Origin: Burkholderia sp. BCC0506
GTDB taxonomy: Bacteria > Pseudomonadota > Gammaproteobacteria > Burkholderiales > Burkholderiaceae
DNA: 64,000 nt
Assembly: GCF_902833145.1 (NCBI RefSeq)
Contig: NZ_CADFEN010000001.1
Coordinates: forward strand, 63,994 to 127,993
Reading direction: 5' to 3'
Each line of letters starts with the position of its first letter. Position 1 is the first letter of the stretch. Below the pieces are notes generated by a model. The model was not told the origin of the DNA. It saw only the letters and a program-made list of their open reading frames with translations, and ran no database searches. The position numbers and the translations under genes were made by a program. Positions 1 to 64,000 of the stretch are shown here, one piece after another.

Positions 1-77
1 GCCTTTCGACAAGCCAGGCAAGCCTGCCTCGATCCAAGGCCACACCCGGCTTCATCGACATCCGTTCAGCCGAGACC

Positions 78-1139
78 ATGAATTCCAGACATTCCGCGAT
101 TTTCGTCGCGCTCGCCGCCGCCGCGCTGTTCGGCGCCGCGACACCGCTTGCCAAGGCGCTGATCGGCGCGATGTCGCCGTTCATGGTGGCCGGCCTCTTT
201 TATCTCGGCAGCGGCGTCGGGCTCGGCATCGGGATCCTGCTGCGCGGCTGGCGCGGCCGTCGCACGCCAGCCGCGGACGCCGCGCCGTTGCAGCGTGCCG
301 ATCTGCCGTGGCTGGCCGGTGCGATCGCGGCGGGCGGTGTGGCCGGCCCGGCTTTGCTGATGCTCGGGCTGTCGAGCACGCCGGCGGCGACGAGCGCGTT
401 GCTGCTCAATCTCGAAGGCGTGCTGACGGCCGTGATCGCCTGGGTCGTGTTTCGCGAGAACGTGGATACGCAGGTGTTCCTCGGCATGGTGGCGATCGTC
501 GCCGGCGGCGCGCTGTTGTCGTGGACACCGGGCCGGGCCGGCGTGCCGGTCGGCGCGCTGCTGATCGTCGGTGCATGCCTGTGCTGGGCGATCGACAACA
601 ACCTGACCCGCAAGGTGGCCGCGAACGACGCGATGGTGATCGCATGCCTGAAAGGGTCGATCGCGGGGCCGGTGAACATCGGCATCGCGCTGGCGACCGG
701 CGCGACGCTGCCCGCGATACCGGCCACGGCCGCGGCGATGCTGACGGGGCTCGGCGGCTACGGGATCAGCCTCGTGCTGTTCGTGGTCGCGCTGCGTCAT
801 CTCGGCAGCGCGCGCACCGGCGCTTACTTTTCGATCGCCCCGCTGTTCGGGGTCGTGCTGTCGCTGCTGATCTGGCCCGCGCTGCCGCCCGCGACGTTCT
901 GGATCGCGGCCGCGCTGATGGCGCTCGGCATCTGGCTGCACGTGCGAGAGCGGCACGAACATACGCATGCGCACGAGCGGCTCGAGCATACGCATCGACA
1001 TCGGCACGACGACCATCACCAGCACGCGCACGATTTCCCGTACGACGGCGACGAACCGCACACGCATCCGCACGTGCATCTGCCGATCACGCACAGCCAC
1101 GCGCATTTTCCGGATATTCATCACCGGCATCGGCATTGA
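78..1139 (+). CDS. EamA/DMT-family transporter with His-rich C-terminal tail
   Basis: A 353-residue inner-membrane protein with two EamA repeats, about ten hydrophobic segments, spanning roughly residues 8-290. From about residue 290 to the end the membrane domain gives way to a hydrophilic tail with some 24 histidines in 66 residues, in HxH runs such as HEHTHAHE and THRHRHDDHH. EamA proteins export or import small metabolites. The tail is not part of the family fold and resembles metal-binding His tracts of Ni/Co/Zn transporters and chaperones, so a metal-linked role is inferred, not shown. The start at 78 is the ATG directly before the first membrane segment. The molbindin gene that follows is on the opposite strand and convergent. 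Confidence 0.85.
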   Translation: MNSRHSAIFVALAAAALFGAATPLAKALIGAMSPFMVAGLFYLGSGVGLGIGILLRGWRGRRTPAADAAPLQRADLPWLAGAIAAGGVAGPALLMLGLSSTPAATSALLLNLEGVLTAVIAWVVFRENVDTQVFLGMVAIVAGGALLSWTPGRAGVPVGALLIVGACLCWAIDNNLTRKVAANDAMVIACLKGSIAGPVNIGIALATGATLPAIPATAAAMLTGLGGYGISLVLFVVALRHLGSARTGAYFSIAPLFGVVLSLLIWPALPPATFWIAAALMALGIWLHVRERHEHTHAHERLEHTHRHRHDDHHQHAHDFPYDGDEPHTHPHVHLPITHSHAHFPDIHHRHRH

Positions 1140-1363
1140 TCGGGTCGTGAGCGACACGCCGCCGAGCATCGCAAGGTGGCCGTTTATGGGAAGCGTGGAA
1201 AACCGGTCCCCATGGTTGGCGACCATTCAGCCGTTGTTGCGTCGGATATCGGTGATCCGCGGTTGATCTTGGAAGCGCGATGCGACGCAACAGGCGGCGT
1301 CACGCGAACCGGGCCGCATCCGTGCGCGGCACCCCATGAATCGCCATCGCGATCGTCACGCGA

Positions 1364-1789
1364 TCACTCGACGCCGACGATCACGCTCGATGCCTTGAAG
1401 ATCGCGGATGCGGGGGTGCCGCTCGCGAGGCCGAGACGTTCGACGCTGTCGTTGGTGACGATCGCGACGATCTCCGCGCCGCCCGCGGCCTGGATCACGA
1501 CTTCCGAATTGACCGCGCCCTTCGCGACCGACGCGACGGTGCCCGCGACGCAGTTGCGGGCCGACACCTTGCTGCTGTCGACGTCGACCATCACGATGAC
1601 CGACGACGCCTTGACGAGCGCGAACGCCTTCGCGCCGGCCGCGAGGCCCAGCGAGGCCGCGCTGCCGTGAGTGATCACGGCGACGATATCGAGCCCTTCC
1701 TGCGTGCGCAGTGTGATTTCATCGTTGACGGCACCGGGTTTGACGGCGCCGATCTGGCCGGCGAACTGGTTGCGGGCGCTGGTTCGCAT
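1364..1789 (-). CDS. Molbindin-type molybdopterin/molybdate-binding protein (two TOBE/Mop domains)
   Basis: A 141-residue cytoplasmic protein made of two tandem Mop/TOBE domains of about 66 residues. Both begin alike (SARNQFAGQIGAVKPGAVN and SARNCVAGTVASVAKGAVN) and both carry the VIxxxS..LGLAxG ending. Such di-Mop molbindins store molybdate or tungstate as oligomers. The frame stays open further upstream, but ATG at 1789 is chosen because it precedes the first domain directly and has GGAGAG a few bases upstream. The gene stands alone: no modABC is next to it, so it probably buffers molybdate rather than regulating a linked transporter. Family assignment is firm; the ligand is inferred. Confidence 0.88.
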   Translation of the reverse strand: MRTSARNQFAGQIGAVKPGAVNDEITLRTQEGLDIVAVITHGSAASLGLAAGAKAFALVKASSVIVMVDVDSSKVSARNCVAGTVASVAKGAVNSEVVIQAAGGAEIVAIVTNDSVERLGLASGTPASAIFKASSVIVGVE

Positions 1790-1972
1790 GACGACTCTCC
1801 GGATGGATGCCGCGGCCGGGCCGGCAGCGGCGGCAGATGAATGGAAATGCGTCGGCCAGTGTACCGTCAACGCCGGTGCGCGTCGCCTGGCGGATGCGAT
1901 CGCGCATATCAGGAAAACCTGACCCCGCCACGTGTTGCGTCACGCCCGTGCGACAGGTCGACGGCGCCGACG

Positions 1973-3469
1973 CTACGGCGCCGACGGCCCGCTCGCGGGG
2001 GCCGCGGCGGTGGCGTGCGTGTCCGCCGCGGCCGTCGTGCCGTCGCGCTCCCAACCGCCGCCGAGCGCGAGGAAGAGCCGCACCTGGTCGGCCGCGACCT
2101 GGCCTTCGGCCGCCGCGACCTGCGCCTGCACGCTCGTCAACGTGCGCGTCGCATCGAGATCGGAGAGGAACGATTCGCGGCCGGCCGCATAGAGGCGATG
2201 CGTTTCGGCCGCGGAATTGCGGGCCGATTCATAGGCGGTGCGCAGCGCATCCGTGCGCTGCACGTCGGCCGCATAGGTCGCGAGGCTCGACTGCGTTTCG
2301 CGCAGCGCATTCAGCACGACGCCGTCGAAGTGCGCGAGTGCGCCGCCCGTCGCGGCTTCGGCCTCGCGCACACGCGCACGCTGGCCGTTGACGGGGAACG
2401 ACCAGCTGATCAGCGGGCCGAACGACCAGCGATTCGTGGTGGACGAGAACAGATCGGCGGCGACGCCGACCGAGCCGGCCGACGCACCGATGCTGACCGA
2501 CGGGTACAGCGCGGCGGTGGCCACGCCGATTCGCGCGGTCGCGGCGGCGAGCTGCCGCTCGGCTTCGCGCACGTCCGGCCGGCGGCGCAGCAGCGCGGCG
2601 CCGTCGCCGATCGGAATCGGCTGACGCAGCCTCGGCAGGCGTTCGCATTCGGCGGCGGCTTTCGGCAGGTCGGCCGGGGCGCGCGCGAGCAGCGCGGCGA
2701 GCTGATACTGCGCAACCTTGCGGCGGCCTTCGAAGCGCGGAATGTCGGCGGCGAGCGTGCGCACCTGCGTCACGCCGCGCGTCACGTCGGTCTGGTTGCC
2801 GCGCCCGGCGTCGCGCAGCCGCTGCGACAGCGCGACGCGCTGCTGCTGCAGCGCGAGCGAGCGCTTCGCGATCGCCAGTTCGTCGCCGGCCGAGCACGCT
2901 TCGACGTACGCGCGCACGACGTCGGCCACGACGGTGATGCGCGCGAGGTCGGCGGCCGCCGCGACGGCCTCGCTGTCCGCGCGCGCGGCTTCGACGCCGC
3001 GCCGCAGCTTGCCGAACAGGTCGAGCTCGTACGACACGTTGATGCCCACCGTGCCTTCGTTGACGACCGGCAGCTTGTTTTCGAGCAGGTATTGCTCGGC
3101 CGATTCCTGCGCGCGTTGCACGGCCGCTTCCGCCCCGCCCGAGAAGCCGCCCTGTTCGTTCGCGACCGCCAGCGCCGCGCGCGAGCGGGCGAGGTTCGCC
3201 GCGGCGACGCGCAGGTCGGTGTTCGACTTCAGCGCATCGCGCACGAGCCCGTCGAGTACCGGGTCGTCGTACAGTTGCCACCAGTTGCCGGGCACCGCGT
3301 CGCGCGACACCAGCGCACCGTTCGCGTCGTCGAGCGCATGGTTCGCGAGCGGCGCATTGACGTACGCCTGCTGCGGCAGCGTGTAGTCGGGGCCGACCGA
3401 CTTGCACGCACCGAGTGCGAGCGCAAGCGGGGCGAGCGTCGCCGCGACGCGCAGGGCGTGCCGCTTCAT
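1973..3469 (-). CDS. NodT-family outer-membrane efflux lipoprotein
   Basis: A 498-residue TolC-like outer-membrane factor. It starts with a lipoprotein signal ending in LALGAC, so Cys22 is the expected lipidation site, followed by KSVGPDYTLP, a typical start for the NodT/OprM branch. Two outer-membrane efflux repeats follow. The C-terminus ends in an Ala/Pro/Thr-rich stretch. The start ATG (3469) overlaps the stop of the HlyD gene in an ATGA, so it is translationally coupled and last in the efflux operon. It would form the exit duct for the FUSC pump and its periplasmic adaptor. Confidence 0.92.
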   Translation of the reverse strand: MKRHALRVAATLAPLALALGACKSVGPDYTLPQQAYVNAPLANHALDDANGALVSRDAVPGNWWQLYDDPVLDGLVRDALKSNTDLRVAAANLARSRAALAVANEQGGFSGGAEAAVQRAQESAEQYLLENKLPVVNEGTVGINVSYELDLFGKLRRGVEAARADSEAVAAAADLARITVVADVVRAYVEACSAGDELAIAKRSLALQQQRVALSQRLRDAGRGNQTDVTRGVTQVRTLAADIPRFEGRRKVAQYQLAALLARAPADLPKAAAECERLPRLRQPIPIGDGAALLRRRPDVREAERQLAAATARIGVATAALYPSVSIGASAGSVGVAADLFSSTTNRWSFGPLISWSFPVNGQRARVREAEAATGGALAHFDGVVLNALRETQSSLATYAADVQRTDALRTAYESARNSAAETHRLYAAGRESFLSDLDATRTLTSVQAQVAAAEGQVAADQVRLFLALGGGWERDGTTAAADTHATAAAPASGPSAP

Positions 3470-4434
3470 TGCGATGCTCCCGCGGCGCCGGCCGCCGGAC
3501 CGGACGCAGCCGGGACCGCCGACGCGGTGCTGGCGCCAGCCGGTCTTGCGCTGTCGGTGCGGCGCGCGTCGGCGCCGCGCATCGATACGGTCGCCGTGCG
3601 GCCGGCGATCATCCGGAAATCGTCGGGCACCTCGTCGAGCACGACGCGCACCGGCACGCGCTGCGCGAGCCGCACCCAGCTGAACGCCGGGTTCACGTTC
3701 GGCAGCAGGTTCGCGCCCTGCGTGCGGTCGCGATCCTCGATCGCGGCCACGATGCTCTGCACGTGGCCGCGCAGCGCATGCGGCTCGCCCATCACGACGA
3801 TGTCGACCGGCTGGCCGATGTGGATGCCGCGCAGCTTGGTTTCCTCGAAGTAGCCGTCGACGCGGAACGAGTTGCGGTCGACCACCGACAGCACCGCGCG
3901 GCCGGCCGGCACGTATTCGCCGACGCGCGGGGCGCGGTCGTTCAGGTAGCCGTCCACGGGGCTGACGATCGTCGTGCGCTGCAGGTTCAGCTTCGCGGTG
4001 TCGAGCGACACCTGCGCATCGGCGACGCTGGCTTCGCCCTGCTCGACGCGCGTGCGGCTTTCCTCGACCTGTTCGCTCGCGACCAGGTTGCCGAGCTGCA
4101 GGTTGCGTGCGTATTCCCGCTTCGCCTGCGCCAGCGTCGCGCGGCGCTGCGCGAGCGTCGCTTCGGCGAGCCGCTCCGCGAGCGCGTAGCGCGCCTGGTC
4201 GATCACGAACAGCACCTGGCCGCGCTTGACCGCCTGGTTGTCGGCGACCTGTACCGACGTGATGAGGCCCGACACGTCCGGCGCGATCTGGATCACGTCG
4301 GCGCGCACGTGCCCGTCGCGCGTCCACGGCGAGAACATGTAGTAGTTGATGATGCGCCACAGCACGAGGCCGGCCACGACGACGACGATCAGGGTGAGCA
4401 GGACTTGCCCTGCCGAGAGCCAGGTTTTTTTCAC
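3466..4434 (-). CDS. HlyD/AaeA-type periplasmic adaptor (membrane fusion protein)
   Basis: 322 residues with one N-terminal membrane anchor (about residues 8-28), then a biotinyl-lipoyl-like half, a coiled-coil hairpin (about 75-140), the second lipoyl half (VDGYLNDRAPRVGEYVPAG) and a beta-barrel domain. The C-terminal 40 residues are Ala/Pro-rich and likely disordered. It joins the inner-membrane FUSC pump to the NodT channel. It lies one base after the DUF1656 gene and overlaps nodT by four bases. By analogy to AaeAB the system may export aromatic acids, but the substrate is not visible in the sequence. Confidence 0.92.
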   Translation of the reverse strand: MKKTWLSAGQVLLTLIVVVVAGLVLWRIINYYMFSPWTRDGHVRADVIQIAPDVSGLITSVQVADNQAVKRGQVLFVIDQARYALAERLAEATLAQRRATLAQAKREYARNLQLGNLVASEQVEESRTRVEQGEASVADAQVSLDTAKLNLQRTTIVSPVDGYLNDRAPRVGEYVPAGRAVLSVVDRNSFRVDGYFEETKLRGIHIGQPVDIVVMGEPHALRGHVQSIVAAIEDRDRTQGANLLPNVNPAFSWVRLAQRVPVRVVLDEVPDDFRMIAGRTATVSMRGADARRTDSARPAGASTASAVPAASGPAAGAAGASQ

Positions 4435-4435
4435 G

Positions 4436-4648
4436 TTAGGTAGCCACGAGTTGGTGGGACACGATCACGACGGCGGCCAGCACGAACACGTAGATGCCGA
4501 GGTCGAAGATCGAACGGTGCCAGACGAGGCGGTAGAAGCCGACGCGCTCGAGCACCGCGCGCACGACGATGTTGATCAGGTACGCGATCAGCATCAGCAC
4601 GAGCGGAGCCGGCACGAACACGCCGAAGATATCGATTTCGCCGATCAT
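4436..4648 (-). CDS. DUF1656 small membrane protein (AaeX-like)
   Basis: A 70-residue protein with two hydrophobic segments, beginning MIGEIDIFGVFVPAPLVLML and containing the WHRSIFDLG motif typical of DUF1656/AaeX. These proteins always sit between FUSC pumps and HlyD adaptors, as here, and their exact role is unknown. The reading frame extends upstream into the FUSC gene, but ATG at 4648 gives the normal family length. Confidence 0.9.
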   Translation of the reverse strand: MIGEIDIFGVFVPAPLVLMLIAYLINIVVRAVLERVGFYRLVWHRSIFDLGIYVFVLAAVVIVSHQLVAT

Positions 4649-4682
4649 GGTCGCGCTCGGGAGGACAAGGTGGAAAGCCGGC

Positions 4683-6794
4683 TCATGCGCGCGCTCCGTC
4701 CGGCGCCTGCGGCGCTTGGGCGGCGGCGGCCGGATACAGCGACAGGCGCAGGCCGACGAGCGCGTGCAGCGTGTCGCGCAGCCGGCGGTGCGTGGCTGGC
4801 ACCGCGGGGGCGGCCGCACCGTCGGCCGGCGCGGTGCGGCCGGCCACGCGCTGCAGCGCGTCGTCGATCGTCGCGAGCAGCGCGGGCGGTACGGGCTGGC
4901 GCGCGTTCGCGGCCGCGCAGCGCGTGTAGTGATCGGTGACGCCGGCCAGCACGCGATCGATCGCGTCGGGCACGTCGCCCGACAGCCGGCGTCGCGAGCG
5001 GCGCAGGTCGAGCGCGTTCAGCGCGATGCGCAGGTCGCGGAAGCTTTCGATCGACGGGTGGCGGTGGTCGTCGGATGCGCCCAGGCGCGGCAGCAGTTGC
5101 GTGACGCGATCGAGCATCCGCGACGCGTGGTTGCGCTGATCGTCGAGCGGCTGCGTCGACGCGGAGCGTGCGACGTCTTCCCAGCCCGAACGCAGCAGGC
5201 GCCGCACCGCGAGTTCCGCGCCGAACGGGCGCGTCGCGCGCGTCCACACGTACGCGAACAGCAGCCCGGCGACGCCCGCGAGGTTGCTGTTCAGGAACAC
5301 GAAGAAATCGGCTTCGTACGCGCTCTGGATGCTGATGAAGGTGGCCGTGTTCACCGCGACGAGCATCGTCACCATGTTGAACTGCGGGCGCGGCAGCAGC
5401 GTGCCGATCAGGATGAACGGGCCCGCGAACATCAGCACGAGCATCGCGAAATCGTGCACGTGCGGCAGCACGACGAACAGGTACAGGCCCGCGAACACGA
5501 CGCTCGCGGCGGTCGACAGGAAGAACTTGAATACCAGCGGCGCCGGTTCGTCGAGCGCGGCGAAGAAGCTGCACGACACGGCCACGAGCGTGACGGCGGC
5601 CGCGCCGTCGTGCCAGCCGGACGAGATCCACAGCCAGCACGCGAACACGATCGCGAACACGACGGTCAGCGTCGAGAACAGCATCATCCCGCGATCGAAG
5701 AAGCGCTCGGTGCCGCCGAGCCGCCAGTGCCGGTAGCGCGGCTGCCACACGCCCGACTCGTTCGCGATCAGCGCGCGCAGCGAGCGGCAGTCCTGCCAGA
5801 TGTCGATGACCTGGCGCAGCCGCCACAGTGCATTCGACATCAGCGCGCCGTCCCAGCTCGCCAGTGCGCCGTCGGGCGGCTGCAGCGCGGCGATGCGCGC
5901 GCGCAGGTCGTCCGCGACCGGATCGTGCGCCATGTCGCCGTCGGAGCCGGACTTCACGGCCGGCAGCGGCGCGTCGAACCACTTCGCGGCGTCGGCCAGC
6001 AGCGCGTCGAGCGCGGGCGGGCGCACGCGCAGGTCGCGCATCAGCGCGATCAGCGGATCGGCGAGCGACGACATCAGCGGCAGGAACAGCTGCATCCGGC
6101 CCGCGAGCGCCTGCGCGCGCGCGAGGACACGCGGATGCGCATGGTCGTAGCCCAACTGGCTCAGCAGGAACTCGAGGCCGGTGATCGTCGCGGCGAGCCG
6201 CTGCCGGCATGCGGACAGCGCCTTGCCGGCCAGATGCCCGGACAGCGTTTCGCGGCCGTAGAACGCGGCGTCCTTGAACCACGCGTCGGTGCGCTCGATC
6301 AGCGTCGGCGCGAGCCGGTTCGGGAACACGGTGCTGCCGACCACGCTCGCGCACACGATGCCGAGCACGATCTCCTCGGTGCGCGCGATCGCGACGTCGA
6401 ACACGGTGGACGGATCGGTGACGGTCGGCAGCGCGACCAGCGGCATCGTATAGCCGGCGAGCATGAAGACGTAGCTGCGCGCGGTGCGGTCGGAGATCGC
6501 GAGGTACAGCAGCGTGCCGCACCAGGTCGCGACGATGATGCTGAACAGGAGCGGCGTCTCGACGAACGGCGGCACGAAGAAGATCGCGGCGGCCGCGCCG
6601 AGCGCGGTGCCGAGCGCGCGGTACAGCGCCTTCGAGCGCGTCGCGCCGACGAACGGGTTCGACACGATGTACACGCTCGCCATCGCCCAGTACGGGCGCG
6701 GCAGCTGGAAATACAGGCCGAGGTACAGCGCCAGCATCGACGCGGCGAACGTCTTGCCCGAGAACAGCCAGTCGCGAAGGCTCGGATAGGTCAT
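4683..6794 (-). CDS. FUSC-family (AaeB-like) inner-membrane efflux pump
   Basis: 703 residues in the standard FUSC layout: a membrane block of about six helices (residues 15-170), a long cytoplasmic domain, a second membrane block (about 365-500), and a C-terminal soluble region. It begins MTYPSLRDWLFSGKTFAASM, which matches the start of AaeB/FusC homologues. The ATG at 6794 overlaps the marR stop, so both are coupled. With the HlyD adaptor and NodT channel it should form a tripartite proton-driven exporter of aromatic acids or related drugs. The family is secure; the substrate is inferred. Confidence 0.92.
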   Translation of the reverse strand: MTYPSLRDWLFSGKTFAASMLALYLGLYFQLPRPYWAMASVYIVSNPFVGATRSKALYRALGTALGAAAAIFFVPPFVETPLLFSIIVATWCGTLLYLAISDRTARSYVFMLAGYTMPLVALPTVTDPSTVFDVAIARTEEIVLGIVCASVVGSTVFPNRLAPTLIERTDAWFKDAAFYGRETLSGHLAGKALSACRQRLAATITGLEFLLSQLGYDHAHPRVLARAQALAGRMQLFLPLMSSLADPLIALMRDLRVRPPALDALLADAAKWFDAPLPAVKSGSDGDMAHDPVADDLRARIAALQPPDGALASWDGALMSNALWRLRQVIDIWQDCRSLRALIANESGVWQPRYRHWRLGGTERFFDRGMMLFSTLTVVFAIVFACWLWISSGWHDGAAAVTLVAVSCSFFAALDEPAPLVFKFFLSTAASVVFAGLYLFVVLPHVHDFAMLVLMFAGPFILIGTLLPRPQFNMVTMLVAVNTATFISIQSAYEADFFVFLNSNLAGVAGLLFAYVWTRATRPFGAELAVRRLLRSGWEDVARSASTQPLDDQRNHASRMLDRVTQLLPRLGASDDHRHPSIESFRDLRIALNALDLRRSRRRLSGDVPDAIDRVLAGVTDHYTRCAAANARQPVPPALLATIDDALQRVAGRTAPADGAAAPAVPATHRRLRDTLHALVGLRLSLYPAAAAQAPQAPDGARA

Positions 6795-7270
6795 GACGCG
6801 GGATCGGCGGGGTGGGACGGGTGCGCGGCCGGAGGGTGCGGATCGGCTGCGTTGAACGCGTTCAGCACGCGCAGCGTCGCTTCGAGATCGGCGCGCGACA
6901 CGCCCTTGAGCACCTGTGCGCGCAGCGCGCGCAGATCCTCCTCCATCTGCGCGGTGACCGCGCGGCCGGCGGCCGTCAGCGAGATCGTCTTCGCGCGGCG
7001 ATCGTGCGGATCCTCGTCGCGGCGGGCGAGGCCGGCCGCGCACAGCTGGTCGAGCAGGCGCACGAGCGACGGCCCCTCGATGCCGACGTGCTCGGCGAGC
7101 GTGCCTTGCCGCACGCCTTCGCCGAGGCGCCCGGCGATCAGGAGCGGCGTCGCGCAGGCTTCGGACACGTTGTACGCGGTCAGCACGCCGTCGCTGGTGC
7201 GGCGCCACTTGCGCGCGGCGAGCACGAGCCGGCTGCTGACGGCGAGGCGGAGGTCGTGCAGATTGGTCAT
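6791..7270 (-). CDS. MarR-family regulator, first gene of the efflux operon
   Basis: 159 residues with a winged-helix core: recognition region GTLAEHVGIEGPSLVRLLDQL and wing AGLARRDEDPHDRRAKTISL, the standard MarR signature. MarR repressors of this arrangement are released by the aromatic substrates of the pump they control. The gene precedes FUSC with a four-base overlap, and a near-perfect inverted repeat lies just upstream, fitting autorepression of the whole five-gene operon. ATG at 7270 is chosen over an upstream ATG at 7306, which would fall inside that operator. Confidence 0.92.
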   Translation of the reverse strand: MTNLHDLRLAVSSRLVLAARKWRRTSDGVLTAYNVSEACATPLLIAGRLGEGVRQGTLAEHVGIEGPSLVRLLDQLCAAGLARRDEDPHDRRAKTISLTAAGRAVTAQMEEDLRALRAQVLKGVSRADLEATLRVLNAFNAADPHPPAAHPSHPADPAS

Positions 7271-7719
7271 GGGCGAGATGATAGGGGCAAAAACATTCGA
7301 TAGCAAACTATCGTTTTTGTCACCCGGATGACACGCTGCATGCGGCCCGGCCGGCCCGTCTGAAGCAATTTAGGCGGCGTATCGGCCGGGGTCAAGCTGC
7401 AAGGCCGGCGGCCACGACCCGCACCCGTCCGGTGCGGCGACCATGTTGAATCGTCAGACGAGAATCGTCCGGCAACACGAAGCGCGATCGGATGCGTCAG
7501 GCAAATCCGAAGCCCGCACGGCGCGCCGTGCACGGACAGGCGCCCAACGGCATCCATCCGAACCATCAAGGTGCCGCGGCGCGTATCCGGACCGGGCACG
7601 CCGATTGCATCGCCCGATTCGACCCGCAACGTCCTGCTTTCGCGCGCGATTGCACTAGGACAATATTTTCGGGGTGTCTTTCTGAGCGACCATGCGGAAG
7701 GCATGACGGAGAGATCGAG
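7271..7719. promoter_or_regulatory. Divergent control region between marR and the MocR gene
   Basis: 449 bases without a supportable gene. The left end holds the marR operator. Near the right end, GTCCT (7631-7635) and AGGAC (7657-7661) form a spaced dyad, and GGACAAT (7658-7664) resembles the GGACATT repeats found before eutB, so MocR autoregulation is plausible. The middle shows nothing recognisable. Confidence 0.5.
7288..7319. promoter_or_regulatory. Putative MarR operator upstream of the efflux operon
   Basis: CGATAG at 7298-7303 and CTATCG at 7308-7313 form a dyad around CAAA, and outer CAAAAAC and GTTTTTG arms extend it with one small offset. It lies 18-49 bases before the marR start, overlapping where the promoter should be. 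Position and symmetry support autorepression by the MarR protein. Confidence 0.7.
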
Positions 7720-9132
7720 ATGGGACGGACCGAGGTATCGGCAGGCTGGCGCGACGCGATCGGCGCCGTGCACGGCATCGAGTCGAAATACAAGCGGCTC
7801 GTGAAGGCGATCGCCAGCGACATCGAAAACGGCGCGCTCGCGCCGGGCGCACGGCTCGCGCCGCAGCGCGACGTCGCGTCGAGCCTCGGCGTCAGCGTGC
7901 AGACCGTCACCAATGCGTACAAGGAGCTGGAGCGCCAGGGGCTGATCCGCTGCGAGGTCGGGCGCGGCAGCTTCGTGGCCGCGCGCGTGACCGAATCGAT
8001 GTCGAACTACATCCTCGATACGACCGAGCGCGAACTGGTCGACTTCTCGATCGCCCGCATCGTGCACACGCCGGAGCACGACGCCGCGTGGCGCGGCGTG
8101 TGCGCGGCGCTGGCGGGCACCGACGATCAGCCGTGGATCCGCTCGTTCCGGCCGATCGCCGGCCTCGATGCACACCGCGACGCGGGCGCCGCATGGCTCG
8201 CGTCGCTGAACATGCCGGTGCACCGCGAATCGCTGCTGGTCACGAACGGCGCGGCGCACGGGATCTTTCTCGCGCTCGCGTCGATCGTCGGGCCGGGCGA
8301 TACCGTGTTGTGCGAGAGCCTGACCGATCACGGCGTGATCGGCTCCGCGAACGTGCTCGGGTTTACGCTGAAGGGGCTCGAAATGGACGAGCACGGCATT
8401 CGCCCCGAACATTTCGAGGAGATGTGCGACGGCGAGCGGATCAGCGCGCTCGTCTGCACGCCGACCCTCAATAACCCGACCGTGTCGCTGATGACCGAGT
8501 CGCGGCGGCGCTCGATCGCGCGCATCGCGACGCGCTACGGCGTGTACGTGATCGAGGACGACGTGTACGGCCCGCTGCCCGAGAAGACGGGCACGCCGAT
8601 CGCCAGCCTGATCCCGGAGCTCGGCTTCTACTGCACGAGCATGACGAAATCCGTGCTGACGGGGTTGCGCACCGGCTATCTCGCGATGCCGCGGCGGCTC
8701 GCGTTGCGCGTCGAGAGCGTGCTGCGCGTGAGCAGCTGGATGGCGACGTCGCCGATCGCGGAGATCGCGACGCGCTGGATCGCCGACGGCACCGCGCGGC
8801 GGCTCGTCGAACTGCAGCGCGAGCGGCTCGCCGTGCGCCAGGAAATGGTGAGGGCCGCGCTGGGGCCGTACGTGCTCGGTGCACATCCGAACGCGCTCTC
8901 CGCATGGCTGCGCGTGCCCGACTACTGGCAGGCCGACCGGATCGTGCGCGAATTGCGCACGCGCAAGATCGCGGTGACGTCGCCCGATCCGTTTCTCGTC
9001 GGCGGCACGGAGCGGCCGAACGCGGTGCGCGTATGCATCGGCGCGGAGACTTCCGACGCCGCGTGCCACGCGGCGCTCGAGACGATCGCGGGCGTGTTCG
9101 AACAGTATCCGCACCTGAACGATTTCCACTGA
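7720..9132 (+). CDS. enuR: MocR/GabR-type regulator of ectoine catabolism (EnuR-like)
   Basis: 470 residues: an N-terminal GntR winged helix (about residues 20-90, with LAPQRDVASSLGVSVQTVTN) joined to a type I aminotransferase domain. Lys310 in SMTKSVLTGLRTGY is placed to bind PLP. MocR regulators sense an amine that reacts with PLP, and EnuR, the member linked to ectoine use, is reported to respond to ectoine breakdown products. Its place directly before eutB-eutC-doeA-doeB, in the same direction, supports that role here. ATG at 7720 has GGAGAG seven bases upstream. The symbol is by context and family; a few related MocR groups cannot be excluded. Confidence 0.85.
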   Translation: MGRTEVSAGWRDAIGAVHGIESKYKRLVKAIASDIENGALAPGARLAPQRDVASSLGVSVQTVTNAYKELERQGLIRCEVGRGSFVAARVTESMSNYILDTTERELVDFSIARIVHTPEHDAAWRGVCAALAGTDDQPWIRSFRPIAGLDAHRDAGAAWLASLNMPVHRESLLVTNGAAHGIFLALASIVGPGDTVLCESLTDHGVIGSANVLGFTLKGLEMDEHGIRPEHFEEMCDGERISALVCTPTLNNPTVSLMTESRRRSIARIATRYGVYVIEDDVYGPLPEKTGTPIASLIPELGFYCTSMTKSVLTGLRTGYLAMPRRLALRVESVLRVSSWMATSPIAEIATRWIADGTARRLVELQRERLAVRQEMVRAALGPYVLGAHPNALSAWLRVPDYWQADRIVRELRTRKIAVTSPDPFLVGGTERPNAVRVCIGAETSDAACHAALETIAGVFEQYPHLNDFH

Positions 9133-9170
9133 GCTGGCGGCGCGGCCGCGACCTCGCGCGCAATGTATCA

Positions 9171-9199
9171 GGACATTCGAAAGCGCGATTTGGGACATT
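9171..9199 (+). promoter_or_regulatory. Direct repeat GGACATT, likely MocR/EnuR binding site before eutB
   Basis: GGACATT occurs at 9171-9177 and again at 9193-9199, 22 bases apart, which is about two turns of the helix on the same face. MocR/GabR proteins are known to bind paired direct repeats. The site lies 41-69 bases before the eutB start, in a gap of only 107 bases after the regulator gene. Confidence 0.6.
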
Positions 9200-9239
9200 A
9201 GACTGGATCGCATCACATTCGTCGCGAGGCGCGCGTTCC

Positions 9240-10211
9240 ATGTCCTTCCTGTCGTTGTCCGACGTCTACCGCGCGCGCCGCCGTCTCGCCGGGCGCGCCG
9301 ACGGTACGCCGCTCGTCGCATCGGCCGCGCTGTCCGCGCGCGTTGGCGCGCCCGTCTACCTGAAACTCGAGACGCTGCAGCCGACCGGCAGCTTCAAGCT
9401 GCGCGGCGCGACCAATGCACTCGCTGAACTTGCCGCGCAGCGCGTGACGCGCGTGGTCACCGCGTCGACCGGCAATCACGGCCGCGCGGTCGCGCACGCG
9501 GCACGCGCGGTCGGCATCGACGCGGCCGTCTGCATGTCGTCGCTCGTGCCGGCCAACAAGGTCGACGCGGTCGCGGCGCTCGGCGCGCGCGTGGTGATCG
9601 TGGGCGACAGCCAAGACGACGCACAGGCCGAAGCGCGGCGCCTGGTGCGCGACGAAGGTTACGCATACGTGCCGCCGTTCGACGATCCGCGCATCATCGC
9701 GGGCCAGGCGACGATCGGCGTCGAGATTCTCGAAGCGCTGCCCGATACGGCGACGCTCGTCGTGCCGCTGTCGGGCGGCGGCCTGTTCAGCGGCGTCGCG
9801 TTTGCCGCGAAGGCGATCCGGCCGTCGATCGAGGCGATCGGCGTATCGATGGCGCGCGGCGCCGCGATGCATGCGAGCCTCGCGGCCGGCCGCCCGGTCG
9901 ACGTCGCCGAGCAGCCGACGCTGGCCGATTCGCTCGGCGGCGGCATCGGCCTCGGCAACCGCTACACGTTCGAGATGACGCGCGCGCTGGCCGACGACGT
10001 CGTGCTGCTCGACGAACCGTCGATCGCGCGCGGCATCGCGCATGCGTATCGGGAAGAGCGGCTCGTCGTCGAAGGCGCCGGCGCGGTCGGCCTTGCCGCG
10101 TTGCTGGACGAGCGGATCGTGCGTCGCGATCGCAGCGGCCCGATCGTGGTCGTCGTGAGCGGCGCGAACATCGACATGGCCGCGCATCGCCGGCTCGTTT
10201 CGGAGAACTGA
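9240..10211 (+). CDS. eutB: Hydroxyectoine utilization dehydratase EutB (threonine dehydratase family)
   Basis: 323-residue fold-II PLP enzyme. The PLP lysine is Lys53 in TGSFKLRGATNA, followed by the STGNHGRAVAHAA loop and the glycine-rich phosphate cup SGGGLFSG. The family is that of serine/threonine dehydratases, but gene order with eutC, doeA and doeB identifies it as EutB, thought to act on the hydroxylated intermediate of hydroxyectoine breakdown together with EutC. The precise reaction is not settled to my knowledge. ATG at 9240 is chosen because the conserved domain begins soon after it. eutC follows after a single base. Confidence 0.87.
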   Translation: MSFLSLSDVYRARRRLAGRADGTPLVASAALSARVGAPVYLKLETLQPTGSFKLRGATNALAELAAQRVTRVVTASTGNHGRAVAHAARAVGIDAAVCMSSLVPANKVDAVAALGARVVIVGDSQDDAQAEARRLVRDEGYAYVPPFDDPRIIAGQATIGVEILEALPDTATLVVPLSGGGLFSGVAFAAKAIRPSIEAIGVSMARGAAMHASLAAGRPVDVAEQPTLADSLGGGIGLGNRYTFEMTRALADDVVLLDEPSIARGIAHAYREERLVVEGAGAVGLAALLDERIVRRDRSGPIVVVVSGANIDMAAHRRLVSEN

Positions 10212-10212
10212 C

Positions 10213-11217
10213 ATGGCGCATGCCGTCACATTGCTCGGCCACGCGCAACTGCGTGCGCTGGTGCCGCTCGATCACGCCGCGATCGACCAGGTCGAGGCCG
10301 CGTTCGCGTCGCTCGCGACCGACGCCGTCGTGATGCCGCCGATCCTGAATCTCGCGCTGCCGCAACGCCACGCCGAAGTGGACGTGAAGACAGCGTACCT
10401 GCCGCGCTTCGACAGCTTCGCGATCAAGGTGAGCCCCGGCTTCTTCGACAACCCGTCGCTCGGGCTGCCGAGCCTGAACGGGCTGATGCTCGTGCTGTCC
10501 ACGCATACCGGCCTGACCGAGGCCGTGCTGCTCGACAACGGCTACCTGACGGCCGTGCGCACCGCGGCGGCCGGCGCCGTGGCCGCACGCCGGCTCGCGC
10601 GCGCCGATGCGCACCGCGCGGCGATCGTCGGCGCGGGCGAGCAGGCACGGCTGCAGCTCGCCGCGCTGACGCTCGTGCGCGACATCACCCATGTGACGGT
10701 GTGGGCGCGCGATACCGCAAAGGCCGCGCGATTCGCGGCCGACGTGCGCGCCGCGCACGGCATCGATGCGACGGTCGCGCGCTCGGTGCACGCGGCGCTC
10801 GCCGACGCGGATATCGCGGTGACGACGACGCCGAGCCGCGAGCCGCTCGTACACGCGGAAGACTTGCACCCGGGGCTGCACGTGACCGCGATGGGTTCGG
10901 ACGCCGATTACAAGACCGAACTCGCGCCGTCGGTGTTCGGCGCGGCACGCTATTTCTGCGACCGGCTTCAGCAGACCCGCGTGGCCGGCGAACTCGCGCA
11001 TGCAATTGCGGCCGGCGCCGTGACAGCCGATGCGGTGTTTCCCGAACTCGGCGAAGTGATCGCCGGCCGGCGCGAGGGCCGCACGCACCGCGACGACATC
11101 ACGATCTGCGACCTGACCGGTACCGGCGCGCAGGACACCGCGATCGCCGTGCTCGCGCTGCAACGCGCCCGCGCGGCCGAAGTCGGCACGATTTTTCACA
11201 ACGACCTCACGACTTGA
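10213..11217 (+). CDS. eutC: Ornithine cyclodeaminase-family protein EutC
   Basis: 334 residues of the ornithine cyclodeaminase/mu-crystallin family: conserved VKVSPGFFDN-type substrate loop, the TAAAGAVAA segment and a Rossmann motif AIVGAGEQARLQL (about residues 137-150) for NAD(P). In ectoine clusters this member is EutC and is proposed to work with EutB in converting the hydroxylated intermediate. Stop and start codons of eutB and eutC are one base apart, and doeA follows after ten bases, so one transcript is expected. Confidence 0.88.
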   Translation: MAHAVTLLGHAQLRALVPLDHAAIDQVEAAFASLATDAVVMPPILNLALPQRHAEVDVKTAYLPRFDSFAIKVSPGFFDNPSLGLPSLNGLMLVLSTHTGLTEAVLLDNGYLTAVRTAAAGAVAARRLARADAHRAAIVGAGEQARLQLAALTLVRDITHVTVWARDTAKAARFAADVRAAHGIDATVARSVHAALADADIAVTTTPSREPLVHAEDLHPGLHVTAMGSDADYKTELAPSVFGAARYFCDRLQQTRVAGELAHAIAAGAVTADAVFPELGEVIAGRREGRTHRDDITICDLTGTGAQDTAIAVLALQRARAAEVGTIFHNDLTT

Positions 11218-11227
11218 GAGGAGACAG

Positions 11228-12436
11228 ATGGCCGCAGTCATCGAAACCAACGAAGCCGCGCCGCGTCTCGCGTTCGACCGCAGCGAATACGCCGCGCGGA
11301 TCGCGAAGACGCGCGCGGCGATGGAGCGGGCCGGCATCGACCTGCTGATCGTCACCGACCCGACCAACATGGGCTGGCTGACCGGCTATGACGGCTGGTC
11401 GTTCTACGTGCACCAGTGCGTGCTGCTCGCGCTGGACGGCGAACCCGTGTGGTTCGGCCGCGGTCAGGATGCGAACGGCGCGAAGCGCACCGCGTTCATC
11501 GCGCACGAGAACATCGTCGGCTATCCCGATCATTACGTGCAATCGACCGAATGCCACCCGATGGACTACCTGTCGACCGAGGTGATCGCGGCGCGCGGCT
11601 GGAGCACGCTGCGCATCGGCGTCGAGCTCGACAACTACTACTTCAGCGCGGCGGCGTACGCGTCGCTGCGCAAGCATCTGCCGGCCGCGCGCTGGGTCGA
11701 TGCGACCGCGCTCGTCAACTGGCAGCGCGCGGTGAAGTCGCCGCGCGAGATCGAGTACATGCGCGTGGCCGCACGCATCGTCGAGCGCATGCATGCGCAT
11801 ATCGTCGAGACGATCGAGCCGGGCATGAAGAAAAGCGACCTGGTCGCGCAGATCTATGCGACCGGCATCGGCGGCGCGCACGGCATCGGCGGCGACTATC
11901 CGGCGATCGTGCCGCTGCTGCCGACCGGCGCGGATGCCGCGGCGCCGCACCTGACCTGGGACGACTCGACGTTCTCGCGCGGCGCCGGCACCTTCTTCGA
12001 GATCGCCGGCTGCTACCGCCGCTATCACTGCCCGCTGTCGCGCACCGTCTATCTCGGCAAGCCGCCCGCGCACTTCATCGAAGGCGAACGCGCGGTGGTC
12101 GAGGGGATCGAGGCCGGGCTCGCGGCCGCGAAGCCGGGCAACGTGTGCGAGGACATCGCGAACGCGTTCTTCGCGGTGCTGCGCCGCGCGGGCATCGAGA
12201 AGGACAGCCGCTGCGGCTACCCGATCGGCGCGAGCTATCCGCCCGACTGGGGCGAGCGCACGATGAGCCTGCGCCCGGGCGACCGCACGGTGCTCGAACC
12301 CGGCATGACGTTCCATTTCATGCCCGGGCTGTGGCTCGACGACTGGGGGCTGGAGATCACGGAAAGCATCCTGATCACCGAGACCGGCGTCGAGACGTTC
12401 TGCAACGTGCCGCGCAAGCTGTTCGTGAAGGAGTAG
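11228..12436 (+). CDS. doeA: Ectoine hydrolase DoeA/EutD (creatinase-like M24 fold)
   Basis: 402 residues: an N-terminal creatinase domain (about 15-160) and a pita-bread M24 domain (about 170-395). The usual metal-binding Asp pair of M24 peptidases is absent (the region reads FFEIAGCYRRYHCPLSRTV), as in the non-metal creatinase branch. DoeA opens the ectoine ring to N-acetyl-diaminobutyrate, and acts on hydroxyectoine in the same way. It is followed four bases later by doeB, which removes the acetyl group. Assignment is by family plus gene order and is strong. Confidence 0.93.
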   Translation: MAAVIETNEAAPRLAFDRSEYAARIAKTRAAMERAGIDLLIVTDPTNMGWLTGYDGWSFYVHQCVLLALDGEPVWFGRGQDANGAKRTAFIAHENIVGYPDHYVQSTECHPMDYLSTEVIAARGWSTLRIGVELDNYYFSAAAYASLRKHLPAARWVDATALVNWQRAVKSPREIEYMRVAARIVERMHAHIVETIEPGMKKSDLVAQIYATGIGGAHGIGGDYPAIVPLLPTGADAAAPHLTWDDSTFSRGAGTFFEIAGCYRRYHCPLSRTVYLGKPPAHFIEGERAVVEGIEAGLAAAKPGNVCEDIANAFFAVLRRAGIEKDSRCGYPIGASYPPDWGERTMSLRPGDRTVLEPGMTFHFMPGLWLDDWGLEITESILITETGVETFCNVPRKLFVKE

Positions 12437-12440
12437 GGCG

Positions 12441-13466
12441 ATGCGTGCTTCCCCGATTACGCCGACCGTCGATTTCGACGCGGACGGCGAACAGCACGGC
12501 TTCCTGAAGCTGCCTTACTCGCGCGACGATTCCGCGTGGGGCGCGATCATGATTCCGGTGACCGTCGTGAAGCGCGGCGACGGGCCGACGGTGTTGCTGA
12601 CCGGCGGCAATCACGGCGACGAATACGAAGGGCCGGTCGCGCTGTCGAAGCTCGCCGGTTCGCTGAAGGCGGCCGACGTGACCGGCCGCGTGATCGTCGT
12701 GCCGTTCATGAACTACCCGGCGTTTCGCGCCGGGTGCCGCACGTCGCCGATCGACGCAGGCAACCTGAATCGCAGCTTCCCGGGCCGGCCGGACGGCACG
12801 GTGACCGAGAAGATCGCCGATTACTTCCAGCGCCACCTGCTGCCGCTCGCGACGCACGTGCTCGACATCCATGCGGGCGGCCGCACGCTCGACTTCGTGC
12901 CGTTCGCGGCGATTCACGTGCTGGCGGATCGCGACCAGGAAGCGCGCTGCGCGCGCGCGATGCGCGCGTTCGGCGCGCCGTACTCGATGCGCATGCTGGA
13001 ACTCGACAGCGTCGGCCTCTACGACAGCGCGGCCGAGGAAGCCGGCAAGGTGTTCGTGTCGACCGAGCTGGGCGGCGGCGGCACGTCCACGGCGGCGAGC
13101 GTCGCGATCGCCGAGCGCGGCGTGTACGGGTTTCTGGCGCATGCGGGCGTGATCGCCAGGGACGTCATCGACGGCAACGCGCCGCGCACGACGACGCTGC
13201 TCGACATGCCGGACGGCTCGTGCTTCACGACGAGCGAGTATCGTGGGCTCCTCGAGATGTGCCGCGATCTGGGCACCGAGGTCGAGGCCGGCGACGTGCT
13301 CGCACGCGTGCACGACATCGACCGCACGGGCGTCACGCCGGTCGAGTACGTCGCGCGGCGGCGCGGGCTGCTCGCGGCGCGGCATTTTCCGGGCATCGTG
13401 CAGAGCGGCGACACGATCGCGGTGGTGGCCGACATCGTCGAGCGCAACATTCCGGTGGCCGTATGA
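12441..13466 (+). CDS. doeB: N-acetyl-L-2,4-diaminobutyrate deacetylase DoeB/EutE
   Basis: 341 residues of the AstE/AspA (M14-like) zinc amidohydrolase family. Likely zinc ligands are the His and Glu of GGNHGDEYEGP and the His of LDIHAGG. The LNRSFPGRPDGTVTEKIADY segment is typical for DoeB. It releases acetate from N-acetyl-diaminobutyrate to give diaminobutyrate for DoeD. Immediately after doeA and before the AsnC-type regulator gene. Confidence 0.93.
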   Translation: MRASPITPTVDFDADGEQHGFLKLPYSRDDSAWGAIMIPVTVVKRGDGPTVLLTGGNHGDEYEGPVALSKLAGSLKAADVTGRVIVVPFMNYPAFRAGCRTSPIDAGNLNRSFPGRPDGTVTEKIADYFQRHLLPLATHVLDIHAGGRTLDFVPFAAIHVLADRDQEARCARAMRAFGAPYSMRMLELDSVGLYDSAAEEAGKVFVSTELGGGGTSTAASVAIAERGVYGFLAHAGVIARDVIDGNAPRTTTLLDMPDGSCFTTSEYRGLLEMCRDLGTEVEAGDVLARVHDIDRTGVTPVEYVARRRGLLAARHFPGIVQSGDTIAVVADIVERNIPVAV

Positions 13467-13479
13467 GGGCGCGCGCGAC

Positions 13480-13950
13480 GTGATCAAGCTCGACCGATAC
13501 GACCTCGCGATCCTGCGCCTGCTCGAGCGCGACGGGCGCATCACGAAGTCGAAGCTCGCGGAAGCCGTGAACCTGTCGATTTCGCCGGCGTGGGAGCGTG
13601 TGCGCAAGCTCGAGGAAAGCGGCGTGATCCGCGGCTATCGCGCGGACGTCGACTGGATCGGCGCGTTCTCCGCGAGCCGCATCGTCGTCGAGGTGACGCT
13701 GTCGCGGCACACCGCGCCCGACATGCGGCGCTTCGAGGATCGCGTGGCTGCCGCGCCCGAGGTCGCGCAGTGCTACGCGACGGGCGGCGGCGTCGACTAC
13801 GTGCTGCACGTGGTCGCGCGCGACATCGACCATTACCAGCGCTTCATCGACGCGTTGCTGATGGAAGACCTCGGTATCGAGCGCTACTTCACGTACATCG
13901 TGACGAAGGTCGTGAAGTGCGCGTCCGGCGGCGCGCCGGACTGGCTGTAG
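13480..13950 (+). CDS. doeX: Lrp/AsnC-family regulator DoeX
   Basis: 156 residues: an N-terminal helix-turn-helix (LAEAVNLSISPAWERVRKLEESG) and a C-terminal RAM ligand-binding domain ending in FTYIVTKVVK. AsnC-type regulators accompany doe/eut genes in many proteobacteria. The start is taken as GTG at 13480, with the GAGGG that overlaps the doeB stop as ribosome site, since the protein would then begin VIKLDRYDLAIL like its relatives. It sits between the two halves of the pathway, and a palindrome just downstream may be its own operator for doeC-doeD. Confidence 0.88.
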   Translation: MIKLDRYDLAILRLLERDGRITKSKLAEAVNLSISPAWERVRKLEESGVIRGYRADVDWIGAFSASRIVVEVTLSRHTAPDMRRFEDRVAAAPEVAQCYATGGGVDYVLHVVARDIDHYQRFIDALLMEDLGIERYFTYIVTKVVKCASGGAPDWL

Positions 13951-13975
13951 AAGTTCGCGCCGGCGCGCGGCAATA

Positions 13976-14018
13976 CGGAAAAAGCCCGCATTTTCGGCCG
14001 TGCAAACCGAAATTTCCG
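13976..14018. promoter_or_regulatory. Nested dyad before doeC, possible DoeX operator
   Basis: In the 121-base gap between doeX and doeC, the inner arms TTTCGG (13992-13997) and CCGAAA (14007-14012) and the outer arms CGGAAA (13976-13981) and TTTCCG (14013-14018) make a nested A/T-rich palindrome in otherwise GC-rich DNA. It lies 54-96 bases before doeC, where an internal promoter and an AsnC-type operator would be expected. Confidence 0.5.
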
Positions 14019-14071
14019 CATGCGCCGGCGCGACACAATGAAGTCCGTGCCCACCCACGAGGAGACGCAGC

Positions 14072-15550
14072 ATGCTGCCCGGACATCCCGTTCTGTTCAA
14101 GTCGACCTGCTACGTCGACGGTCGCTGGATCCACAGCGACAGTGCCGCGACGGTCGCCGTCGTGAATCCCGCCGACCAGGCCGTGATCGGCCACGTGCCG
14201 ATGCTCGAACGCGCGCAGATCGTCGCGGCCGTCGACGCCGCGCAGCGCGCGTACGCAACCTGGCGCTGGACGCCGCAGGCCGTGCGCAGTGCCGCGCTGC
14301 TGCGCTGGCATGCGCTGATCCTGCGTCATCTCGACGATCTCGCCGCGCTGCTGTCGCTCGAGCAGGGCAAGCCGCTCGCCGAAGCGCGCGGCGAAATCCG
14401 CTATGCGGCGAGCTTCGTCGAATGGTTCGCGAACGAGGCGAAGCGCGTCGCGGGCCGCACGATTCCGACCCACATCGACGGCGCGCATCTCGGCACCGTG
14501 ATGGAACCGGTCGGCGTCGCAGCGCTGATCACGCCGTGGAATTTCCCGGCCGCGATGATCACGCGCAAGGCTGCGGCCGCGATCGCGGTCGGCTGCGCCG
14601 TGGTCGTGAAGCCCGCGCACGAGACGCCGTTCTCGGCGCTCGCGCTCGCGCAGCTCGCCGACGAGGCCGGCTTTCCGGCCGGCGTGTTCAACGTGGTGCT
14701 CGGCGAGCCGCAGATGGCGATGGAAACGCTGGTCGGCGATGCGCGCGTGCGTGCGGTGAGCTTTACCGGGTCGACGCGCGTCGGCCGGCTCGTGACCGAA
14801 ACCGCCGCGAAGGCCGGCATCCGCAAGATTGCGCTCGAACTGGGCGGCAATGCGCCGTTCATCGTGACCGAGGATGCGGATCTCGACCAGGCGGTGCGGA
14901 TTGCCGTCGGCGCGAAGTTCCAGACCTCGGGCCAGGACTGCTGCGCGGCGAACCGGATCCTCGTCGCGCGCCCGCTGTACGACGCGTTCGTCGAACGGTA
15001 TGCGAACGCGGTGCGTGCGCTGAAGACGGGGCCCGCGTTCGAGCAGGGCGTCGACGTCGGCCCGCTGATGCACCAGGCCGCGTTCGACGCGACCGTGGCG
15101 CGCGTCGAGGATGCGCGGGCACGCGGCGCGCGCATCGTCGCGGGCGGCCGGCCGCATGCGCTCGGCGGCTGGTTCTACGAACCGACCGTGATCGCGGATG
15201 CCGCACCCGGCATGCGCGTGGTCGACGAGGAGAACTTTGCGCCGATCTCGGCCGTCGGCGCGTTCGACACGCTCGACGAAGCGGTCGAACAGGCGAACGA
15301 CACCGAGCACGGCCTTGCCGCCTACGTGTGCGCGACGCGCATCGACACGATCTTCCAGCTCGTGCGGCGGCTCGACTTCGCGATGGTGTCGGTCAATGGC
15401 GTGAAATTCACCGGCGCGCCGATCCCGTTCGGCGGGATGAAGGCGTCGGGCCTCGGGCGCGAAGGCGGCGCCGAAGGCTTCGAGCCGTTCACCGAAACCA
15501 AGTACTTCTGCCTCGGCAACCTCGGCCTGCCTGTTGCGGCGACGGCCTGA
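14072..15550 (+). CDS. doeC: Aldehyde dehydrogenase DoeC (aspartate-semialdehyde dehydrogenase role)
   Basis: 492-residue NAD(P)-dependent aldehyde dehydrogenase. Visible are the PWNFP cofactor segment, the Rossmann FTGSTRVG, the catalytic-base region LELGGNAP, and the nucleophile Cys290 in SGQDCCAANR. It resembles succinate-semialdehyde dehydrogenases; in this cluster it is expected to oxidise aspartate semialdehyde, the product of DoeD, to aspartate. doeD follows after 20 bases. Enzyme class is certain; the substrate is inferred from neighbours. Confidence 0.9.
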   Translation: MLPGHPVLFKSTCYVDGRWIHSDSAATVAVVNPADQAVIGHVPMLERAQIVAAVDAAQRAYATWRWTPQAVRSAALLRWHALILRHLDDLAALLSLEQGKPLAEARGEIRYAASFVEWFANEAKRVAGRTIPTHIDGAHLGTVMEPVGVAALITPWNFPAAMITRKAAAAIAVGCAVVVKPAHETPFSALALAQLADEAGFPAGVFNVVLGEPQMAMETLVGDARVRAVSFTGSTRVGRLVTETAAKAGIRKIALELGGNAPFIVTEDADLDQAVRIAVGAKFQTSGQDCCAANRILVARPLYDAFVERYANAVRALKTGPAFEQGVDVGPLMHQAAFDATVARVEDARARGARIVAGGRPHALGGWFYEPTVIADAAPGMRVVDEENFAPISAVGAFDTLDEAVEQANDTEHGLAAYVCATRIDTIFQLVRRLDFAMVSVNGVKFTGAPIPFGGMKASGLGREGGAEGFEPFTETKYFCLGNLGLPVAATA

Positions 15551-15570
15551 CCCATTCAAAGGAGCACATC

Positions 15571-16965
15571 ATGCAAAAATCGATCGACGCACTGCTGCGC
15601 GAGGACCGCGCCCACTTCATGCATCCGTCGACGCACGCGTACGACCACGAGACCGGCGCGCTGCCGGGCAAGATCGTGCGCGGCGGCGAAGGCATCCGCA
15701 TCGAGGATCACCAGGGCAAGCGCTATATCGACGCGTTTGCCGGCCTCTACTGCGTGAACATCGGCTACGGCCGCACCGAAGTGGCCGACGCGATGTACGA
15801 GCAGGCGAAGCAGCTCGCGTACTACCACACGTATGTCGGCCACGCATCGGACGCGATCATCGAGCTGTCGTCGCGCATCATCGACTGGGCGCCGGCCGGG
15901 ATGAAGAAGGTCTACTACGGAATGTCGGGTTCCGACGCGAACGAGACGCAGGTGAAGATCGTCTGGTACTACAACAACGTGCTCGGCCGCCCGAACAAGA
16001 AGAAGATCGTCTCGCGCGAGCGCGGCTATCACGGCTCGGGCATCGTGACGGGCAGCCTCACGGGCCTGCCGAGCTTCCACCAGCATTTCGATCTGCCGAT
16101 CGACCGCGTGAAGCATACGGTGTGTCCGCACTGGTATCGCAAGGCGCCGGCCGGCATGAACGAAGCGCAGTTCGTCGCGTACTGCGTCGACGAACTCGAG
16201 AAGCTGATCGCGCGCGAGGGCGCGGACACGATCGCCGCGTTCATCGCGGAGCCGGTGATGGGCACGGGCGGCATCATCGAGCCGCCGGCCGGCTACTGGC
16301 CTGCGATCCAGGCCGTGCTGCGCAAGCACGACATCCTGCTGATCTCCGATGAAGTCGTGTGCGGGTTCGGGCGTCTCGGCTCGAAGATGGGCGCGCAGCA
16401 CTTCGGGATCGAGCCCGACCTGATTACCGTCGCGAAGGGGCTGACGAGCGCGTATGCGCCGCTGTCGGGCGTGATCGTCGGCGAGAAGGTGTGGGACGTG
16501 ATCGCGCGCGGCTCGCAGGAGCACGGGCCGATGGGGCACGGCTGGACGTATTCGGGCCATCCGGTGTGCGCGGCCGCGGCGCTCGCGAATCTCGCGATCG
16601 TCGAGCGCGAGGATCTGGTCGGCAACGCGGCGGAAGTGGGCGCGTATTTCGGCGCGAAGCTGCGCGACGCGTTCGGCGCGCATCCGCTCGTCGGCGAGGT
16701 GCGCAGCGTGGGCATGCTGGCCGCGCTCGAGTTCATGGCCGACAAGGACGCGCGCACGCCGTTCGATCCGGCGCTGAAGATCGGCGCGCAGGTGTCGGCG
16801 GCCGCGTTGCAGCGCGGCGTGATCGCGCGGGCGATGCCGCATGGCGACATTCTCGGTTTCGCGCCGCCGCTCGTGATGACGCGTGCGGAAGCCGACGAGA
16901 TCGTCGGGATCGTGAAGGACGCGGTGGACGAGGTCGCGGAGCGGAATATTTCGGTTGTCGCGTGA
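15571..16965 (+). CDS. doeD: Class III aminotransferase DoeD (diaminobutyrate transaminase role)
   Basis: 464 residues, PLP-dependent class III aminotransferase. PLP lysine is Lys289 in TVAKGLTSAY, with the preceding LLISDEVVCGFGRLG carrying the Asp that holds the pyridine nitrogen. It should move the gamma-amino group of diaminobutyrate, giving aspartate semialdehyde for DoeC. ATG at 15571 is preceded by AAAGGAG at good spacing. Last gene of the cluster, followed by an intrinsic terminator. Confidence 0.92.
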   Translation: MQKSIDALLREDRAHFMHPSTHAYDHETGALPGKIVRGGEGIRIEDHQGKRYIDAFAGLYCVNIGYGRTEVADAMYEQAKQLAYYHTYVGHASDAIIELSSRIIDWAPAGMKKVYYGMSGSDANETQVKIVWYYNNVLGRPNKKKIVSRERGYHGSGIVTGSLTGLPSFHQHFDLPIDRVKHTVCPHWYRKAPAGMNEAQFVAYCVDELEKLIAREGADTIAAFIAEPVMGTGGIIEPPAGYWPAIQAVLRKHDILLISDEVVCGFGRLGSKMGAQHFGIEPDLITVAKGLTSAYAPLSGVIVGEKVWDVIARGSQEHGPMGHGWTYSGHPVCAAAALANLAIVEREDLVGNAAEVGAYFGAKLRDAFGAHPLVGEVRSVGMLAALEFMADKDARTPFDPALKIGAQVSAAALQRGVIARAMPHGDILGFAPPLVMTRAEADEIVGIVKDAVDEVAERNISVVA

Positions 16966-17004
16966 GTTTTAAGCGGTCCTGAGGCGCGCTTCGGTGCGTG
17001 AGGT

Positions 17005-17042
17005 GACGCCGTCGCATGCAAGTGCGGCGGCGCATTTTTTTG
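17005..17042 (+). terminator. Intrinsic terminator after doeD
   Basis: GCCGTCGCA (17008-17016) pairs with TGCGGCGGC (17023-17031), with one mismatch and a six-base loop, and a run of seven T starts at 17035. It lies 40 bases after the doeD stop and should end the ectoine transcript. Confidence 0.8.
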
Positions 17043-17217
17043 AGTTGTTCGCGAGTTTGGGTGACCGCCTGGCTATCAACGAGCAAAAGAAGCGAGTCGG
17101 TGGATGTGTTTCTTCACTACTGGCTTCCGCAGGTCATCCAGATCGCATCTCTCTGCATCGTCATCCGTGAATGCCATTGCCGGATATCTTCTCTTTGTGC
17201 GAACGCTTCGATGTTCC

Positions 17218-17490
17218 TTAGTGCTGAAGCGAGTCGAACAACTTGTTGAACGGATCAACCTGTGCCATCAGACCGTCGTTGAGGCCGTCGATGGCATGTT
17301 GAAGATCGCTTTCCAGCGATTCGATCGACGGATAGCTGTACGGGTCGTCGGACTGCTTCCAACTGACATGCTGTCGGAGAATGGCATCGTATGTGTCGCT
17401 CTTGAACATGACGATGTCGCCGATCACTCTGCGCGTGTACGCGTGGTGCGCGCCAGGCGTGACATAGCCTGTCCCGACGCGAATGTACAA
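17218..17490 (-). pseudogene. Start-less remnant of an unknown protein
   Basis: I do not recognise the protein. The frame ends MAQVDPFNKLFDSLQH at a TAA (17218). The only start codons are a TTG at 17490 (90 residues) and an ATG at 17409 (63 residues), neither with a good ribosome site. Upstream of the TTG the same frame stays open, without any ATG, GTG or TTG, to 17640 and reads like natural protein (KPDEHRLWQASGSPYQG, then DAVLYIRVG). A stop closes it at the edge of an inverted repeat. This looks like a gene that lost its 5' end. Base composition is lower in GC than the flanking Burkholderia genes, which suggests transfer. A short functional protein from 17409 cannot be ruled out. Confidence 0.5.
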
Positions 17491-17590
17491 AACCGCATCG
17501 CTCCCTTGATAAGGCGAGCCGCTTGCCTGCCAGAGGCGGTGCTCGTCCGGTTTGAGCGTGGGGACTGCTTCTGGGCGCGGGTAGCGCCGT

Positions 17591-17639
17591 TGGCCGCTAC
17601 CGACCCGAACCGGCCACTTGGTTTTCCCGATAGCGGCCA
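17591..17639. repeat. Inverted repeat TGGCCGCTA/TAGCGGCCA
   Basis: TGGCCGCTA at 17591-17599 and TAGCGGCCA at 17631-17639 form a 9-base dyad with a 31-base loop. It sits exactly where the open frame of the truncated upstream gene begins, so it may be the edge of a small inserted or recombined segment. No second copy was found in the window. Confidence 0.45.
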
Positions 17640-17742
17640 GTCAACACGGCGCAGGCGCTCTGAGAATCAGAGTAAGTGCCCCCGTGTGGCTACATGTCCA
17701 CGGTGTGAGAATTCCACCAAGCAGGATTGAGTTGACCACGGA

Positions 17743-18642
17743 TCACGTTTTCTGACCATGTTGCACATTCGTGGACACATCCTTGAGCATATCTGCGAAA
17801 GTCATCGCGACGCGAGTCCGTCCTGTCCCCTTCGGCCATAGCAAGCCAAGCTTTCGGGACAATTCCGGATGCGTGATAGGTATCAGGTTGATGCATTCGA
17901 AGTTTGCTCCGGCACGCTCAGGAACGATGGTTGCAAGCTTGCCTTCCGCAGCAATCGCAAGAAGCGACACCGTGGTATCCATTTCTACGACTACCCGCGG
18001 TTGTACTTTGGCAGCCTTGAACGCATCTTCAATTAGGATGCGCGTCGAAAACTTTGGCGCGAGGAGCGCAAGGGGAATCGAATCGAGCGTTTTCCATTGA
18101 ATCCGGTGCTTTTGTGCGAATGGGTGGTCCCGACCGACGGCCAAGACGAGCCGCTCCGTGAAAAGATACTCGGATTCAACGTCGTTCCGTGAAGCCGGAT
18201 GGAATGCAATACCGAGATCGAGTGTACCTAGTGCCAGCTTTTCCTCAAGCTCCGCCGCAAGAAGATCCTGGACCACGATCCGAACCTTCGGATACCGTTG
18301 ATTGAAGGACGAGACTGCCCCAGGCAGAAATGAAAGCGGAAATACCGGGATAGCGCCCAAAGTAAAGGTACCTGCGTCGAGCTCGTTGAGTTCCTGCATG
18401 GCGCGCTTGGCTCGCATCGTTTCGTTGCACGTGCGCGCCGCATAGTCGTGAAAAACCCGGCCTGCTTGCGTAAGCCGAATAGTTCGCCCAACTCTGTCGA
18501 ACAACACGATGTCCAGTTCCTCTTCGAGCTGACGAAGGGCGTGCGACAGCGTGGATTGCGCAACGCACATCTTTTCAGCTGCCCGTGAAAGGTTGTTGAA
18601 CTCAACAATAGCCAGGAAATAACGAAGGTGGCGAAGTTCCAT
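17743..18642 (-). CDS. LysR-family regulator (CynR-like)
   Basis: 299 residues. The N-terminal helix-turn-helix (MELRHLRYFLAIVEFNNLSRAAEKM) is followed by a substrate-binding domain (about 90-290). It is transcribed away from a RidA-like gene, the usual arrangement for a LysR and its target. Codon use and composition are clearly less GC-rich than in neighbouring clusters, fitting acquired DNA. The ligand is unknown; closeness to CynR/CysB types is an impression from sequence style only. Confidence 0.9.
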   Translation of the reverse strand: MELRHLRYFLAIVEFNNLSRAAEKMCVAQSTLSHALRQLEEELDIVLFDRVGRTIRLTQAGRVFHDYAARTCNETMRAKRAMQELNELDAGTFTLGAIPVFPLSFLPGAVSSFNQRYPKVRIVVQDLLAAELEEKLALGTLDLGIAFHPASRNDVESEYLFTERLVLAVGRDHPFAQKHRIQWKTLDSIPLALLAPKFSTRILIEDAFKAAKVQPRVVVEMDTTVSLLAIAAEGKLATIVPERAGANFECINLIPITHPELSRKLGLLWPKGTGRTRVAMTFADMLKDVSTNVQHGQKT

Positions 18643-18674
18643 ATGTCTCTCGCTGGACCATTGATCTGCGTAAC

Positions 18675-18690
18675 ACTATCGATCGATAGT
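18675..18690. promoter_or_regulatory. Perfect 16-base palindrome in the LysR/RidA intergenic region
   Basis: ACTATCGATCGATAGT reads the same on both strands. It is 33 bases before the LysR start and is a likely binding site for that regulator; related TATCGAA-type half-sites continue to 18709. Confidence 0.55.
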
Positions 18691-18759
18691 ATCGAACGAT
18701 TTTATCGAATTAATTCATTTTCCCGATCACCACGACCTAAGTACCATCACGAGTCGACA

Positions 18760-18787
18760 CTCATCGATATCCCGATTGATCGATGAG
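18760..18787. promoter_or_regulatory. Inverted repeat CTCATCGAT/ATCGATGAG before the RidA-like gene
   Basis: Nine-base arms at 18760-18768 and 18779-18787 separated by ten bases. It shares the ATCGAT core with the palindrome at 18675, so the two probably form a LysR recognition/activation pair for the divergent genes. Confidence 0.5.
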
Positions 18788-18859
18788 CGAGCTCGTCACG
18801 CGTGGTTGGTGCACGCGACTGACGGCATCATGTCAATCGGCATCACATTGGAGTACCTA

Positions 18860-19321
18860 ATGAGCAACGCCATTGTGCGACACCGTACCCCCGCGCACCT
18901 CGAAGCATCGTGGGCACGAGAATTTTCGGAAGCAATTGAGGTCCCCGCGAACGCTAAAACTATCACGTTGAGTGGGGTAGGCGCGCTGCCGACGAATCTC
19001 GACGCCGATCCGCACACGGTAAGCTATTTCGGCGATTTGAAAACGCAAACCAAAAGCGTGTTGGATCAGATTCAGCGAATCCTCGAAGGTAAAGGGTATA
19101 CGTTAGGTGACGTGATTACCGTGCAGGCTCTCTTCGTTGCCGAGCCCGAAAAAAATGGTGTGCCAGACTACGGCAGTTTTTCAAACGTCTACGCCGAGTA
19201 TTTCGGCTCGGCAGCACAACCTCATCTGCCCACCCGAACTCGTGCACAGGTAGTGGGGCTTGTCGAACCAGGGTGGTTGGTCGAAGTGACCGTGACAGCG
19301 TCGAAGGTCGTGAAGGTCTGA
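18860..19321 (+). CDS. RidA/YjgF-family protein
   Basis: 153 residues of the RidA/YER057c/UK114 superfamily: the segment TLGDVITVQALFV and the C-terminal PTRTRAQVVGLVEPGWLVEVTV place it there, including the Arg of the TRT motif that binds enamine carboxylates in active members. Canonical RidA deaminates enamine/imine intermediates, but this protein is longer at the N-terminus and belongs to another subgroup, so the substrate is open. ATG at 18860 has GGAG seven bases upstream. It lies divergent from the LysR gene and shares its lower GC. Confidence 0.85.
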   Translation: MSNAIVRHRTPAHLEASWAREFSEAIEVPANAKTITLSGVGALPTNLDADPHTVSYFGDLKTQTKSVLDQIQRILEGKGYTLGDVITVQALFVAEPEKNGVPDYGSFSNVYAEYFGSAAQPHLPTRTRAQVVGLVEPGWLVEVTVTASKVVKV

Positions 19322-19682
19322 TCGCACCACTATCGAACTGACTTTTTTCATCGATTCTGATTCATTGCCGACAATCCAGGCGCAGCAGTCAGTCGAAGGG
19401 CGGTTCATGGCCGGACACCGCCATTCGGTCCATGTTTCCGACTCTAGGTTGCGAAGGATCCACTTCCGCGCCCCATGCTCATTCTTCGACACGCGCCGCC
19501 AACTGGCGTATAGGCCCGCGCTTCATCGCAGGATAGGGGCTTGTCCGGCGGCGATGCCAGTGCGCGTGCGACGATCGCGCACACCCATTGCCCGCAATGC
19601 ACATCGCCCGCCGTCCGTTGCCGGACGGCGGGCGATGCAATGGATGCCGTTTATGGGAAGCCGGGCGTTGCCGGCGTGCGGG
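19322..19682. other. Intergenic region with long hairpin
   Basis: 361 bases between the RidA-like gene and the convergent MHS transporter. No gene is supported. GC content rises back to the window average from about 19480. The region holds the 16-base stem at 19602-19637 and a small CATTG/CAATG dyad at 19586-19599. Confidence 0.5.
19602..19637. terminator. Strong hairpin downstream of the MHS transporter
   Basis: CATCGCCCGCCGTCCG (19602-19617) pairs perfectly with CGGACGGCGGGCGATG (19622-19637) around a four-base loop. It lies 45 bases beyond the transporter stop on the minus strand. There is no T-tract, so it may be a processing or stability stem rather than a classical terminator. Confidence 0.55.
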
Positions 19683-21068
19683 TCAACCCGGCTGACCGGG
19701 AAGCGTCTCCCCGCGCAACGAACACCCCCGCGTCTCGATCACCGCCAGCAGCGCGATCAGCCCGACCGCGCACGCAGCCATCATGTAATACGCGGGAATC
19801 AGCGCGTTGCCGGTCTTGCCGATCAGCCAGTCGTTGACGATCGGCGCGGTACCGCCGAACAGCGACGTCGACACGTTGTACGCGATCGCCATGCCCGCAT
19901 AGCGGACGTGAGTCGGGAACATCGCCGGAAACATCGCGGAAATGGTGGCGAGCTGCGGCACGTAGAGCACGCCGAGCACCGCGAAGCCGATGAACGCGCC
20001 GAGCGGGCCGTGCGTCATCAGCGTGAACATCGGCACGGCCGCGACGAACAGCCCGACGAGCGAGATCCACCACATCGTCTTGCGGCCCACGCGATCCGAC
20101 AGCCAGCCGGCGAACGGCAGCAGCACCATCATCGCGAGCATGCCGATCAGCGGAATCAGCAACGACATGTTCTCGCTGACGCCGAGCTCCTTGTGCATGT
20201 AGGTCGGCATGTATGCAAGCAGCACGTAGTTGACGACGTTCAGCGCGACGACGAGCCCGCCGAGCAGCAGCAGCGGCTTCGCATAGCGAACCAGCAACTG
20301 ACCGATCGGCAGCGCGGTGGGCGCGGCTTGTTCGCGACGGTGCGCCTGTTCCTCCAGCTCGCGGAACACCGGTGTTTCCTCGAGGCGCGAGCGCAGGTAG
20401 AAGCCGATCAGGCCGAGCGGTGCCGCGACCAGGAACGGCAGACGCCAGCCCCACGCATGCATCGCCGAATCGCCGAGCAGCAGCGCGAAGCCGAGCATCA
20501 GGAACGCGCCGAGCGAGAAGCCGGCGAGCGTCGCGAATTCGAGGAAGCTGCCGCACAGGCCGCGCCGCGCATCGGGCGCGTATTCGGCGATGAAGGTGGC
20601 GGCGCCGCCGTATTCGCCGCCGGTCGAGAAGCCCTGCACCATGCGCAGCACGATCAGCGCGGCCGGCGCGAGCCAGCCGGCCGTCGCATAGCTCGGCAGC
20701 ACGCCGACGAGCAGCGTCGCGCCCGACATCGTCAGGACCGTCAGCGCGAGCACGCGCTTGCGGCCGAGCCGGTCGCCGAGCGGCCCCCAGAACAGGCCGC
20801 CGAGCGGGCGGATCAGGAATGAAATCGCGAACGTGCCGAGGGCGAACAGCGTCGCGCTGGCGGTGTTGCCGGGAAACAGCGCGGCGGAAATATACGCGAG
20901 GCCGTACGCGTAAATGCCGTAATCGAACCATTCGGTCGCATTGCCGAGGGCGGCGGCCGCGATCGCGACCCGCGGCAGGCTGTGCGGCTCGTCGCCGCGT
21001 AGGGTGGTCGCGTCGTCGGGAATCGACGACGCGGCGGAAACGGAAGTCCACGATGGCACGTATCGCAT
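19683..21068 (-). CDS. MFS transporter, metabolite:H+ symporter (MHS) family
   Basis: 461 residues, twelve predicted membrane helices. Features of the MHS group (ProP, KgtP, CitA): FDYGIYAYGLAYISAALFP in helix 1, GDRLGRKRVL between helices 2 and 3, and the RMVQGFSTGGEYGGAATFI segment. Substrates in the group include proline, betaine and dicarboxylates; the one here cannot be read from sequence. A role in ectoine uptake is tempting because ProP-like carriers take up ectoine and the cluster ends 2.7 kb away, but a lower-GC island lies between them, so the link is weak. Confidence 0.9.
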   Translation of the reverse strand: MRYVPSWTSVSAASSIPDDATTLRGDEPHSLPRVAIAAAALGNATEWFDYGIYAYGLAYISAALFPGNTASATLFALGTFAISFLIRPLGGLFWGPLGDRLGRKRVLALTVLTMSGATLLVGVLPSYATAGWLAPAALIVLRMVQGFSTGGEYGGAATFIAEYAPDARRGLCGSFLEFATLAGFSLGAFLMLGFALLLGDSAMHAWGWRLPFLVAAPLGLIGFYLRSRLEETPVFRELEEQAHRREQAAPTALPIGQLLVRYAKPLLLLGGLVVALNVVNYVLLAYMPTYMHKELGVSENMSLLIPLIGMLAMMVLLPFAGWLSDRVGRKTMWWISLVGLFVAAVPMFTLMTHGPLGAFIGFAVLGVLYVPQLATISAMFPAMFPTHVRYAGMAIAYNVSTSLFGGTAPIVNDWLIGKTGNALIPAYYMMAACAVGLIALLAVIETRGCSLRGETLPGQPG

Positions 21069-21294
21069 GAGGGATCCTCGCTATCAGCATGCGCCCGGGC
21101 GGGCGCCGACGAGGATCAAAGTAATCCCGCCAATTAGCGCTGCCCGATGTCATAGGACGATGTGGAGATCGGGGTTTTCCCGCGCCGCGGCGCCGGCCGG
21201 CAAACGGCGGTAAGCTGCGCGCTGCCATGCGCGATTCATCGGACCGTGCAGCGCGTGGCGTCCCTTTTTTCACCCTTCACCAGGAGCGCATATC

Positions 21295-21582
21295 GTGGCG
21301 ACTTACATCGTCTTTACACGAGAAAGCACGCAGGACCAGCATGAGCTCGACCTCTACGCGAGCCAGGTCGGTGCGACCCTCGCCGGCCATCCGGTGAAGG
21401 TGCTCGCCGCCTACGGGCCGCAGGAAATCCTCGAGGGCGAAGGCCCGGAAGGCGTCGTGATCGTCGAGTTCCCGTCGAAGGAGGCCGCGCACGCGTGGTA
21501 TCGCGGCCCCGAATACCAGGCGGTCGTCCAGCACCGGTTCAAGGGCGCGCGCTATCGCGCGGTGCTGGTCGAGGGCGTCTGA
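21295..21582 (+). CDS. DUF1330-family protein
   Basis: 95 residues, ferredoxin-like alpha/beta DUF1330 protein with the typical GVVIVEFPSKEAAHAWYRGPEYQ segment. Function of the family is unknown. The start is GTG at 21295, preceded by CAGGAG. It stands alone, divergent from the MHS transporter and convergent with the dihydroxyacetone kinase. Confidence 0.88.
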   Translation: MATYIVFTRESTQDQHELDLYASQVGATLAGHPVKVLAAYGPQEILEGEGPEGVVIVEFPSKEAAHAWYRGPEYQAVVQHRFKGARYRAVLVEGV

Positions 21583-21601
21583 GCGCGGCCGCGCCCGGCC
21601 G

Positions 21602-23302
21602 TTACCGCACGTGCGGCAGCAACGCCCGCAACCAGTACGACACGGCCACCGCGCCGCCGTCCGGCGTGCCGATCGCGCGCTCGCCGAGATAGCTGGCGCG
21701 TCCCGCGCGCGGCGTCATGCGCGCCGTTTCCTGCGCGCCTCGCTCGGCCGCTTCGACGGCCGCCGCCCAGGCACTCGCGGGATCGCGATCGCCGTCGAGC
21801 GCGCGGCTGAATGCGTCGACGGCCGGCACCAGCGCATCGAGCATCGTCCGGTCGCCGGCGTGCGCGCCGCCGAGTTCGCTGATCGCATCCACCGCCGCGC
21901 GGAACGCCGCGGCCCAGTCGCGCGGCGACGGCTCGGTGCTATCGGCGAGCCGGCGCGACGCGCGCAGCAGCGCGGTCGCGTAGAACGGCCCGGAGCTGCC
22001 GGCGATCGCGCGGCGCAACGCGGCGCCGAGCGCCGCGAGCGCACCGGACGGCGTGCCGTACGCGGTGTCGGGTAGTTCGAGAATCGCCTGCGCGGCGCGC
22101 CGCATGCTCGCGCCGAGATCGCCGTCGCCGGCTGCCGCGTCGAGATCCGTCAGCGTCTGTTCGTGGTCGATCAGCGTGTGCGCCACCGCGTGCAGCGCCG
22201 GTTGCAGGCGCGCGGCCCATGCGCGGCCGGCCGCATCGAGCGGCGGCAGCGGCGCATCTTGCGACGCGGCCGAGGCCACGCGAATCCGCGTGTTCACGAC
22301 GCCGCCGCCCGGCCACGCACGCGCCTGCGTCGGCGCGTCGAGCAGCGCCGCGCGCTCGTCGTTCAGCCGCAGCACCGAGATCGAGCAGCCCGGCATGTTC
22401 AGCGCGGACAGGAACGTGCCGGCCCACGCGCGCGCGACGACGATGCCGCGCCGGCTCAGGTTGTCGAACGCGGCGCGCAGCACGATCGCGAGTTCCATGT
22501 CAGGCGTCGCGCCGAGGCCGTTGACGAACAGCGCGACGCGTTCGTCGCGGTCGAGCACGAGATCGGCGACGATGCTCGACAGCAGCGTGTCGGCCAGCGC
22601 GTCGGCCGGCAGCGGCGCGCGCCGCTCGACGCCTTTCTCGCCGTGGATGCCGAGGCCCAGCTCGATCTCGTGATCGGCGAGGCTGAAGCCCGATTGGTCG
22701 GCGCCCGGGATCGTGCAGCCGTCGAGCGCAACGCCCATCGTGCCGAGTTCGGCCGCCGCGTCGCGCGCGATCGCCGCGACGCGGGCCAGCGGCAGCCCGC
22801 GCGCGGCGGCCGCGCCCGCGAGCTTGTGGATCAGCACGGTGCCGGCGATCCCGCGCCGCTGGGCGCGCTCGACGCGGCCGCGCAGCGACACGTCGTCGGC
22901 GACGATGACGGTCTCGACCGGAATGCCTTCGGCGCGCGCCAGCTCGGCGGCGAGCCCGAAATTGAGCCGGTCGCCGGTGTAGTTCTTCACGATCAGCAGC
23001 GCGCCGTTCGGGCCGGCGCTCGCGCGGATCGCGGCGAGCACGGCGTCGGTCGACGGCGACGTGAACACTTCGCCGCACACGGCCGCGCTCAGCATCCCTT
23101 CGCCGACATAGCCGCCGTGCGCGGGCTCGTGGCCGCTGCCGCCGCCGGACAGGACCGCGACCGGCCGTTGCGACGGCTCGGGTAGCGGCTGGCGGACGAG
23201 CACGTGCTCGTCGCCGAGGATCGCGAGATGCGGCGATTGCCGCGCGATGCCTTCGAGCATTTCTCGCACGACGTCGGACGGGCGGTTCACAAGCTTTTTC
23301 AT
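21602..23302 (-). CDS. dhaK: Dihydroxyacetone kinase, single-chain DhaK-DhaL fusion
   Basis: 566 residues. Residues 1-330 form the DhaK substrate domain, with SGGGSGHEPAHGGYVGEGM and His220 in LGLGIHGEKG, matching the His that binds dihydroxyacetone covalently in Citrobacter-type DAK. Residues about 365-566 form the DhaL nucleotide domain, with AAAGDGDLG as Mg-ATP site. The fusion marks it as the ATP-dependent form, not the PTS-driven one; no DhaM is nearby. It phosphorylates dihydroxyacetone, possibly also other short ketoses. ATG at 23302 begins the usual MKKLVN start. Confidence 0.93.
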   Translation of the reverse strand: MKKLVNRPSDVVREMLEGIARQSPHLAILGDEHVLVRQPLPEPSQRPVAVLSGGGSGHEPAHGGYVGEGMLSAAVCGEVFTSPSTDAVLAAIRASAGPNGALLIVKNYTGDRLNFGLAAELARAEGIPVETVIVADDVSLRGRVERAQRRGIAGTVLIHKLAGAAAARGLPLARVAAIARDAAAELGTMGVALDGCTIPGADQSGFSLADHEIELGLGIHGEKGVERRAPLPADALADTLLSSIVADLVLDRDERVALFVNGLGATPDMELAIVLRAAFDNLSRRGIVVARAWAGTFLSALNMPGCSISVLRLNDERAALLDAPTQARAWPGGGVVNTRIRVASAASQDAPLPPLDAAGRAWAARLQPALHAVAHTLIDHEQTLTDLDAAAGDGDLGASMRRAAQAILELPDTAYGTPSGALAALGAALRRAIAGSSGPFYATALLRASRRLADSTEPSPRDWAAAFRAAVDAISELGGAHAGDRTMLDALVPAVDAFSRALDGDRDPASAWAAAVEAAERGAQETARMTPRAGRASYLGERAIGTPDGGAVAVSYWLRALLPHVR

Positions 23303-23562
23303 GGCGACGGGTTCCGGACGGGTGAACAGGGCTCGGCCAGGCGCGCACGGGCGCCGGACGGCTTTCGTGTTGCGGAGGATCGTGCGTGAGCCGTTGCCTG
23401 TCGCAGCCGATCGCATGACCGACGACCGGGTGCGGGGCGGGCAACGAAGCGGACGCTTCGCGCCACGATACATCAGGTTCGGACGTTGCGGCACGGATCG
23501 CGGCGCGATGGCATCATCGCGCCATCGCGCCGGGGCGGAGCGGCCGCGCGCGCCGGATGCCG

Positions 23563-24690
<1,128 letters not shown>

Positions 24691-24747
24691 GGCGATGAAC
24701 CGTTGGATGGCCGGGCGAAGCGGGCCGGGGCGGGCGGCGCGGTCCGG

Positions 24748-24765
24748 CTGCTGCGTAGTCAGCAG
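24748..24765. promoter_or_regulatory. Enhancer-like dyad 1, CTGCTG-N6-CAGCAG
   Basis: Arms at 24748-24753 and 24760-24765 flank CGTAGT. It lies 58 bases before the sfnR start and about 330 bases before the msuE sigma-54 promoter, so it may serve autoregulation, distant activation, or both. Confidence 0.65.
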
Positions 24766-24900
24766 AGTGTTGAACGTTTCGCCGCGCGCGAAAAGCATCG
24801 ATTTCTGATAACTAATGCGCGATTGCTGCGGAACCCGCAACGGTGCGGAAGCGCGGCGGTGGCGTGATGTTTTACCGCCGTATTCGGCGTTATTGCGCGT

Positions 24901-24930
24901 GATGCGCTGCTGCCTGATCAGCAGCGCATC
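24901..24930. promoter_or_regulatory. Enhancer-like dyad 2, 12-base arms
   Basis: GATGCGCTGCTG (24901-24912) and CAGCAGCGCATC (24919-24930) are perfect arms around CCTGAT. The core CTGCTG-N6-CAGCAG is the same as in dyad 1. Its place, 160-190 bases before the -24/-12 promoter, is typical for an activator site of a bacterial enhancer-binding protein. A further CAGCAG half-site overlaps at 24930-24935. Confidence 0.72.
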
Positions 24931-25092
24931 AGCAGACCCGCTGCACCGGATTCATCGCGTGACGGAATATCGATGTGACGCGCGCGCCGGAACGCTTGCC
25001 ACGGCCGCGCATTTGGCCGAACGCTTTTTCTGGCGGGCGACGTCGAAACATTTCGGAATACGGATGACATTTGCGTCACGCATCCGCACCGA

Positions 25093-25108
25093 TGGCACGC
25101 TCCTTGCT
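25093..25108 (+). promoter_or_regulatory. Sigma-54 (-24/-12) promoter of msuE-sfnG
   Basis: TGGCACGCTCCTTGCT matches the consensus TGGCACR-N4-TTGCW at every fixed position with the correct spacing. It is 55 bases before the msuE start and faces it. Confidence 0.9.
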
Positions 25109-25162
25109 GATCCGAACCGGTATCGCCGCATTGCACGCGGCTTCATCACGGGAACGCATTGC

Positions 25163-25723
25163 ATGAGCCACACCCTCAACGTCGTCGCGATATCGGGCAG
25201 CCTGCAGCGGCCGTCGCGCACGCTGGCGCTGACCGACGCGATCGTCACGGCGCTCGGCGCCGCGCTGCCGATCGAGACGCGACTGATCGAACTCGGCGAG
25301 ATCGGCAGCCGGCTGGCCGGCGCACTGACGCGCGCGCAGGTGCCGCCCGATCTCGATGCGCTGATCCACGCGATCGAGACGGCCGATGCGCTCGTCGTCG
25401 CGAGCCCGGTGTATCGCGCGTCGTACACGGGCCTCTTCAAGCACCTGTTCGACCTCGTGCGCCACGACGCACTGGTCGACGTGCCCGTGCTGCTCGCGGC
25501 CACCGGCGGCAGCGAGCGGCATGCGCTCGTGATCGACCATCAGCTGCGCCCGCTGTTCAGCTTCTTCCAGGCGCGCACGCTGCCGATCGGCGTGTACGCG
25601 TCCGAGGGCGATTTCGACCAGTACCAGATCGCCAGCCCGGCGTTGCGCGAGCGCATCGCGCTCGCCGTGGCGCGCGCGGTGCCGCAACTGCGCGCGCATG
25701 CGCTTTCCGCCGCGGCCGCGTAA
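25163..25723 (+). CDS. msuE: NADPH-dependent FMN reductase, MsuE-like
   Basis: 186 residues, flavodoxin-like NADPH-dependent FMN reductase. The FMN phosphate loop is SGSLQRPSRTLAL and a second flavin contact is SPVYRASYTGLFK. It should supply FMNH2 to the monooxygenase SfnG encoded 37 bases downstream. ATG at 25163 follows the sigma-54 promoter. The name follows the MsuE/SfnG module of sulfonate and dimethylsulfone users. Confidence 0.87.
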   Translation: MSHTLNVVAISGSLQRPSRTLALTDAIVTALGAALPIETRLIELGEIGSRLAGALTRAQVPPDLDALIHAIETADALVVASPVYRASYTGLFKHLFDLVRHDALVDVPVLLAATGGSERHALVIDHQLRPLFSFFQARTLPIGVYASEGDFDQYQIASPALRERIALAVARAVPQLRAHALSAAAA

Positions 25724-25760
25724 GCCGCTTTTCGTTTCTCCCTTCGACCAGGACACCTTC

Positions 25761-26864
25761 ATGAGCCTTCCCGACCCTTCCGCCGATGGCGTCAAATTCG
25801 CGTACTGGGTGCCGAACGTCAGCGGCGGCCTCGTCGTCAGCACGATCGAGCAGCGCACCGACTGGAGCCTCGAATACAACCAGAAACTTGCGCGCACGGC
25901 CGAGGCGGCCGGCTTCGACTACGCGCTGAGCCAGATCCGCTTCACGGCCGGCTACGGCGCCGAATACCAGCACGAGTCGGTGTCGTTCAGCCAGGCGCTG
26001 CTGCATGCGACGACGAAGCTCAAGGTACTCGCCGCGATCCTGCCGGGGCCGTGGCATCCGGCCGTGGTCGCGAAGCAGCTCGCGACGATCGATCACATCT
26101 CGAACGGGCGCATCGCGATCAACGTCGTGAGCGGCTGGTTCAAGGGCGAATTCACCGCGATCGGCGAGCCGTGGCTCGAGCACGACGAACGCTATCGGCG
26201 TTCGAAGGAATTCATCCAGGCGCTCAAGGGCATCTGGACGCAGGACAACTTCACGTTCAAGGGCGACTTCTACCGCTTCAACGACTACACGCTGAGCCCG
26301 AAGCCGGTACAGAAGCCGCATCCGGAAATCTTCCAGGGCGGCAGCTCGCGCGCGGCACGCGACAACGCGGCGAGCGTGTCGGACTGGTACTTCACGAACG
26401 GCAACACGCCGGAGAACCTGAAGGCGCAGATCGACGACATCCGCGCGAAGGCGGCCGCGAACGACCATCGCGTGCGCATCGGCGTCAATGCGTTCGTGAT
26501 CGCGCGCGACACCGAGGAGGAAGCGAAGGCCGTGCTCGACGACATCATCCGGCATGCGCACGTCGAGGCCGTGCACGCGTTCGGCGATGCGGTGAAGCAG
26601 GCCGGCAAGGCGTCGCCCGAAGGCGAGGGTAACTGGGCGAAATCGACGTTCGAGGATCTCGTGCAGTACAACGACGGCTTTCGCACGAACCTGATCGGCA
26701 CGCCGCAGCAGATCGCCGAGCGCATCGTCGCGCTGAAGGCGATCGGCGTCGATCTCGTGCTGGCCGGATTCCTGCACTTCATCGAGGAAGTCGAGTACTT
26801 CGGCAAGCGCGTGCTGCCGCTCGTGCGTGAACTCGAGGCCCAGCGGCAGGCCGTTGCCGCGTGA
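25761..26864 (+). CDS. sfnG: FMNH2-dependent dimethylsulfone monooxygenase SfnG
   Basis: 367 residues of the luciferase-like flavin monooxygenase family. The start GVKFAYWVPNVSGGLVVS, the stretch ISNGRIAINVVSGWFKGEF and the FQGGSSRAARDNAA phosphate-binding segment are characteristic of SfnG. It cleaves dimethylsulfone to methanesulfinate using FMNH2 and O2, a step in using organosulfur compounds when sulfate is scarce. Co-transcribed with msuE under the sigma-54 promoter. The ssu/msuD genes for the later steps are not in this window. Confidence 0.92.
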   Translation: MSLPDPSADGVKFAYWVPNVSGGLVVSTIEQRTDWSLEYNQKLARTAEAAGFDYALSQIRFTAGYGAEYQHESVSFSQALLHATTKLKVLAAILPGPWHPAVVAKQLATIDHISNGRIAINVVSGWFKGEFTAIGEPWLEHDERYRRSKEFIQALKGIWTQDNFTFKGDFYRFNDYTLSPKPVQKPHPEIFQGGSSRAARDNAASVSDWYFTNGNTPENLKAQIDDIRAKAAANDHRVRIGVNAFVIARDTEEEAKAVLDDIIRHAHVEAVHAFGDAVKQAGKASPEGEGNWAKSTFEDLVQYNDGFRTNLIGTPQQIAERIVALKAIGVDLVLAGFLHFIEEVEYFGKRVLPLVRELEAQRQAVAA

Positions 26865-26913
26865 TGCCGGCTCGCGGCCCGCGAACGGGCGGGCCCGCGC
26901 GGCGGCGCGACGC

Positions 26914-27561
26914 TTACGCGATGCCCGCCGTCTTCGATGCGTCGATCATCATCTGCACGCCAAGGCCGCCGAGAATGACGCCCATCGCCCAGCGCTGCGC
27001 GAGCAAAAGCGCCGGGCGGCCTTGCAGGAATTTCGCGAGGTTGCTCGAACAGATCGCCACCAGCCCGTTGGCCGACACGAACGCCGCGATCAGCAGCGAG
27101 CCGAGAAACAGCGACTGGCCGAACACGCTGCCTTGCCCGTAGTCGATGAATTGCGGCAGCAACGACACGAACAGCATCGCAAGCTTCGGGTTCAGCACGC
27201 TGGTCGTCGCGCCCATCGCGAGCAGCCGCAGCGGCTGCTCGTTCGGCAGCGTCTTCACCTCGAACGGCGAGCGGCCGCCGGGCCGCACCGCCTGCCATGC
27301 GAGATAGAGCAGATACGCGGCGCCCACCACGCCGAGCACGCTGCCTGCATACGGCACGCTCATGAACAGCGTCGTGATGCCGAACGCCGCGGCGAACATG
27401 TAGAACAGATAGCCGATCATCACGCCGGCGAGCGAAACGAGCCCGGCCGCCCGCCCTTGCGCGATCGAGCGCGACATCACGTAGACCATGTTCGGCCCCG
27501 GCGTGACCGCGAGCATGCCGCCGACGACGAGAAACCCGTAGAGCGATCCGGACGTATGCAT
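26914..27561 (-). CDS. LysE/RhtB-family amino acid exporter
   Basis: 215 residues with six hydrophobic segments and the LysE signature MLAVTPGPNMVYVMSRSIAQG. LysE/RhtB proteins export basic or neutral amino acids and related compounds. ATG at 27561 is chosen because AGGAAG lies upstream at suitable spacing; an ATG at 27603 in the same frame would add 14 residues without a ribosome site. Divergent from a LysR gene whose start is about 110 bases away, which probably controls it. Confidence 0.88.
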   Translation of the reverse strand: MHTSGSLYGFLVVGGMLAVTPGPNMVYVMSRSIAQGRAAGLVSLAGVMIGYLFYMFAAAFGITTLFMSVPYAGSVLGVVGAAYLLYLAWQAVRPGGRSPFEVKTLPNEQPLRLLAMGATTSVLNPKLAMLFVSLLPQFIDYGQGSVFGQSLFLGSLLIAAFVSANGLVAICSSNLAKFLQGRPALLLAQRWAMGVILGGLGVQMMIDASKTAGIA

Positions 27562-27672
27562 GTTTTCCGCTTCCTGCATCGAGTGAGTGCTGACGGAATT
27601 CATTGTCCGGCGATGGAGGTGAACAGTAAAACGGGATAAACTGAATCGATTGATCAGTTTTTCTGAATCGCC

Positions 27673-28521
27673 ATGAAGAAGCTCGACCTCGACGTGCTCG
27701 CGATGGTGGTGGCCGTCGCCGAAACCGGCTCGTTCGCGCAGGGCGCGCAGGCCGTGCACCGGTCGCCGTCGGCGGTGAGCATGCAGATCAGGACGCTGGA
27801 AGACGCGCTCGGCAAGCCGCTGTTCATCCGCGATACGCGCAACGTGACGCCGACCGACGACGGCAGGGTGCTGGCCGACTACGGCCGCCGGATGCTCGCG
27901 ATGCGCGACGAGGCGTGGGCGTCGGTCGTGCGCCCGGAGATCCGCGGCCGCGTGACGATCGGCGTGCCCGACGATTACATCTCGTCGCTGCTGCCTCAGG
28001 TGCTCGGCAAGTTCGCCGCGATGCATCCGCGCGTCGAAGTGCGCGTGATCGGCCAGCCGAGCAGCGCGCTCGTGCCGATGCTGAAGGACAACACGGTCGA
28101 CCTCGCGTGCCTGACCCGCGTCAAGGGCGTGTCAGGCGAACTGATCCGGCTCGAGCCGGTCGTCTGGACCGGATCGCCGAAACGCAACGTGTGGGAAGAG
28201 CGGCCGCTGCCGGTCGCGCTGTTCGCGCACGGCAGCATGGCGCGCGATCATGCGATCAAGGCGCTGAACCGGCAAAAGATTCCGTTCCGGATGTCGTATG
28301 AAAGCCCGAGTTTCCTCGGGCTGCTCAGCATGGTCGAGGCCGGCCTCGCGATCGCGCCGCTCGCGCGCTGCTGCGTGCCGGAACACCTGCTGCAGCTGTC
28401 GGAGAGCCACGGGCTGCCGTCGCTCGGCGAACTCGAGGTCGTGCTCGCGCGCAGCGCGCAGTCCGCGCGCCCGCCGTGCGACTACCTCGCCGAGCAGATT
28501 CTCGGCGAATGGTGTGCCTGA
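27673..28521 (+). CDS. LysR-family regulator, divergent from the LysE exporter
   Basis: 282 residues. Helix-turn-helix at residues about 1-65 (MKKLDLDVLAMVVAVAETGSFAQGAQ), then the ligand domain (about 92-275), somewhat shorter than usual LysR proteins. ATG at 27673 has no strong ribosome site. Likely regulator of the adjacent exporter by arrangement. Confidence 0.88.
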   Translation: MKKLDLDVLAMVVAVAETGSFAQGAQAVHRSPSAVSMQIRTLEDALGKPLFIRDTRNVTPTDDGRVLADYGRRMLAMRDEAWASVVRPEIRGRVTIGVPDDYISSLLPQVLGKFAAMHPRVEVRVIGQPSSALVPMLKDNTVDLACLTRVKGVSGELIRLEPVVWTGSPKRNVWEERPLPVALFAHGSMARDHAIKALNRQKIPFRMSYESPSFLGLLSMVEAGLAIAPLARCCVPEHLLQLSESHGLPSLGELEVVLARSAQSARPPCDYLAEQILGEWCA

Positions 28522-28541
28522 CGCACGCTACGGGCGGCGCG

Positions 28542-29432
28542 TCAGCACGATTTCAGCAGCCATTCGCGGAACGCCGCCAGCGACGGCAACGTGTCGTTTT
28601 CCGGCGGATACACGAGGTAGTAGCTGCGCTGGCTGGTGATCGCGTCGCCGATCGTCACGAGCTCGCGACGGCTCAGCTCGTCTTCCACCAGCACCTTCGG
28701 CACGAGGCCGATCCCCATCCCGGCCCGCACGGCCTGGATCAGGTGCGACGTCAGCTCGAAGCTCGGGCCGATGCGCATCTGGCGATGATCGAGCCCGAAA
28801 TGCGCAAACCATTCGGCCCAGGCCTGCTGATTGCTCGTCACGCCCAGCAGCGTCTGCCCGGCAGCCCATGCCGGCGCGCGCGATTCGGTCTTGCGCCGGC
28901 CGGCCGCATCGGGGCTCGCGATCGCGATCAGGAACTCGTTGTACAGCCGGTGCGCGTGCAGGCCGGGCCAGTCGCCCGTGCCGACGGTGATCGCCGCGTC
29001 GAGATCGTCGGTGTGGAAATCGATGCCGCCGATCCGCGAATGCAGATGCACGGTCACGCCCGGGTGCGCGGCGTAGAAGCCGTGCAGGTGCGGCAGCAGC
29101 CATTTCGACCCGAAGGTCGGCAACGTCGCGAGCCGCAGCGTGCCGGCGCCGGCCTGGTGCGACATCGCCTGCAGCGTCGCGCCGCGAATCCGCCCGAGCG
29201 CGCCGCTCAGCTCGACGAAGTAGCGCCGCCCGACGTCGGTCAGCTTCACCGAGCGGCCTTCGCGCCGGAACAGCGGCACGCCGAGCTGATCCTCGAGCGT
29301 CTGCACCTGCCGGCTGATCGCGCTCTGGCTCAGCGACAGCTCCTCCGCCGCGCGCGTATAGCTTTCATGCCGGGCGGCGGCCTCGAATACGAGCAGCAGC
29401 GACATCGACGGCGTCAGGTGACGGTAATTCAT
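28542..29432 (-). CDS. LysR-family regulator (GcvA-like)
   Basis: 296 residues. It begins MNYRHLTPSMSLLLVFEAAARHESYTRAAEE, the GcvA/AmpR-branch start, with recognition helix LSLSQSAISRQVQTLE. The C-terminal domain spans about 95-290. It is divergent from the D-2-hydroxyacid dehydrogenase gene, which it probably controls; one copy of an 11-base inverted repeat overlaps its start codon. Confidence 0.9.
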   Translation of the reverse strand: MNYRHLTPSMSLLLVFEAAARHESYTRAAEELSLSQSAISRQVQTLEDQLGVPLFRREGRSVKLTDVGRRYFVELSGALGRIRGATLQAMSHQAGAGTLRLATLPTFGSKWLLPHLHGFYAAHPGVTVHLHSRIGGIDFHTDDLDAAITVGTGDWPGLHAHRLYNEFLIAIASPDAAGRRKTESRAPAWAAGQTLLGVTSNQQAWAEWFAHFGLDHRQMRIGPSFELTSHLIQAVRAGMGIGLVPKVLVEDELSRRELVTIGDAITSQRSYYLVYPPENDTLPSLAAFREWLLKSC

Positions 29433-29536
29433 GAGTTTTATGCAAGTTTTGCCGGAACAGAATTCGTTTGTTTATCGCGCAGATTAGCAAGATACTGGAT
29501 TTCCGGGCTGCGTGGAATCTTGCTCAAAACTCATGA
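29429..29536. promoter_or_regulatory. Spaced 11-base inverted repeat between LysR and YdiJ-like gene
   Basis: TCATGAGTTTT (29429-29439) and AAAACTCATGA (29526-29536) are exact reverse complements 86 bases apart, bracketing the divergent promoter region. The first overlaps the LysR start codon. This could allow a looped repressor complex. Confidence 0.4.
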
Positions 29537-29584
29537 TTTTGACCGAGAGGCACACCGGCTTCCCCCACCTTGCGCTTCCAACCC

Positions 29585-32500
29585 ATGTCGATCGCTCCGT
29601 TGCCCCGTCCCGCCAGCCCGTCCGCGAACGTCTACCGCGATTTTCTCGCCGCGCTGCGGGCGGCCGGTTTCGCCGGCGAAATTCACGCGGACCATGCGAA
29701 CCGGACCGTGCAGGCCACCGACAACTCGATCTACCAGCGCCTGCCGCAGGCGGTGATCTGCCCCGCGCATGCGGACGACGTCCAGCTGCTCGCCCGCCTG
29801 CTGGCCGAACCTGCGCACCGCGACGTCGCGGTCGCCGCGCGCGGCGGCGGCACCGGCACCAACGGGCAGTCGCTGACCGACGGCGTGGTGGTGGACCTGT
29901 CGCGCAACATGAACCGGATCCTCGAAATCGACGCGCAAGCGCGCTGGGTGCGCGTGCAGGCCGGCGTCGTCAAGGATCAACTCAATGCCGCGCTGAAAGC
30001 GCATGGGCTCTTTTTCGCGCCGGAGCTGTCGACGTCGAACCGAGCGACCGTCGGCGGGATGATCAACACCGACGCGAGCGGGCAGGGTAGCTGCACGTAC
30101 GGCAAGACGCGCGACCACGTGCTCGAACTCGATTTCGTGCTGATGGGCGGCGAACGGCTGCGCAGCGACGCGCTCGACGATGAGGAACTGGAGCGCCGCT
30201 GTGCGCGGCAGGACCGCGTCGGCAAGGTGTATCGCACCGCGCGGCGCATCAGCGACGAGCAGGCCGCGCTGATCGACGCGAAGTTTCCGAAGCTCAACCG
30301 CTGCCTGACCGGCTACGACCTCGCGCACCTGCGCGAACCGGACGGCCGCTTCAACCTGAACAGCGTGCTGTGCGGCGCGGAAGGCTCGCTCGGTTTCGTC
30401 GTCGAGGCGAAGCTGAACGTGCTGCCGATCCCGAAGTTCTCGGTGCTGGTCAACGTGCGTTACGCGGGCTTCATGGATGCGCTGCGCGACGCGCGCGCGC
30501 TGCTCGAACACCGGCCGCTGTCGATCGAGACGGTCGACTCGAAGGTGCTGATGCTCGCGATGAAGGATTTCGTGTGGAGCAGCGTGGCCGAGTATTTTCC
30601 GCAGGACGACGCGCGGCCCACGCTCGGCATCAACCTGATCGAATTCAGCGGCGACGACGAACGCGACGTCGATGCACGCGTGCGCGCGTTCGTCGAGCAT
30701 TTGCGCACCGATACGAGCGTGGAGCGCCTCGGCCATACGCTGGCGGCCGGCGACGATGCGGTCAAGCGCGTGTATGCGATGCGCAAGCGCGCGGTCGGCC
30801 TGCTCGGCAACGTGCAGGGCGAGGCGCGTCCGCAGCCGTTCGTCGAGGATACCGCGGTGCCGCCCGAGAACCTCGCCGCGTACATCGCCGAGTTCCGCGC
30901 GCTGCTCGACGGCCACGGGCTGCAGTACGGGATGTTCGGCCACGTCGATGCCGGCGTGCTGCACGTGCGCCCGGCGCTCGACATGAAGGACCCGAGGCAG
31001 GCGGCGCTGGTGCGGCCCGTGTCGGACGCGGTGGCCGAACTCACGCAGCGTCATGGTGGCCTGTTATGGGGCGAGCACGGCAAGGGCGTGCGCTCCGAAT
31101 ATGCGCCGGCGTTCTTCGGCGAGCTGTATCCGTCGCTGCAGCAGTTGAAGGCCGCGTTCGATCCGCACAACCAGTTCAACCCGGGCAAGATCGCGACGCC
31201 GCCGGACACCACGCTGCGGCTGCTGAAGATCGACGAGGTGCCGACGCGCGGCGACCACGACCGCCAGATCGACGAACGCGTGTGGCAGCACTACGGCACC
31301 GCGATGCACTGCAACGGCAACGGCGCGTGCTACAACTTCGATCCGGACGACGCGATGTGCCCGTCGTGGAAGGCGACGCGAGAACGCGTGCAGTCGCCGA
31401 AGGGGCGCGCGTCGCTGATGCGCGAATGGTTGCGCCTGCAAGGGCAGGCCGGCGTCGATGTCGTCGCGGCGGCAAGCACGCGGCGGCCGTTCCTGCGCGG
31501 TCTCGCCGCGCGCTGGCGCAACAGCCGCAACGCGCGTCAGCGCGATGCGGATTTCTCGCACGAGGTGTACGACGCGATGGCCGGGTGCCTCGCATGCAAG
31601 TCGTGCGCGGGCCAGTGCCCGGTCAAAGTGAACGTGCCCGAGTTCCGCTCGCGCTTTCTCGAGCTGTATCACCAGCGTTACCTGCGGCCGCTGCGCGACT
31701 ACCTGATCGGCTCGCTCGAATTCACGATGCCGTGGATGGCGCGCGTGCCCGCGCTGTACAACGGGCTGATAGGGGCCGGCTGGGTGCGCATGCAGCTCGA
31801 GCGCCGGGTCGGCATGGTCGACAGCCCGCTGCTGAGCCGCTTCGATCTCGCGGCCGTGATCCGCGCATGGCGCGTGAAGCCGGCCGACCCGCATGCGCTC
31901 GCCGCGCTGAGCGATGCGCAGCGCGCGCGCAGCGTCGTCATCGTTCAGGACACGTTCACGCGCTATTTCGATACCGAGCAGCTGGCGACGCTGATCGAGC
32001 TGGCGGCGCGGCTGGGCTTTCAGGTGTGGCTTGCGCCGCTCGCGCCGAACGGCAAGGCACTGCACGTGCAAGGGTTCCTGCGCGCGTTCGGGCAGACGGC
32101 GATCCGCAACGCGACGCAACTGGCCGCGCTGGCGCGCTCGGGCGTCGCGCTGGTCGGCCTCGATCCGGCGATGACGCTCACGTATCGGCAGGAATACCTG
32201 AAGGTGACCGGGCTTGCCGACGTGCCGAAGGTCGCGCTGCCGCAGGAGTGGTTGCTGGATGTGTTGCCCGAAGCCGGCACGGGCGGGGCGGCGGCCTCAT
32301 ATCGGTTGCTGCCGCACTGCACCGAGAAGACCAATGCGCCGGACAGCGGCAAGCAGTGGGTGCAGGTGTTCGCGCGTCGCGGGCTGCGCCTGCAGGTGCA
32401 GGCGACCGGGTGCTGCGGGATGTCGGGCACGTACGGGCACGAGGCGCGCAATCTCGCGACGTCGAAGACGATCTATGCGCAATCGTGGGCCGCGCACGTC

Positions 32501-32632
32501 GAAGGGCCGGAGCAGGAAGGCGAGGCGCTCGCGACCGGGTATTCGTGTCGCAGCCAGGTGAAGCGCCTGTCGTCGAAGCAGGTGCGCCATCCGTTGCAGG
32601 CGCTGCTCGATCATGTGCGGGCGGCGGGGTGA
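29585..32632 (+). CDS. ydiJ: YdiJ-type FAD/Fe-S D-2-hydroxyacid (D-2-hydroxyglutarate) dehydrogenase
   Basis: 1015 residues, about the length of E. coli YdiJ. Domain order: FAD_binding_4 (about 40-270, with AARGGGTGTNGQSL), FAD-oxidase C-terminal domain (about 270-540), a ferredoxin-like region with CLACKSCAGQCP near 660, and a C-terminal CCG-type domain (CTEKTN and ATGCCGMSGTYG). Proteins of this build oxidise D-2-hydroxyglutarate or D-lactate and pass electrons to the membrane quinone pool. ATG at 29585 is preferred over a TTG 15 bases earlier. Controlled probably by the divergent LysR. The substrate is inferred from the family. Confidence 0.88.
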   Translation: MSIAPLPRPASPSANVYRDFLAALRAAGFAGEIHADHANRTVQATDNSIYQRLPQAVICPAHADDVQLLARLLAEPAHRDVAVAARGGGTGTNGQSLTDGVVVDLSRNMNRILEIDAQARWVRVQAGVVKDQLNAALKAHGLFFAPELSTSNRATVGGMINTDASGQGSCTYGKTRDHVLELDFVLMGGERLRSDALDDEELERRCARQDRVGKVYRTARRISDEQAALIDAKFPKLNRCLTGYDLAHLREPDGRFNLNSVLCGAEGSLGFVVEAKLNVLPIPKFSVLVNVRYAGFMDALRDARALLEHRPLSIETVDSKVLMLAMKDFVWSSVAEYFPQDDARPTLGINLIEFSGDDERDVDARVRAFVEHLRTDTSVERLGHTLAAGDDAVKRVYAMRKRAVGLLGNVQGEARPQPFVEDTAVPPENLAAYIAEFRALLDGHGLQYGMFGHVDAGVLHVRPALDMKDPRQAALVRPVSDAVAELTQRHGGLLWGEHGKGVRSEYAPAFFGELYPSLQQLKAAFDPHNQFNPGKIATPPDTTLRLLKIDEVPTRGDHDRQIDERVWQHYGTAMHCNGNGACYNFDPDDAMCPSWKATRERVQSPKGRASLMREWLRLQGQAGVDVVAAASTRRPFLRGLAARWRNSRNARQRDADFSHEVYDAMAGCLACKSCAGQCPVKVNVPEFRSRFLELYHQRYLRPLRDYLIGSLEFTMPWMARVPALYNGLIGAGWVRMQLERRVGMVDSPLLSRFDLAAVIRAWRVKPADPHALAALSDAQRARSVVIVQDTFTRYFDTEQLATLIELAARLGFQVWLAPLAPNGKALHVQGFLRAFGQTAIRNATQLAALARSGVALVGLDPAMTLTYRQEYLKVTGLADVPKVALPQEWLLDVLPEAGTGGAAASYRLLPHCTEKTNAPDSGKQWVQVFARRGLRLQVQATGCCGMSGTYGHEARNLATSKTIYAQSWAAHVEGPEQEGEALATGYSCRSQVKRLSSKQVRHPLQALLDHVRAAG

Positions 32633-32727
32633 TGCGGGGGCGGTGCGGGTCGCGCGGCCCGTAGCGAGGCGTCGATCGCGTGTCGAGCGGCCATCCCCGT
32701 GCCGCCGTCGACCTCCGCCGGCGCGGG

Positions 32728-33030
32728 TCAGGCGTCGGCTTTCGCCGCTTTCCGCGACCGCGGTTTTTCGGCTGCGGGAAACACGCCGACGCCGCGCGGC
32801 CGTTTCGGCTCGATCCGCATTTGCCGGATCACGCGCCGGAAGTCGATCTCGTGCGCGGCCAGCGTGCCGATTAGTTTCGCGATGACCGCGAGGTGGGAAG
32901 GGACGGTGCCCTTGCTCGAATAGTTGGTGATCGAACTTTCGTTCATCCGGATCAGGCGGGCGAACTCGCGCGCCGTCAACTGGGCCTTCTTCAACTCCTG
33001 CTGGAATTCCGCATACGCCATTGCACACAT
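32728..33030 (-). CDS. Small helix-turn-helix protein with basic tail
   Basis: 100 residues. Residues 5-60 form an XRE-like helix-turn-helix (LTAREFARLIRMNESSITNY); the rest is Lys/Arg/Ala-rich (EKPRSRKAAKADA) and may bind nucleic acid non-specifically. Function unknown. Two in-frame starts are close, 33030 and 33021. It lies alone between ydiJ (convergent) and the binding-protein gene, which is on the same strand 87 bases upstream. Confidence 0.75.
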   Translation of the reverse strand: MCAMAYAEFQQELKKAQLTAREFARLIRMNESSITNYSSKGTVPSHLAVIAKLIGTLAAHEIDFRRVIRQMRIEPKRPRGVGVFPAAEKPRSRKAAKADA

Positions 33031-33117
33031 GATGCTTCGTCTCCGTGATTCTGAATTCGGCCCGCGCGGCGCCGGCGCCGACGAGTGGCGTTCCCGTCGT
33101 GCCGGCGTCGCGTCGGG

Positions 33118-34272
33118 TTACATCTTCACCTGGTCGAGGAAGGTCTTCTTGCCGCTCTTGTAGCCGTAGATCGAGATGATCCCGTGCGTCAGGTCGCCCT
33201 TCGAGTCGAACGTCGTCGTGCCGATCACGCCGTCGTACTTCGTTGCCGGCATCGCCGCGAGGATCTTCGCCGGATCGGTCGAGTTCGCGCGCTTCATCGC
33301 ATCGACCACGATATAGACCGCGTCATACGCAAACGGCGCGTCGAACTTGATGCCCTGGTTGAAGCGCTTCTGGTATTTCGCGAGGAAGCCCGCGCCACCC
33401 GGCATCTTCTCGAGCGCCGCGCCGGCCTGCGAGCACAGCACGTTGTCGGCGGCCGGGCCCGCGAGTTCGGCCAGCGAGTCGGTGCACACGCCGTCGCCGG
33501 ACAGGATCTTCGCGCGCAGGCCGAGCTGCTTCGCCTGCTTCGCGAGCGGGCCGCCGGTGGCGTCCATGCCGCCGTACATGATCGCGTCGGGGTTCTCGCC
33601 CTTGATCTTCGTCAGGATCGCGCGGAAGTCGACCGCCTTGTCGTTGGTCGCGTCGTGCGACAGCACCTTCAGGCCGAGCGCCTTCGCCTTCTTCTCGAAC
33701 TCGTTCGCGAGGCCCTGGCCGTACGCGGTCGAATCGTCGACCACCGCGACGCTCTTCACGCCCTTCGACTGCGCATAGCTCGCGAGCGCCGGGCCCTGCT
33801 GCGCGTCGGTCGCAACCACGCGGTAGGTCGTCTTGAAGCCTTGTTGCGTGTAGGTCGGGTTCGTGGCCGACGGCGAGATCTGCACGATGCCCGCGTCGCT
33901 GTAGATCTTCGACGCCGGGATCGACGTGCCCGAATTCAGGTGGCCGATCACGGCGACGACCTTGTCGTCGACGAGCTTTTGCGCGACCTGCGTGGCCTGG
34001 CGCGGGTCGGCCGCATCATCCTGCGCGTCGAGTTGCAGCGTGATCTTCTTGCCGCCGATCGTCAGGCCCTTCGCGTTGATTTCCTCGACGGCGAGGCGTG
34101 CGCCGTTCTCATTGTCCTTGCCGAGGTGCGAGATGCCACCCGTCGTCGGTTCGACGCTGCCGATCTTCACGACCTGGTCGGCCATCGCGGACGACGCGGC
34201 CGCGAACGCGGCGGCGGCCAGTGCAACGGTGATCAGGGGTTTGCAGCGCATGCCGACAGTGCTTCGTTCCAT
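33118..34272 (-). CDS. Branched-chain amino acid-type ABC periplasmic binding protein
   Basis: 384 residues. A signal peptide with cleavage likely after SSAMA (about residue 31) is followed by a LivK-type periplasmic fold (DQVVKIGSVEPTTGGISHLGKD). It binds a branched-chain amino acid or similar polar compound. No livHMGF permease or ATPase genes are near, so it is an orphan that must share a transporter encoded elsewhere. Confidence 0.9.
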   Translation of the reverse strand: MERSTVGMRCKPLITVALAAAAFAAASSAMADQVVKIGSVEPTTGGISHLGKDNENGARLAVEEINAKGLTIGGKKITLQLDAQDDAADPRQATQVAQKLVDDKVVAVIGHLNSGTSIPASKIYSDAGIVQISPSATNPTYTQQGFKTTYRVVATDAQQGPALASYAQSKGVKSVAVVDDSTAYGQGLANEFEKKAKALGLKVLSHDATNDKAVDFRAILTKIKGENPDAIMYGGMDATGGPLAKQAKQLGLRAKILSGDGVCTDSLAELAGPAADNVLCSQAGAALEKMPGGAGFLAKYQKRFNQGIKFDAPFAYDAVYIVVDAMKRANSTDPAKILAAMPATKYDGVIGTTTFDSKGDLTHGIISIYGYKSGKKTFLDQVKM

Positions 34273-34924
34273 CTGCCATCTCCGAATTGAATGTCTTTCT
34301 ATTGACGTCTCGACCGGCCGGCCGCGGGGCCGGGGCGATCGGACGCGTCTCCATAGCCATCATGGGCTTCATTTGCATGGCGCCCGGCCGTGCGGCCTGC
34401 CGCCCGGGCGAGCGGGCGAGCGGGCGACGCGTCGCCGGGCGTCATGCAATCGTATGAATATATCTGAAGCCGGTTTTGCGCGCTGCGGCGAATCCCGTAG
34501 CGCGCCGGCGCGGCGCGGGCCGGCGCCCGGATGTCGAAGGTTCCGGATGCCGGAAATCGTGCGCTGCGGTGGGCTGCAGGTTGCGATTCGCTGTCGCCGG
34601 CCTTACGGCCGCATCCATTATTCGGCCGGTCGCCGTAGCGAAGCCATGGACACTGACACGCGGTCAATCCAGAACTGTTCGGTCGAATTGTCTGCACAGT
34701 TTGGTCATGCGAGAAGCGCGTCTTCCGGTTCGCGGTCATCCTTCGCCGAGGGTGATCCCGGTTGTTATGCAACTAACGGTCAAATCCAGCAGCGCCAATG
34801 AATGGGTGCCGGCTGCACTGGCCGAACCGTCCATCGGGATCGGCAGGGGCCGGGGCGGTTTGGATCTGGCTCGCTGCTGCTTTCGATCGTCGCGTCGGCC
34901 ACGCAATTCGCCGCATGGTCGACG
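34273..34924. other. Long intergenic region upstream of the LivK-type gene
   Basis: 652 bases between the binding-protein gene and the EamA gene, both on the minus strand. Frames present have no ribosome sites and no protein-like composition. Locally AT-richer patches near 34440-34470 and 34670-34800 may hold promoters or a small RNA, but I see no clear motif. Confidence 0.4.
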
Positions 34925-35824
34925 CTACGACCGTCCGCGCAATGCGACGACGATCACCCCCGCAATCGCCAGCAGGCCGCCGCACACCGTCGCGATGCCG
35001 GGTCGCTCGCCCGTCAGCGCCACCGACAGCAACGTCGCCACCGCCGGCGTCAGGTACAGAAAGTTGGCCGCGCGCGCCGCGCCGAAGTAGCCGAGTGCGA
35101 AGGTCCAGGTCGCGTAACCGAGCGCGGCGGGAAAGACGCCGAGCACCACGACGGCCAGCGCCGTGTCGCGCGACCCGCCGCCGAGCGACACGAGCGCGCC
35201 GGGCAGCCACGGCGCGAGCAATAGCGCGCCGGCCAGCAGCGTGTACGCGGTGCAGGGCAGTGCGCCGTACACGGGAATCAGCCGCCGCTGCAACACGAAA
35301 TAGCTGGCCGAACAGAGCGCCGCGCCGAGAATCAGCGTGCTTCCCGAACCGAGGACGAGACCGCCCGGCTGCCCTTGCGCGATCACCGCGATGCCGGCCA
35401 GGCTGACCAGCGAACCGAGCCAGCCCCAGCGATTGAAGCGCTCGCGCAGAAACACGGCGGCCAGCAACGCGGTGAAGATCGGCAGCGTGTTCACGATGAA
35501 GCTCGCCGCGCCGGCCGACACGGTCTGTTCGCCGGTATTGAGCAGCGCGTTGTAGAGCGCGATGCCGAGCAGGCCGCACGCGAGAAAGCGCCACGCATCG
35601 CCTTTCGCCGGCAGCGGCGGCCGTCGCCACGCGAGCCACGCGACCACGAGCAGCGCGGCGGTCGCGAAGCGGGCGGCCGCGAGCTGCAGCGGCGCGAGGC
35701 CGTGCAGGCCGATGCGGATGAACGGGAACGCGGACGCCCACGAGACGATCGTGAACGCGACCGCGGCTGCCGCGACGAGCGGTTGTCGCGCGCCGCGCGA
35801 CGTCGGTGAAGAGAGCGTGTTCAT
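34925..35824 (-). CDS. EamA/RhaT-family DMT transporter
   Basis: 299 residues, ten hydrophobic segments in two EamA repeats (about 18-150 and 160-295). Exports or imports small metabolites; substrate not visible. It is divergent from a LysR gene 57 bases away, so regulation by that protein is likely. Confidence 0.9.
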   Translation of the reverse strand: MNTLSSPTSRGARQPLVAAAAVAFTIVSWASAFPFIRIGLHGLAPLQLAAARFATAALLVVAWLAWRRPPLPAKGDAWRFLACGLLGIALYNALLNTGEQTVSAGAASFIVNTLPIFTALLAAVFLRERFNRWGWLGSLVSLAGIAVIAQGQPGGLVLGSGSTLILGAALCSASYFVLQRRLIPVYGALPCTAYTLLAGALLLAPWLPGALVSLGGGSRDTALAVVVLGVFPAALGYATWTFALGYFGAARAANFLYLTPAVATLLSVALTGERPGIATVCGGLLAIAGVIVVALRGRS

Positions 35825-35881
35825 GCGGCAATGGTGCGGCGTGCCGAGATGCTAAGCTAGCGCACGGATCAACACCCAGGT

Positions 35882-36844
35882 ATGAACATGACTCACAGCT
35901 CGGGCGCGCGTCGGGCCGACGGGCCGGCGCGTGCGCGCCAGGCGGCGGCCGCGCCGATGCCGGGCCCGCGGCCGCCGCTCGCGAGCCTGGAGACGGTCTG
36001 CACGGTGGCGCGAGAGGGTTCCTTTCTCGCGGCCGCCGACGTCTCCGGCGTCACGCACGGCGCCATCAGCCGACGGGTGGCCGCCGTGGAAAACTGGCTC
36101 GGGATGGCGCTGTTCGAACGGCATGCGCGCGGCGTGCGCCTGACGCCGGACGGGCAGCGTTTCGTCGGCCGGATCGAGCAGGCGTTCGCGATCATCGACA
36201 GCGCCGCCGATCAGTGGCGCTCGCCGCGCACGCCGCGGCTGGTCCGGATGAGCGTGGTGCCCGCATTCGCGCAGCTCTGGCTGTTCGAGCGGCAGCAGGC
36301 GCTCGAGAGCGAAGCGCCCGCGCTACGCATCGAGCTCGGCATCGAACTGCGCAACGTGGATATCGCCGGCGGCGAAGCGGATCTGTCGATCCGGTACGGG
36401 CGTGGCAACTGGCGTCGGCTCGAGACGCGTCCGTTCATGCCGGAACGGCTGTATCCGGTCGCGCATCCGCGGCTCGCCGCGCAACTGGCCAGGATGCGTC
36501 GCCGCCGCGGCGACGCCGCGCTGCTCGACATGCCGTTGCTGCACGATTCCGACGTGACCGGCTGGCGCACGTGGTTCGACGCACTCGGCATTCCGTTCAA
36601 GCCGCGTGCGCAGGATCGCCGGTTCGAGGATTACAACCTCGTGCTCGCGGCGGCCGAAGCGGGGCTCGGCGTGGCGCTCGCGCGCACGCCGCTTGCTGAT
36701 GCGTATCTGCAGCGTAGCGCACTCGTGCGCGTGAGCCGTCACGAGGTCGATTCGCTGCTCAGCTATCACTTCGTGCATGCGAAAGGCGAGAATCGGCCCG
36801 AGGTCCTCGCGTTGATGGAACGCATGGTGAAGGCGCTGCGGTAG
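35882..36844 (+). CDS. LysR-family regulator, divergent from the EamA transporter
   Basis: 320 residues with an N-terminal extension of about 30 low-complexity residues before the helix-turn-helix (LASLETVCTVAREGSFLAAADV). The C-terminal domain is of the GcvA type (IRYGRGNWRRLETRPFMPERLYPVAHP). ATG at 35882; a shorter form starting at 35957 (MPGPRPPL) is possible. Confidence 0.87.
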   Translation: MNMTHSSGARRADGPARARQAAAAPMPGPRPPLASLETVCTVAREGSFLAAADVSGVTHGAISRRVAAVENWLGMALFERHARGVRLTPDGQRFVGRIEQAFAIIDSAADQWRSPRTPRLVRMSVVPAFAQLWLFERQQALESEAPALRIELGIELRNVDIAGGEADLSIRYGRGNWRRLETRPFMPERLYPVAHPRLAAQLARMRRRRGDAALLDMPLLHDSDVTGWRTWFDALGIPFKPRAQDRRFEDYNLVLAAAEAGLGVALARTPLADAYLQRSALVRVSRHEVDSLLSYHFVHAKGENRPEVLALMERMVKALR

Positions 36845-37078
36845 CGCATATCCGGCGGTTCGCGCAGGTACCTGCTTCGGCACGTGCGTCAGGCATGCGA
36901 CGGGCTGCCCGTCGCGTTCGTTCGACCGCGGTCGCCGAGTCGTTACAATGCAGCCGCGGAAAACGGCGAGATCGCCGCGGTAAAACGGAACAGTGAAACG
37001 AATGCGCGCCTTTGCCCGACGGCAGGGCCACCCTCAACCATTGCAGTACGGGTTCAAATTTGCACAAAAAGGGAACCG

Positions 37079-37747
37079 ATGAATAGACCAGACAAATCGT
37101 CGAAAGCGCGTGCGGCGCTGGATCAACTTTTTTCCGGCCTGGCGCCTGCGGACGCGAAGCGCGAATCGCCGCGTCCGGGCAATCCGTTCGAAGCGGACGA
37201 CGAGGTGTCGAGTGCATCCGGCGGTCGCCGCGGGGTGGAAGTCACGCTGTCGACGCGCATCCAGCTGCGCGGTTATCCGAGCGCCGACGCGTTCATGAAA
37301 CGCATGGCCGAAGCATGGGGCCTCGAATGGGGCACGTACGACAGCGTCCGCGCGGTGGCGACGCTGCCTGCCGGATGGCGTTCGCGCCGGCTGCCGGACG
37401 TCACGCAGATCGTCGACGAACGCGACGTGCTGCGCGCCGAGAGCAGCCTGCAGGGCGGCGAGATGTCGTATCTGAAGGTGCATCCGCGCTACTACATCGA
37501 TGCGCGCAAGCGCTTCGGCTGGAGCAAGTCGTCGAAGGCATCCGACGATCCGGATCTCGACGGCCCCGACTGGAACTGCTTCGTGGTCGATCGGGAAAAG
37601 TCCGTCGAAGTGCACGAACTGACGACGTCGTCGCAGAAGGCCGACATGGACAATGCCCGCGCGACGCTGCTGAAATGGCTGGACGAGCACTATCCGAAAC
37701 ATCGCGACCCGTTTGCGTACTGGTCGGACTGCGAAGGTGCGTCGTAA
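37079..37747 (+). CDS. Conserved hypothetical protein
   Basis: 222 residues, soluble, no signal or membrane segment. I do not recognise a family. It has a charged, Ser-rich N-terminus (about 1-60), then an alpha/beta-looking region with many aromatic residues (MAEAWGLEWGTYDSVRAVA, KVHPRYYIDARKRFGW, GPDWNCFVVDREKS). ATG at 37079 is preceded by AAAAAGGGA. Probably a Burkholderiales-specific cytoplasmic protein; no neighbours explain its job. Confidence 0.75.
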   Translation: MNRPDKSSKARAALDQLFSGLAPADAKRESPRPGNPFEADDEVSSASGGRRGVEVTLSTRIQLRGYPSADAFMKRMAEAWGLEWGTYDSVRAVATLPAGWRSRRLPDVTQIVDERDVLRAESSLQGGEMSYLKVHPRYYIDARKRFGWSKSSKASDDPDLDGPDWNCFVVDREKSVEVHELTTSSQKADMDNARATLLKWLDEHYPKHRDPFAYWSDCEGAS

Positions 37748-37804
37748 AGCGCTTTGCACGGCGGTTCGTGCGATGCATCGAACCGCCGGTCATGAGGACG
37801 ACCA

Positions 37805-38272
37805 TTGAAACGAGCGAGTGTGGTGCCGATTCTCTGGGCGGCGTTTGGCGCGGCGGTCGGATCGACCGTCATCGAGTGGCTGCTCTGGGCAATCGTCGGC
37901 GATGACGCCGTCCGGAATCTGTTGCGCGACGCGCGCCTCACGGCCGCGATCGTGATGGGGCGAAGCGTGCTCGGCGCGTCCGGCGGCTTCGATCCGCTGG
38001 TCATGGGCGTGGCGACGCTCGTGCATGCGGCGCTTTCGCTGGTCTATGCAGTCGTGCTGGCGCGGCTGGTCCACGGCCTGTCGCTCGTGGCCGCGCTGTT
38101 CGCGGGCGGCGCGTTCGGGCTCCTCCTGTACGGCGTGAACCTGTACGGGTTCACGACGATCTTTCCGTGGTTCATCCCGGTGCGCGGCGCGATCACGCTG
38201 ATCGCTCATCTGATATTCGGGATCACCGCAGCGGCTGCCTACTGCGCCGCCCGACATCGCGCTACGCGCTGA
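37805..38272 (+). CDS. Hypothetical four-helix membrane protein
   Basis: 155 residues with four hydrophobic segments (about 8-28, 60-82, 85-110, 128-148). The start is TTG at 37805, supported by GAGGA six bases upstream; no ATG is available nearby. Family not recognised. Confidence 0.7.
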   Translation: MKRASVVPILWAAFGAAVGSTVIEWLLWAIVGDDAVRNLLRDARLTAAIVMGRSVLGASGGFDPLVMGVATLVHAALSLVYAVVLARLVHGLSLVAALFAGGAFGLLLYGVNLYGFTTIFPWFIPVRGAITLIAHLIFGITAAAAYCAARHRATR

Positions 38273-38498
38273 TCCCGGCACCGATTGCCGTGGGTGCCTG
38301 CTCCGGACATCCGTATCCCGACCCCTGGAATAACCTGCCGCGCTGTGTCGTTTAGCCGTCAGGAGACCCCTGTACGAAGCGCAGCAGCGGCGAGCGGTGA
38401 TCGCCGCGCCACGATCGTGCGCAAGCAAGACGGTGTGTCGGGCGTCGTTGGCGACGCTCGGGATCAGGTGGTCGGGGGCCACCACGCAGGAGCCGATC

Positions 38499-38963
38499 AT
38501 GTGCAATGTGTTTCGATCCGTGACAGGCGTCGTCTGTCTCGGCGTTTCCATCTCCGCCTTCGCGCAAATGGCCGACGATCCGGCGGAGAACGGCGCGCAC
38601 TGCCGTGCGGTCGTCGCGCAGGCGGACATCGACGGCGCGGAGCAGCAGGTCGTCGGACGCGCGTGCCTGCAAGACGACGGTACGTGGCAGATCGTGCAAA
38701 GCCCCGACGGCAGCGTGCTGTGGTATCCGGCGGCGGCCTATCCGTATGCCGATCCGTGGTATTGGGGGCCGCCGCTCTTCATCGGTGCGGGCGCAAGTTT
38801 TATCTTCGTCGATCGCTTCCGGCGTTTCCACCACTTCGATCATGTCGACCATTTCAATCCGATCGGGCATCGCCGCTTCGGCGTGCCGATGGGCGCGGGT
38901 TTCCGCCACGGCGCGTTTCCGGTTGGTGCGGGTCACGGGTTCGGCGGCATGCGGCGACATTAG
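38499..38963 (+). CDS. Hypothetical secreted protein, His/Phe/Gly-rich C-terminus
   Basis: 154 residues. A signal peptide (MCNVFRSVTGVVCLGVSISAFAQ, cleavage near residue 22-24) leads to a small domain with two Cys, then a hydrophobic WYWGPPLFIGAGASFIFV stretch and a His/Phe-rich tail (RFHHFDHVDHFN). AGGAG lies seven bases before the ATG. Likely a periplasmic or envelope protein; it may bind metal through the tail. Function unknown. Confidence 0.72.
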   Translation: MCNVFRSVTGVVCLGVSISAFAQMADDPAENGAHCRAVVAQADIDGAEQQVVGRACLQDDGTWQIVQSPDGSVLWYPAAAYPYADPWYWGPPLFIGAGASFIFVDRFRRFHHFDHVDHFNPIGHRRFGVPMGAGFRHGAFPVGAGHGFGGMRRH

Positions 38964-39009
38964 ACCGGTGATCGGACCGGTGTGGCGATGCTGCCGGCCT
39001 CGCGCGCGC

Positions 39010-39654
39010 TCAGCCGAGCTGTCCGCGCAGATCGTCGAACGGAATCATCACGTGCGTGCGATAGGCGGGCCGCGCCTTCAGCCGTTCGTACCACGCCGTG
39101 ACATGCGGCACATCGGGCCGCGCGATATCGAGTTCGAAATACCGGTAAAGATGCGTGCCGGCCGCGATGTCGGCGAGGGTAATCGCGTCGCCTGCGAGAA
39201 ACGGCTGCCCGGCCAGCACGGTGTCGAGCAGCCGGAAATGCCGCGCGCATTGCGCGATGCTTTGCTCGACGCGCGCGGTGTCGCGTTGCTCGGGCGGCGT
39301 GCGGTAGTAGTCGCGGAACACGCCGTTGAGGAAGGCCGGCTGCAGGGTCGTCTGCGCCCAGTCCATCCAGCGGTCGGCGCGCGACTGTTCGGCGGGATCG
39401 TCGCGCCAGAAGCCGGGGCGTCCGTAGCGTGCGGCAAGGTAGCGCAGGATGCTGTGCGACTCCCATACGACGGTACCTTCATCGTCGATCACCGGAATAC
39501 GTCCGTGCGGGTTCATCGCGAGAAATTCACGCGTGTCGAGCAGGCCGAACCGGCCGCCGGCCGGCACGTGCCGATGGGCGAGCGCGAGCTCGTCGACGAG
39601 TCACATCACCTTCTGGACATTGAATGCGTTGCGTCGTCCCCATACCGTCAGCAT
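39010..39654 (-). pseudogene. Glutathione S-transferase interrupted by one in-frame stop
   Basis: The full frame starts at ATG 39654 (MLTVWGRRNAFNVQKVM), meets a TGA at 39601-39603 as codon 18, and continues LVDELALAHRHVPAGGRFG through a complete GST N-terminal thioredoxin-like domain (with GRIPVIDDEGTVVWESHSI) and the alpha-helical C-terminal domain to 39010. In GSTs the position after KVM is normally Trp (TGG), so a single G-to-A change explains the break. The rest is undamaged, so the event is recent, or it is a sequencing error. A restart at 39567 would lack the first beta strand and the glutathione-activating residue region. Confidence 0.85.
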
Positions 39655-39698
39655 GCCGGGCTCCCTGTGTCGTGACGAACGTGAAGACGGACAGTGTA

Positions 39699-39738
39699 AA
39701 CGCGGCAGGCGCGCACCGCGGTGTGCGCCTGCCGCGTT
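39699..39738 (-). terminator. Long hairpin terminator after the porin gene
   Basis: An 18-base stem, AACGCGGCAGGCGCGCAC at 39699-39716 with GTGTGCGCCTGCCGCGTT at 39721-39738 (one mismatch), four-base loop, 19 bases beyond the porin stop. Very stable, only a short T stretch on the minus strand. Confidence 0.75.
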
Positions 39739-39756
39739 CGTCGTACGACCGGACGA

Positions 39757-40929
39757 TCAGAACTTGTGGCGAATGCCGACGACCGCGAGCGCCTGCGCAT
39801 CGGTGCCGGCGTTCACGCCGTACGAACCGACCGACGCGGCGGCCTTCACGGTCGCCCCGCTCGCGTCGAGCGTGTTGCCGCTCGCCTTCTGGTAGCCGAA
39901 CAGCGCATACAGGTCGGTGCGCTTCGACAGCGCGTAGTCCGCGCCGAGGTTGACCTGGTTGTAGTGCGCGGAAGCCGGGCCCGTCAGCGACGTGTAGTTG
40001 TAGCCGACACCCGCGCGCAGCGCCGTCGTGAACTGCCAGTTGAAGAACGCCGAGCCGTTGTTGAACTTCGCGTTCCGGTTGAACGCCGACAGCGTGTCCG
40101 CGCCGTACTGCGTGTTCGAATACGCGAGGCCGAAGGTCGCCGCTCCGAGCACGTACTGGCCGGCCGCGCGCACGATCTGGATCGACTTCGCGCTCGAGAA
40201 GCCCTGGTTGATCACGGTGTTGAACAGCGTGTCCGAACTGCTCGACCACGTCCGCACGCCATTGGCGAGCGTCGTGCCGCCGTTCGCGTAGAAGTAGCCG
40301 GCGCCGAGCGACAGCGGGCCGTTCGCGTAGCTTGCGCCGAAGCTGTACGTGCGGCCGCTGCCGGTCGCGCCCGCGACGCCGCCGAAGCCGTACAGCGCCT
40401 CGAACTGGAAGCCGGAGATCAGCGGGCTCGTGTATTTCACCGAGTTGCTCACGCGCAGGCTGTTGTCGTAGTTGTCGAGGTCGCCCGGCGTCGCGAACAC
40501 GCCGCCGAAGTAGTTGTCCTGCGTGAGGCCCTGCACGAGATCGACGATCGGGTCGTACTGGCGGCCGAGCGTCACGGTGCCGTACGTGCTGCTCGCGAGG
40601 CCGACGACGGCCTTGCGGCCGAATTCGCGCTGGCCCTGGCCGAGCGCGCCGGTGCCGATGTTGAAGCCGTTCTCGAGCTGGAACAGCGCGGACAGGCCGC
40701 CGCCGAGATCCTCGATGCCGCGCAGCCCCCAGCGGCTGCCCGACAGGTTGCCGCTGCTGAACTTGACGAGGCTCGACGCGTTGCTGCCGTTCGCGTTCTG
40801 CGCGTTGTGGACGTACGCGATGCCCGCGTCGGCGATGCCGTACAGCGTGACGCTGCTTTGTGCGTGCGCGCCGGCGGCGACGAGCGCGGCCGGCAGGGCG
40901 AGCAACGCGAATGAGCGGATCGGTTTCAT
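39757..40929 (-). CDS. Gram-negative porin (OmpC-type, Burkholderiales)
   Basis: 390 residues. A signal peptide ends GAHAQ (about residue 24), and the mature protein starts SSVTLYGIADAGIAYV, the hallmark of beta-proteobacterial 16-strand porins. The last residue is Phe in GIRHKF, the outer-membrane assembly signal. It contains the FGRKAVVGL and GRQYDP motifs of loop 3. General diffusion channel for small solutes, in the outer membrane. Confidence 0.95.
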   Translation of the reverse strand: MKPIRSFALLALPAALVAAGAHAQSSVTLYGIADAGIAYVHNAQNANGSNASSLVKFSSGNLSGSRWGLRGIEDLGGGLSALFQLENGFNIGTGALGQGQREFGRKAVVGLASSTYGTVTLGRQYDPIVDLVQGLTQDNYFGGVFATPGDLDNYDNSLRVSNSVKYTSPLISGFQFEALYGFGGVAGATGSGRTYSFGASYANGPLSLGAGYFYANGGTTLANGVRTWSSSSDTLFNTVINQGFSSAKSIQIVRAAGQYVLGAATFGLAYSNTQYGADTLSAFNRNAKFNNGSAFFNWQFTTALRAGVGYNYTSLTGPASAHYNQVNLGADYALSKRTDLYALFGYQKASGNTLDASGATVKAAASVGSYGVNAGTDAQALAVVGIRHKF

Positions 40930-41101
40930 GGCTGGATTCCCCCGTTGGTCGATTGGTCTGACGAATCGGTGAACGATACGGACCGCGCCTCGTCGAGGGA
41001 ACCAATAAATTGTCGGATCGTTATGAGGCGGCGCGGCGATGGGTGTGCGCGCAACGGATCGAGGATCCGCGCGCGGATAGTGCGTCCACCGTGACAGGCG
41101 C

Positions 41102-42002
41102 TTACTGCTCTACGCTTTCCTCGTCCGCCGTCTCCCCGAGGAACCCGCCGCTCTGGTGCGCCCACAGCGCCGCGTAAATACCGCCTGCCTGCAGCAACTG
41201 CTGGTGCGTGCCTTCCTCGACGATGCGCCCTTCGTCGAGCACGATCAGCCGGTCCATCGCGGCGATCGTCGACAGCCGGTGCGCGATCGCGATCACCGTC
41301 TTGTCGCGCATCAGGCTGTCGAGGCTGCGCTGGATCGCGACCTCGACCTCGGAGTCGAGCGCGCTGGTCGCTTCGTCGAGCACGAGAATCGGCGCATCCT
41401 TGAGCATCACGCGCGCGATCGCGACGCGCTGCCGCTGGCCGCCCGACAGCTTCACGCCGCGCTCGCCGACTTCGACGTCGTAGCCGGTGCGGCCGTGGCG
41501 GTCGCGCAGCCGGTCGATGAACTCGGCCGCTTCCGCGCGCACGGCCGCGTCGCGCATCTCGCGCTCGGTTGCATCGGGGCGACCGTACAGCAGGTTCTCG
41601 CGCATCGTCCGGTGCAGCAGCGACGTATCCTGCGTGACCATCCCGATCGCACCGCGCAGGCTGTCCTGCGTCACGTGCGCGATGTCCTGCCCGTCGATCC
41701 GGATCGTGCCGCCGCTCACGTCGTAGAAGCGCAGCAGCAGGTTCACGAGCGTCGACTTGCCGGCGCCCGAGCGGCCGATCAGGCCGATCCGTTCGCCCGG
41801 CCGGATCGTCAGGTTCAGCCCGTCGAATACCGGGCGATCGTTGTCCTCGTGCGCGAACTGCACGTTCTCGAACACGATCTCGCCGCGCTGCACCGCGAGC
41901 GGCTTCGCGTCGGGTGCATCGACCACACTGCGCACCTTCGTCAGCGTGTTGATGCCGTCCTGGATCGTGCCGACGTTCTCGAACAGCTCCGTCATTTCCC
42001 AC
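41102..42002 (-). pseudogene. 3' fragment of an ABC exporter gene, cut by the TnpB element
   Basis: Only the C-terminal nucleotide-binding domain is left (about 300 residues): Walker A GRSGAGKST, signature LSGGQRQRVAIARVML, Walker B PILVLDEATSALD. In intact exporters this follows a six-helix domain ending in a motif like MWEMSALFEN; here WEMTELFENVG follows the right end of the mobile element directly, with a TAG in frame just before. No membrane domain is found on the other side of the element, so the 5' part is deleted. A soluble ATPase from the ATG at 41995 could still be made but could not transport alone. Confidence 0.88.
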
Positions 42003-42100
42003 TTGACGTCCTTCTCCGCCTAAAGGCTGAGGATTCCCACATCTGGCGATGCACGTCCGCATCGGAGAATGTTCAGCGCAGCGTTGATATCACGATCATG
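42003..42100 (-). ncRNA. Predicted omega RNA at the tnpB 3' end
   Basis: TnpB nucleases use an RNA that overlaps the 3' end of tnpB and runs to the right end of the element, with the guide read from flanking DNA. Here the right-end hairpin and the sequence CTCAGCCTTTAGGCGGAG on the minus strand fit the scaffold end; the guide would begin at about 42002 and copy the ABC fragment. Predicted only from position and hairpin; the 5' limit given is arbitrary. Confidence 0.5.
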
Positions 42101-43072
42101 CACGACACCACATCCACTGCAGGCCCACTCTCTTATTCGCAGTCCCGCGATACCTTTCGGCCGCGTCGTGCTGTCTTTCGACCCGCACGACGAACAGGAC
42201 TGGGTCGAACCGCTTTCGTCCACTTCCTCGAACGTGGCCCCGTGCGCGATCGCTTTGTAGCGGAGCTTGTTTCGGAAGGACGACCAGGACGCGTCGTAGA
42301 CGCTCTTCGCCATCCTGGTTCTGGCGAGTTTTGCGGCCGACACGTTGCCGACCGCGATGTAATCGAAACGCCGCACCAGATCGAGCGCGAGCTTGTGTTG
42401 GAAGTCGGCACGGGCATTCGCGATCTTTGCGTGCAGCTTCGCGACATGCCTTTTGTGCTTTCGCGCCCGCTGCGCTTTCGCCAGCTTTTCCGCCGCGCGT
42501 CGGCCGAACTGGTCATTGGGCAGCTTCTCGCCGGTCGAAAGTGTGGCGAAGTCTTTCAGGCCGAGATCGATGCCAACACCGGAACGGATAGGTCGGGCCT
42601 GCACATCCGGCATCTCGATCACGATGTTGAGAAACCAGTTGCCGCGTGCATCCTGCGCAAAGTTGGTCCCGTCCTTGATCTTGCCTTCGGGAAGCGGTCG
42701 GCTGTTGAACACGCGGAAGGTGTTGCCGGCGAAACGGAACGCGTCACCCTCGCGCTTCAGGTCACGGCCCTTCAGCGGCACCCAGCCCAGCGATTTCCGG
42801 CCGCGATAGCGCAGGTAGGGCCGACGGTGCTGGCTGCGCGACTTCGCGTATTGCTCGCACGTCGCGTTGATCGTGCCGGAGTGGATGCCGAGCGCCTTGC
42901 TGCTGCCGGTCGTCAGCACGTTCAGATCGAATCCCGTCGGCCACTTCTTGCTCCACTTGAGCGCGTGCTTCTGCGTGTCGTTGCAGAAGTTCCAGACGTA
43001 GTTCACCGCACGGCTCTGCTTGTTGAGCAGTCCGTTGAGCGACTTCACCCGGTAGCGGTAGACAAGGATCAT
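42020..43072 (-). CDS. tnpB: TnpB RNA-guided nuclease (OrfB family), altered RuvC-II residue
   Basis: 350 residues. RuvC-I Asp169 (GVGIDLGLKDFATLS), a zinc-binding Cys4 (CSSC at 293-296 and CSGC at 318-321), and RuvC-III in HDRDINAALNIL (Asp326/Asp328) are present. The RuvC-II site, usually E in a V/I-E-D/N-L motif, reads AVGNVSAAKL, with Gly242 in place of Glu. An acidic cluster EEVDE ends at Glu286, 44 residues later, just before the zinc finger. TnpBs with the RuvC-II glutamate moved by about 45 residues have been described, and this could be one. ATG at 43072 gives the normal MILVYRYRVK start. Confidence 0.9.
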   Translation of the reverse strand: MILVYRYRVKSLNGLLNKQSRAVNYVWNFCNDTQKHALKWSKKWPTGFDLNVLTTGSSKALGIHSGTINATCEQYAKSRSQHRRPYLRYRGRKSLGWVPLKGRDLKREGDAFRFAGNTFRVFNSRPLPEGKIKDGTNFAQDARGNWFLNIVIEMPDVQARPIRSGVGIDLGLKDFATLSTGEKLPNDQFGRRAAEKLAKAQRARKHKRHVAKLHAKIANARADFQHKLALDLVRRFDYIAVGNVSAAKLARTRMAKSVYDASWSSFRNKLRYKAIAHGATFEEVDESGSTQSCSSCGSKDSTTRPKGIAGLRIREWACSGCGVVHDRDINAALNILRCGRASPDVGILSL

Positions 43073-43340
43073 GCCGGTGATCCTAACCCGTGGAAGAAGC
43101 TGCCTGTCAACAGCACGCCTTTCCTTTCCGTCATCATTGGCAGGGGTTACCGGAGCAATTCGCGATGAAATGCGACACCGGTGACCGGGCTGAAACGGCT
43201 GAATCTCAATCGCGCAATCGCGCCCGGCCGCCGTCATTGTTGGTACGATCGCGCGTATCGTTCACGCCGGCGTCGCCAGCCGCCGGTTCATCGGTCTCGC
43301 GGCGGCACGGCCGCGCGGCCACGTTCGGGAGAAGCGGTTC

Positions 43341-43712
43341 ATGTTGCAGGCGTTCGCGGTTTTGCTGATCTTCCAGTGTCTCGGGGAGGGCGTGTCCTAT
43401 CTGTTCGGCCTGCCGGTGCCGGGCCCCGTGATCGGCATGCTGCTGCTGTTCGGCTTCGTGATGCTGCGCCCGCAGGTGGCCGATGCGATCGAGCCGACCG
43501 CGCTGGAGCTGCTGCGGCACCTGTCGCTGCTGTTCGTGCCGGCGGGCGTCGGCATCATGGTGTCGGCCGACCGCGTGCGCGGCGACGCGGTCGCGGTCGT
43601 CGTCGCGCTGGCCGTCAGCACGACGCTCGCGATCGCGGTGACGGCGCTCGTCACGCGCGCGTTGCTGCGGCGCCAGCGCCGCACGGGCGGCACCGCGGAG
43701 GGCGCGCAATGA
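43341..43712 (+). CDS. lrgA: CidA/LrgA-family membrane protein
   Basis: 123 residues, four hydrophobic segments, with the family motif GLPVPGPVIGMLLLFGFVML and LLFVPAGVGIMV. CidA/LrgA proteins are holin-like and pair with LrgB; they are now linked to export of by-products such as pyruvate and to murein hydrolase control. ATG at 43341 has GGGAGA upstream. The lrgB gene overlaps its stop by four bases. Confidence 0.92.
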   Translation: MLQAFAVLLIFQCLGEGVSYLFGLPVPGPVIGMLLLFGFVMLRPQVADAIEPTALELLRHLSLLFVPAGVGIMVSADRVRGDAVAVVVALAVSTTLAIAVTALVTRALLRRQRRTGGTAEGAQ

Positions 43713-44443
43713 CGGCCTTCCCGAAGCTCGGCGCGATCTGGGTCTATCTCGCCGCGAGCCCGCTGCTCGGTCTGACCATCACGCTGGTCGCGTATCTGTT
43801 CGCGCAGGCCGTCTATGCGCGGGCGCGCTTCAATCCGCTGGCGAATCCGGTGCTGATCGCGGTCGCGGTGATCGTCGTGCTGCTGACGCTCACGCATACG
43901 CCATATCCCACGTATTTCGAAGGCGCGCAGTTCGTCCACTTCCTGCTCGGCCCCGCGACCGTCGCGCTCGCGCTACCGCTGTACCGCCAGTGGTCGAAGC
44001 TGCGGCGTACCGCATTGCCGCTGCTGGTCGGCCTGTTGGCGGGGTCGCTGACGGCGATCGTGTCGGCGGTCGGCATCGCCGCGCTGTTCGGGGCGTCGCA
44101 CCAGACGATCGCGTCGCTCGCGCCGAAATCGGCGACGACACCGATCGCGATGGCCGTTGCCGCCGAGATCGGCGGCATTCCGTCGCTCACGGCCGTGCTC
44201 GTGATCTCGACCGGGATCTTCGGCGCGGTGTGCGCGCGCGGGATTCTCAATGGGTTGCGGATCGACGAGCCGGCCGTGCGCGGCTTCGCGCTCGGCGTCG
44301 CGTCGCACGGCATCGGCACCGCGCGCGCGTTCCAGGTCGGCGAGGAAGCCGGCGCGTTCGCCGGGCTCGGAATGGGGCTGAACGGCGTGCTGACGGCGTT
44401 CGTCGTACCGATCCTGCTGCCGGTGCTGTCGCGCTGGCTCTGA
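43709..44443 (+). CDS. lrgB: LrgB-family membrane protein
   Basis: 244 residues, about eight hydrophobic segments; LAPKSATTPIAMAVAAEIGG and ASHGIGTARAFQVGEEAGA are typical LrgB/CidB motifs. Partner of LrgA, translationally coupled through ATGA. Confidence 0.93.
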   Translation: MTAFPKLGAIWVYLAASPLLGLTITLVAYLFAQAVYARARFNPLANPVLIAVAVIVVLLTLTHTPYPTYFEGAQFVHFLLGPATVALALPLYRQWSKLRRTALPLLVGLLAGSLTAIVSAVGIAALFGASHQTIASLAPKSATTPIAMAVAAEIGGIPSLTAVLVISTGIFGAVCARGILNGLRIDEPAVRGFALGVASHGIGTARAFQVGEEAGAFAGLGMGLNGVLTAFVVPILLPVLSRWL

Positions 44444-44673
44444 GCGGACACCGGCCGGCCGCGGGGTAGCGGTTTCCCTGATGGCGCGGACGGCGGGCCG
44501 AACCGACGGCGCACGCGGCGCGCATGTATCGGCGGCGTTATCAGAAGAATTCAGGAACGCACACGGACATTTGCGCGGCGATCGGCTAACGTTGCATCGG
44601 TGCCGTTGTCGCAAGCCGTCGCGTGCGCGCCGGTGTCCGACCCACAATCAACAATCGACAAGGAGTTCCGGCC

Positions 44674-44976
44674 ATGAAGCAGGCTCGCGTGGTTTCGGTG
44701 GCAGTAGCGGTAGCGGTAGCGGTGTCGTTCGGTCTGGCGTTGACCGCGACGCCGGCGGCCTATGCGCAGGACGCGGCGTCCGCACCGACGCAGAAGCAGC
44801 TCGACAAGGCGCAGAAGAAGGCCGCGCGCAAGGCGGCCCGCGCGCGGCACGCGTCGGACCTGAAGGCGATCGGCACCGGCAGCGGTTACCGATTGACCAA
44901 CGACCAGAGCAACTATCCGCAGAACGCCGTGCAAAAGGCGCCCGCGGCGCCGGCCGCGCCGGCGTCCGGCCAGTAA
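44674..44976 (+). CDS. Small secreted basic protein, hypothetical
   Basis: 100 residues. A signal peptide ends near AAYAQ (residue 30); the mature part has a Lys/Ala-rich helix (KQLDKAQKKAARKAARARHA) and a short tail GSGYRLTNDQSNYPQNA, followed by Ala/Pro repeats. Many Burkholderia encode such DUF4148-like small exported proteins. AAGGAG precedes the ATG. In the signal peptide the codons GTAGCG are repeated in tandem (44702-44720), a possible slippage site. Function unknown. Confidence 0.8.
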   Translation: MKQARVVSVAVAVAVAVSFGLALTATPAAYAQDAASAPTQKQLDKAQKKAARKAARARHASDLKAIGTGSGYRLTNDQSNYPQNAVQKAPAAPAAPASGQ

Positions 44977-44997
44977 CGGCCGACAGCCTCGCACGGA

Positions 44998-45030
44998 ACG
45001 AACGGCGCCGGTCGAACCGGCGCCGTTCGT
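44998..45030. terminator. Hairpin between the small secreted protein and wrbA
   Basis: Perfect 15-base stem: ACGAACGGCGCCGGT (44998-45012) and ACCGGCGCCGTTCGT (45016-45030) with a three-base loop CGA. It lies between convergent genes and probably acts in both directions, though there is no T-run. Confidence 0.7.
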
Positions 45031-45088
45031 GCATGTGCGCAACGGCACGACGCGGGCTGCGGGGCCAAGAGGCCAAGAGGCCGCCGCG

Positions 45089-45691
45089 TTACGACGCGAG
45101 CTTGCTCGCGAGTTCCGCGACGTGCTTGCCCTGGTAGTGCGCGATGTCGAGCTCGTTCGCGCTCGGCTGGCGGCTGCCGTCCGCGCCGGCGAGCGTGGTC
45201 GCGCCGTACGGCGTGCCGCCGGTGATTTCGTTCATGTTGACGAGCCCGCTGCACGCGTACGGCACGCCCACGATCACCATCCCGTGATGCAGCAGCGTCG
45301 TGTGGAACGACGTGATCGTCGTTTCCTGGCCGCCGTGCTGCGTGCCGGTCGACGCGAACACGCTGCCGATCTTGCCGACGAGCGCGCCTTTCATCCACAG
45401 GCCGCCGGTCTGGTCGAGGAACGTGCGCATCTGGCCGGCCATGTTGCCGAAGCGGGTCGGCGTGCCGAAGATGATCGCATCGTAGTCGGCGAGTTCGTCC
45501 ACCGTGGCGACCGGCGCGGCCTGGTCGACCTTCACGCCGATCGCGCGAGCCTGGTCGACGGGAATCGTTTCCGGCACGCGCTTGAGCGTGACCTCGACGC
45601 CGGGCACCGATTTCGCGCCCTCCGCGACGTGCTGCGCCATCGTTTCGACGTGCCCGTAGGACGAGTAGTAAAGAACGAGAACCTTGGCCAT
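45089..45691 (-). CDS. wrbA: NAD(P)H:quinone oxidoreductase WrbA
   Basis: 200-residue flavodoxin-like quinone reductase: FMN loop [13 protein letters not shown], the second flavin segment [15 protein letters not shown], and [18 protein letters not shown]. Reduces quinones by two electrons, avoiding semiquinones. Downstream of pirin on the same strand but separated by a terminator, so it may have its own promoter as well. Confidence 0.95.
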
Positions 45692-45712
45692 GTTGCGAAT
45701 CTCCGATTAAAA

Positions 45713-45735
45713 GGGCCCCGCGGTCAGCGGGGCCC
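45713..45735 (-). terminator. Intrinsic terminator after the pirin gene
   Basis: GGGCCCCGC (45713-45721) and GCGGGGCCC (45727-45735) form a perfect 9-base stem; read on the minus strand it is followed by TTTTAATC. It is 18 bases beyond the pirin stop. Confidence 0.85.
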
Positions 45736-45752
45736 GGTTTCCCGAACGGGCG

Positions 45753-46478
45753 TCACGCCCATTCGGCCGTCACTTCGACCGGTCGCAGGTCGAATACCAG
45801 CACTTCGGCGTCCTGGCCGTCGGCGATCGTCAGCGCCTGTTCGCCGCGGATGCGCGCGCCGTCGCCTTCGCCGAGCGTCACGCCGTTGACCGTCACGCTG
45901 CCGCGTGCCACGTGCACGTAAGCAAAGCGGTTCGGGTCAAGTTCCAGCGTAGTGCTTTCGTCGCCGTCGAACAGGCCCGCGTAAATCCGCGTGTCCTGCC
46001 GGATCTTCAGCGACCCGGCGTCGCCGTTCGGCGACACGACGAGGGCGAGCTTGCCGCGCTTGTCGTCGGCCGCGACGTGGGTCTGCTGATAGCGCGGCTC
46101 GGCACCCTTTTCGGCCGGCCCGACCCAGATCTGCAGGAAGTGGACCGGCGTGTCCTTCGAGTGGTTGAACTCGCTGTGACGCACGCCCGTGCCTGCGCTC
46201 ATCAACTGCACGTCGCCCGGCACGATCACCGAACCGGTGCCCATCGAGTCCTTGTGTTCGAGCGCGCCGTCGAGCACGTACGACAGGATTTCCATGTCGC
46301 GGTGCGGGTGCGTGCCGAAGCCGCGGCCGGGGGCGACGCGGTCGTCGTTGATCACGAGCAGGTCGGAGAAGCCGACTTGCTTCGGATCGTAGTAATTCGC
46401 GAACGAAAACGTATGACGGGAGCTGAGCCAGCCATGCTCCGCACGGCCACGTTGGTTTGCTGCACGGATGTCGATCAT
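45753..46478 (-). CDS. Pirin-family bicupin protein (YhhW-like)
   Basis: 241 residues, two cupin domains. The N-terminal cupin has the metal ligands of pirins: HPHRDMEI and the later HSEFNHS. YhhW-type pirins have quercetin 2,3-dioxygenase activity in vitro and their cellular role is unclear. Divergent from a LysR gene, with wrbA downstream: this set is often found together and suggests response to quinones or electrophiles. Confidence 0.92.
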   Translation of the reverse strand: MIDIRAANQRGRAEHGWLSSRHTFSFANYYDPKQVGFSDLLVINDDRVAPGRGFGTHPHRDMEILSYVLDGALEHKDSMGTGSVIVPGDVQLMSAGTGVRHSEFNHSKDTPVHFLQIWVGPAEKGAEPRYQQTHVAADDKRGKLALVVSPNGDAGSLKIRQDTRIYAGLFDGDESTTLELDPNRFAYVHVARGSVTVNGVTLGEGDGARIRGEQALTIADGQDAEVLVFDLRPVEVTAEWA

Positions 46479-46604
46479 GATTTGTCCTTGAAGTCGCCGG
46501 ACCTCGGAAGTGAGCCCGGCCGTTCGTTGAGATGCATCTTAGGTCAATCTATTTGACAAATAAATCGCCGTAGCGATAATGACTGTCGCTATGGAGTGGA
46601 CAAT

Positions 46605-47522
46605 ATGGAACTCAACGACCTGCGGATCTTCGTCGCGACCGTCGACGCGGGCAGCTTCACGGCGGCGGCCGATCAGCTGATGCTGTCCAAGCAGTTCGTC
46701 AGCCGGCGCACGATGGCGCTGGAGGCGTCGCTCGGCGTGCGGCTTCTCCATCGCAATACGCGCAATCTCGCGGTCACCGAATCGGGGCAGGAGTTCTATG
46801 CGCGCGCGCAGCGGATCCTCGCCGAGGTGGCCGACGCCGAGCAGGCGATGTCGGTACGCAGCACCGAGCTGCATGGTTCGCTGAAGATCAGCGCGCCGCT
46901 GTCGTTCGGGATCACGCACGTGTCGCCGTTGATCGCCGAATTCCTGTCCGCGCACCCGGCCGTGCGGCTGAACCTCGACCTGACCGACCGGCGCGTCGAC
47001 CTGATCGGCGAGGGCTTCGACCTCGTGCTGCGGATCGGCTCGCTCGAGGATTCGACGCTGATCGCGCGTCCGCTCGGCGCATGGCGGATGATCGCGTGCG
47101 CGAGCCCCGCCTACCTGAAGCGGCAGGGCACACCGCAGACGCCGGCCGATCTCGCCGGCCATACGTGCTTGCTGTACGGGCGCGAGCGGCGGGTCGGCTG
47201 GGAATTCCGCGTCGACGGCGCGGCGCGGACGTTCGACGTGCAGGGGCCGCTCGTCGCGAACAACGGCGAAGTGGTGCGCGACGCCGCGATCGCCGGGCTC
47301 GGCATCGCGCTGCTGCCGCACTTCATCGTCGGCGCGGCGCTCGACCGTGGCGCGCTCGTGCCGGTGCTGGACGCGTACGTGCCGCCGCCGATCACGCTCA
47401 ATGCGGTGTTTCCGCAGCACCGGGAAGGGTTCGTCACGCTGCGCACGTTCATCGGGTTTCTCGCGGAACGGCTCGGGGAGCCGACGCCGACGGGCGCGAG
47501 CGGGGCGGGCCGGGTACGGTAG
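46605..47522 (+). CDS. LysR-family regulator, divergent from pirin
   Basis: 305 residues, helix-turn-helix in MELNDLRIFVATVDAGSFTA and a CrgA/YafC-type ligand domain (SFGITHVSPLIAEFL). ATG at 46605 has GGAG nine bases upstream; a GTG at 46596 in the same frame would place the start inside that site. Likely controls pirin and wrbA. Confidence 0.92.
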   Translation: MELNDLRIFVATVDAGSFTAAADQLMLSKQFVSRRTMALEASLGVRLLHRNTRNLAVTESGQEFYARAQRILAEVADAEQAMSVRSTELHGSLKISAPLSFGITHVSPLIAEFLSAHPAVRLNLDLTDRRVDLIGEGFDLVLRIGSLEDSTLIARPLGAWRMIACASPAYLKRQGTPQTPADLAGHTCLLYGRERRVGWEFRVDGAARTFDVQGPLVANNGEVVRDAAIAGLGIALLPHFIVGAALDRGALVPVLDAYVPPPITLNAVFPQHREGFVTLRTFIGFLAERLGEPTPTGASGAGRVR

Positions 47523-47551
47523 CCGGCCGCCGTGCGGTGAATGACGCGATT

Positions 47552-47576
47552 AATCTCCGCATGATTTGCGGAGATT
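47552..47576. promoter_or_regulatory. Dyad 1 upstream of the Fic gene
   Basis: AATCTCCGCA (47552-47561) and TGCGGAGATT (47567-47576) are perfect arms around TGATT. It is 37-61 bases before the fic start, likely over the promoter. Confidence 0.7.
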
Positions 47577-47603
47577 GTTGAGTCGTGCGGCGAATGGGTA
47601 GAT

Positions 47604-47628
47604 AATCTCCGCATGATGAGCGGAGATT
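47604..47628. promoter_or_regulatory. Dyad 2 spanning the Fic start codon
   Basis: AATCTCCGC (47604-47612) and GCGGAGATT (47620-47628) flank ATGATGA; the ATG at 47613 is in the spacer. The arms are identical to those of dyad 1, 52 bases away. It may also block the ribosome site in mRNA by forming a stem. Confidence 0.7.
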
Positions 47629-48743
47629 ACACCTTTATCTGGGAATCGGCCGACTGGCCGGCATGGCGCTTCGACCTGCCGGCCCTCGCCGCGCCGCTTG
47701 CCGACGTCAGCCGTGCGCAAGGCATGCTGGTCGGCCGACTGGCGGATGTCGGCCTGACGTTGCGCGACGAGGCGAGCCTGGGCGCGCTGACGGAGGACGT
47801 CGTCAAGACCAGCGCGATCGAGGGCGAGAACCTGAACGTCGCATCGGTCCGGTCGTCGATTGCGCGCCGGCTCGGTGTCGACATCGGCGCGCTGGCGCCG
47901 GTCGATCGCCACGTCGAAGGCGTCGTCGACATGGTGCTCGACGCGACGACCCATTCGGCGGCGCCCGTCACCGAGGCGCGGCTGTTCGGGTGGCACGCGG
48001 CGCTGTTTCCGACCGGCTATTCGGGGCTGTCGCGAATCACCGTCGGCGGCTGGCGCTCGGATGCGAGCGGGCCGATGCAGGTGGTCTCCGGGCCGATCGG
48101 CCGGCAGCGCGTGCATTTCGAGGCGCCGCCGGCTGCCCGCCTGGCTCGCGAGATCGAGCGCTTTCTCGCGTGGCTCAACGCGCCGCCGGCCGAGCCCTTG
48201 CTGATTCGCGCCGGGCTCGCCCATCTGTGGTTCGTCACGCTGCACCCGTTCGACGACGGCAACGGTCGTATCGCGCGCGCGCTCGGGGATCTGGTTCTGG
48301 CGCGCGCGGACCGGAGCCCGCAGCGTTTCTACAGCCTGTCGGCGCAGATCCAGCGCGAGCGCAACGCGTATTACGACGTGCTGGAGCGCACCCAGCGCGG
48401 TTCGCTCGACGTCACCGAGTGGCTCGCGTGGTTTCTGAACACGCTGGGCCGGGCCATCGATCATGCGCACACGACGCTCGATGCGGTGCTGATCAAGGCG
48501 CGCTTCTGGCAGCGATGCGCGGGCGCCGCGATGAACGAACGCCAGGTCAAGATCATGAATCGCCTGCTCGACGGCTTCGAAGGGAAGCTGACGACGACCA
48601 AGTGGGCCGCCCTCGCGAAGTGCTCGCAAGACACCGCGCTGCGCGACATCACGGAGCTCGTCGCGCAAGGCATGCTGCGGCGTTCGTCGTCCGGCGGCCG
48701 GAGCACGAGCTACGAACTGGTGCCGTTCGATGTGATGCAATAA
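47613..48743 (+). CDS. Fic-domain protein with N-terminal inhibitory motif and C-terminal winged helix
   Basis: 376 residues. The Fic core has HPFDDGNGRIAR with catalytic His211. TSAIEG at residues 66-71 fits the inhibitory motif [S/T]xxxE[G/N], here N-terminal to the core (class II), so the enzyme is expected to be self-inhibited with respect to AMP transfer. The C-terminal 60 residues form a winged helix (TTKWAALAKCSQDTALRDI). Such proteins modify targets with AMP and often bind their own promoter. The repeated dyads around the start make autoregulation likely. No separate antitoxin gene is near, as expected for this class. Confidence 0.92.
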   Translation: MMSGDYTFIWESADWPAWRFDLPALAAPLADVSRAQGMLVGRLADVGLTLRDEASLGALTEDVVKTSAIEGENLNVASVRSSIARRLGVDIGALAPVDRHVEGVVDMVLDATTHSAAPVTEARLFGWHAALFPTGYSGLSRITVGGWRSDASGPMQVVSGPIGRQRVHFEAPPAARLAREIERFLAWLNAPPAEPLLIRAGLAHLWFVTLHPFDDGNGRIARALGDLVLARADRSPQRFYSLSAQIQRERNAYYDVLERTQRGSLDVTEWLAWFLNTLGRAIDHAHTTLDAVLIKARFWQRCAGAAMNERQVKIMNRLLDGFEGKLTTTKWAALAKCSQDTALRDITELVAQGMLRRSSSGGRSTSYELVPFDVMQ

Positions 48744-48758
48744 GCCGGCGCGGCTCCG

Positions 48759-49829
48759 CTATTTCCTGCGCGCCGCACGCGCCTGCGTCCGCGCCGGCGG
48801 CGCGGCGGATGCGCGTATGCGCAACTCGGGCTGGACAGCATGGCCGGGCCCCGTGGCGCCGTTCTCGAGCGCGTCGAGCAAGGCATGCGCGGCCTGGCGC
48901 CCGATCGCGTCGGTGTCGACCCACATCGTCGTCAGCGGCGGCTGGATCTCGCGCGCGAGCGCGATGTCGTCGAACCCGGTGATCGACAACTGCGCAGGGA
49001 CGTCGATGCCGAGCGTCTGTGCTTCGAGCAACGCGCCGAGCGCGAGCGCGTCGTTGCCGCAGATCACGGCGGTCGGACGCGTCGCCGCGTCGCTGTCGGC
49101 GATCGCGCGCAAGCTCGCGCGCCCGAACGCGATCGTGGCCGCGCCTTCGTGCTGATGCACGGGGCGCACCGCGAGCCCGTGCGCGGCAAGCGTGTCGTGG
49201 ATGCCGCGCAGGCGGGCCTGGACGCGGTCGTTGTCCGTCGACGGCTGCATGATGATCGCGAAATCGCGATGGCCGAGGTCGAGCAGGTGCGCGGTGAGCC
49301 GTGCGAACGCCGCGCGGTTGTCGAAGCCGATGCAGCAGTGCGGGCTGTCGTCGCGATACGCATACGTGACGACGTACGGCACGCGATGCATCGCAAGGAG
49401 TTCGAACAGTTCGGGCGGGTACGCCTCGCCGACCAGCGATACGGCTTCCACGCCGCGCGACAGCATCGCGCGCACCTGCGCGAGCGCCTGCGCGGGATCG
49501 TAGTTCGAGCAGCCGAGGAACAGCGTGATGCCGTGCTCGGCCATGACCGTCTGCATGCCGGCGACCTGCGACGCGAACACCTGGTCGTCGAGGGTCGGGA
49601 TGATCGCGCCCGTGATGTGGGTGCGCGTGGACGCGAGCGCGCGGCCGGCCGCATTCGGGATCCAGTTCAGCGCGAGCGCCGCGTCGCGTACGCGCTGCTG
49701 CACGTCGGCCGACACCTTGCCGGGATCGTTGTACACGCGCGAAACGGTCGCGGTCGACACGCCGGCCAGTTTCGCGACGTCGCCGAGTACGGAGCGGCCG
49801 CTGCCGCGGCGGGCCCGGGGCGTGCTCAT
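48759..49829 (-). CDS. LacI-family repressor of the adjacent kinase operon
   Basis: 356 residues: helix-turn-helix LGDVAKLAGVSTATVSRVYN with the hinge-helix region NAAGRALA, then a sugar-binding-protein-like domain (about 75-335; IIPTLDDQVFASQVAG). Divergent from the PfkB kinase; LacI-type operator in between. Effector is probably the substrate of the pathway, not identified. Confidence 0.92.
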   Translation of the reverse strand: MSTPRARRGSGRSVLGDVAKLAGVSTATVSRVYNDPGKVSADVQQRVRDAALALNWIPNAAGRALASTRTHITGAIIPTLDDQVFASQVAGMQTVMAEHGITLFLGCSNYDPAQALAQVRAMLSRGVEAVSLVGEAYPPELFELLAMHRVPYVVTYAYRDDSPHCCIGFDNRAAFARLTAHLLDLGHRDFAIIMQPSTDNDRVQARLRGIHDTLAAHGLAVRPVHQHEGAATIAFGRASLRAIADSDAATRPTAVICGNDALALGALLEAQTLGIDVPAQLSITGFDDIALAREIQPPLTTMWVDTDAIGRQAAHALLDALENGATGPGHAVQPELRIRASAAPPARTQARAARRK

Positions 49830-49947
49830 CGGCCGTCTCCCGGCAGGGTAGACCTGCCGGCGCCGTACGTTGCCACTCGCGTCATTGGCGTCATTGTTTA
49901 CCCTCGATTCATGGTCGTCCCGCTTGCATCCGCATTCGGTCCTGTGA

Positions 49948-49962
49948 GAATGTAAGCGCTAT
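49948..49962. promoter_or_regulatory. LacI-type half operator near the repressor gene
   Basis: AATGTAAGCGCTATC matches the left arm and centre of the better site at 50058-50075. It lies about 120 bases before the repressor start, so autoregulation or looping between the two sites is possible. Confidence 0.45.
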
Positions 49963-50057
49963 CTTGCTGCGACTTCGTATTATGTCAGACATGGATTCCA
50001 TCTGTATCGTGAAATTTTCAGAGGCAGCGGCCGTCCCGGCCATTTCGTCGGCCTCAA

Positions 50058-50075
50058 ATGTAAGCGTTTACATTC
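50058..50075. promoter_or_regulatory. LacI-type operator before the PfkB kinase gene
   Basis: AATGTAAGCGTTTACATT is a near-perfect palindrome (one mismatch at the centre) with the GTAAGCG/GTTTAC form common to LacI-family operators. It ends five bases before the kinase start, so binding would block transcription. Confidence 0.75.
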
Positions 50076-50079
50076 GAGC

Positions 50080-51006
50080 ATGAGCGACACCACGTCACCG
50101 CGTATCGCCGTCGTCGGCAGCGTCAACATCGATCTCGTCACGCGCGCGCCGCGCCTGCCGGTACCGGGCGAGACGCTGCTCGGCACGACGTTCGAGACCG
50201 TTCACGGCGGCAAGGGCGCGAACCAGGCGGTGGCGGCCGCGCGCCTCGGCGCGTCGGTCGCGATGATCGGCTGTGTCGGCGACGACGCGTTCGGCGCGCG
50301 CCTGCACGGCGCGCTCGCGGCGGAGCGCATCGACGTGACGCACCTGCACCGGATCGCCGGCATCGCGACCGGCGTGGCGACGATCACGGTCGACGACGGC
50401 GGCGCGAACAGCATCGTCGTCGTGCCCGGCGCGAATGCCTGCGTCGATGCCGACCGGATCGACGCCGCGCGCGACGCGATCGCCGGGGCCGCGCTGCTCG
50501 TGTGCCAGCTCGAAGTGCCGGTCGCCAGCGTGGCGCGCGCGATTGCCTGCGCAAGCGCGCACCACACGCCGGTGCTGCTCAATCCGGCGCCCGCGCAGCC
50601 GCTCTTCGATGCGTTGCTCGCGCGGGTCGACTATCTCGTCGTCAACGAAACCGAGGCCGAGTCGCTGACCGGCATCGCCGTCGGCGACGACGCGTCCGCC
50701 GAGCGCGCCGCCGATGCGCTGTGCGCGAAGGGCGTCGGCAACGCGCTGATCACGCTCGGCGCGCGCGGCGTCTGCTGGCGCGGCGGCGCCGGGAGCGGCC
50801 GCCATCGCGCGATGGCGGTCGCGGCCGTCGATACGACCGCGGCCGGCGACACGTTCGTCGGCGGGTTCGCGGCCGCGCGGGCCGGCGGCGCGTCGATGGA
50901 CGACGCGATCGGCTTCGGCCAGCGTGCGGCCGCGATCAGCGTCACGCGCCACGGCGCGCAGACGTCGATCCCGACGCGCGACGAAGTCAACCGTATGGAT
51001 ACCTGA
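50080..51006 (+). CDS. PfkB-family carbohydrate kinase (ribokinase-like)
   Basis: 308 residues. Both PfkB signatures are visible: GGKGANQAVAAARLG near residue 45 and DTTAAGDTFVGGF near 250 with the catalytic Asp. It begins RIAVVGSVNIDLVTRAPRLP, as ribokinases do. In this operon with an MFS carrier and a DapA-family aldolase a different sugar or sugar-acid substrate is possible, so I give no symbol. First gene after the LacI operator. Confidence 0.88.
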   Translation: MSDTTSPRIAVVGSVNIDLVTRAPRLPVPGETLLGTTFETVHGGKGANQAVAAARLGASVAMIGCVGDDAFGARLHGALAAERIDVTHLHRIAGIATGVATITVDDGGANSIVVVPGANACVDADRIDAARDAIAGAALLVCQLEVPVASVARAIACASAHHTPVLLNPAPAQPLFDALLARVDYLVVNETEAESLTGIAVGDDASAERAADALCAKGVGNALITLGARGVCWRGGAGSGRHRAMAVAAVDTTAAGDTFVGGFAAARAGGASMDDAIGFGQRAAAISVTRHGAQTSIPTRDEVNRMDT

Positions 51007-51066
51007 ATTCCGCATGCGACGGAACGGCCGAACCCGGCCCCTACCAGTGACATGGAGACAATCGAC

Positions 51067-52386
51067 ATGAACGACCACCCACCTGTTCCGCACGCGCCGC
51101 CCCGGATTCGGCGCGGTCAACGCATCGCGCTCGCGCTGTTGATGGCGAGCGGGATCGTCAACTATCTCGATCGCGGCACGCTGGCCGTCGCGAGTTCGGC
51201 GATCCGCGGCGATCTCGGCCTGTCGCTCTCGCAGATGGGGCTGCTGCTGTCGGCCTTCTCATGGAGCTATGCGCTGTGCCAGTTCCCGGTCGGCGGGCTG
51301 GTCGACCGCATCGGCCCGCGCCGGCTGCTCGGCATCGGCTTGATCGTCTGGTCGTTCGCGCAGGCGGCGGGCGGCATCGTGTCCACCTTCGGCTGGTTCA
51401 TCGTCGCGCGCATCGTGCTCGGCATCGGCGAGGCGCCGCAATTTCCGTCAGCCGCGCGCGTGGTGAGCAACTGGTTTCCGCTGCGTGCGCGCGGCACGCC
51501 GACCGGCATTTTCAATGCCGCGTCGCCGCTCGGCACCGCGCTTGCGCCGCTGCTGCTGTCGGTGCTGGTTGCTGCGTTCCACTGGCGTTGGGCGTTCATC
51601 GTGACCGGGGCGCTCGGCCTCGTCGTCGCCGTCGTGTGGTTCGCGCTGTATCGCGATCCGGTGCGCGCGCAACTGTCCGCCGCCGAACGCGCTTATCTCG
51701 ATGCCGATGCGCAAAGCGTCGCCGCCGCACCGAAGCTGACCTTCGCCGAATGGCGCAGCCTGTTCTCGCACGGCACGACCTGGGGGATGCTGATCGGTTT
51801 CTTCGGATCCGTGTACCTGAACTGGGTCTACCTGACCTGGCTGCCGGGCTACCTGACGATGGAGCGGCACATGAGCCTGATCCGTACCGGGTTTGCCGCA
51901 TCGGTGCCGTTTCTGTGCGGATTCGTCGGGTCGCTGGTCGCCGGCTGGCTGTCGGATCTCGTCACGCGCCGCAGCCGGTCGCCGGTCGTGAGCCGGCGCA
52001 ATGCGGTGGTGGCCGCGATGCTCGGGATGGTCGCGTTCACGATTCCGGCCGCGCTCGTGCAAAGCAATACGGTTGCGCTTGCCTGCATCTCGGTCGTGAT
52101 CTTTCTCGCCAACGCGGCGTCCGCGTGCTCGTGGGCGCTCGCGACGGCGGCCGCGCCGCCGAGCCGCATCGCGTCGCTCGGCGCGATCCAGAATTTCGGC
52201 GGCTTCATCGGCGGCGCGCTGGCCCCGATCCTGACCGGCATCATTGCGCAGCAGTGGTCGTTCGTGCCCGCGCTGCTCACCGCGGCGGCGATTGCGTTCA
52301 CCGGTGCGATGGCCTATCTGCTGCTCGTGCGCAAGCCGATTCCCGAGCAGGCCGCGAACGCCGCGCCAGGACCGTTGCCGGCGTAA
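51067..52386 (+). CDS. MFS transporter, anion:cation symporter (ACS) family
   Basis: 439 residues, twelve membrane helices; NYLDRGTLAVASSAIRGDLGL in helix 1 and GEAPQFPSAARVVSNWFP are hallmarks of the ACS group, which carries sugar acids such as hexuronates, galactarate and phthalate. ATG at 51067 is chosen since GGAG lies nine bases upstream; an ATG at 51052 includes that site. Likely imports the substrate of the operon. Confidence 0.9.
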   Translation: MNDHPPVPHAPPRIRRGQRIALALLMASGIVNYLDRGTLAVASSAIRGDLGLSLSQMGLLLSAFSWSYALCQFPVGGLVDRIGPRRLLGIGLIVWSFAQAAGGIVSTFGWFIVARIVLGIGEAPQFPSAARVVSNWFPLRARGTPTGIFNAASPLGTALAPLLLSVLVAAFHWRWAFIVTGALGLVVAVVWFALYRDPVRAQLSAAERAYLDADAQSVAAAPKLTFAEWRSLFSHGTTWGMLIGFFGSVYLNWVYLTWLPGYLTMERHMSLIRTGFAASVPFLCGFVGSLVAGWLSDLVTRRSRSPVVSRRNAVVAAMLGMVAFTIPAALVQSNTVALACISVVIFLANAASACSWALATAAAPPSRIASLGAIQNFGGFIGGALAPILTGIIAQQWSFVPALLTAAAIAFTGAMAYLLLVRKPIPEQAANAAPGPLPA

Positions 52387-52429
52387 TCGTGCCGCCTGCA
52401 TTCGCATTCACTGAAGGAAGGAGAAACCG

Positions 52430-53377
52430 ATGCAACACCCGCAGCAATCGAACGTGATCATCGAAGGGATCGTACCCGTGATGCTGACGCCGTTCGACGA
52501 TGCCGGCGCGATCGACTACGCCGGGCTCGAGCGGCTCATCGAATGGTATCTGGCGCACGGCTCGGATGCGCTGTTCGCGGTCGCGCAATCGAGCGAGATG
52601 CAGTTCCTGAGCCTGGCCGAACGCGCGGCGCTCGCGCGCTTCGTGGTCGAGCGGGTGGCCGGGCGCGTGCCGGTCGTCGCGTCCGGGCACATCAGCGACG
52701 ATCTCGACGCGCAAGTCGCCGAACTGTGCGCGGCCGCCGAATCGGGCGCGCAGGGCGTCGTGCTCGTGACCAACCGGCTCGATCCGCAACGCAAGGGCAG
52801 TGCCGCGTTGCTCGACCATCTCCGCCGGCTGCTCGCGCGATTGCCGTCGGATCTGCCGCTCGGCCTGTACGAATGTCCGGCGCCTTACCGGCGGCTGCTG
52901 TCGGATGACGAACTGCGCGCGTGCATCGACACGGGCCGGTTCGTGATGCTCAAGGACGTGAGCTGCGATCTCGCGACGGTGAAGCGGCGCGTCGCGCTCG
53001 CCGCCGGGTCGCCGCTGAAGATCCTGAACGCGAACGCCGCGATCGCATGGGACGCGATGAAGGCCGGGTCCGCCGGTTTCAACGGCGTGTTCACCAATTT
53101 CCATCCCGATCTCTACCGGTGGCTGCGTACGCAAGGCGACACGAATCCGGCGCTGGCCGACGAACTGTCGACGTTCCTGGTCGTCTCGGCGGTATCGGAG
53201 GCGCTCGGTTACCCGGCGCTCGCGAAGCTCTATCACCAGCGGATCGGCACGTTCGGGTCGATCAAATGCCGTGCGATCGATTACGACGTGCGCGAACGGT
53301 TCTGGGCGCTCGATGCGGTGCTCGACAAGATCGTGGCCGGCACCGAACATTTCCGGCGACGGATCGCCGCGTCATGA
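52430..53377 (+). CDS. DapA/NanA-family aldolase or dehydratase
   Basis: 315 residues, TIM-barrel class I aldolase family. The Schiff-base lysine is Lys175 in FVMLKDVSCD and the partner tyrosine is Tyr147 in GLYECPAPY. True DapA has a GLPEPT-like motif, so this member rather acts on a sugar acid (2-keto-3-deoxy type) or a related compound. Last gene of the LacI-controlled operon. AAGGAGAAA precedes the ATG. Confidence 0.87.
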   Translation: MQHPQQSNVIIEGIVPVMLTPFDDAGAIDYAGLERLIEWYLAHGSDALFAVAQSSEMQFLSLAERAALARFVVERVAGRVPVVASGHISDDLDAQVAELCAAAESGAQGVVLVTNRLDPQRKGSAALLDHLRRLLARLPSDLPLGLYECPAPYRRLLSDDELRACIDTGRFVMLKDVSCDLATVKRRVALAAGSPLKILNANAAIAWDAMKAGSAGFNGVFTNFHPDLYRWLRTQGDTNPALADELSTFLVVSAVSEALGYPALAKLYHQRIGTFGSIKCRAIDYDVRERFWALDAVLDKIVAGTEHFRRRIAAS

Positions 53378-53383
53378 CATAGG

Positions 53384-53410
53384 ACGCGCCGCGCCATTGG
53401 CACGGCGCGT
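53384..53410 (+). terminator. Hairpin after the aldolase gene
   Basis: ACGCGCCGCGC (53384-53394) pairs with GCACGGCGCGT (53400-53410) with one mismatch. No T-run follows. It sits seven bases after the stop codon. Confidence 0.6.
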
Positions 53411-53804
53411 GATCGTCTCGCGTGCCGTGCAGGTGGCCGGCACGCCCGCTGCGTGCAAGAACGACTTGCTTTGCGCGATGCGCCGCAATCGCGGCGCCAT
53501 CATCGGGATTCCGATCCTGTCGACGGCGGTAACGCCTGCCGCCTTACCATCCGACCGTCATTCGGCGGTCATTCCCGATATCACGAACGCGAACCGCGGC
53601 GATCCGCGAGCGCGGTGTCGATGCACGCGTGGCCAACCTGCCACGCGTCGTATCGACCGTGTCTGACGGACTGTCGACATGTCTGGCTCAGAGACGACAA
53701 AAGCGCACAAATCTGCGCAATCCCGCGCCCGTCCGTTGTAACGGTTCGTAATACCATGCCGCGGAGTGATTTTTGCCGATGAACCGCTGAAGCCGCATCC
53801 GCCC
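53411..53804. other. Intergenic region before an unknown gene
   Basis: About 390 bases. Short frames are present but with no protein-like features. A more AT-balanced part at 53690-53780 likely carries the promoter of the next gene. Confidence 0.4.
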
Positions 53805-54452
53805 ATGCAACACATGACGACGACAAGCCAGCCGCCGATCCTGGCGGCGCCGGTTGATCCGATGCTGCACGCCGTGATCGACGAGGTCGTCCACCGGAGC
53901 GTGTCGGAGGCGACGACGCGCAGCGGCTACATGCGCTGCGCCGACTATGCGATCGTCGGCGCGCGGGTGCTGACGCTGCTGACTGGCAAACCCTATCGGC
54001 CGTTCGCGGGCGGCGAAGTCATGGATTTCGGCGACGGCATCCTGTACGCGCTATGTACGACGCGCGAGCGGCGCCGCACCGCGCGGCATCTGTCGCAGCT
54101 CGCGCGGTATCACTGCTGGATCGAAGCGCGGCACGACGACGTGGGCGGGCACATGCGCAAGGAGATCGTCGACTTCACGCTGCGGCATGACCAGACCGTC
54201 GCGAACCAGCTGGGCATGCCGTTCGCGCGTGCTTACCGGGCCTATTTCTGGGGTTGGGAGGACGAGCATGCGGTACCGGCCGAATTGCACGATCATCCGG
54301 TGTTCGCGAAGCAGGGGCCCGTATGGCGCTGGGCCGAGCGTGAATGCACGTCGCTGCTGCGTGCGTACGAGCACGAACGGCCCGGCTATTTCGGGCGTCG
54401 GGTGTCGCGTGCGATCGATTTGTTCGCCGACCGCGTCGAAGGTCTCGGCTGA
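53805..54452 (+). CDS. Conserved hypothetical protein
   Basis: 215 residues, soluble, rich in Arg, His and Trp. Recognisable stretches are RSGYMRCADYAIVGARVLTL, GGEVMDFGDGILYAL and ARAYRAYFWGWEDEHAV; I do not know the family. The start is uncertain: ATG at 53805 or 53814, or GTG at 53766, none with a strong ribosome site. No neighbour suggests a function. Confidence 0.65.
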   Translation: MQHMTTTSQPPILAAPVDPMLHAVIDEVVHRSVSEATTRSGYMRCADYAIVGARVLTLLTGKPYRPFAGGEVMDFGDGILYALCTTRERRRTARHLSQLARYHCWIEARHDDVGGHMRKEIVDFTLRHDQTVANQLGMPFARAYRAYFWGWEDEHAVPAELHDHPVFAKQGPVWRWAERECTSLLRAYEHERPGYFGRRVSRAIDLFADRVEGLG

Positions 54453-54582
54453 CGCCTCCCTGCTGCAACGACAACCGCGAGCCGTGTGCGGGCGACGATG
54501 AGGCGAACCCGGCGGGCGCTGGCGCATCGCCGGGCAGGAACGACGCTGTCTTCCGGCCGCGCGCACTGCGCGACCCGGCCAT

Positions 54583-56097
54583 TCACTTGCTGGACAGCGT
54601 GCCGTTGCTGTTCGCACCGCCGAACAGTCGCGTGAGGTACTGCGTGTTGGTGTTCATCCGGGCCATCAGCGTGTTGAGCGCGGTGAACTGCGCCTGATAC
54701 TGCCTCGTCAGTTGCGCGGCATAGTCGGACAGATCCGACTGCTGCTGCGCGACGCGTTTCAGATCGGCGGTCAGTGCGGTCGTGCGTACGTCGATCATCC
54801 CGTTCTTCTTCGTGAACAGCGCGATCTGGTCGGCCAGGCGCGTGCCGATCCCGTTCTCCGGATTGAACAGGCGCGCGACCCCCGACGGATTGGCGGACAG
54901 CGCGCTGTCGAGCTTCGCGCTGTCCACGTTCAGCGTGCCGTCCTTCTCGAGCTTGATGCCGATCGACAGCAGGTTCACGTGTGCGTTTCCGTTCTCGGCG
55001 ACGGCGCCGCCGTCGACGCCGCGCGCGACGATCGACGCCAGCGAGTTGCGGATCGTGTTCAGCGTCGAATCGCCGATCAGCGCGCCTTGCGAGCTCGCGC
55101 CTGCCGTGTAGCTCGACAGCGCGCCCATCGTCTTGACGACCGTGTTGTACAGGCTCGCGAAATTCGCGATCGTGGCGGCTTGCGACTTCGTGTCGGGACT
55201 GACCGTCAACGTCTGCGTATCGGTCGCGCCGACCGCGGCCGCCGACAGGTTCAGCGTGATGCCGGTCAGCACGCCGGATACCGCGTTGCTCGCGCTGGTC
55301 GATGCGATCCCGTTGAGCGTGAATTTCGCATCCTGCGCGACGGCGCTTTGCCGCCAGGCCGCCGCGCCGTTCGCCGAATCGATCTTCGATGCGCCGCCGG
55401 ACGGGTCGGCCGTCGACGTGACGCCGAGGTTCGACAGGCCGTTGTCGTTGGACACGTTGCCGACCGCGACGCTGATCGCGTTCGCCGCGCCCGTCTTCGA
55501 CGATGCGAGCACGAGGTGGGCGCCGTCCGTGCCGTTGATGACCGTCGCGCTGATCCCCGGATTGCCCGCCGCGCCGTTGATCGCCGCCGCGATACCCGCC
55601 AGCGTGTTGTTCGTGCCGCCGACTTCGACCTTGAACGGCTGGCTGCCGAGCGACAGCGTGAGCGTGCCGGTGCCGAGCGCGTTGCGGCCGTTGAAGCCGG
55701 CGGACGACAACGCCTGCGCGGTCGCGATCTGCGTGACGCCGACCGTGTAGGTGCCGGCGACCGCCCCCGCGCCGGCCGTCGCGGTCAGGCCCTTGCCGCT
55801 CGCGACGGCGTTGAACGTCGACTGCAGTGCGCCGTTCTTCAGCGACGTCAGGCCCGCCTCCAGCGCACCGAGCGCCGACGACAGCGCGCTGAATGCGGAA
55901 ATCCGCGTGTTGCCGGTCGTTTGCGAAGCGGCAAGCGTTGCGGCCCGGCCGGCCGTTTTCGCGTTCACGAGCGTCTTGACGAGCGAGCCGACGTCCATCG
56001 CCGGATTGCCGGTCGAACCGTTGATGATCGATTGCGCGGCCTGCTGCATCAGGCTGTTCGCGTTCGCGCCGCTGTTGACGGGCGTGTTCGTTGGCAT
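54583..56097 (-). CDS. fliD: Flagellar hook-associated protein 2 (FliD-like cap), isolated copy
   Basis: 504 residues. The FliD N-terminal domain spans about 28-130 (MDVGSLVKTLVNAKTAGRAATL...TRISAFSALSSAL), and the C-terminal domain about 250-490 ends in a coiled coil (LSDYAAQLTRQYQAQFTALNTLMARM). It caps the filament and guides flagellin assembly. No other flagellar gene is near; in Burkholderia the main fliD lies with fliC, so this may be an extra copy. ATG at 56097 begins MPTNTPVNSG. Confidence 0.9.
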   Translation of the reverse strand: MPTNTPVNSGANANSLMQQAAQSIINGSTGNPAMDVGSLVKTLVNAKTAGRAATLAASQTTGNTRISAFSALSSALGALEAGLTSLKNGALQSTFNAVASGKGLTATAGAGAVAGTYTVGVTQIATAQALSSAGFNGRNALGTGTLTLSLGSQPFKVEVGGTNNTLAGIAAAINGAAGNPGISATVINGTDGAHLVLASSKTGAANAISVAVGNVSNDNGLSNLGVTSTADPSGGASKIDSANGAAAWRQSAVAQDAKFTLNGIASTSASNAVSGVLTGITLNLSAAAVGATDTQTLTVSPDTKSQAATIANFASLYNTVVKTMGALSSYTAGASSQGALIGDSTLNTIRNSLASIVARGVDGGAVAENGNAHVNLLSIGIKLEKDGTLNVDSAKLDSALSANPSGVARLFNPENGIGTRLADQIALFTKKNGMIDVRTTALTADLKRVAQQQSDLSDYAAQLTRQYQAQFTALNTLMARMNTNTQYLTRLFGGANSNGTLSSK

Positions 56098-57044
56098 GGG
56101 TGAGCTCCGGTTGAAAGGGGCGAACGGCGTCGTGCCGGCTTGCAGTGATCGGGGTGGGCCGGCGCGGTGCTCTCGCGTGCATGCCGCTTCCCGCGACGCC
56201 CGCAACGAGGTGTCGGGAAAACGTAAGAATGAATCGGTGCGCTATCGTATTCTTAAATCGATATGGGTCGGTAATTTTTGGTCATCTTTTTTGAGAAAAA
56301 ATATACGTTCCGGGTGGGTAAGAAATGAGTATTAAAGGCTCGAAGTTTTTTGCCGTTAACCGACAACTTCGCATGTATCCATTCACGGTTTTCCAGAATG
56401 GAAATGCACGGAACGCGTGAACGTTTGCAGCGAATGTTTCGGCCGGATCGCTGAACATCGTGCAGGCGGGGGGTACCTAAATAGCGGATTGCACGCTGGA
56501 TATCGGACGCCGATCCGTGCGCGTCCGACATATCGCTCCGCATGCCGTGTCAAGCGCGGATGCATGAAGCGCATTCGTTTGCCGATTCATTTTTCCGAAC
56601 CATCTGGCGTTGCACGATTTCGCGGACTTACCCGATGGTCGAGCAGGTCCGTTTAATTGGATTCGGAAATGTTGATTGAATGCGGTGACGTAAAAACCGC
56701 GACAATTCTCGTATGCCTGAAGTTGGAAGAGGCGTCTGGAGTCCCCTCCCGGCCGGCATTTGCCGGCGTCGGCAGTTTCTTCACTTTGTCCACTCAAACG
56801 AGACAGAAAATAACTTTTTGAAGGATTGATGATTTGCTGCGGGACAGTAGACTGCACCCGTGCTTCGCCAGAACCGATCCCGAGCGTGCCGCCCGTCGTG
56901 GCGGCACCGGCCGGATTCTTCGGCGGCCGGCCATGTGGCTTGCCGTCCGATTGCGCGAAGCGTGGTCCGTTGCCGGCATCGCGCGCCGATTGGGCGCGCA
57001 GCGGCACCGGCTGCATCAAACCGTCAATTCAAAGGGTGATTGCC
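56098..57044. other. Long AT-richer intergenic region
   Basis: 947 bases between divergent fliD-like and DoxX genes. 56220-56420 is clearly AT-rich with runs of A and T, unusual in this genome. Frames inside are short and lack ribosome sites. A small hairpin GCCGGCA-TT-TGCCGGC sits at 56752-56767. Probably long leader/promoter regions or a decayed gene. Confidence 0.45.
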
Positions 57045-57458
57045 ATGCGTTACGTTTCGCTGGAGTCGAAGAAGGACGAGCTGCTGCTGGCGGCTCGCGT
57101 GCTGATGATGATTTTGTTCGTGCTGTTCGGCTGGCAGAAGCTGAACGGTTTTTCGGGCACCGTCGCGTATATGGCGTCGACCGGGAACCCGGCGCCCGAG
57201 CTCGCGGCCGTGATCGCGGTGGCGGTCGAACTGGTCGGCGGCGTGCTGATCGCGATCGGCTTCTATACGCGTCCGCTCGCGCTGGCGTTCGCCGCCTATA
57301 CGCTCGCGACCGCGCTGATCGGCCATCGCTACTGGGCGCTGCAAGGGATGGAGCAGTACATGGCGATGATCAATTTCTACAAGAACGTGAGCATCATCGG
57401 CGGGCTGCTGTTGCTCGCGTCGACCGGGCCGGGGCGGTATTCGGTTGATCGGAGGTAA
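57045..57458 (+). CDS. DoxX-family membrane protein
   Basis: 137 residues with four hydrophobic segments; LFVLFGWQKLNGFSGTVAYM and GGVLIAIGFYTRPLALAFAAYT are typical of the DoxX/YphA group. Function in most bacteria is unclear; linked to redox stress or thiosulfate oxidation in some. AAAGGGTG lies before the ATG. Confidence 0.88.
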   Translation: MRYVSLESKKDELLLAARVLMMILFVLFGWQKLNGFSGTVAYMASTGNPAPELAAVIAVAVELVGGVLIAIGFYTRPLALAFAAYTLATALIGHRYWALQGMEQYMAMINFYKNVSIIGGLLLLASTGPGRYSVDRR

Positions 57459-57763
57459 GGCGGGGCGGCGTTTTCGTTCGGTATCGGCAGGCCCGGTGCG
57501 CGCGAGCGTGCCGGGTTTCGTTTTGGCACATGCCCGAGGATCGACGCGCGTGCCGACTACAGAACGGGGGGCGTGACCAGGCAAGGCGGACAGCGCGTGC
57601 GCTCGCGGCCGGATTCCGCATCGCGTCACGCATTGCGCGAAGCCGTTGGCCGGCGCGAAACGGGCGAAGAACGGGGGCGATCATGTTCCCGACGGGATGC
57701 GAGTCGTTCATGTCGTTCAATAGGCCCGATAATCCCTTCGTTTCCCGTGATTTATCGCTACCC

Positions 57764-58729
57764 ATGCCAAACCCGATTTCGCCGACCGACCGTCCGACCG
57801 TCCTCCTCATCGGCGCCGCTGGCCTGCTCGGCCGCGCGGTGGCCGCGTCCTTGTTCCGTGAACCGTCGCTGACGCTGCTCGCGACCATCCGGAACCCACA
57901 CAGTGCCGGCGCGAAACTGCTCGCATTGCCGCCGGAAAACCTCGCCGAACTCGACGTCCTCGACGAGCCGGCCCTCGAACGCCTGTTCGAAACCCGCCGG
58001 CCGGCTGCCGTCGTCATTTGCGCGGCCGAGCGCCGCCCCGACGTCTGCGAACGCGACCCGGCCGCGGCCCGCGCAATCAACGTCACCGCTCCGGCCCGCA
58101 TCGGTGCGCTCGCCGCACGATACGGCGCATGGACGCTCGGCATTTCGACCGACTACGTGTTCGACGGCAAAGCCGCCCCCTACACCGAAGACGCCGCCCC
58201 GAACCCGCTGAACATCTACGGCCGCACCAAACTGGAAGGCGAGGCCGCGCTCCTCGCCGCCTCGCCGCTGTCGTGCGTGCTGCGCCTGCCGCTGCTGTTC
58301 GGCCCGATCGCGGACTGGAGCGAATCGGCCGTCACGAGCCTCGTGCCCGCGATTGTCGCTTCCGCGCGGCCAGGCGCCCACGCTGTCGGCATGGACGCAT
58401 GGGCGATCCGTTACCCGACCTATACGCCCGACGTCGCGGACGTCATCCGCGACCTGACGTTGCGCCATCTCGCGGGGGCATCGATCACGGGCATCCGCCA
58501 TTGGTCGGGCGAGGAGCCGATGACGAAGTACGACATCGCGCAGCGGATTGCGGCCGCGCTCGGCATCGATGCCGCGCTCGCACCCGTCACGCAACCGACC
58601 GACGCGACGCCGCGCCCGTACGACTGTCATCTGGATGCCGCGCGCGTGCGCGCGCTCGGGATCGATTACGCGACGCCGTTCGATACGGCGCTGCGGGCCG
58701 TGCTGCGCGATGCGCCACAGGCACCGTAG
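57764..58729 (+). CDS. RmlD-like NAD(P)-dependent SDR reductase
   Basis: 321 residues, extended SDR. Rossmann motif GAAGLLGRAV, the STDYVFDGKAAPY segment and catalytic YGRTK place it with RmlD (dTDP-4-dehydrorhamnose reductase) and the MAT2B-like group. No other rml or polysaccharide genes are close, so a rhamnose role is doubtful. An ATG at 57710 in the same frame would add 18 residues; 57764 starts directly before the core. Confidence 0.82.
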   Translation: MPNPISPTDRPTVLLIGAAGLLGRAVAASLFREPSLTLLATIRNPHSAGAKLLALPPENLAELDVLDEPALERLFETRRPAAVVICAAERRPDVCERDPAAARAINVTAPARIGALAARYGAWTLGISTDYVFDGKAAPYTEDAAPNPLNIYGRTKLEGEAALLAASPLSCVLRLPLLFGPIADWSESAVTSLVPAIVASARPGAHAVGMDAWAIRYPTYTPDVADVIRDLTLRHLAGASITGIRHWSGEEPMTKYDIAQRIAAALGIDAALAPVTQPTDATPRPYDCHLDAARVRALGIDYATPFDTALRAVLRDAPQAP

Positions 58730-59241
58730 GACCGGCACCTTTCGCACGGCTCGCGGTATCCCGTCGGCATCGACTCACCGCTTCACCGCCGACCGGACAG
58801 CCGCTCATCGCCTACGGAAGCCGGGCAAGCCACCGCCCGATTCATTGGACAAACGAAGCGTCCGCGCCGCTGACGATGCGCGGCCGTTGGACTTCGATGC
58901 GGGGGCTGTACTGCGCGAGGCCATCGCATGCGGTAGCGCGCAGGCACCGCGCGGCGACAATCCTCAGACGTGTGTCACGGTCGAGCGGCTTCGTGATCGA
59001 ATCCGGAATTTGTCTAGTCATCCTTGAGATTCGGCCACTCGAATTGCACCAGAAATGTGCCGGAATTCCCCGTAACGACGCGCGCCAGGCCCCTGAAATT
59101 AGGGGATTTCCCGCGTTTACCCCGTTTTTATTGATCACCGCTTGTCGCGCTGTTTTTCTTCTTGCATGCTTGTATAGACAAATTCCTGAGGCGGCTTGCT
59201 GCACCGAAGGGATGGCGAACTTCAACGCAAGGAGAACTCTC
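58730..59241. promoter_or_regulatory. Upstream region of the amino acid ABC operon
   Basis: 512 bases. The last 250 are AT-richer (59030-59210) and likely carry the operon promoter. No clear operator or riboswitch was recognised. Confidence 0.4.
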
Positions 59242-60102
59242 GTGAACGGCAAGCGCATCAAGTGGGCAATCAGGACGATCGGCGTCATCGCGGCTGCGGC
59301 GGCAACGCTCGCGGCGCCGGTACAGGCCAAGGAATGGAAGACGGTGACGGTCGCGCTCGAAGGCGGCTACGCGCCGTGGAACCTCACGCTGCCGGGCGGC
59401 AAGCTGGGCGGTTTCGAACCGGAGCTGCTCGCCAACGTGTGCGAGCGGATCAAGGTGCAGTGCAATATGGTCGCGCAGGATTGGGACGGAATGATTCCCG
59501 GCCTGCAGGCCGGCAAGTTCGATGTCCTGATGGATGCGATTTCCATCACGCCGGAGCGCGAAAAGGTCCTGCTGTTCTCGCGTCCGTATGCGGCGACGCC
59601 GGCGACGTTCGCCGTCACCGATACGAAGATCCTGCCGAAGGCCGCGCCCGGCGCACCGATCGTCAAGCTGACCGGTGACGCCAACGCGGACAAGCCGACC
59701 GTCGACACGCTGCGCAAGCAGCTGAAGGGCAAGACGATCGGCATCCAGTCGGGCACCGTCTACACGAAATTCATCAACGACAGCTTCAAGGACATTGCGT
59801 CGATTCGCGTGTACAAGACGTCGCCCGAACGCGATCTCGATCTGGTCGCCGGGCGCATCGACGCCTCGTTCGACGACGTGACGTACTACGCGGCGAACAA
59901 CGCGAAGAAGGAAAACGCATCGATCGTGCTCGCGGGGCCGAAGCTCGGCGGCCCGATCTGGGGGCCGGGCGAGGGGCTCGCGTTCCGCAAGCAGGACGCC
60001 GACCTGAAGACGAAGTTCGACACGGCGATCGCCGCGGCGCTCGCGGACGGCACCGTGAAGAAGCTCGCCGACAAGTGGTTCAAGACCGACGTGACGCCGT
60101 AA
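59242..60102 (+). CDS. Polar amino acid ABC transporter, periplasmic binding protein (HisJ/ArtJ type)
   Basis: 286 residues. A signal peptide ends near PVQAKE (about residue 25); the mature part is a family 3 solute-binding protein (ALEGGYAPWNL, GFEPELLANVCERI, DGMIPGLQAGKFDVLMDAI). It has more variation than HisJ/ArgT in ligand loops. Start GTG at 59242 is chosen for its GGAG at seven bases; an ATG at 59212 is in frame but lacks a ribosome site. First gene of an operon with two permeases, an ATPase and a HAL-like protein. The ligand is unknown. Confidence 0.9.
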   Translation: MNGKRIKWAIRTIGVIAAAAATLAAPVQAKEWKTVTVALEGGYAPWNLTLPGGKLGGFEPELLANVCERIKVQCNMVAQDWDGMIPGLQAGKFDVLMDAISITPEREKVLLFSRPYAATPATFAVTDTKILPKAAPGAPIVKLTGDANADKPTVDTLRKQLKGKTIGIQSGTVYTKFINDSFKDIASIRVYKTSPERDLDLVAGRIDASFDDVTYYAANNAKKENASIVLAGPKLGGPIWGPGEGLAFRKQDADLKTKFDTAIAAALADGTVKKLADKWFKTDVTP

Positions 60103-60194
60103 CGGCGTGTTCGGCCGCCGCCGCGTCAATCCGTCGAACGATACGCGGCGGCACGCATCCAGCGGATTCACTCAACGCATGCCGGGAGGCACGC

Positions 60195-60917
60195 ATGGCG
60201 ATTCTTGAAATGCTCGGTTTCGGTACCGAAGGCTGGGGCGGCGTGCTGCTGCTCGCCGCACTGATGACGGTCGCGCTGACGCTCGCCGCGCTCGCGGTCG
60301 GCGCCGTGATCGGCGCGGCGATCGCGGCGGCGAAGCTGTCGCGCTACCGCAGCCTCCGCCTGCTCGGCGATCTGTATACGACGGTATTTCGCGGCGTGCC
60401 CGAGCTGCTCGTCATCTATCTGTTCTACTTCGGCGGCTCGACACTCGTGACGGCCGTCGGCCAGTGGTTCGGCGCGGAAGGCTTCATCGGCGTGCCGCCG
60501 TTCGTGATCGGTGCGCTCGCGGTCGGGATGATCTCGGGCGCCTATCAGGCGGAGGTCTATCGCGCGGCGGTGCTCGCGGTGTCGAAAGGCGAGCTCGAAG
60601 CGGCGCGCTCGATCGGCATGCCGCGCAGCATGGTGCTGCGGCGCATCCTGGTTCCGCAGGTGCTGCGCTTTGCGCTGCCCGGTATCGGCAACGTGTGGCA
60701 ACTGAGCCTGAAGGATTCCGCACTGATCTCGGTCACCGGTCTTGCCGAGTTGCTCCGCACGAGCCAGATCGCCGCGAATTCGACGCACCAGTACTTCGTG
60801 TTCTTCGTCGCGGGCGGTGCGCTGTATCTGCTGATGACGGGCTTGTCGAACCGCGTGTTCAACCGCGCGGAAGCGATCGTCGGCCGCTCGTTCCGCCGCA
60901 ATTTCGCGCGCAACTGA
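60195..60917 (+). CDS. Polar amino acid ABC transporter permease 1 (HisQ type)
   Basis: 240 residues, five membrane segments, with the FRGVPELLVIYL start of the HisMQ domain and the coupling-helix EAA motif ELEAARSIGMPRSMVLRRI. ATG at 60195 follows GGGAGGC. Confidence 0.93.
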   Translation: MAILEMLGFGTEGWGGVLLLAALMTVALTLAALAVGAVIGAAIAAAKLSRYRSLRLLGDLYTTVFRGVPELLVIYLFYFGGSTLVTAVGQWFGAEGFIGVPPFVIGALAVGMISGAYQAEVYRAAVLAVSKGELEAARSIGMPRSMVLRRILVPQVLRFALPGIGNVWQLSLKDSALISVTGLAELLRTSQIAANSTHQYFVFFVAGGALYLLMTGLSNRVFNRAEAIVGRSFRRNFARN

Positions 60918-60929
60918 CGGAGAACGGGC

Positions 60930-61679
60930 ATGTCCATCGATTTCGCTTTTCTCGTCGACACGCTGCGCCAGCTGCTCGCGGCCGTGCCGACCACGCTCGG
61001 CCTGTTCTTCGCCTCGCTCGTGCTCGGCGGCCTGCTGTCGCTCGTGATCGTCACGATGCGCGTGTCGCCGCACTGGCTGCCGAACCGCTTCGCGCGTGCG
61101 TACATCCTGGTATTTCGCGGCTCGCCGCTGCTGATCCAGATGTTCCTCGTGTATTACGGGCTCGGTCAGTTCGGCGTGATCCGCGAGAGCTTCATGTGGC
61201 CGCTGCTGCGCGAGCCGTACGTCTGCGCGGTGTTGTCGCTCGCGCTGTGCACGGCGGGCTACACGGCCGAGATCGTGCGCGGCGGGTTGATGGCCGTGCC
61301 GGTCGGGCAGATCGAGGCCGGCTATTCCATCGGCTTGTCGGGCTTTGCGCTGCTGCGGCGCGTGATCGGCCCGATCGCGTTGCGCCAGTGTCTGCCCGCG
61401 TATTCGACCGAGGCCGTGCTGCTCGTCAAGTCGACCGCGCTCGCGAGCCTCGTCACGGTGTGGGAAGTGACGGGCGTCGCGCAGCAGATCATCCAGCAGA
61501 CCTACCGGACGACCGAAGTGTTCGTCTGCGCGGCCGTCATCTATCTGGGCCTGAACTTCATCGTCGTGCGCCTGCTCGGCGCGCTCGAATGGCGGCTCTC
61601 GGCGCACCTGCGTGCGCCGAAGCCGTCGTCCGGTGCGTCGGCCGCGGCGACCCGCAATGCCCAGCGCGTCGCGTCCTGA
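60930..61679 (+). CDS. Polar amino acid ABC transporter permease 2 (HisM type)
   Basis: 249 residues, five membrane segments; FRGSPLLIQMFLVYYGLGQ and EAA loop QIEAGYSIGLSGFALLRRV. Forms the channel together with permease 1, 12 bases upstream. Confidence 0.93.
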   Translation: MSIDFAFLVDTLRQLLAAVPTTLGLFFASLVLGGLLSLVIVTMRVSPHWLPNRFARAYILVFRGSPLLIQMFLVYYGLGQFGVIRESFMWPLLREPYVCAVLSLALCTAGYTAEIVRGGLMAVPVGQIEAGYSIGLSGFALLRRVIGPIALRQCLPAYSTEAVLLVKSTALASLVTVWEVTGVAQQIIQQTYRTTEVFVCAAVIYLGLNFIVVRLLGALEWRLSAHLRAPKPSSGASAAATRNAQRVAS

Positions 61680-61706
61680 GCGCGCCATTCTTTCCAGGAG
61701 AATCCG

Positions 61707-62498
61707 ATGAACACCGCTGCTCCCGTTGCGCTGTCGGTCAGAAACATTCACAAGTCGTTCGGCGATCACCACGTGCTGAAGGGCATTTCGCTCGACGCGC
61801 ACGAGGGCGACGTCATTTCGATTCTCGGCGCGAGCGGATCGGGCAAGAGCACGTTCCTGCGCTGCCTGAACCTGCTCGAGACACCCGACGACGGCTCCGT
61901 CGCGCTCGCCGGAGAGCAGTTGGCGATGAAGCGCGCCCGCGACGGCAAGCTGCACCCGAGCGACCGGCGCCAGGTCGACCGGATCCGCTCGCAGCTCGGG
62001 ATGGTGTTCCAGAACTTCAACCTGTGGTCGCACATGACGGTGCTCGACAACCTCGTCGAGGGGCCGCTGCGCGTGCAAAAGCGCAGCCGCGCGGAAGCGG
62101 TGGAGGAGGCCGAGGCGCTGCTGGCGCGCGTCGGCCTCGCGGACAAGCGCGGCTACTATCCGGCGCACCTGTCGGGCGGCCAGCAGCAGCGTGTCGCGAT
62201 AGCCCGCGCGCTCGCGATGCATCCGAAGGTGATGCTGTTCGACGAACCGACGTCGGCGCTCGACCCGGAACTGGTGGGCGAGGTGTTGCGCGTGATGCGC
62301 TCGCTGGCGGAGGAGGGGCGCACGATGCTGGTCGTCACGCACGAAATGGGTTTTGCGCGTCACGTGTCGAATCGCGTGATGTTCCTGCATCGGGGCGAGG
62401 TCGATACGGACGGGGCGCCCGACGAAGTCTTCGGCGGCCAGGCCTCCGAGCGCTTCCGGCAATTCGTGTCGAGCCACCACGACCGCACCGCGAACTGA
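61707..62498 (+). CDS. Polar amino acid ABC transporter ATPase (HisP type)
   Basis: 263 residues: Walker [10 protein letters not shown], signature [15 protein letters not shown], Walker [15 protein letters not shown]-loop [16 protein letters not shown]. Drives the two permeases. The HAL-like gene starts seven bases after its stop. Confidence 0.95.
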
Positions 62499-62505
62499 GG
62501 CTGCC

Positions 62506-63999
62506 ATGACCGTATTCCGTGCGGCGCAGCCGCTCGACTGGCGACAGGTTGCGGCGGTGGCGGCCGGCGAGCCGCTGGCGCTGGCCGACGAGACGCGCGC
62601 GCGCGTCGTGGCCGCTCGCGAACTCGTCGACGAGATCGTCACGCGCGGGATTCGCGCATACGGCGTCAATACCGGCGTCGGCGCGCTGTGCGACGTGATC
62701 GTGTCGCCGGCCCAGCAGAGCACGCTGTCGCACAACATCCTGATGAGTCACGCGGTGGGCGTCGGCATGCCGCTCGGCGCCGCCGAAACGCGCGCGATCA
62801 TCGCGGCCGCGATCAACAACTATGCGCACGGGCATTCGGGCGTGCGTGCCGACGTCGTCGAACAGCTCGTCGCGCTGCTCGAGCACGATTGCCTGCCCGA
62901 AGTGCCGGCGCACGGCTCGGTTGGGTACCTGACCCACATGGCGCACGTCGCGCTCGTCTGCGTCGGGCACGGCCATGCGCGCCATCGCGGCGAGCGCCTG
63001 CGCGGCGACGAGGCGCTGCGGCGCATCGGCCGCGAGCCGCTCGTGCTCGGCGCGAAGGAGGGGTTGAGCCTCGTCAACGGGACGCCGTGCGTCACGGGGC
63101 TGGCGGCGCTCGCGCTGGCCCGCGCGGAACGGCTGCTCGACTGGGCCGACTGGATCGCGGCGATGAGTTTCGAGAACCTCGGCGGGCAACTCGCCGCGTT
63201 CGATCCGGCTTCGCTCGCGCTGCGGATTTCCCCCGGTATCGAGCAGGTCGGCGCCCGTTTGCGTGCGCTGCTGGCGGACAGCGTCATGCTTGCCGCGGCG
63301 AGCGGCCGGCATACGCAGGACCCGCTCAGCCTGCGCACGATTCCGCATGTGCACGGCGCGGCGCGCGACGTGTTCGACGTCACGGCGCAGGTCGTCGATC
63401 GCGAACTCGCGTCCGTCACCGACAATCCGATCGTGGCCGGCACGCGCGACGCGCCGGCCGTGCATTCGCAGGCGCATGCGGTCGGCGCCGGCATCGCGCT
63501 CGCGATGGACAGCCTCGCGGCGGCGATGGCCCAGGTCGCGGCGATCGCCGAGCGGCGTCTCGACCGGCTCGTGAATCCGCTCGTCAGCGGGCTGCCGGCG
63601 TTTCTTGCTGCGCCCGGAGGGAGCTGTTCGGGTTTCATGATCGCGCAGTACACGGCGGTCGCGCTGGTCGCGCAGAATCAGCGGCTTGCCGCGCCGGCGA
63701 GCCTCGACGGCGGCATCACGTCGGGGCTGCAGGAAGATCACCTGTGTCATGCGACGCCGGCCGCGCTGAAAGCGCTCGACATCATCGAGAATACGACGCG
63801 CGTGCTCGCGATCGAGCTGCTGGCCGCCGCGCAGGCGTACGATCTGCAGCCGGGCGAAACGGAGCGGGCCGCATCGACCGACGCGCTGTGGCGGCATGTG
63901 CGCGAACGCGTGCCGGCGTATCACGACGACCGGCCGCTCGCGGACGATATCGCGATCGCGGCCGGCATCGTCGCCGGTGTGCCGCCTTCGTTGCAGTGA
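62506..63999 (+). CDS. HAL/PAL-family protein lacking the MIO-forming Ala-Ser-Gly
   Basis: 497 residues, full-length histidine/aromatic ammonia-lyase fold: YGVNTGVG (Tyr52), NILMSHAVGVG (His82), EGLSLVNGT (Asn191), QDPLSLR (Arg277), VTDNPIV, and GLQED (Glu410). The MIO site, normally GSVGASGDLAPLAH, reads GSVGYLTHMAH (137-147): Ala-Ser-Gly is deleted cleanly in frame. The Tyr of QDPYSLR is Leu274. Without MIO it cannot work as a normal ammonia-lyase. Coupling to an ABC transporter implies a role in using an imported amino acid-like compound, as a different enzyme or a binding protein. The frame ends with TGA one base before the window end. Confidence 0.88.
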   Translation: MTVFRAAQPLDWRQVAAVAAGEPLALADETRARVVAARELVDEIVTRGIRAYGVNTGVGALCDVIVSPAQQSTLSHNILMSHAVGVGMPLGAAETRAIIAAAINNYAHGHSGVRADVVEQLVALLEHDCLPEVPAHGSVGYLTHMAHVALVCVGHGHARHRGERLRGDEALRRIGREPLVLGAKEGLSLVNGTPCVTGLAALALARAERLLDWADWIAAMSFENLGGQLAAFDPASLALRISPGIEQVGARLRALLADSVMLAAASGRHTQDPLSLRTIPHVHGAARDVFDVTAQVVDRELASVTDNPIVAGTRDAPAVHSQAHAVGAGIALAMDSLAAAMAQVAAIAERRLDRLVNPLVSGLPAFLAAPGGSCSGFMIAQYTAVALVAQNQRLAAPASLDGGITSGLQEDHLCHATPAALKALDIIENTTRVLAIELLAAAQAYDLQPGETERAASTDALWRHVRERVPAYHDDRPLADDIAIAAGIVAGVPPSLQ

Positions 64000-64000
64000 C

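Follow-up and report, generated by a model that had tools for sequence, protein, structure and literature searches.

A MIO-less histidase relative encoded beside an ABC importer in Burkholderia, a predicted hercynine trimethylamine-lyase

Introduction

In histidase the MIO electrophile is required for the free amine of histidine to leave. Which reaction is open to a family member that has lost the Ala-Ser-Gly of the MIO loop as well as the catalytic tyrosine, and that is encoded directly behind an ABC importer? The window analysed here, a stretch of 64,000 nucleotides from Burkholderia sp. BCC0506 (contig NZ_CADFEN010000001.1, positions 63,994 to 127,993), carries such a gene at its end. The initial annotation of this locus considered an undescribed enzyme class or a protein that merely binds the imported compound.

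Results

The gene at 62506..63999 (+ strand) is, as first described, an intact open reading frame for a HAL/PAL relative of 497 amino acids. Its product matches PF00221 with 498.2 bits and is predicted to adopt the histidase fold (pLDDT of 92.4), although this fold comparison does not tell histidase and ergothionase apart. Set against the histidase loop GSVG-ASG-DLAPLAH, the window lyase reads GSVG (residues 137-140) followed by YLTHMAH (141-147), encoded at 62914..62946 (+), and the reported loss of exactly Ala-Ser-Gly together with the exchanges Asp to Tyr, Ala to Thr and Pro to His is thereby confirmed as a clean three-residue deletion. The catalytic tyrosine is replaced by Leu274 (codon at 63325..63327, +; QDPLSLR), and Tyr52, His82, Asn191, Arg277 and Glu410 are present, again in line with the initial annotation. 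Public records label members of the clade as histidase (hutH), despite the fact that both hallmarks of histidase catalysis are missing; against the NCBIfam HutH model TIGR01225 the window lyase scores 445.5 bits, below the equivalog cut-off of 539.15.

From the loci collected we gathered 153 distinct family sequences, and the 88 best matches to the window lyase are referred to as the clade; neither these 88 sequences nor the 52 loci discussed below are independent samples, since close relatives are among them. The deletion, Tyr141, His144 and Leu274 occur in 88/88 clade sequences, as do Tyr52, His82 and Arg277, while Asn191, Met378, Tyr382 and Glu410 are found in 87/88, one row being gapped at the last three. 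In the MIO-bearing rows, in contrast, position 274 is Tyr and position 144 is Pro throughout (54/54). The residues that are invariant and specific to the clade include Tyr141, His144 and Gln228. A first tree was calculated from 80 of the 153 sequences, chosen to be less than 80% identical and no shorter than 400 amino acids, and a second one from 66 rows drawn from those 80 plus 8 Pseudomonas rows, in both cases with the loop columns removed. The clade was recovered with an SH-aLRT of 100 in the former (33 rows) and with a bootstrap/SH-aLRT of 100/99 when the Pseudomonas rows were included (39 rows). The tree requires two or more switches between rows with and without MIO, and its deep forks are weak.

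A window-type lyase at 75% identity or more is encoded in 36 of 65 Burkholderia genomes, the own genome included, and the dN/dS of the window lyase to five orthologues is 0.09-0.25. We also searched 59 Pseudomonas genomes (the genus of locus L096) with the MIO-less lyase P0019; 44 gave a match of at least 355 bits, and the best 30 of these 44 by score were read. In each of these 30 loci the lyase combines the loop GSVGYLTHMAH with QDALS[ILV]R. An origin by sequencing error or by gene decay, the two outcomes that the initial annotation had named as refuting it, has only the two missing hallmark features in its favour and was rejected, with a negligible probability: the deletion and Leu274 are conserved in 88/88 clade sequences and in 30/30 Pseudomonas loci (best 30 of 44), the dN/dS values are low, and the cassette described next is conserved in differing surroundings. 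The earlier view is supported in so far as the protein is intact, selected and conserved, is unable to act by the MIO mechanism and is linked to an importer.

Four ABC genes lie upstream of the lyase gene on the same strand, and the gap between the ATPase and lyase genes is seven bases. They encode a solute-binding protein of family 3 (59242..60102, +; PF00497 118.8 bits; a GTG start is assumed, with an in-frame ATG at 59212), a HisQ-like permease (60195..60917, +; PF00528 61.1 bits; below the HisQ cut-off), an ArtM/HisM-like permease (60930..61679, +; PF00528 54.4 bits; below the cut-offs) and a HisP-like ATPase (61707..62498, +; PF00005 121.3 bits; HisP 360 bits, cut-off 466). The ABC set is thus complete, as had been claimed, but a fixed amino acid importer does not hold for the clade as a whole, since its members are accompanied by ABC systems of family 3 (SBP_bac_3) or of the OpuAC (glycine betaine) type, or else by a BCCT carrier. 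In the PDB the binding protein matches nopaline- and octopine-binding proteins best (207-209.5 bits), compared to 100.9 bits for the histidine-binding protein. Just beyond the window end lies a gene for a HutC-type regulator (L009:8101-8799; TIGR02018 283.7 bits, cut-off 220), which shares 50% identity with its HutC-like counterpart in the own genome's hut operon. Also beyond the window end, L009:9168-10517 encodes a reverse transcriptase (PF00078 64 bits) that resembles retron-type families weakly, scoring under their cut-offs. In other Burkholderiaceae the cassette genes stay together in differing surroundings, and in two Burkholderia genomes (G050 and G057) an extra HutU adjoins the cassette (TIGR01228 955 bits in G057, cut-off 375). 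The own genome has a single urocanase, located in the hut operon (L057).

The cassette promoter contains the palindrome TTGTATAGACAA (59170..59181, no strand assigned), a candidate HutC-like operator in common with the own genome's hut promoter, where the variants TTGTCTAGACAA and TTGTCTAGACAG are found. It differs by one mismatch from the HutC site TGTA-N2-TACA given in PMC12977541; urocanate is named as the HutC effector in PMC12977541 and PMC4349456. As the search pattern was derived from the cassette and hut sites, three hits are expected by construction and the test lies in its rarity and in any fourth site. The whole genome holds the pattern in four places, namely these three and one in front of a ProY-type permease gene (637.8 bits, below the cut-off of 736), whereas the reversed control pattern occurs in no place of the whole genome; the chance expectation for the window is 0.04. 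Among 27 Burkholderiaceae loci, 26 have the site within 300 bp of the aligned binding protein start, and in the 27th (L043) it was seen in a separate pattern scan; the operator of the L042 cassette is TTGTATATACAA. Outside Burkholderiaceae the pattern is absent from most loci, being present in L032, L114 and L115 and as a variant in L092. By its HutC-type candidate operator, the cassette is a predicted member of the HutC regulon. A regulon study (PMC5343134) notes multiple HutH paralogues and lists HisJMPQ in Burkholderia HutC regulons as histidine uptake.

A scan of named genomes returned at least 80 loci, and the matches listed comprise 52 of the clade and a further 28 relatives with 38-44% identity. 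Among the 52 listed clade loci, HutC is encoded in 39, any hut enzyme in 19 (HutU in 15) and either HutC or hut enzymes in 41; a family 3 binding protein is found in 24, OpuAC in 12, and 8 loci encode a SolA-like N-methyl amino acid oxidase. In none of these 52 listed loci was a gene found for thiourocanate hydratase, thiohydantoin desulfurase, ErtD or ErtE. Neither HutC nor hut enzymes were seen in 11/52 listed loci (L091, L096, L107, L110, L112, L116, L118, L119, L120, L121 and L130), of which L107 and L121 have little flank, L119 has HutD only and L130 has a BCCT gene. In the locus L141 the gene order is hutF-OpuAC-ProW-ProV-lyase-hutI-hutH-hutG-hutU-hutD, and in L127, L128 and L131 (the latter from Aureimonas) the lyase lies within a hut cluster whose 21 kb locus does not encode HutH. 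A BCCT betaine carrier is encoded directly 5' of the lyase in Salinicola (L128) and Halomonas (L130). A canonical QDPY-type histidase is present in 6/7 clade genomes searched, and therefore the lyase is no genome-wide replacement for HutH; in the Salinicola genome G122, whose completeness is not given, only a MIO lyase of the GDLTPLSY type was seen. The same Salinicola hut cluster that holds the MIO-less lyase also encodes a distant ergothionase-like lyase (L128:13996-15483; loop GSLGAA-DLAQLAQ; 32% identity), and two plasmid loci outside the 52 (L032 and L061) encode a distant ErtE-like hydrolase at 36-37% identity.

In Pseudomonas the clade fills the hutH1 position of the hut operons, as assigned by gene order; in L223, for example, the order is hutC-hutD-hutU-cytosine/purine-type permease-OpuAC-ProW-ProV-lyase-hutH-hutI-hutG. 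A canonical HutH is also present in 22/30 of these loci (best 30 of 44), and hutH1 is reported in PMC8871633 to be dispensable on histidine. That report, the loss of both MIO and the catalytic tyrosine, and the histidine genes that are always near where context was found would agree with a protein that binds histidine or urocanate non-catalytically, as a sensor or chaperone, or that deaminates histidine MIO-free. We regard such a role as quite unlikely: the pocket residues are conserved, Tyr141, His144 and Gln228 are among the clade-specific invariant residues, and because an intact canonical HutH adjoins the lyase in many loci, a second histidase would be redundant. The mere ligand-binding role first suggested is also made less likely by the hut clusters L127, L128 and L131, with their lack of HutH in the same 21 kb.

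Ergothionase, which according to PMC13405746 also works without MIO, was our first guess and was dropped once the ert-linked clade proved to be a separate one. A second, divergent urocanase (270-273 bits) is encoded in 14/65 Burkholderia genomes, and exactly the same 14 genomes carry, about 3 kb from it, a lyase that is likewise divergent (394-401 bits). This urocanase beside the ergothionase-type lyase is of the thiourocanate hydratase type. Six of the 14 ert-type loci were examined in detail, and in all six, thiourocanate hydratase, thiohydantoin desulfurase, ErtD and ErtE each have a match; in L063 all four proteins score above the NCBIfam cut-offs. The L063 lyase matches the ergothionase 6s7j with 269.6 bits and the best histidase with 168.8 bits, and its loop, GSIGEADIT, falls one residue short of the histidase loop. 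A 46-residue loop query from the window protein did not list 6s7j among its matches; ergothionase-type residues are read from the ert-linked Burkholderia lyases and from the alignment of one of them with 6s7j. Ergothionase-type rows have Lys at position 382 in 7/7 cases, which we take to be catalytic, and in 7/7 they share Leu at 274 with the window clade.

Could the window lyase be an enzyme of this type, acting on ergothioneine, its sulfonate or its S-methyl form? The common absence of MIO and the shared Leu are compatible with this idea. However, the window lyase matches 6s7j with 173 bits and histidases with up to 286 bits, the reverse of the ert-linked lyase; its loop differs, it has Tyr382 instead of Lys, ert genes accompany it in 0/52 of the listed loci, and six Burkholderia genomes (G012, G039, G041, G043, G054 and G064) carry both types. 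We therefore consider an ergothionase-type function very improbable. MIO-less chemistry is already known in the family, with ergothionase in the PDB (6s7j/6s7q), and the notion that a member without MIO is as such a new class does not stand; on the sequence comparisons and gene context above, the clade is nonetheless assigned as distinct from ergothionase.

The six ert-linked loci L063-L068 (genomes G041, G043, G024, G005, G064 and G016) each hold a complete ergothioneine utilisation cluster, in which the lyase has a signal-peptide-like start (judged by eye) and adjoins a porin-like gene; these two features suggest a periplasmic ergothionase. NCBIfam models exist for S-methyl thiourocanate hydratase and S-methyl thiohydantoin desulfurase, which indicates that related pathways are currently being described by others. 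A further MIO-less clade (L045:5710-7245, L058:7863-9395 and L131:18710-20209) has the loop GSVGYLIAT[AS]H, Leu at 274 and OsmF-like importers. In L045 its gene is adjoined by a 3-hydroxyacyl-CoA dehydrogenase gene and, by eye, CoA-type genes, and in Klebsiella plasmids it lies among hut genes; this clade is possibly another amino acid betaine lyase. The lyase at L048:7410-8978, with Rieske oxygenase genes and a paralogous family 3 importer as neighbours, combines the shortened loop GSVGYLGPEAH with a retained catalytic tyrosine.

Discussion

HutC, the hut enzymes and the shared operator narrow the chemistry to the formation of urocanate from a histidine derivative, and the product most likely passes to HutU. 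Judged from the alignment, the clade is a group with a histidase-type pocket for an unmodified imidazole, lacking Lys382. The compound that fits is hercynine (N-alpha-trimethyl-L-histidine, histidine betaine). We hypothesize, with a probability of roughly 0.6, that the clade is a hercynine trimethylamine-lyase producing urocanate. The ABC importer would take up hercynine, and the lyase would hold it as histidase holds histidine, with the carboxylate near Arg277/Tyr52 and the imidazole near His82, Met378 and Glu410. Abstraction of the beta proton would release trimethylamine and leave urocanate, which would enter the hut pathway via HutU and lift HutC repression at both the cassette and the hut operon. 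MIO would be unnecessary because the trimethylammonium group is itself already a leaving group. Substrate, products, catalytic residues and the inducer of the cassette are thus what we infer.

Several lines of evidence argue for hercynine: the deletion and Leu274 in 88/88 sequences with histidase pocket residues kept in 87-88/88; HutC or hut enzymes in 41/52 and ert genes in 0/52 of the listed loci; the lyase within the hut clusters L141, L127, L131 and L128, and the extra HutU in G050 and G057; the own genome's one urocanase in its hut operon and the rare operator common to cassette and hut; transporters of the quaternary amine type (OpuAC, and BCCT in L128 and L130); the SolA-like oxidase in 8/52 listed loci; and the membership of the Pseudomonas hutH1-position lyase in the clade. 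Ergothionase provides the MIO-less precedent, with trimethylamine as the leaving group, taken from ergothioneine. Against hercynine stand the 11/52 listed loci with neither HutC nor hut enzymes, the few loci outside Burkholderiaceae with the operator pattern (L032, L114, L115 and the L092 variant), and the nearest solved relatives of the Burkholderia binding protein family, which bind opines and not betaines.

The latter similarity, as well as the SolA-like oxidase encoded next to the lyase in 8/52 listed loci, could point to a histidine substituted differently at N-alpha (mono- or dimethylhistidine, or an opine of histidine, for example histopine) that is split into an amine and urocanate. 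A secondary amine is a poor leaving group in the absence of MIO, however, and the OpuAC and BCCT partners indicate a quaternary amine, so that we consider such a substrate unlikely. The S. meliloti HutXWV system also transports betaines. Since the OpuAC-type HutXWV is described in PMC8871633 as taking part in histidine uptake, the OpuAC partners of the clade are weaker evidence for a betaine, and no proof of one.

We found no description of a lyase converting hercynine to urocanate in the open literature searched. The own genome also encodes a methyltransferase of PF10017 (G000:C12:9193-10110, L184; 391.8 bits), presumably the family of the hercynine-making enzyme EgtD, and may thus make hercynine itself. 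Slightly better than even, in our estimate, are the chances of the wider proposal of a widespread hut branch, in which a MIO-less HutH1-type lyase would convert hercynine to urocanate and trimethylamine, and HutXWV or its replacements would import hercynine. If true, histidine catabolism would have a second entry, hidden in databases as a duplicate histidase, which would account for HutH1 being unneeded for growth on histidine. It would likewise provide a degradation route for hercynine, a further bacterial source of trimethylamine and, next to ergothionase, a second branch that does without MIO in a textbook family.

Comparison with known systems

Histidine ammonia-lyase (HutH) has Ala-Ser-Gly and the catalytic tyrosine in QDPYSLR, whereas the window lyase has neither and does not reach the equivalog cut-off for HutH. 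Ergothionase (Treponema denticola 6s7j; Burkholderia sp. HME13) and the window lyase are alike in having no MIO, but they belong to different clades. The loop is shortened by one residue in ergothionase and by three in the window clade, and ergothionase has Lys at 382 and an ert gene context as opposed to Tyr382 and no ert genes nearby; by score, the closest solved relative of the window lyase is a histidase and not 6s7j. Pseudomonas HutH1, the “second histidase”, falls into the same clade as the window lyase (100/99), where the named SBW25 HutH1 is equated with the clade by gene order and not by its sequence. The Pseudomonas lyases at this position are 50-53% identical to the window protein and share its loop and Leu (30/30 loci, best 30 of 44). 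In L222-L226 an importer and hut genes lie alongside; the importer is of the OpuAC type in L222-L225, compared to family 3 in the window, and L226 has parts of both.
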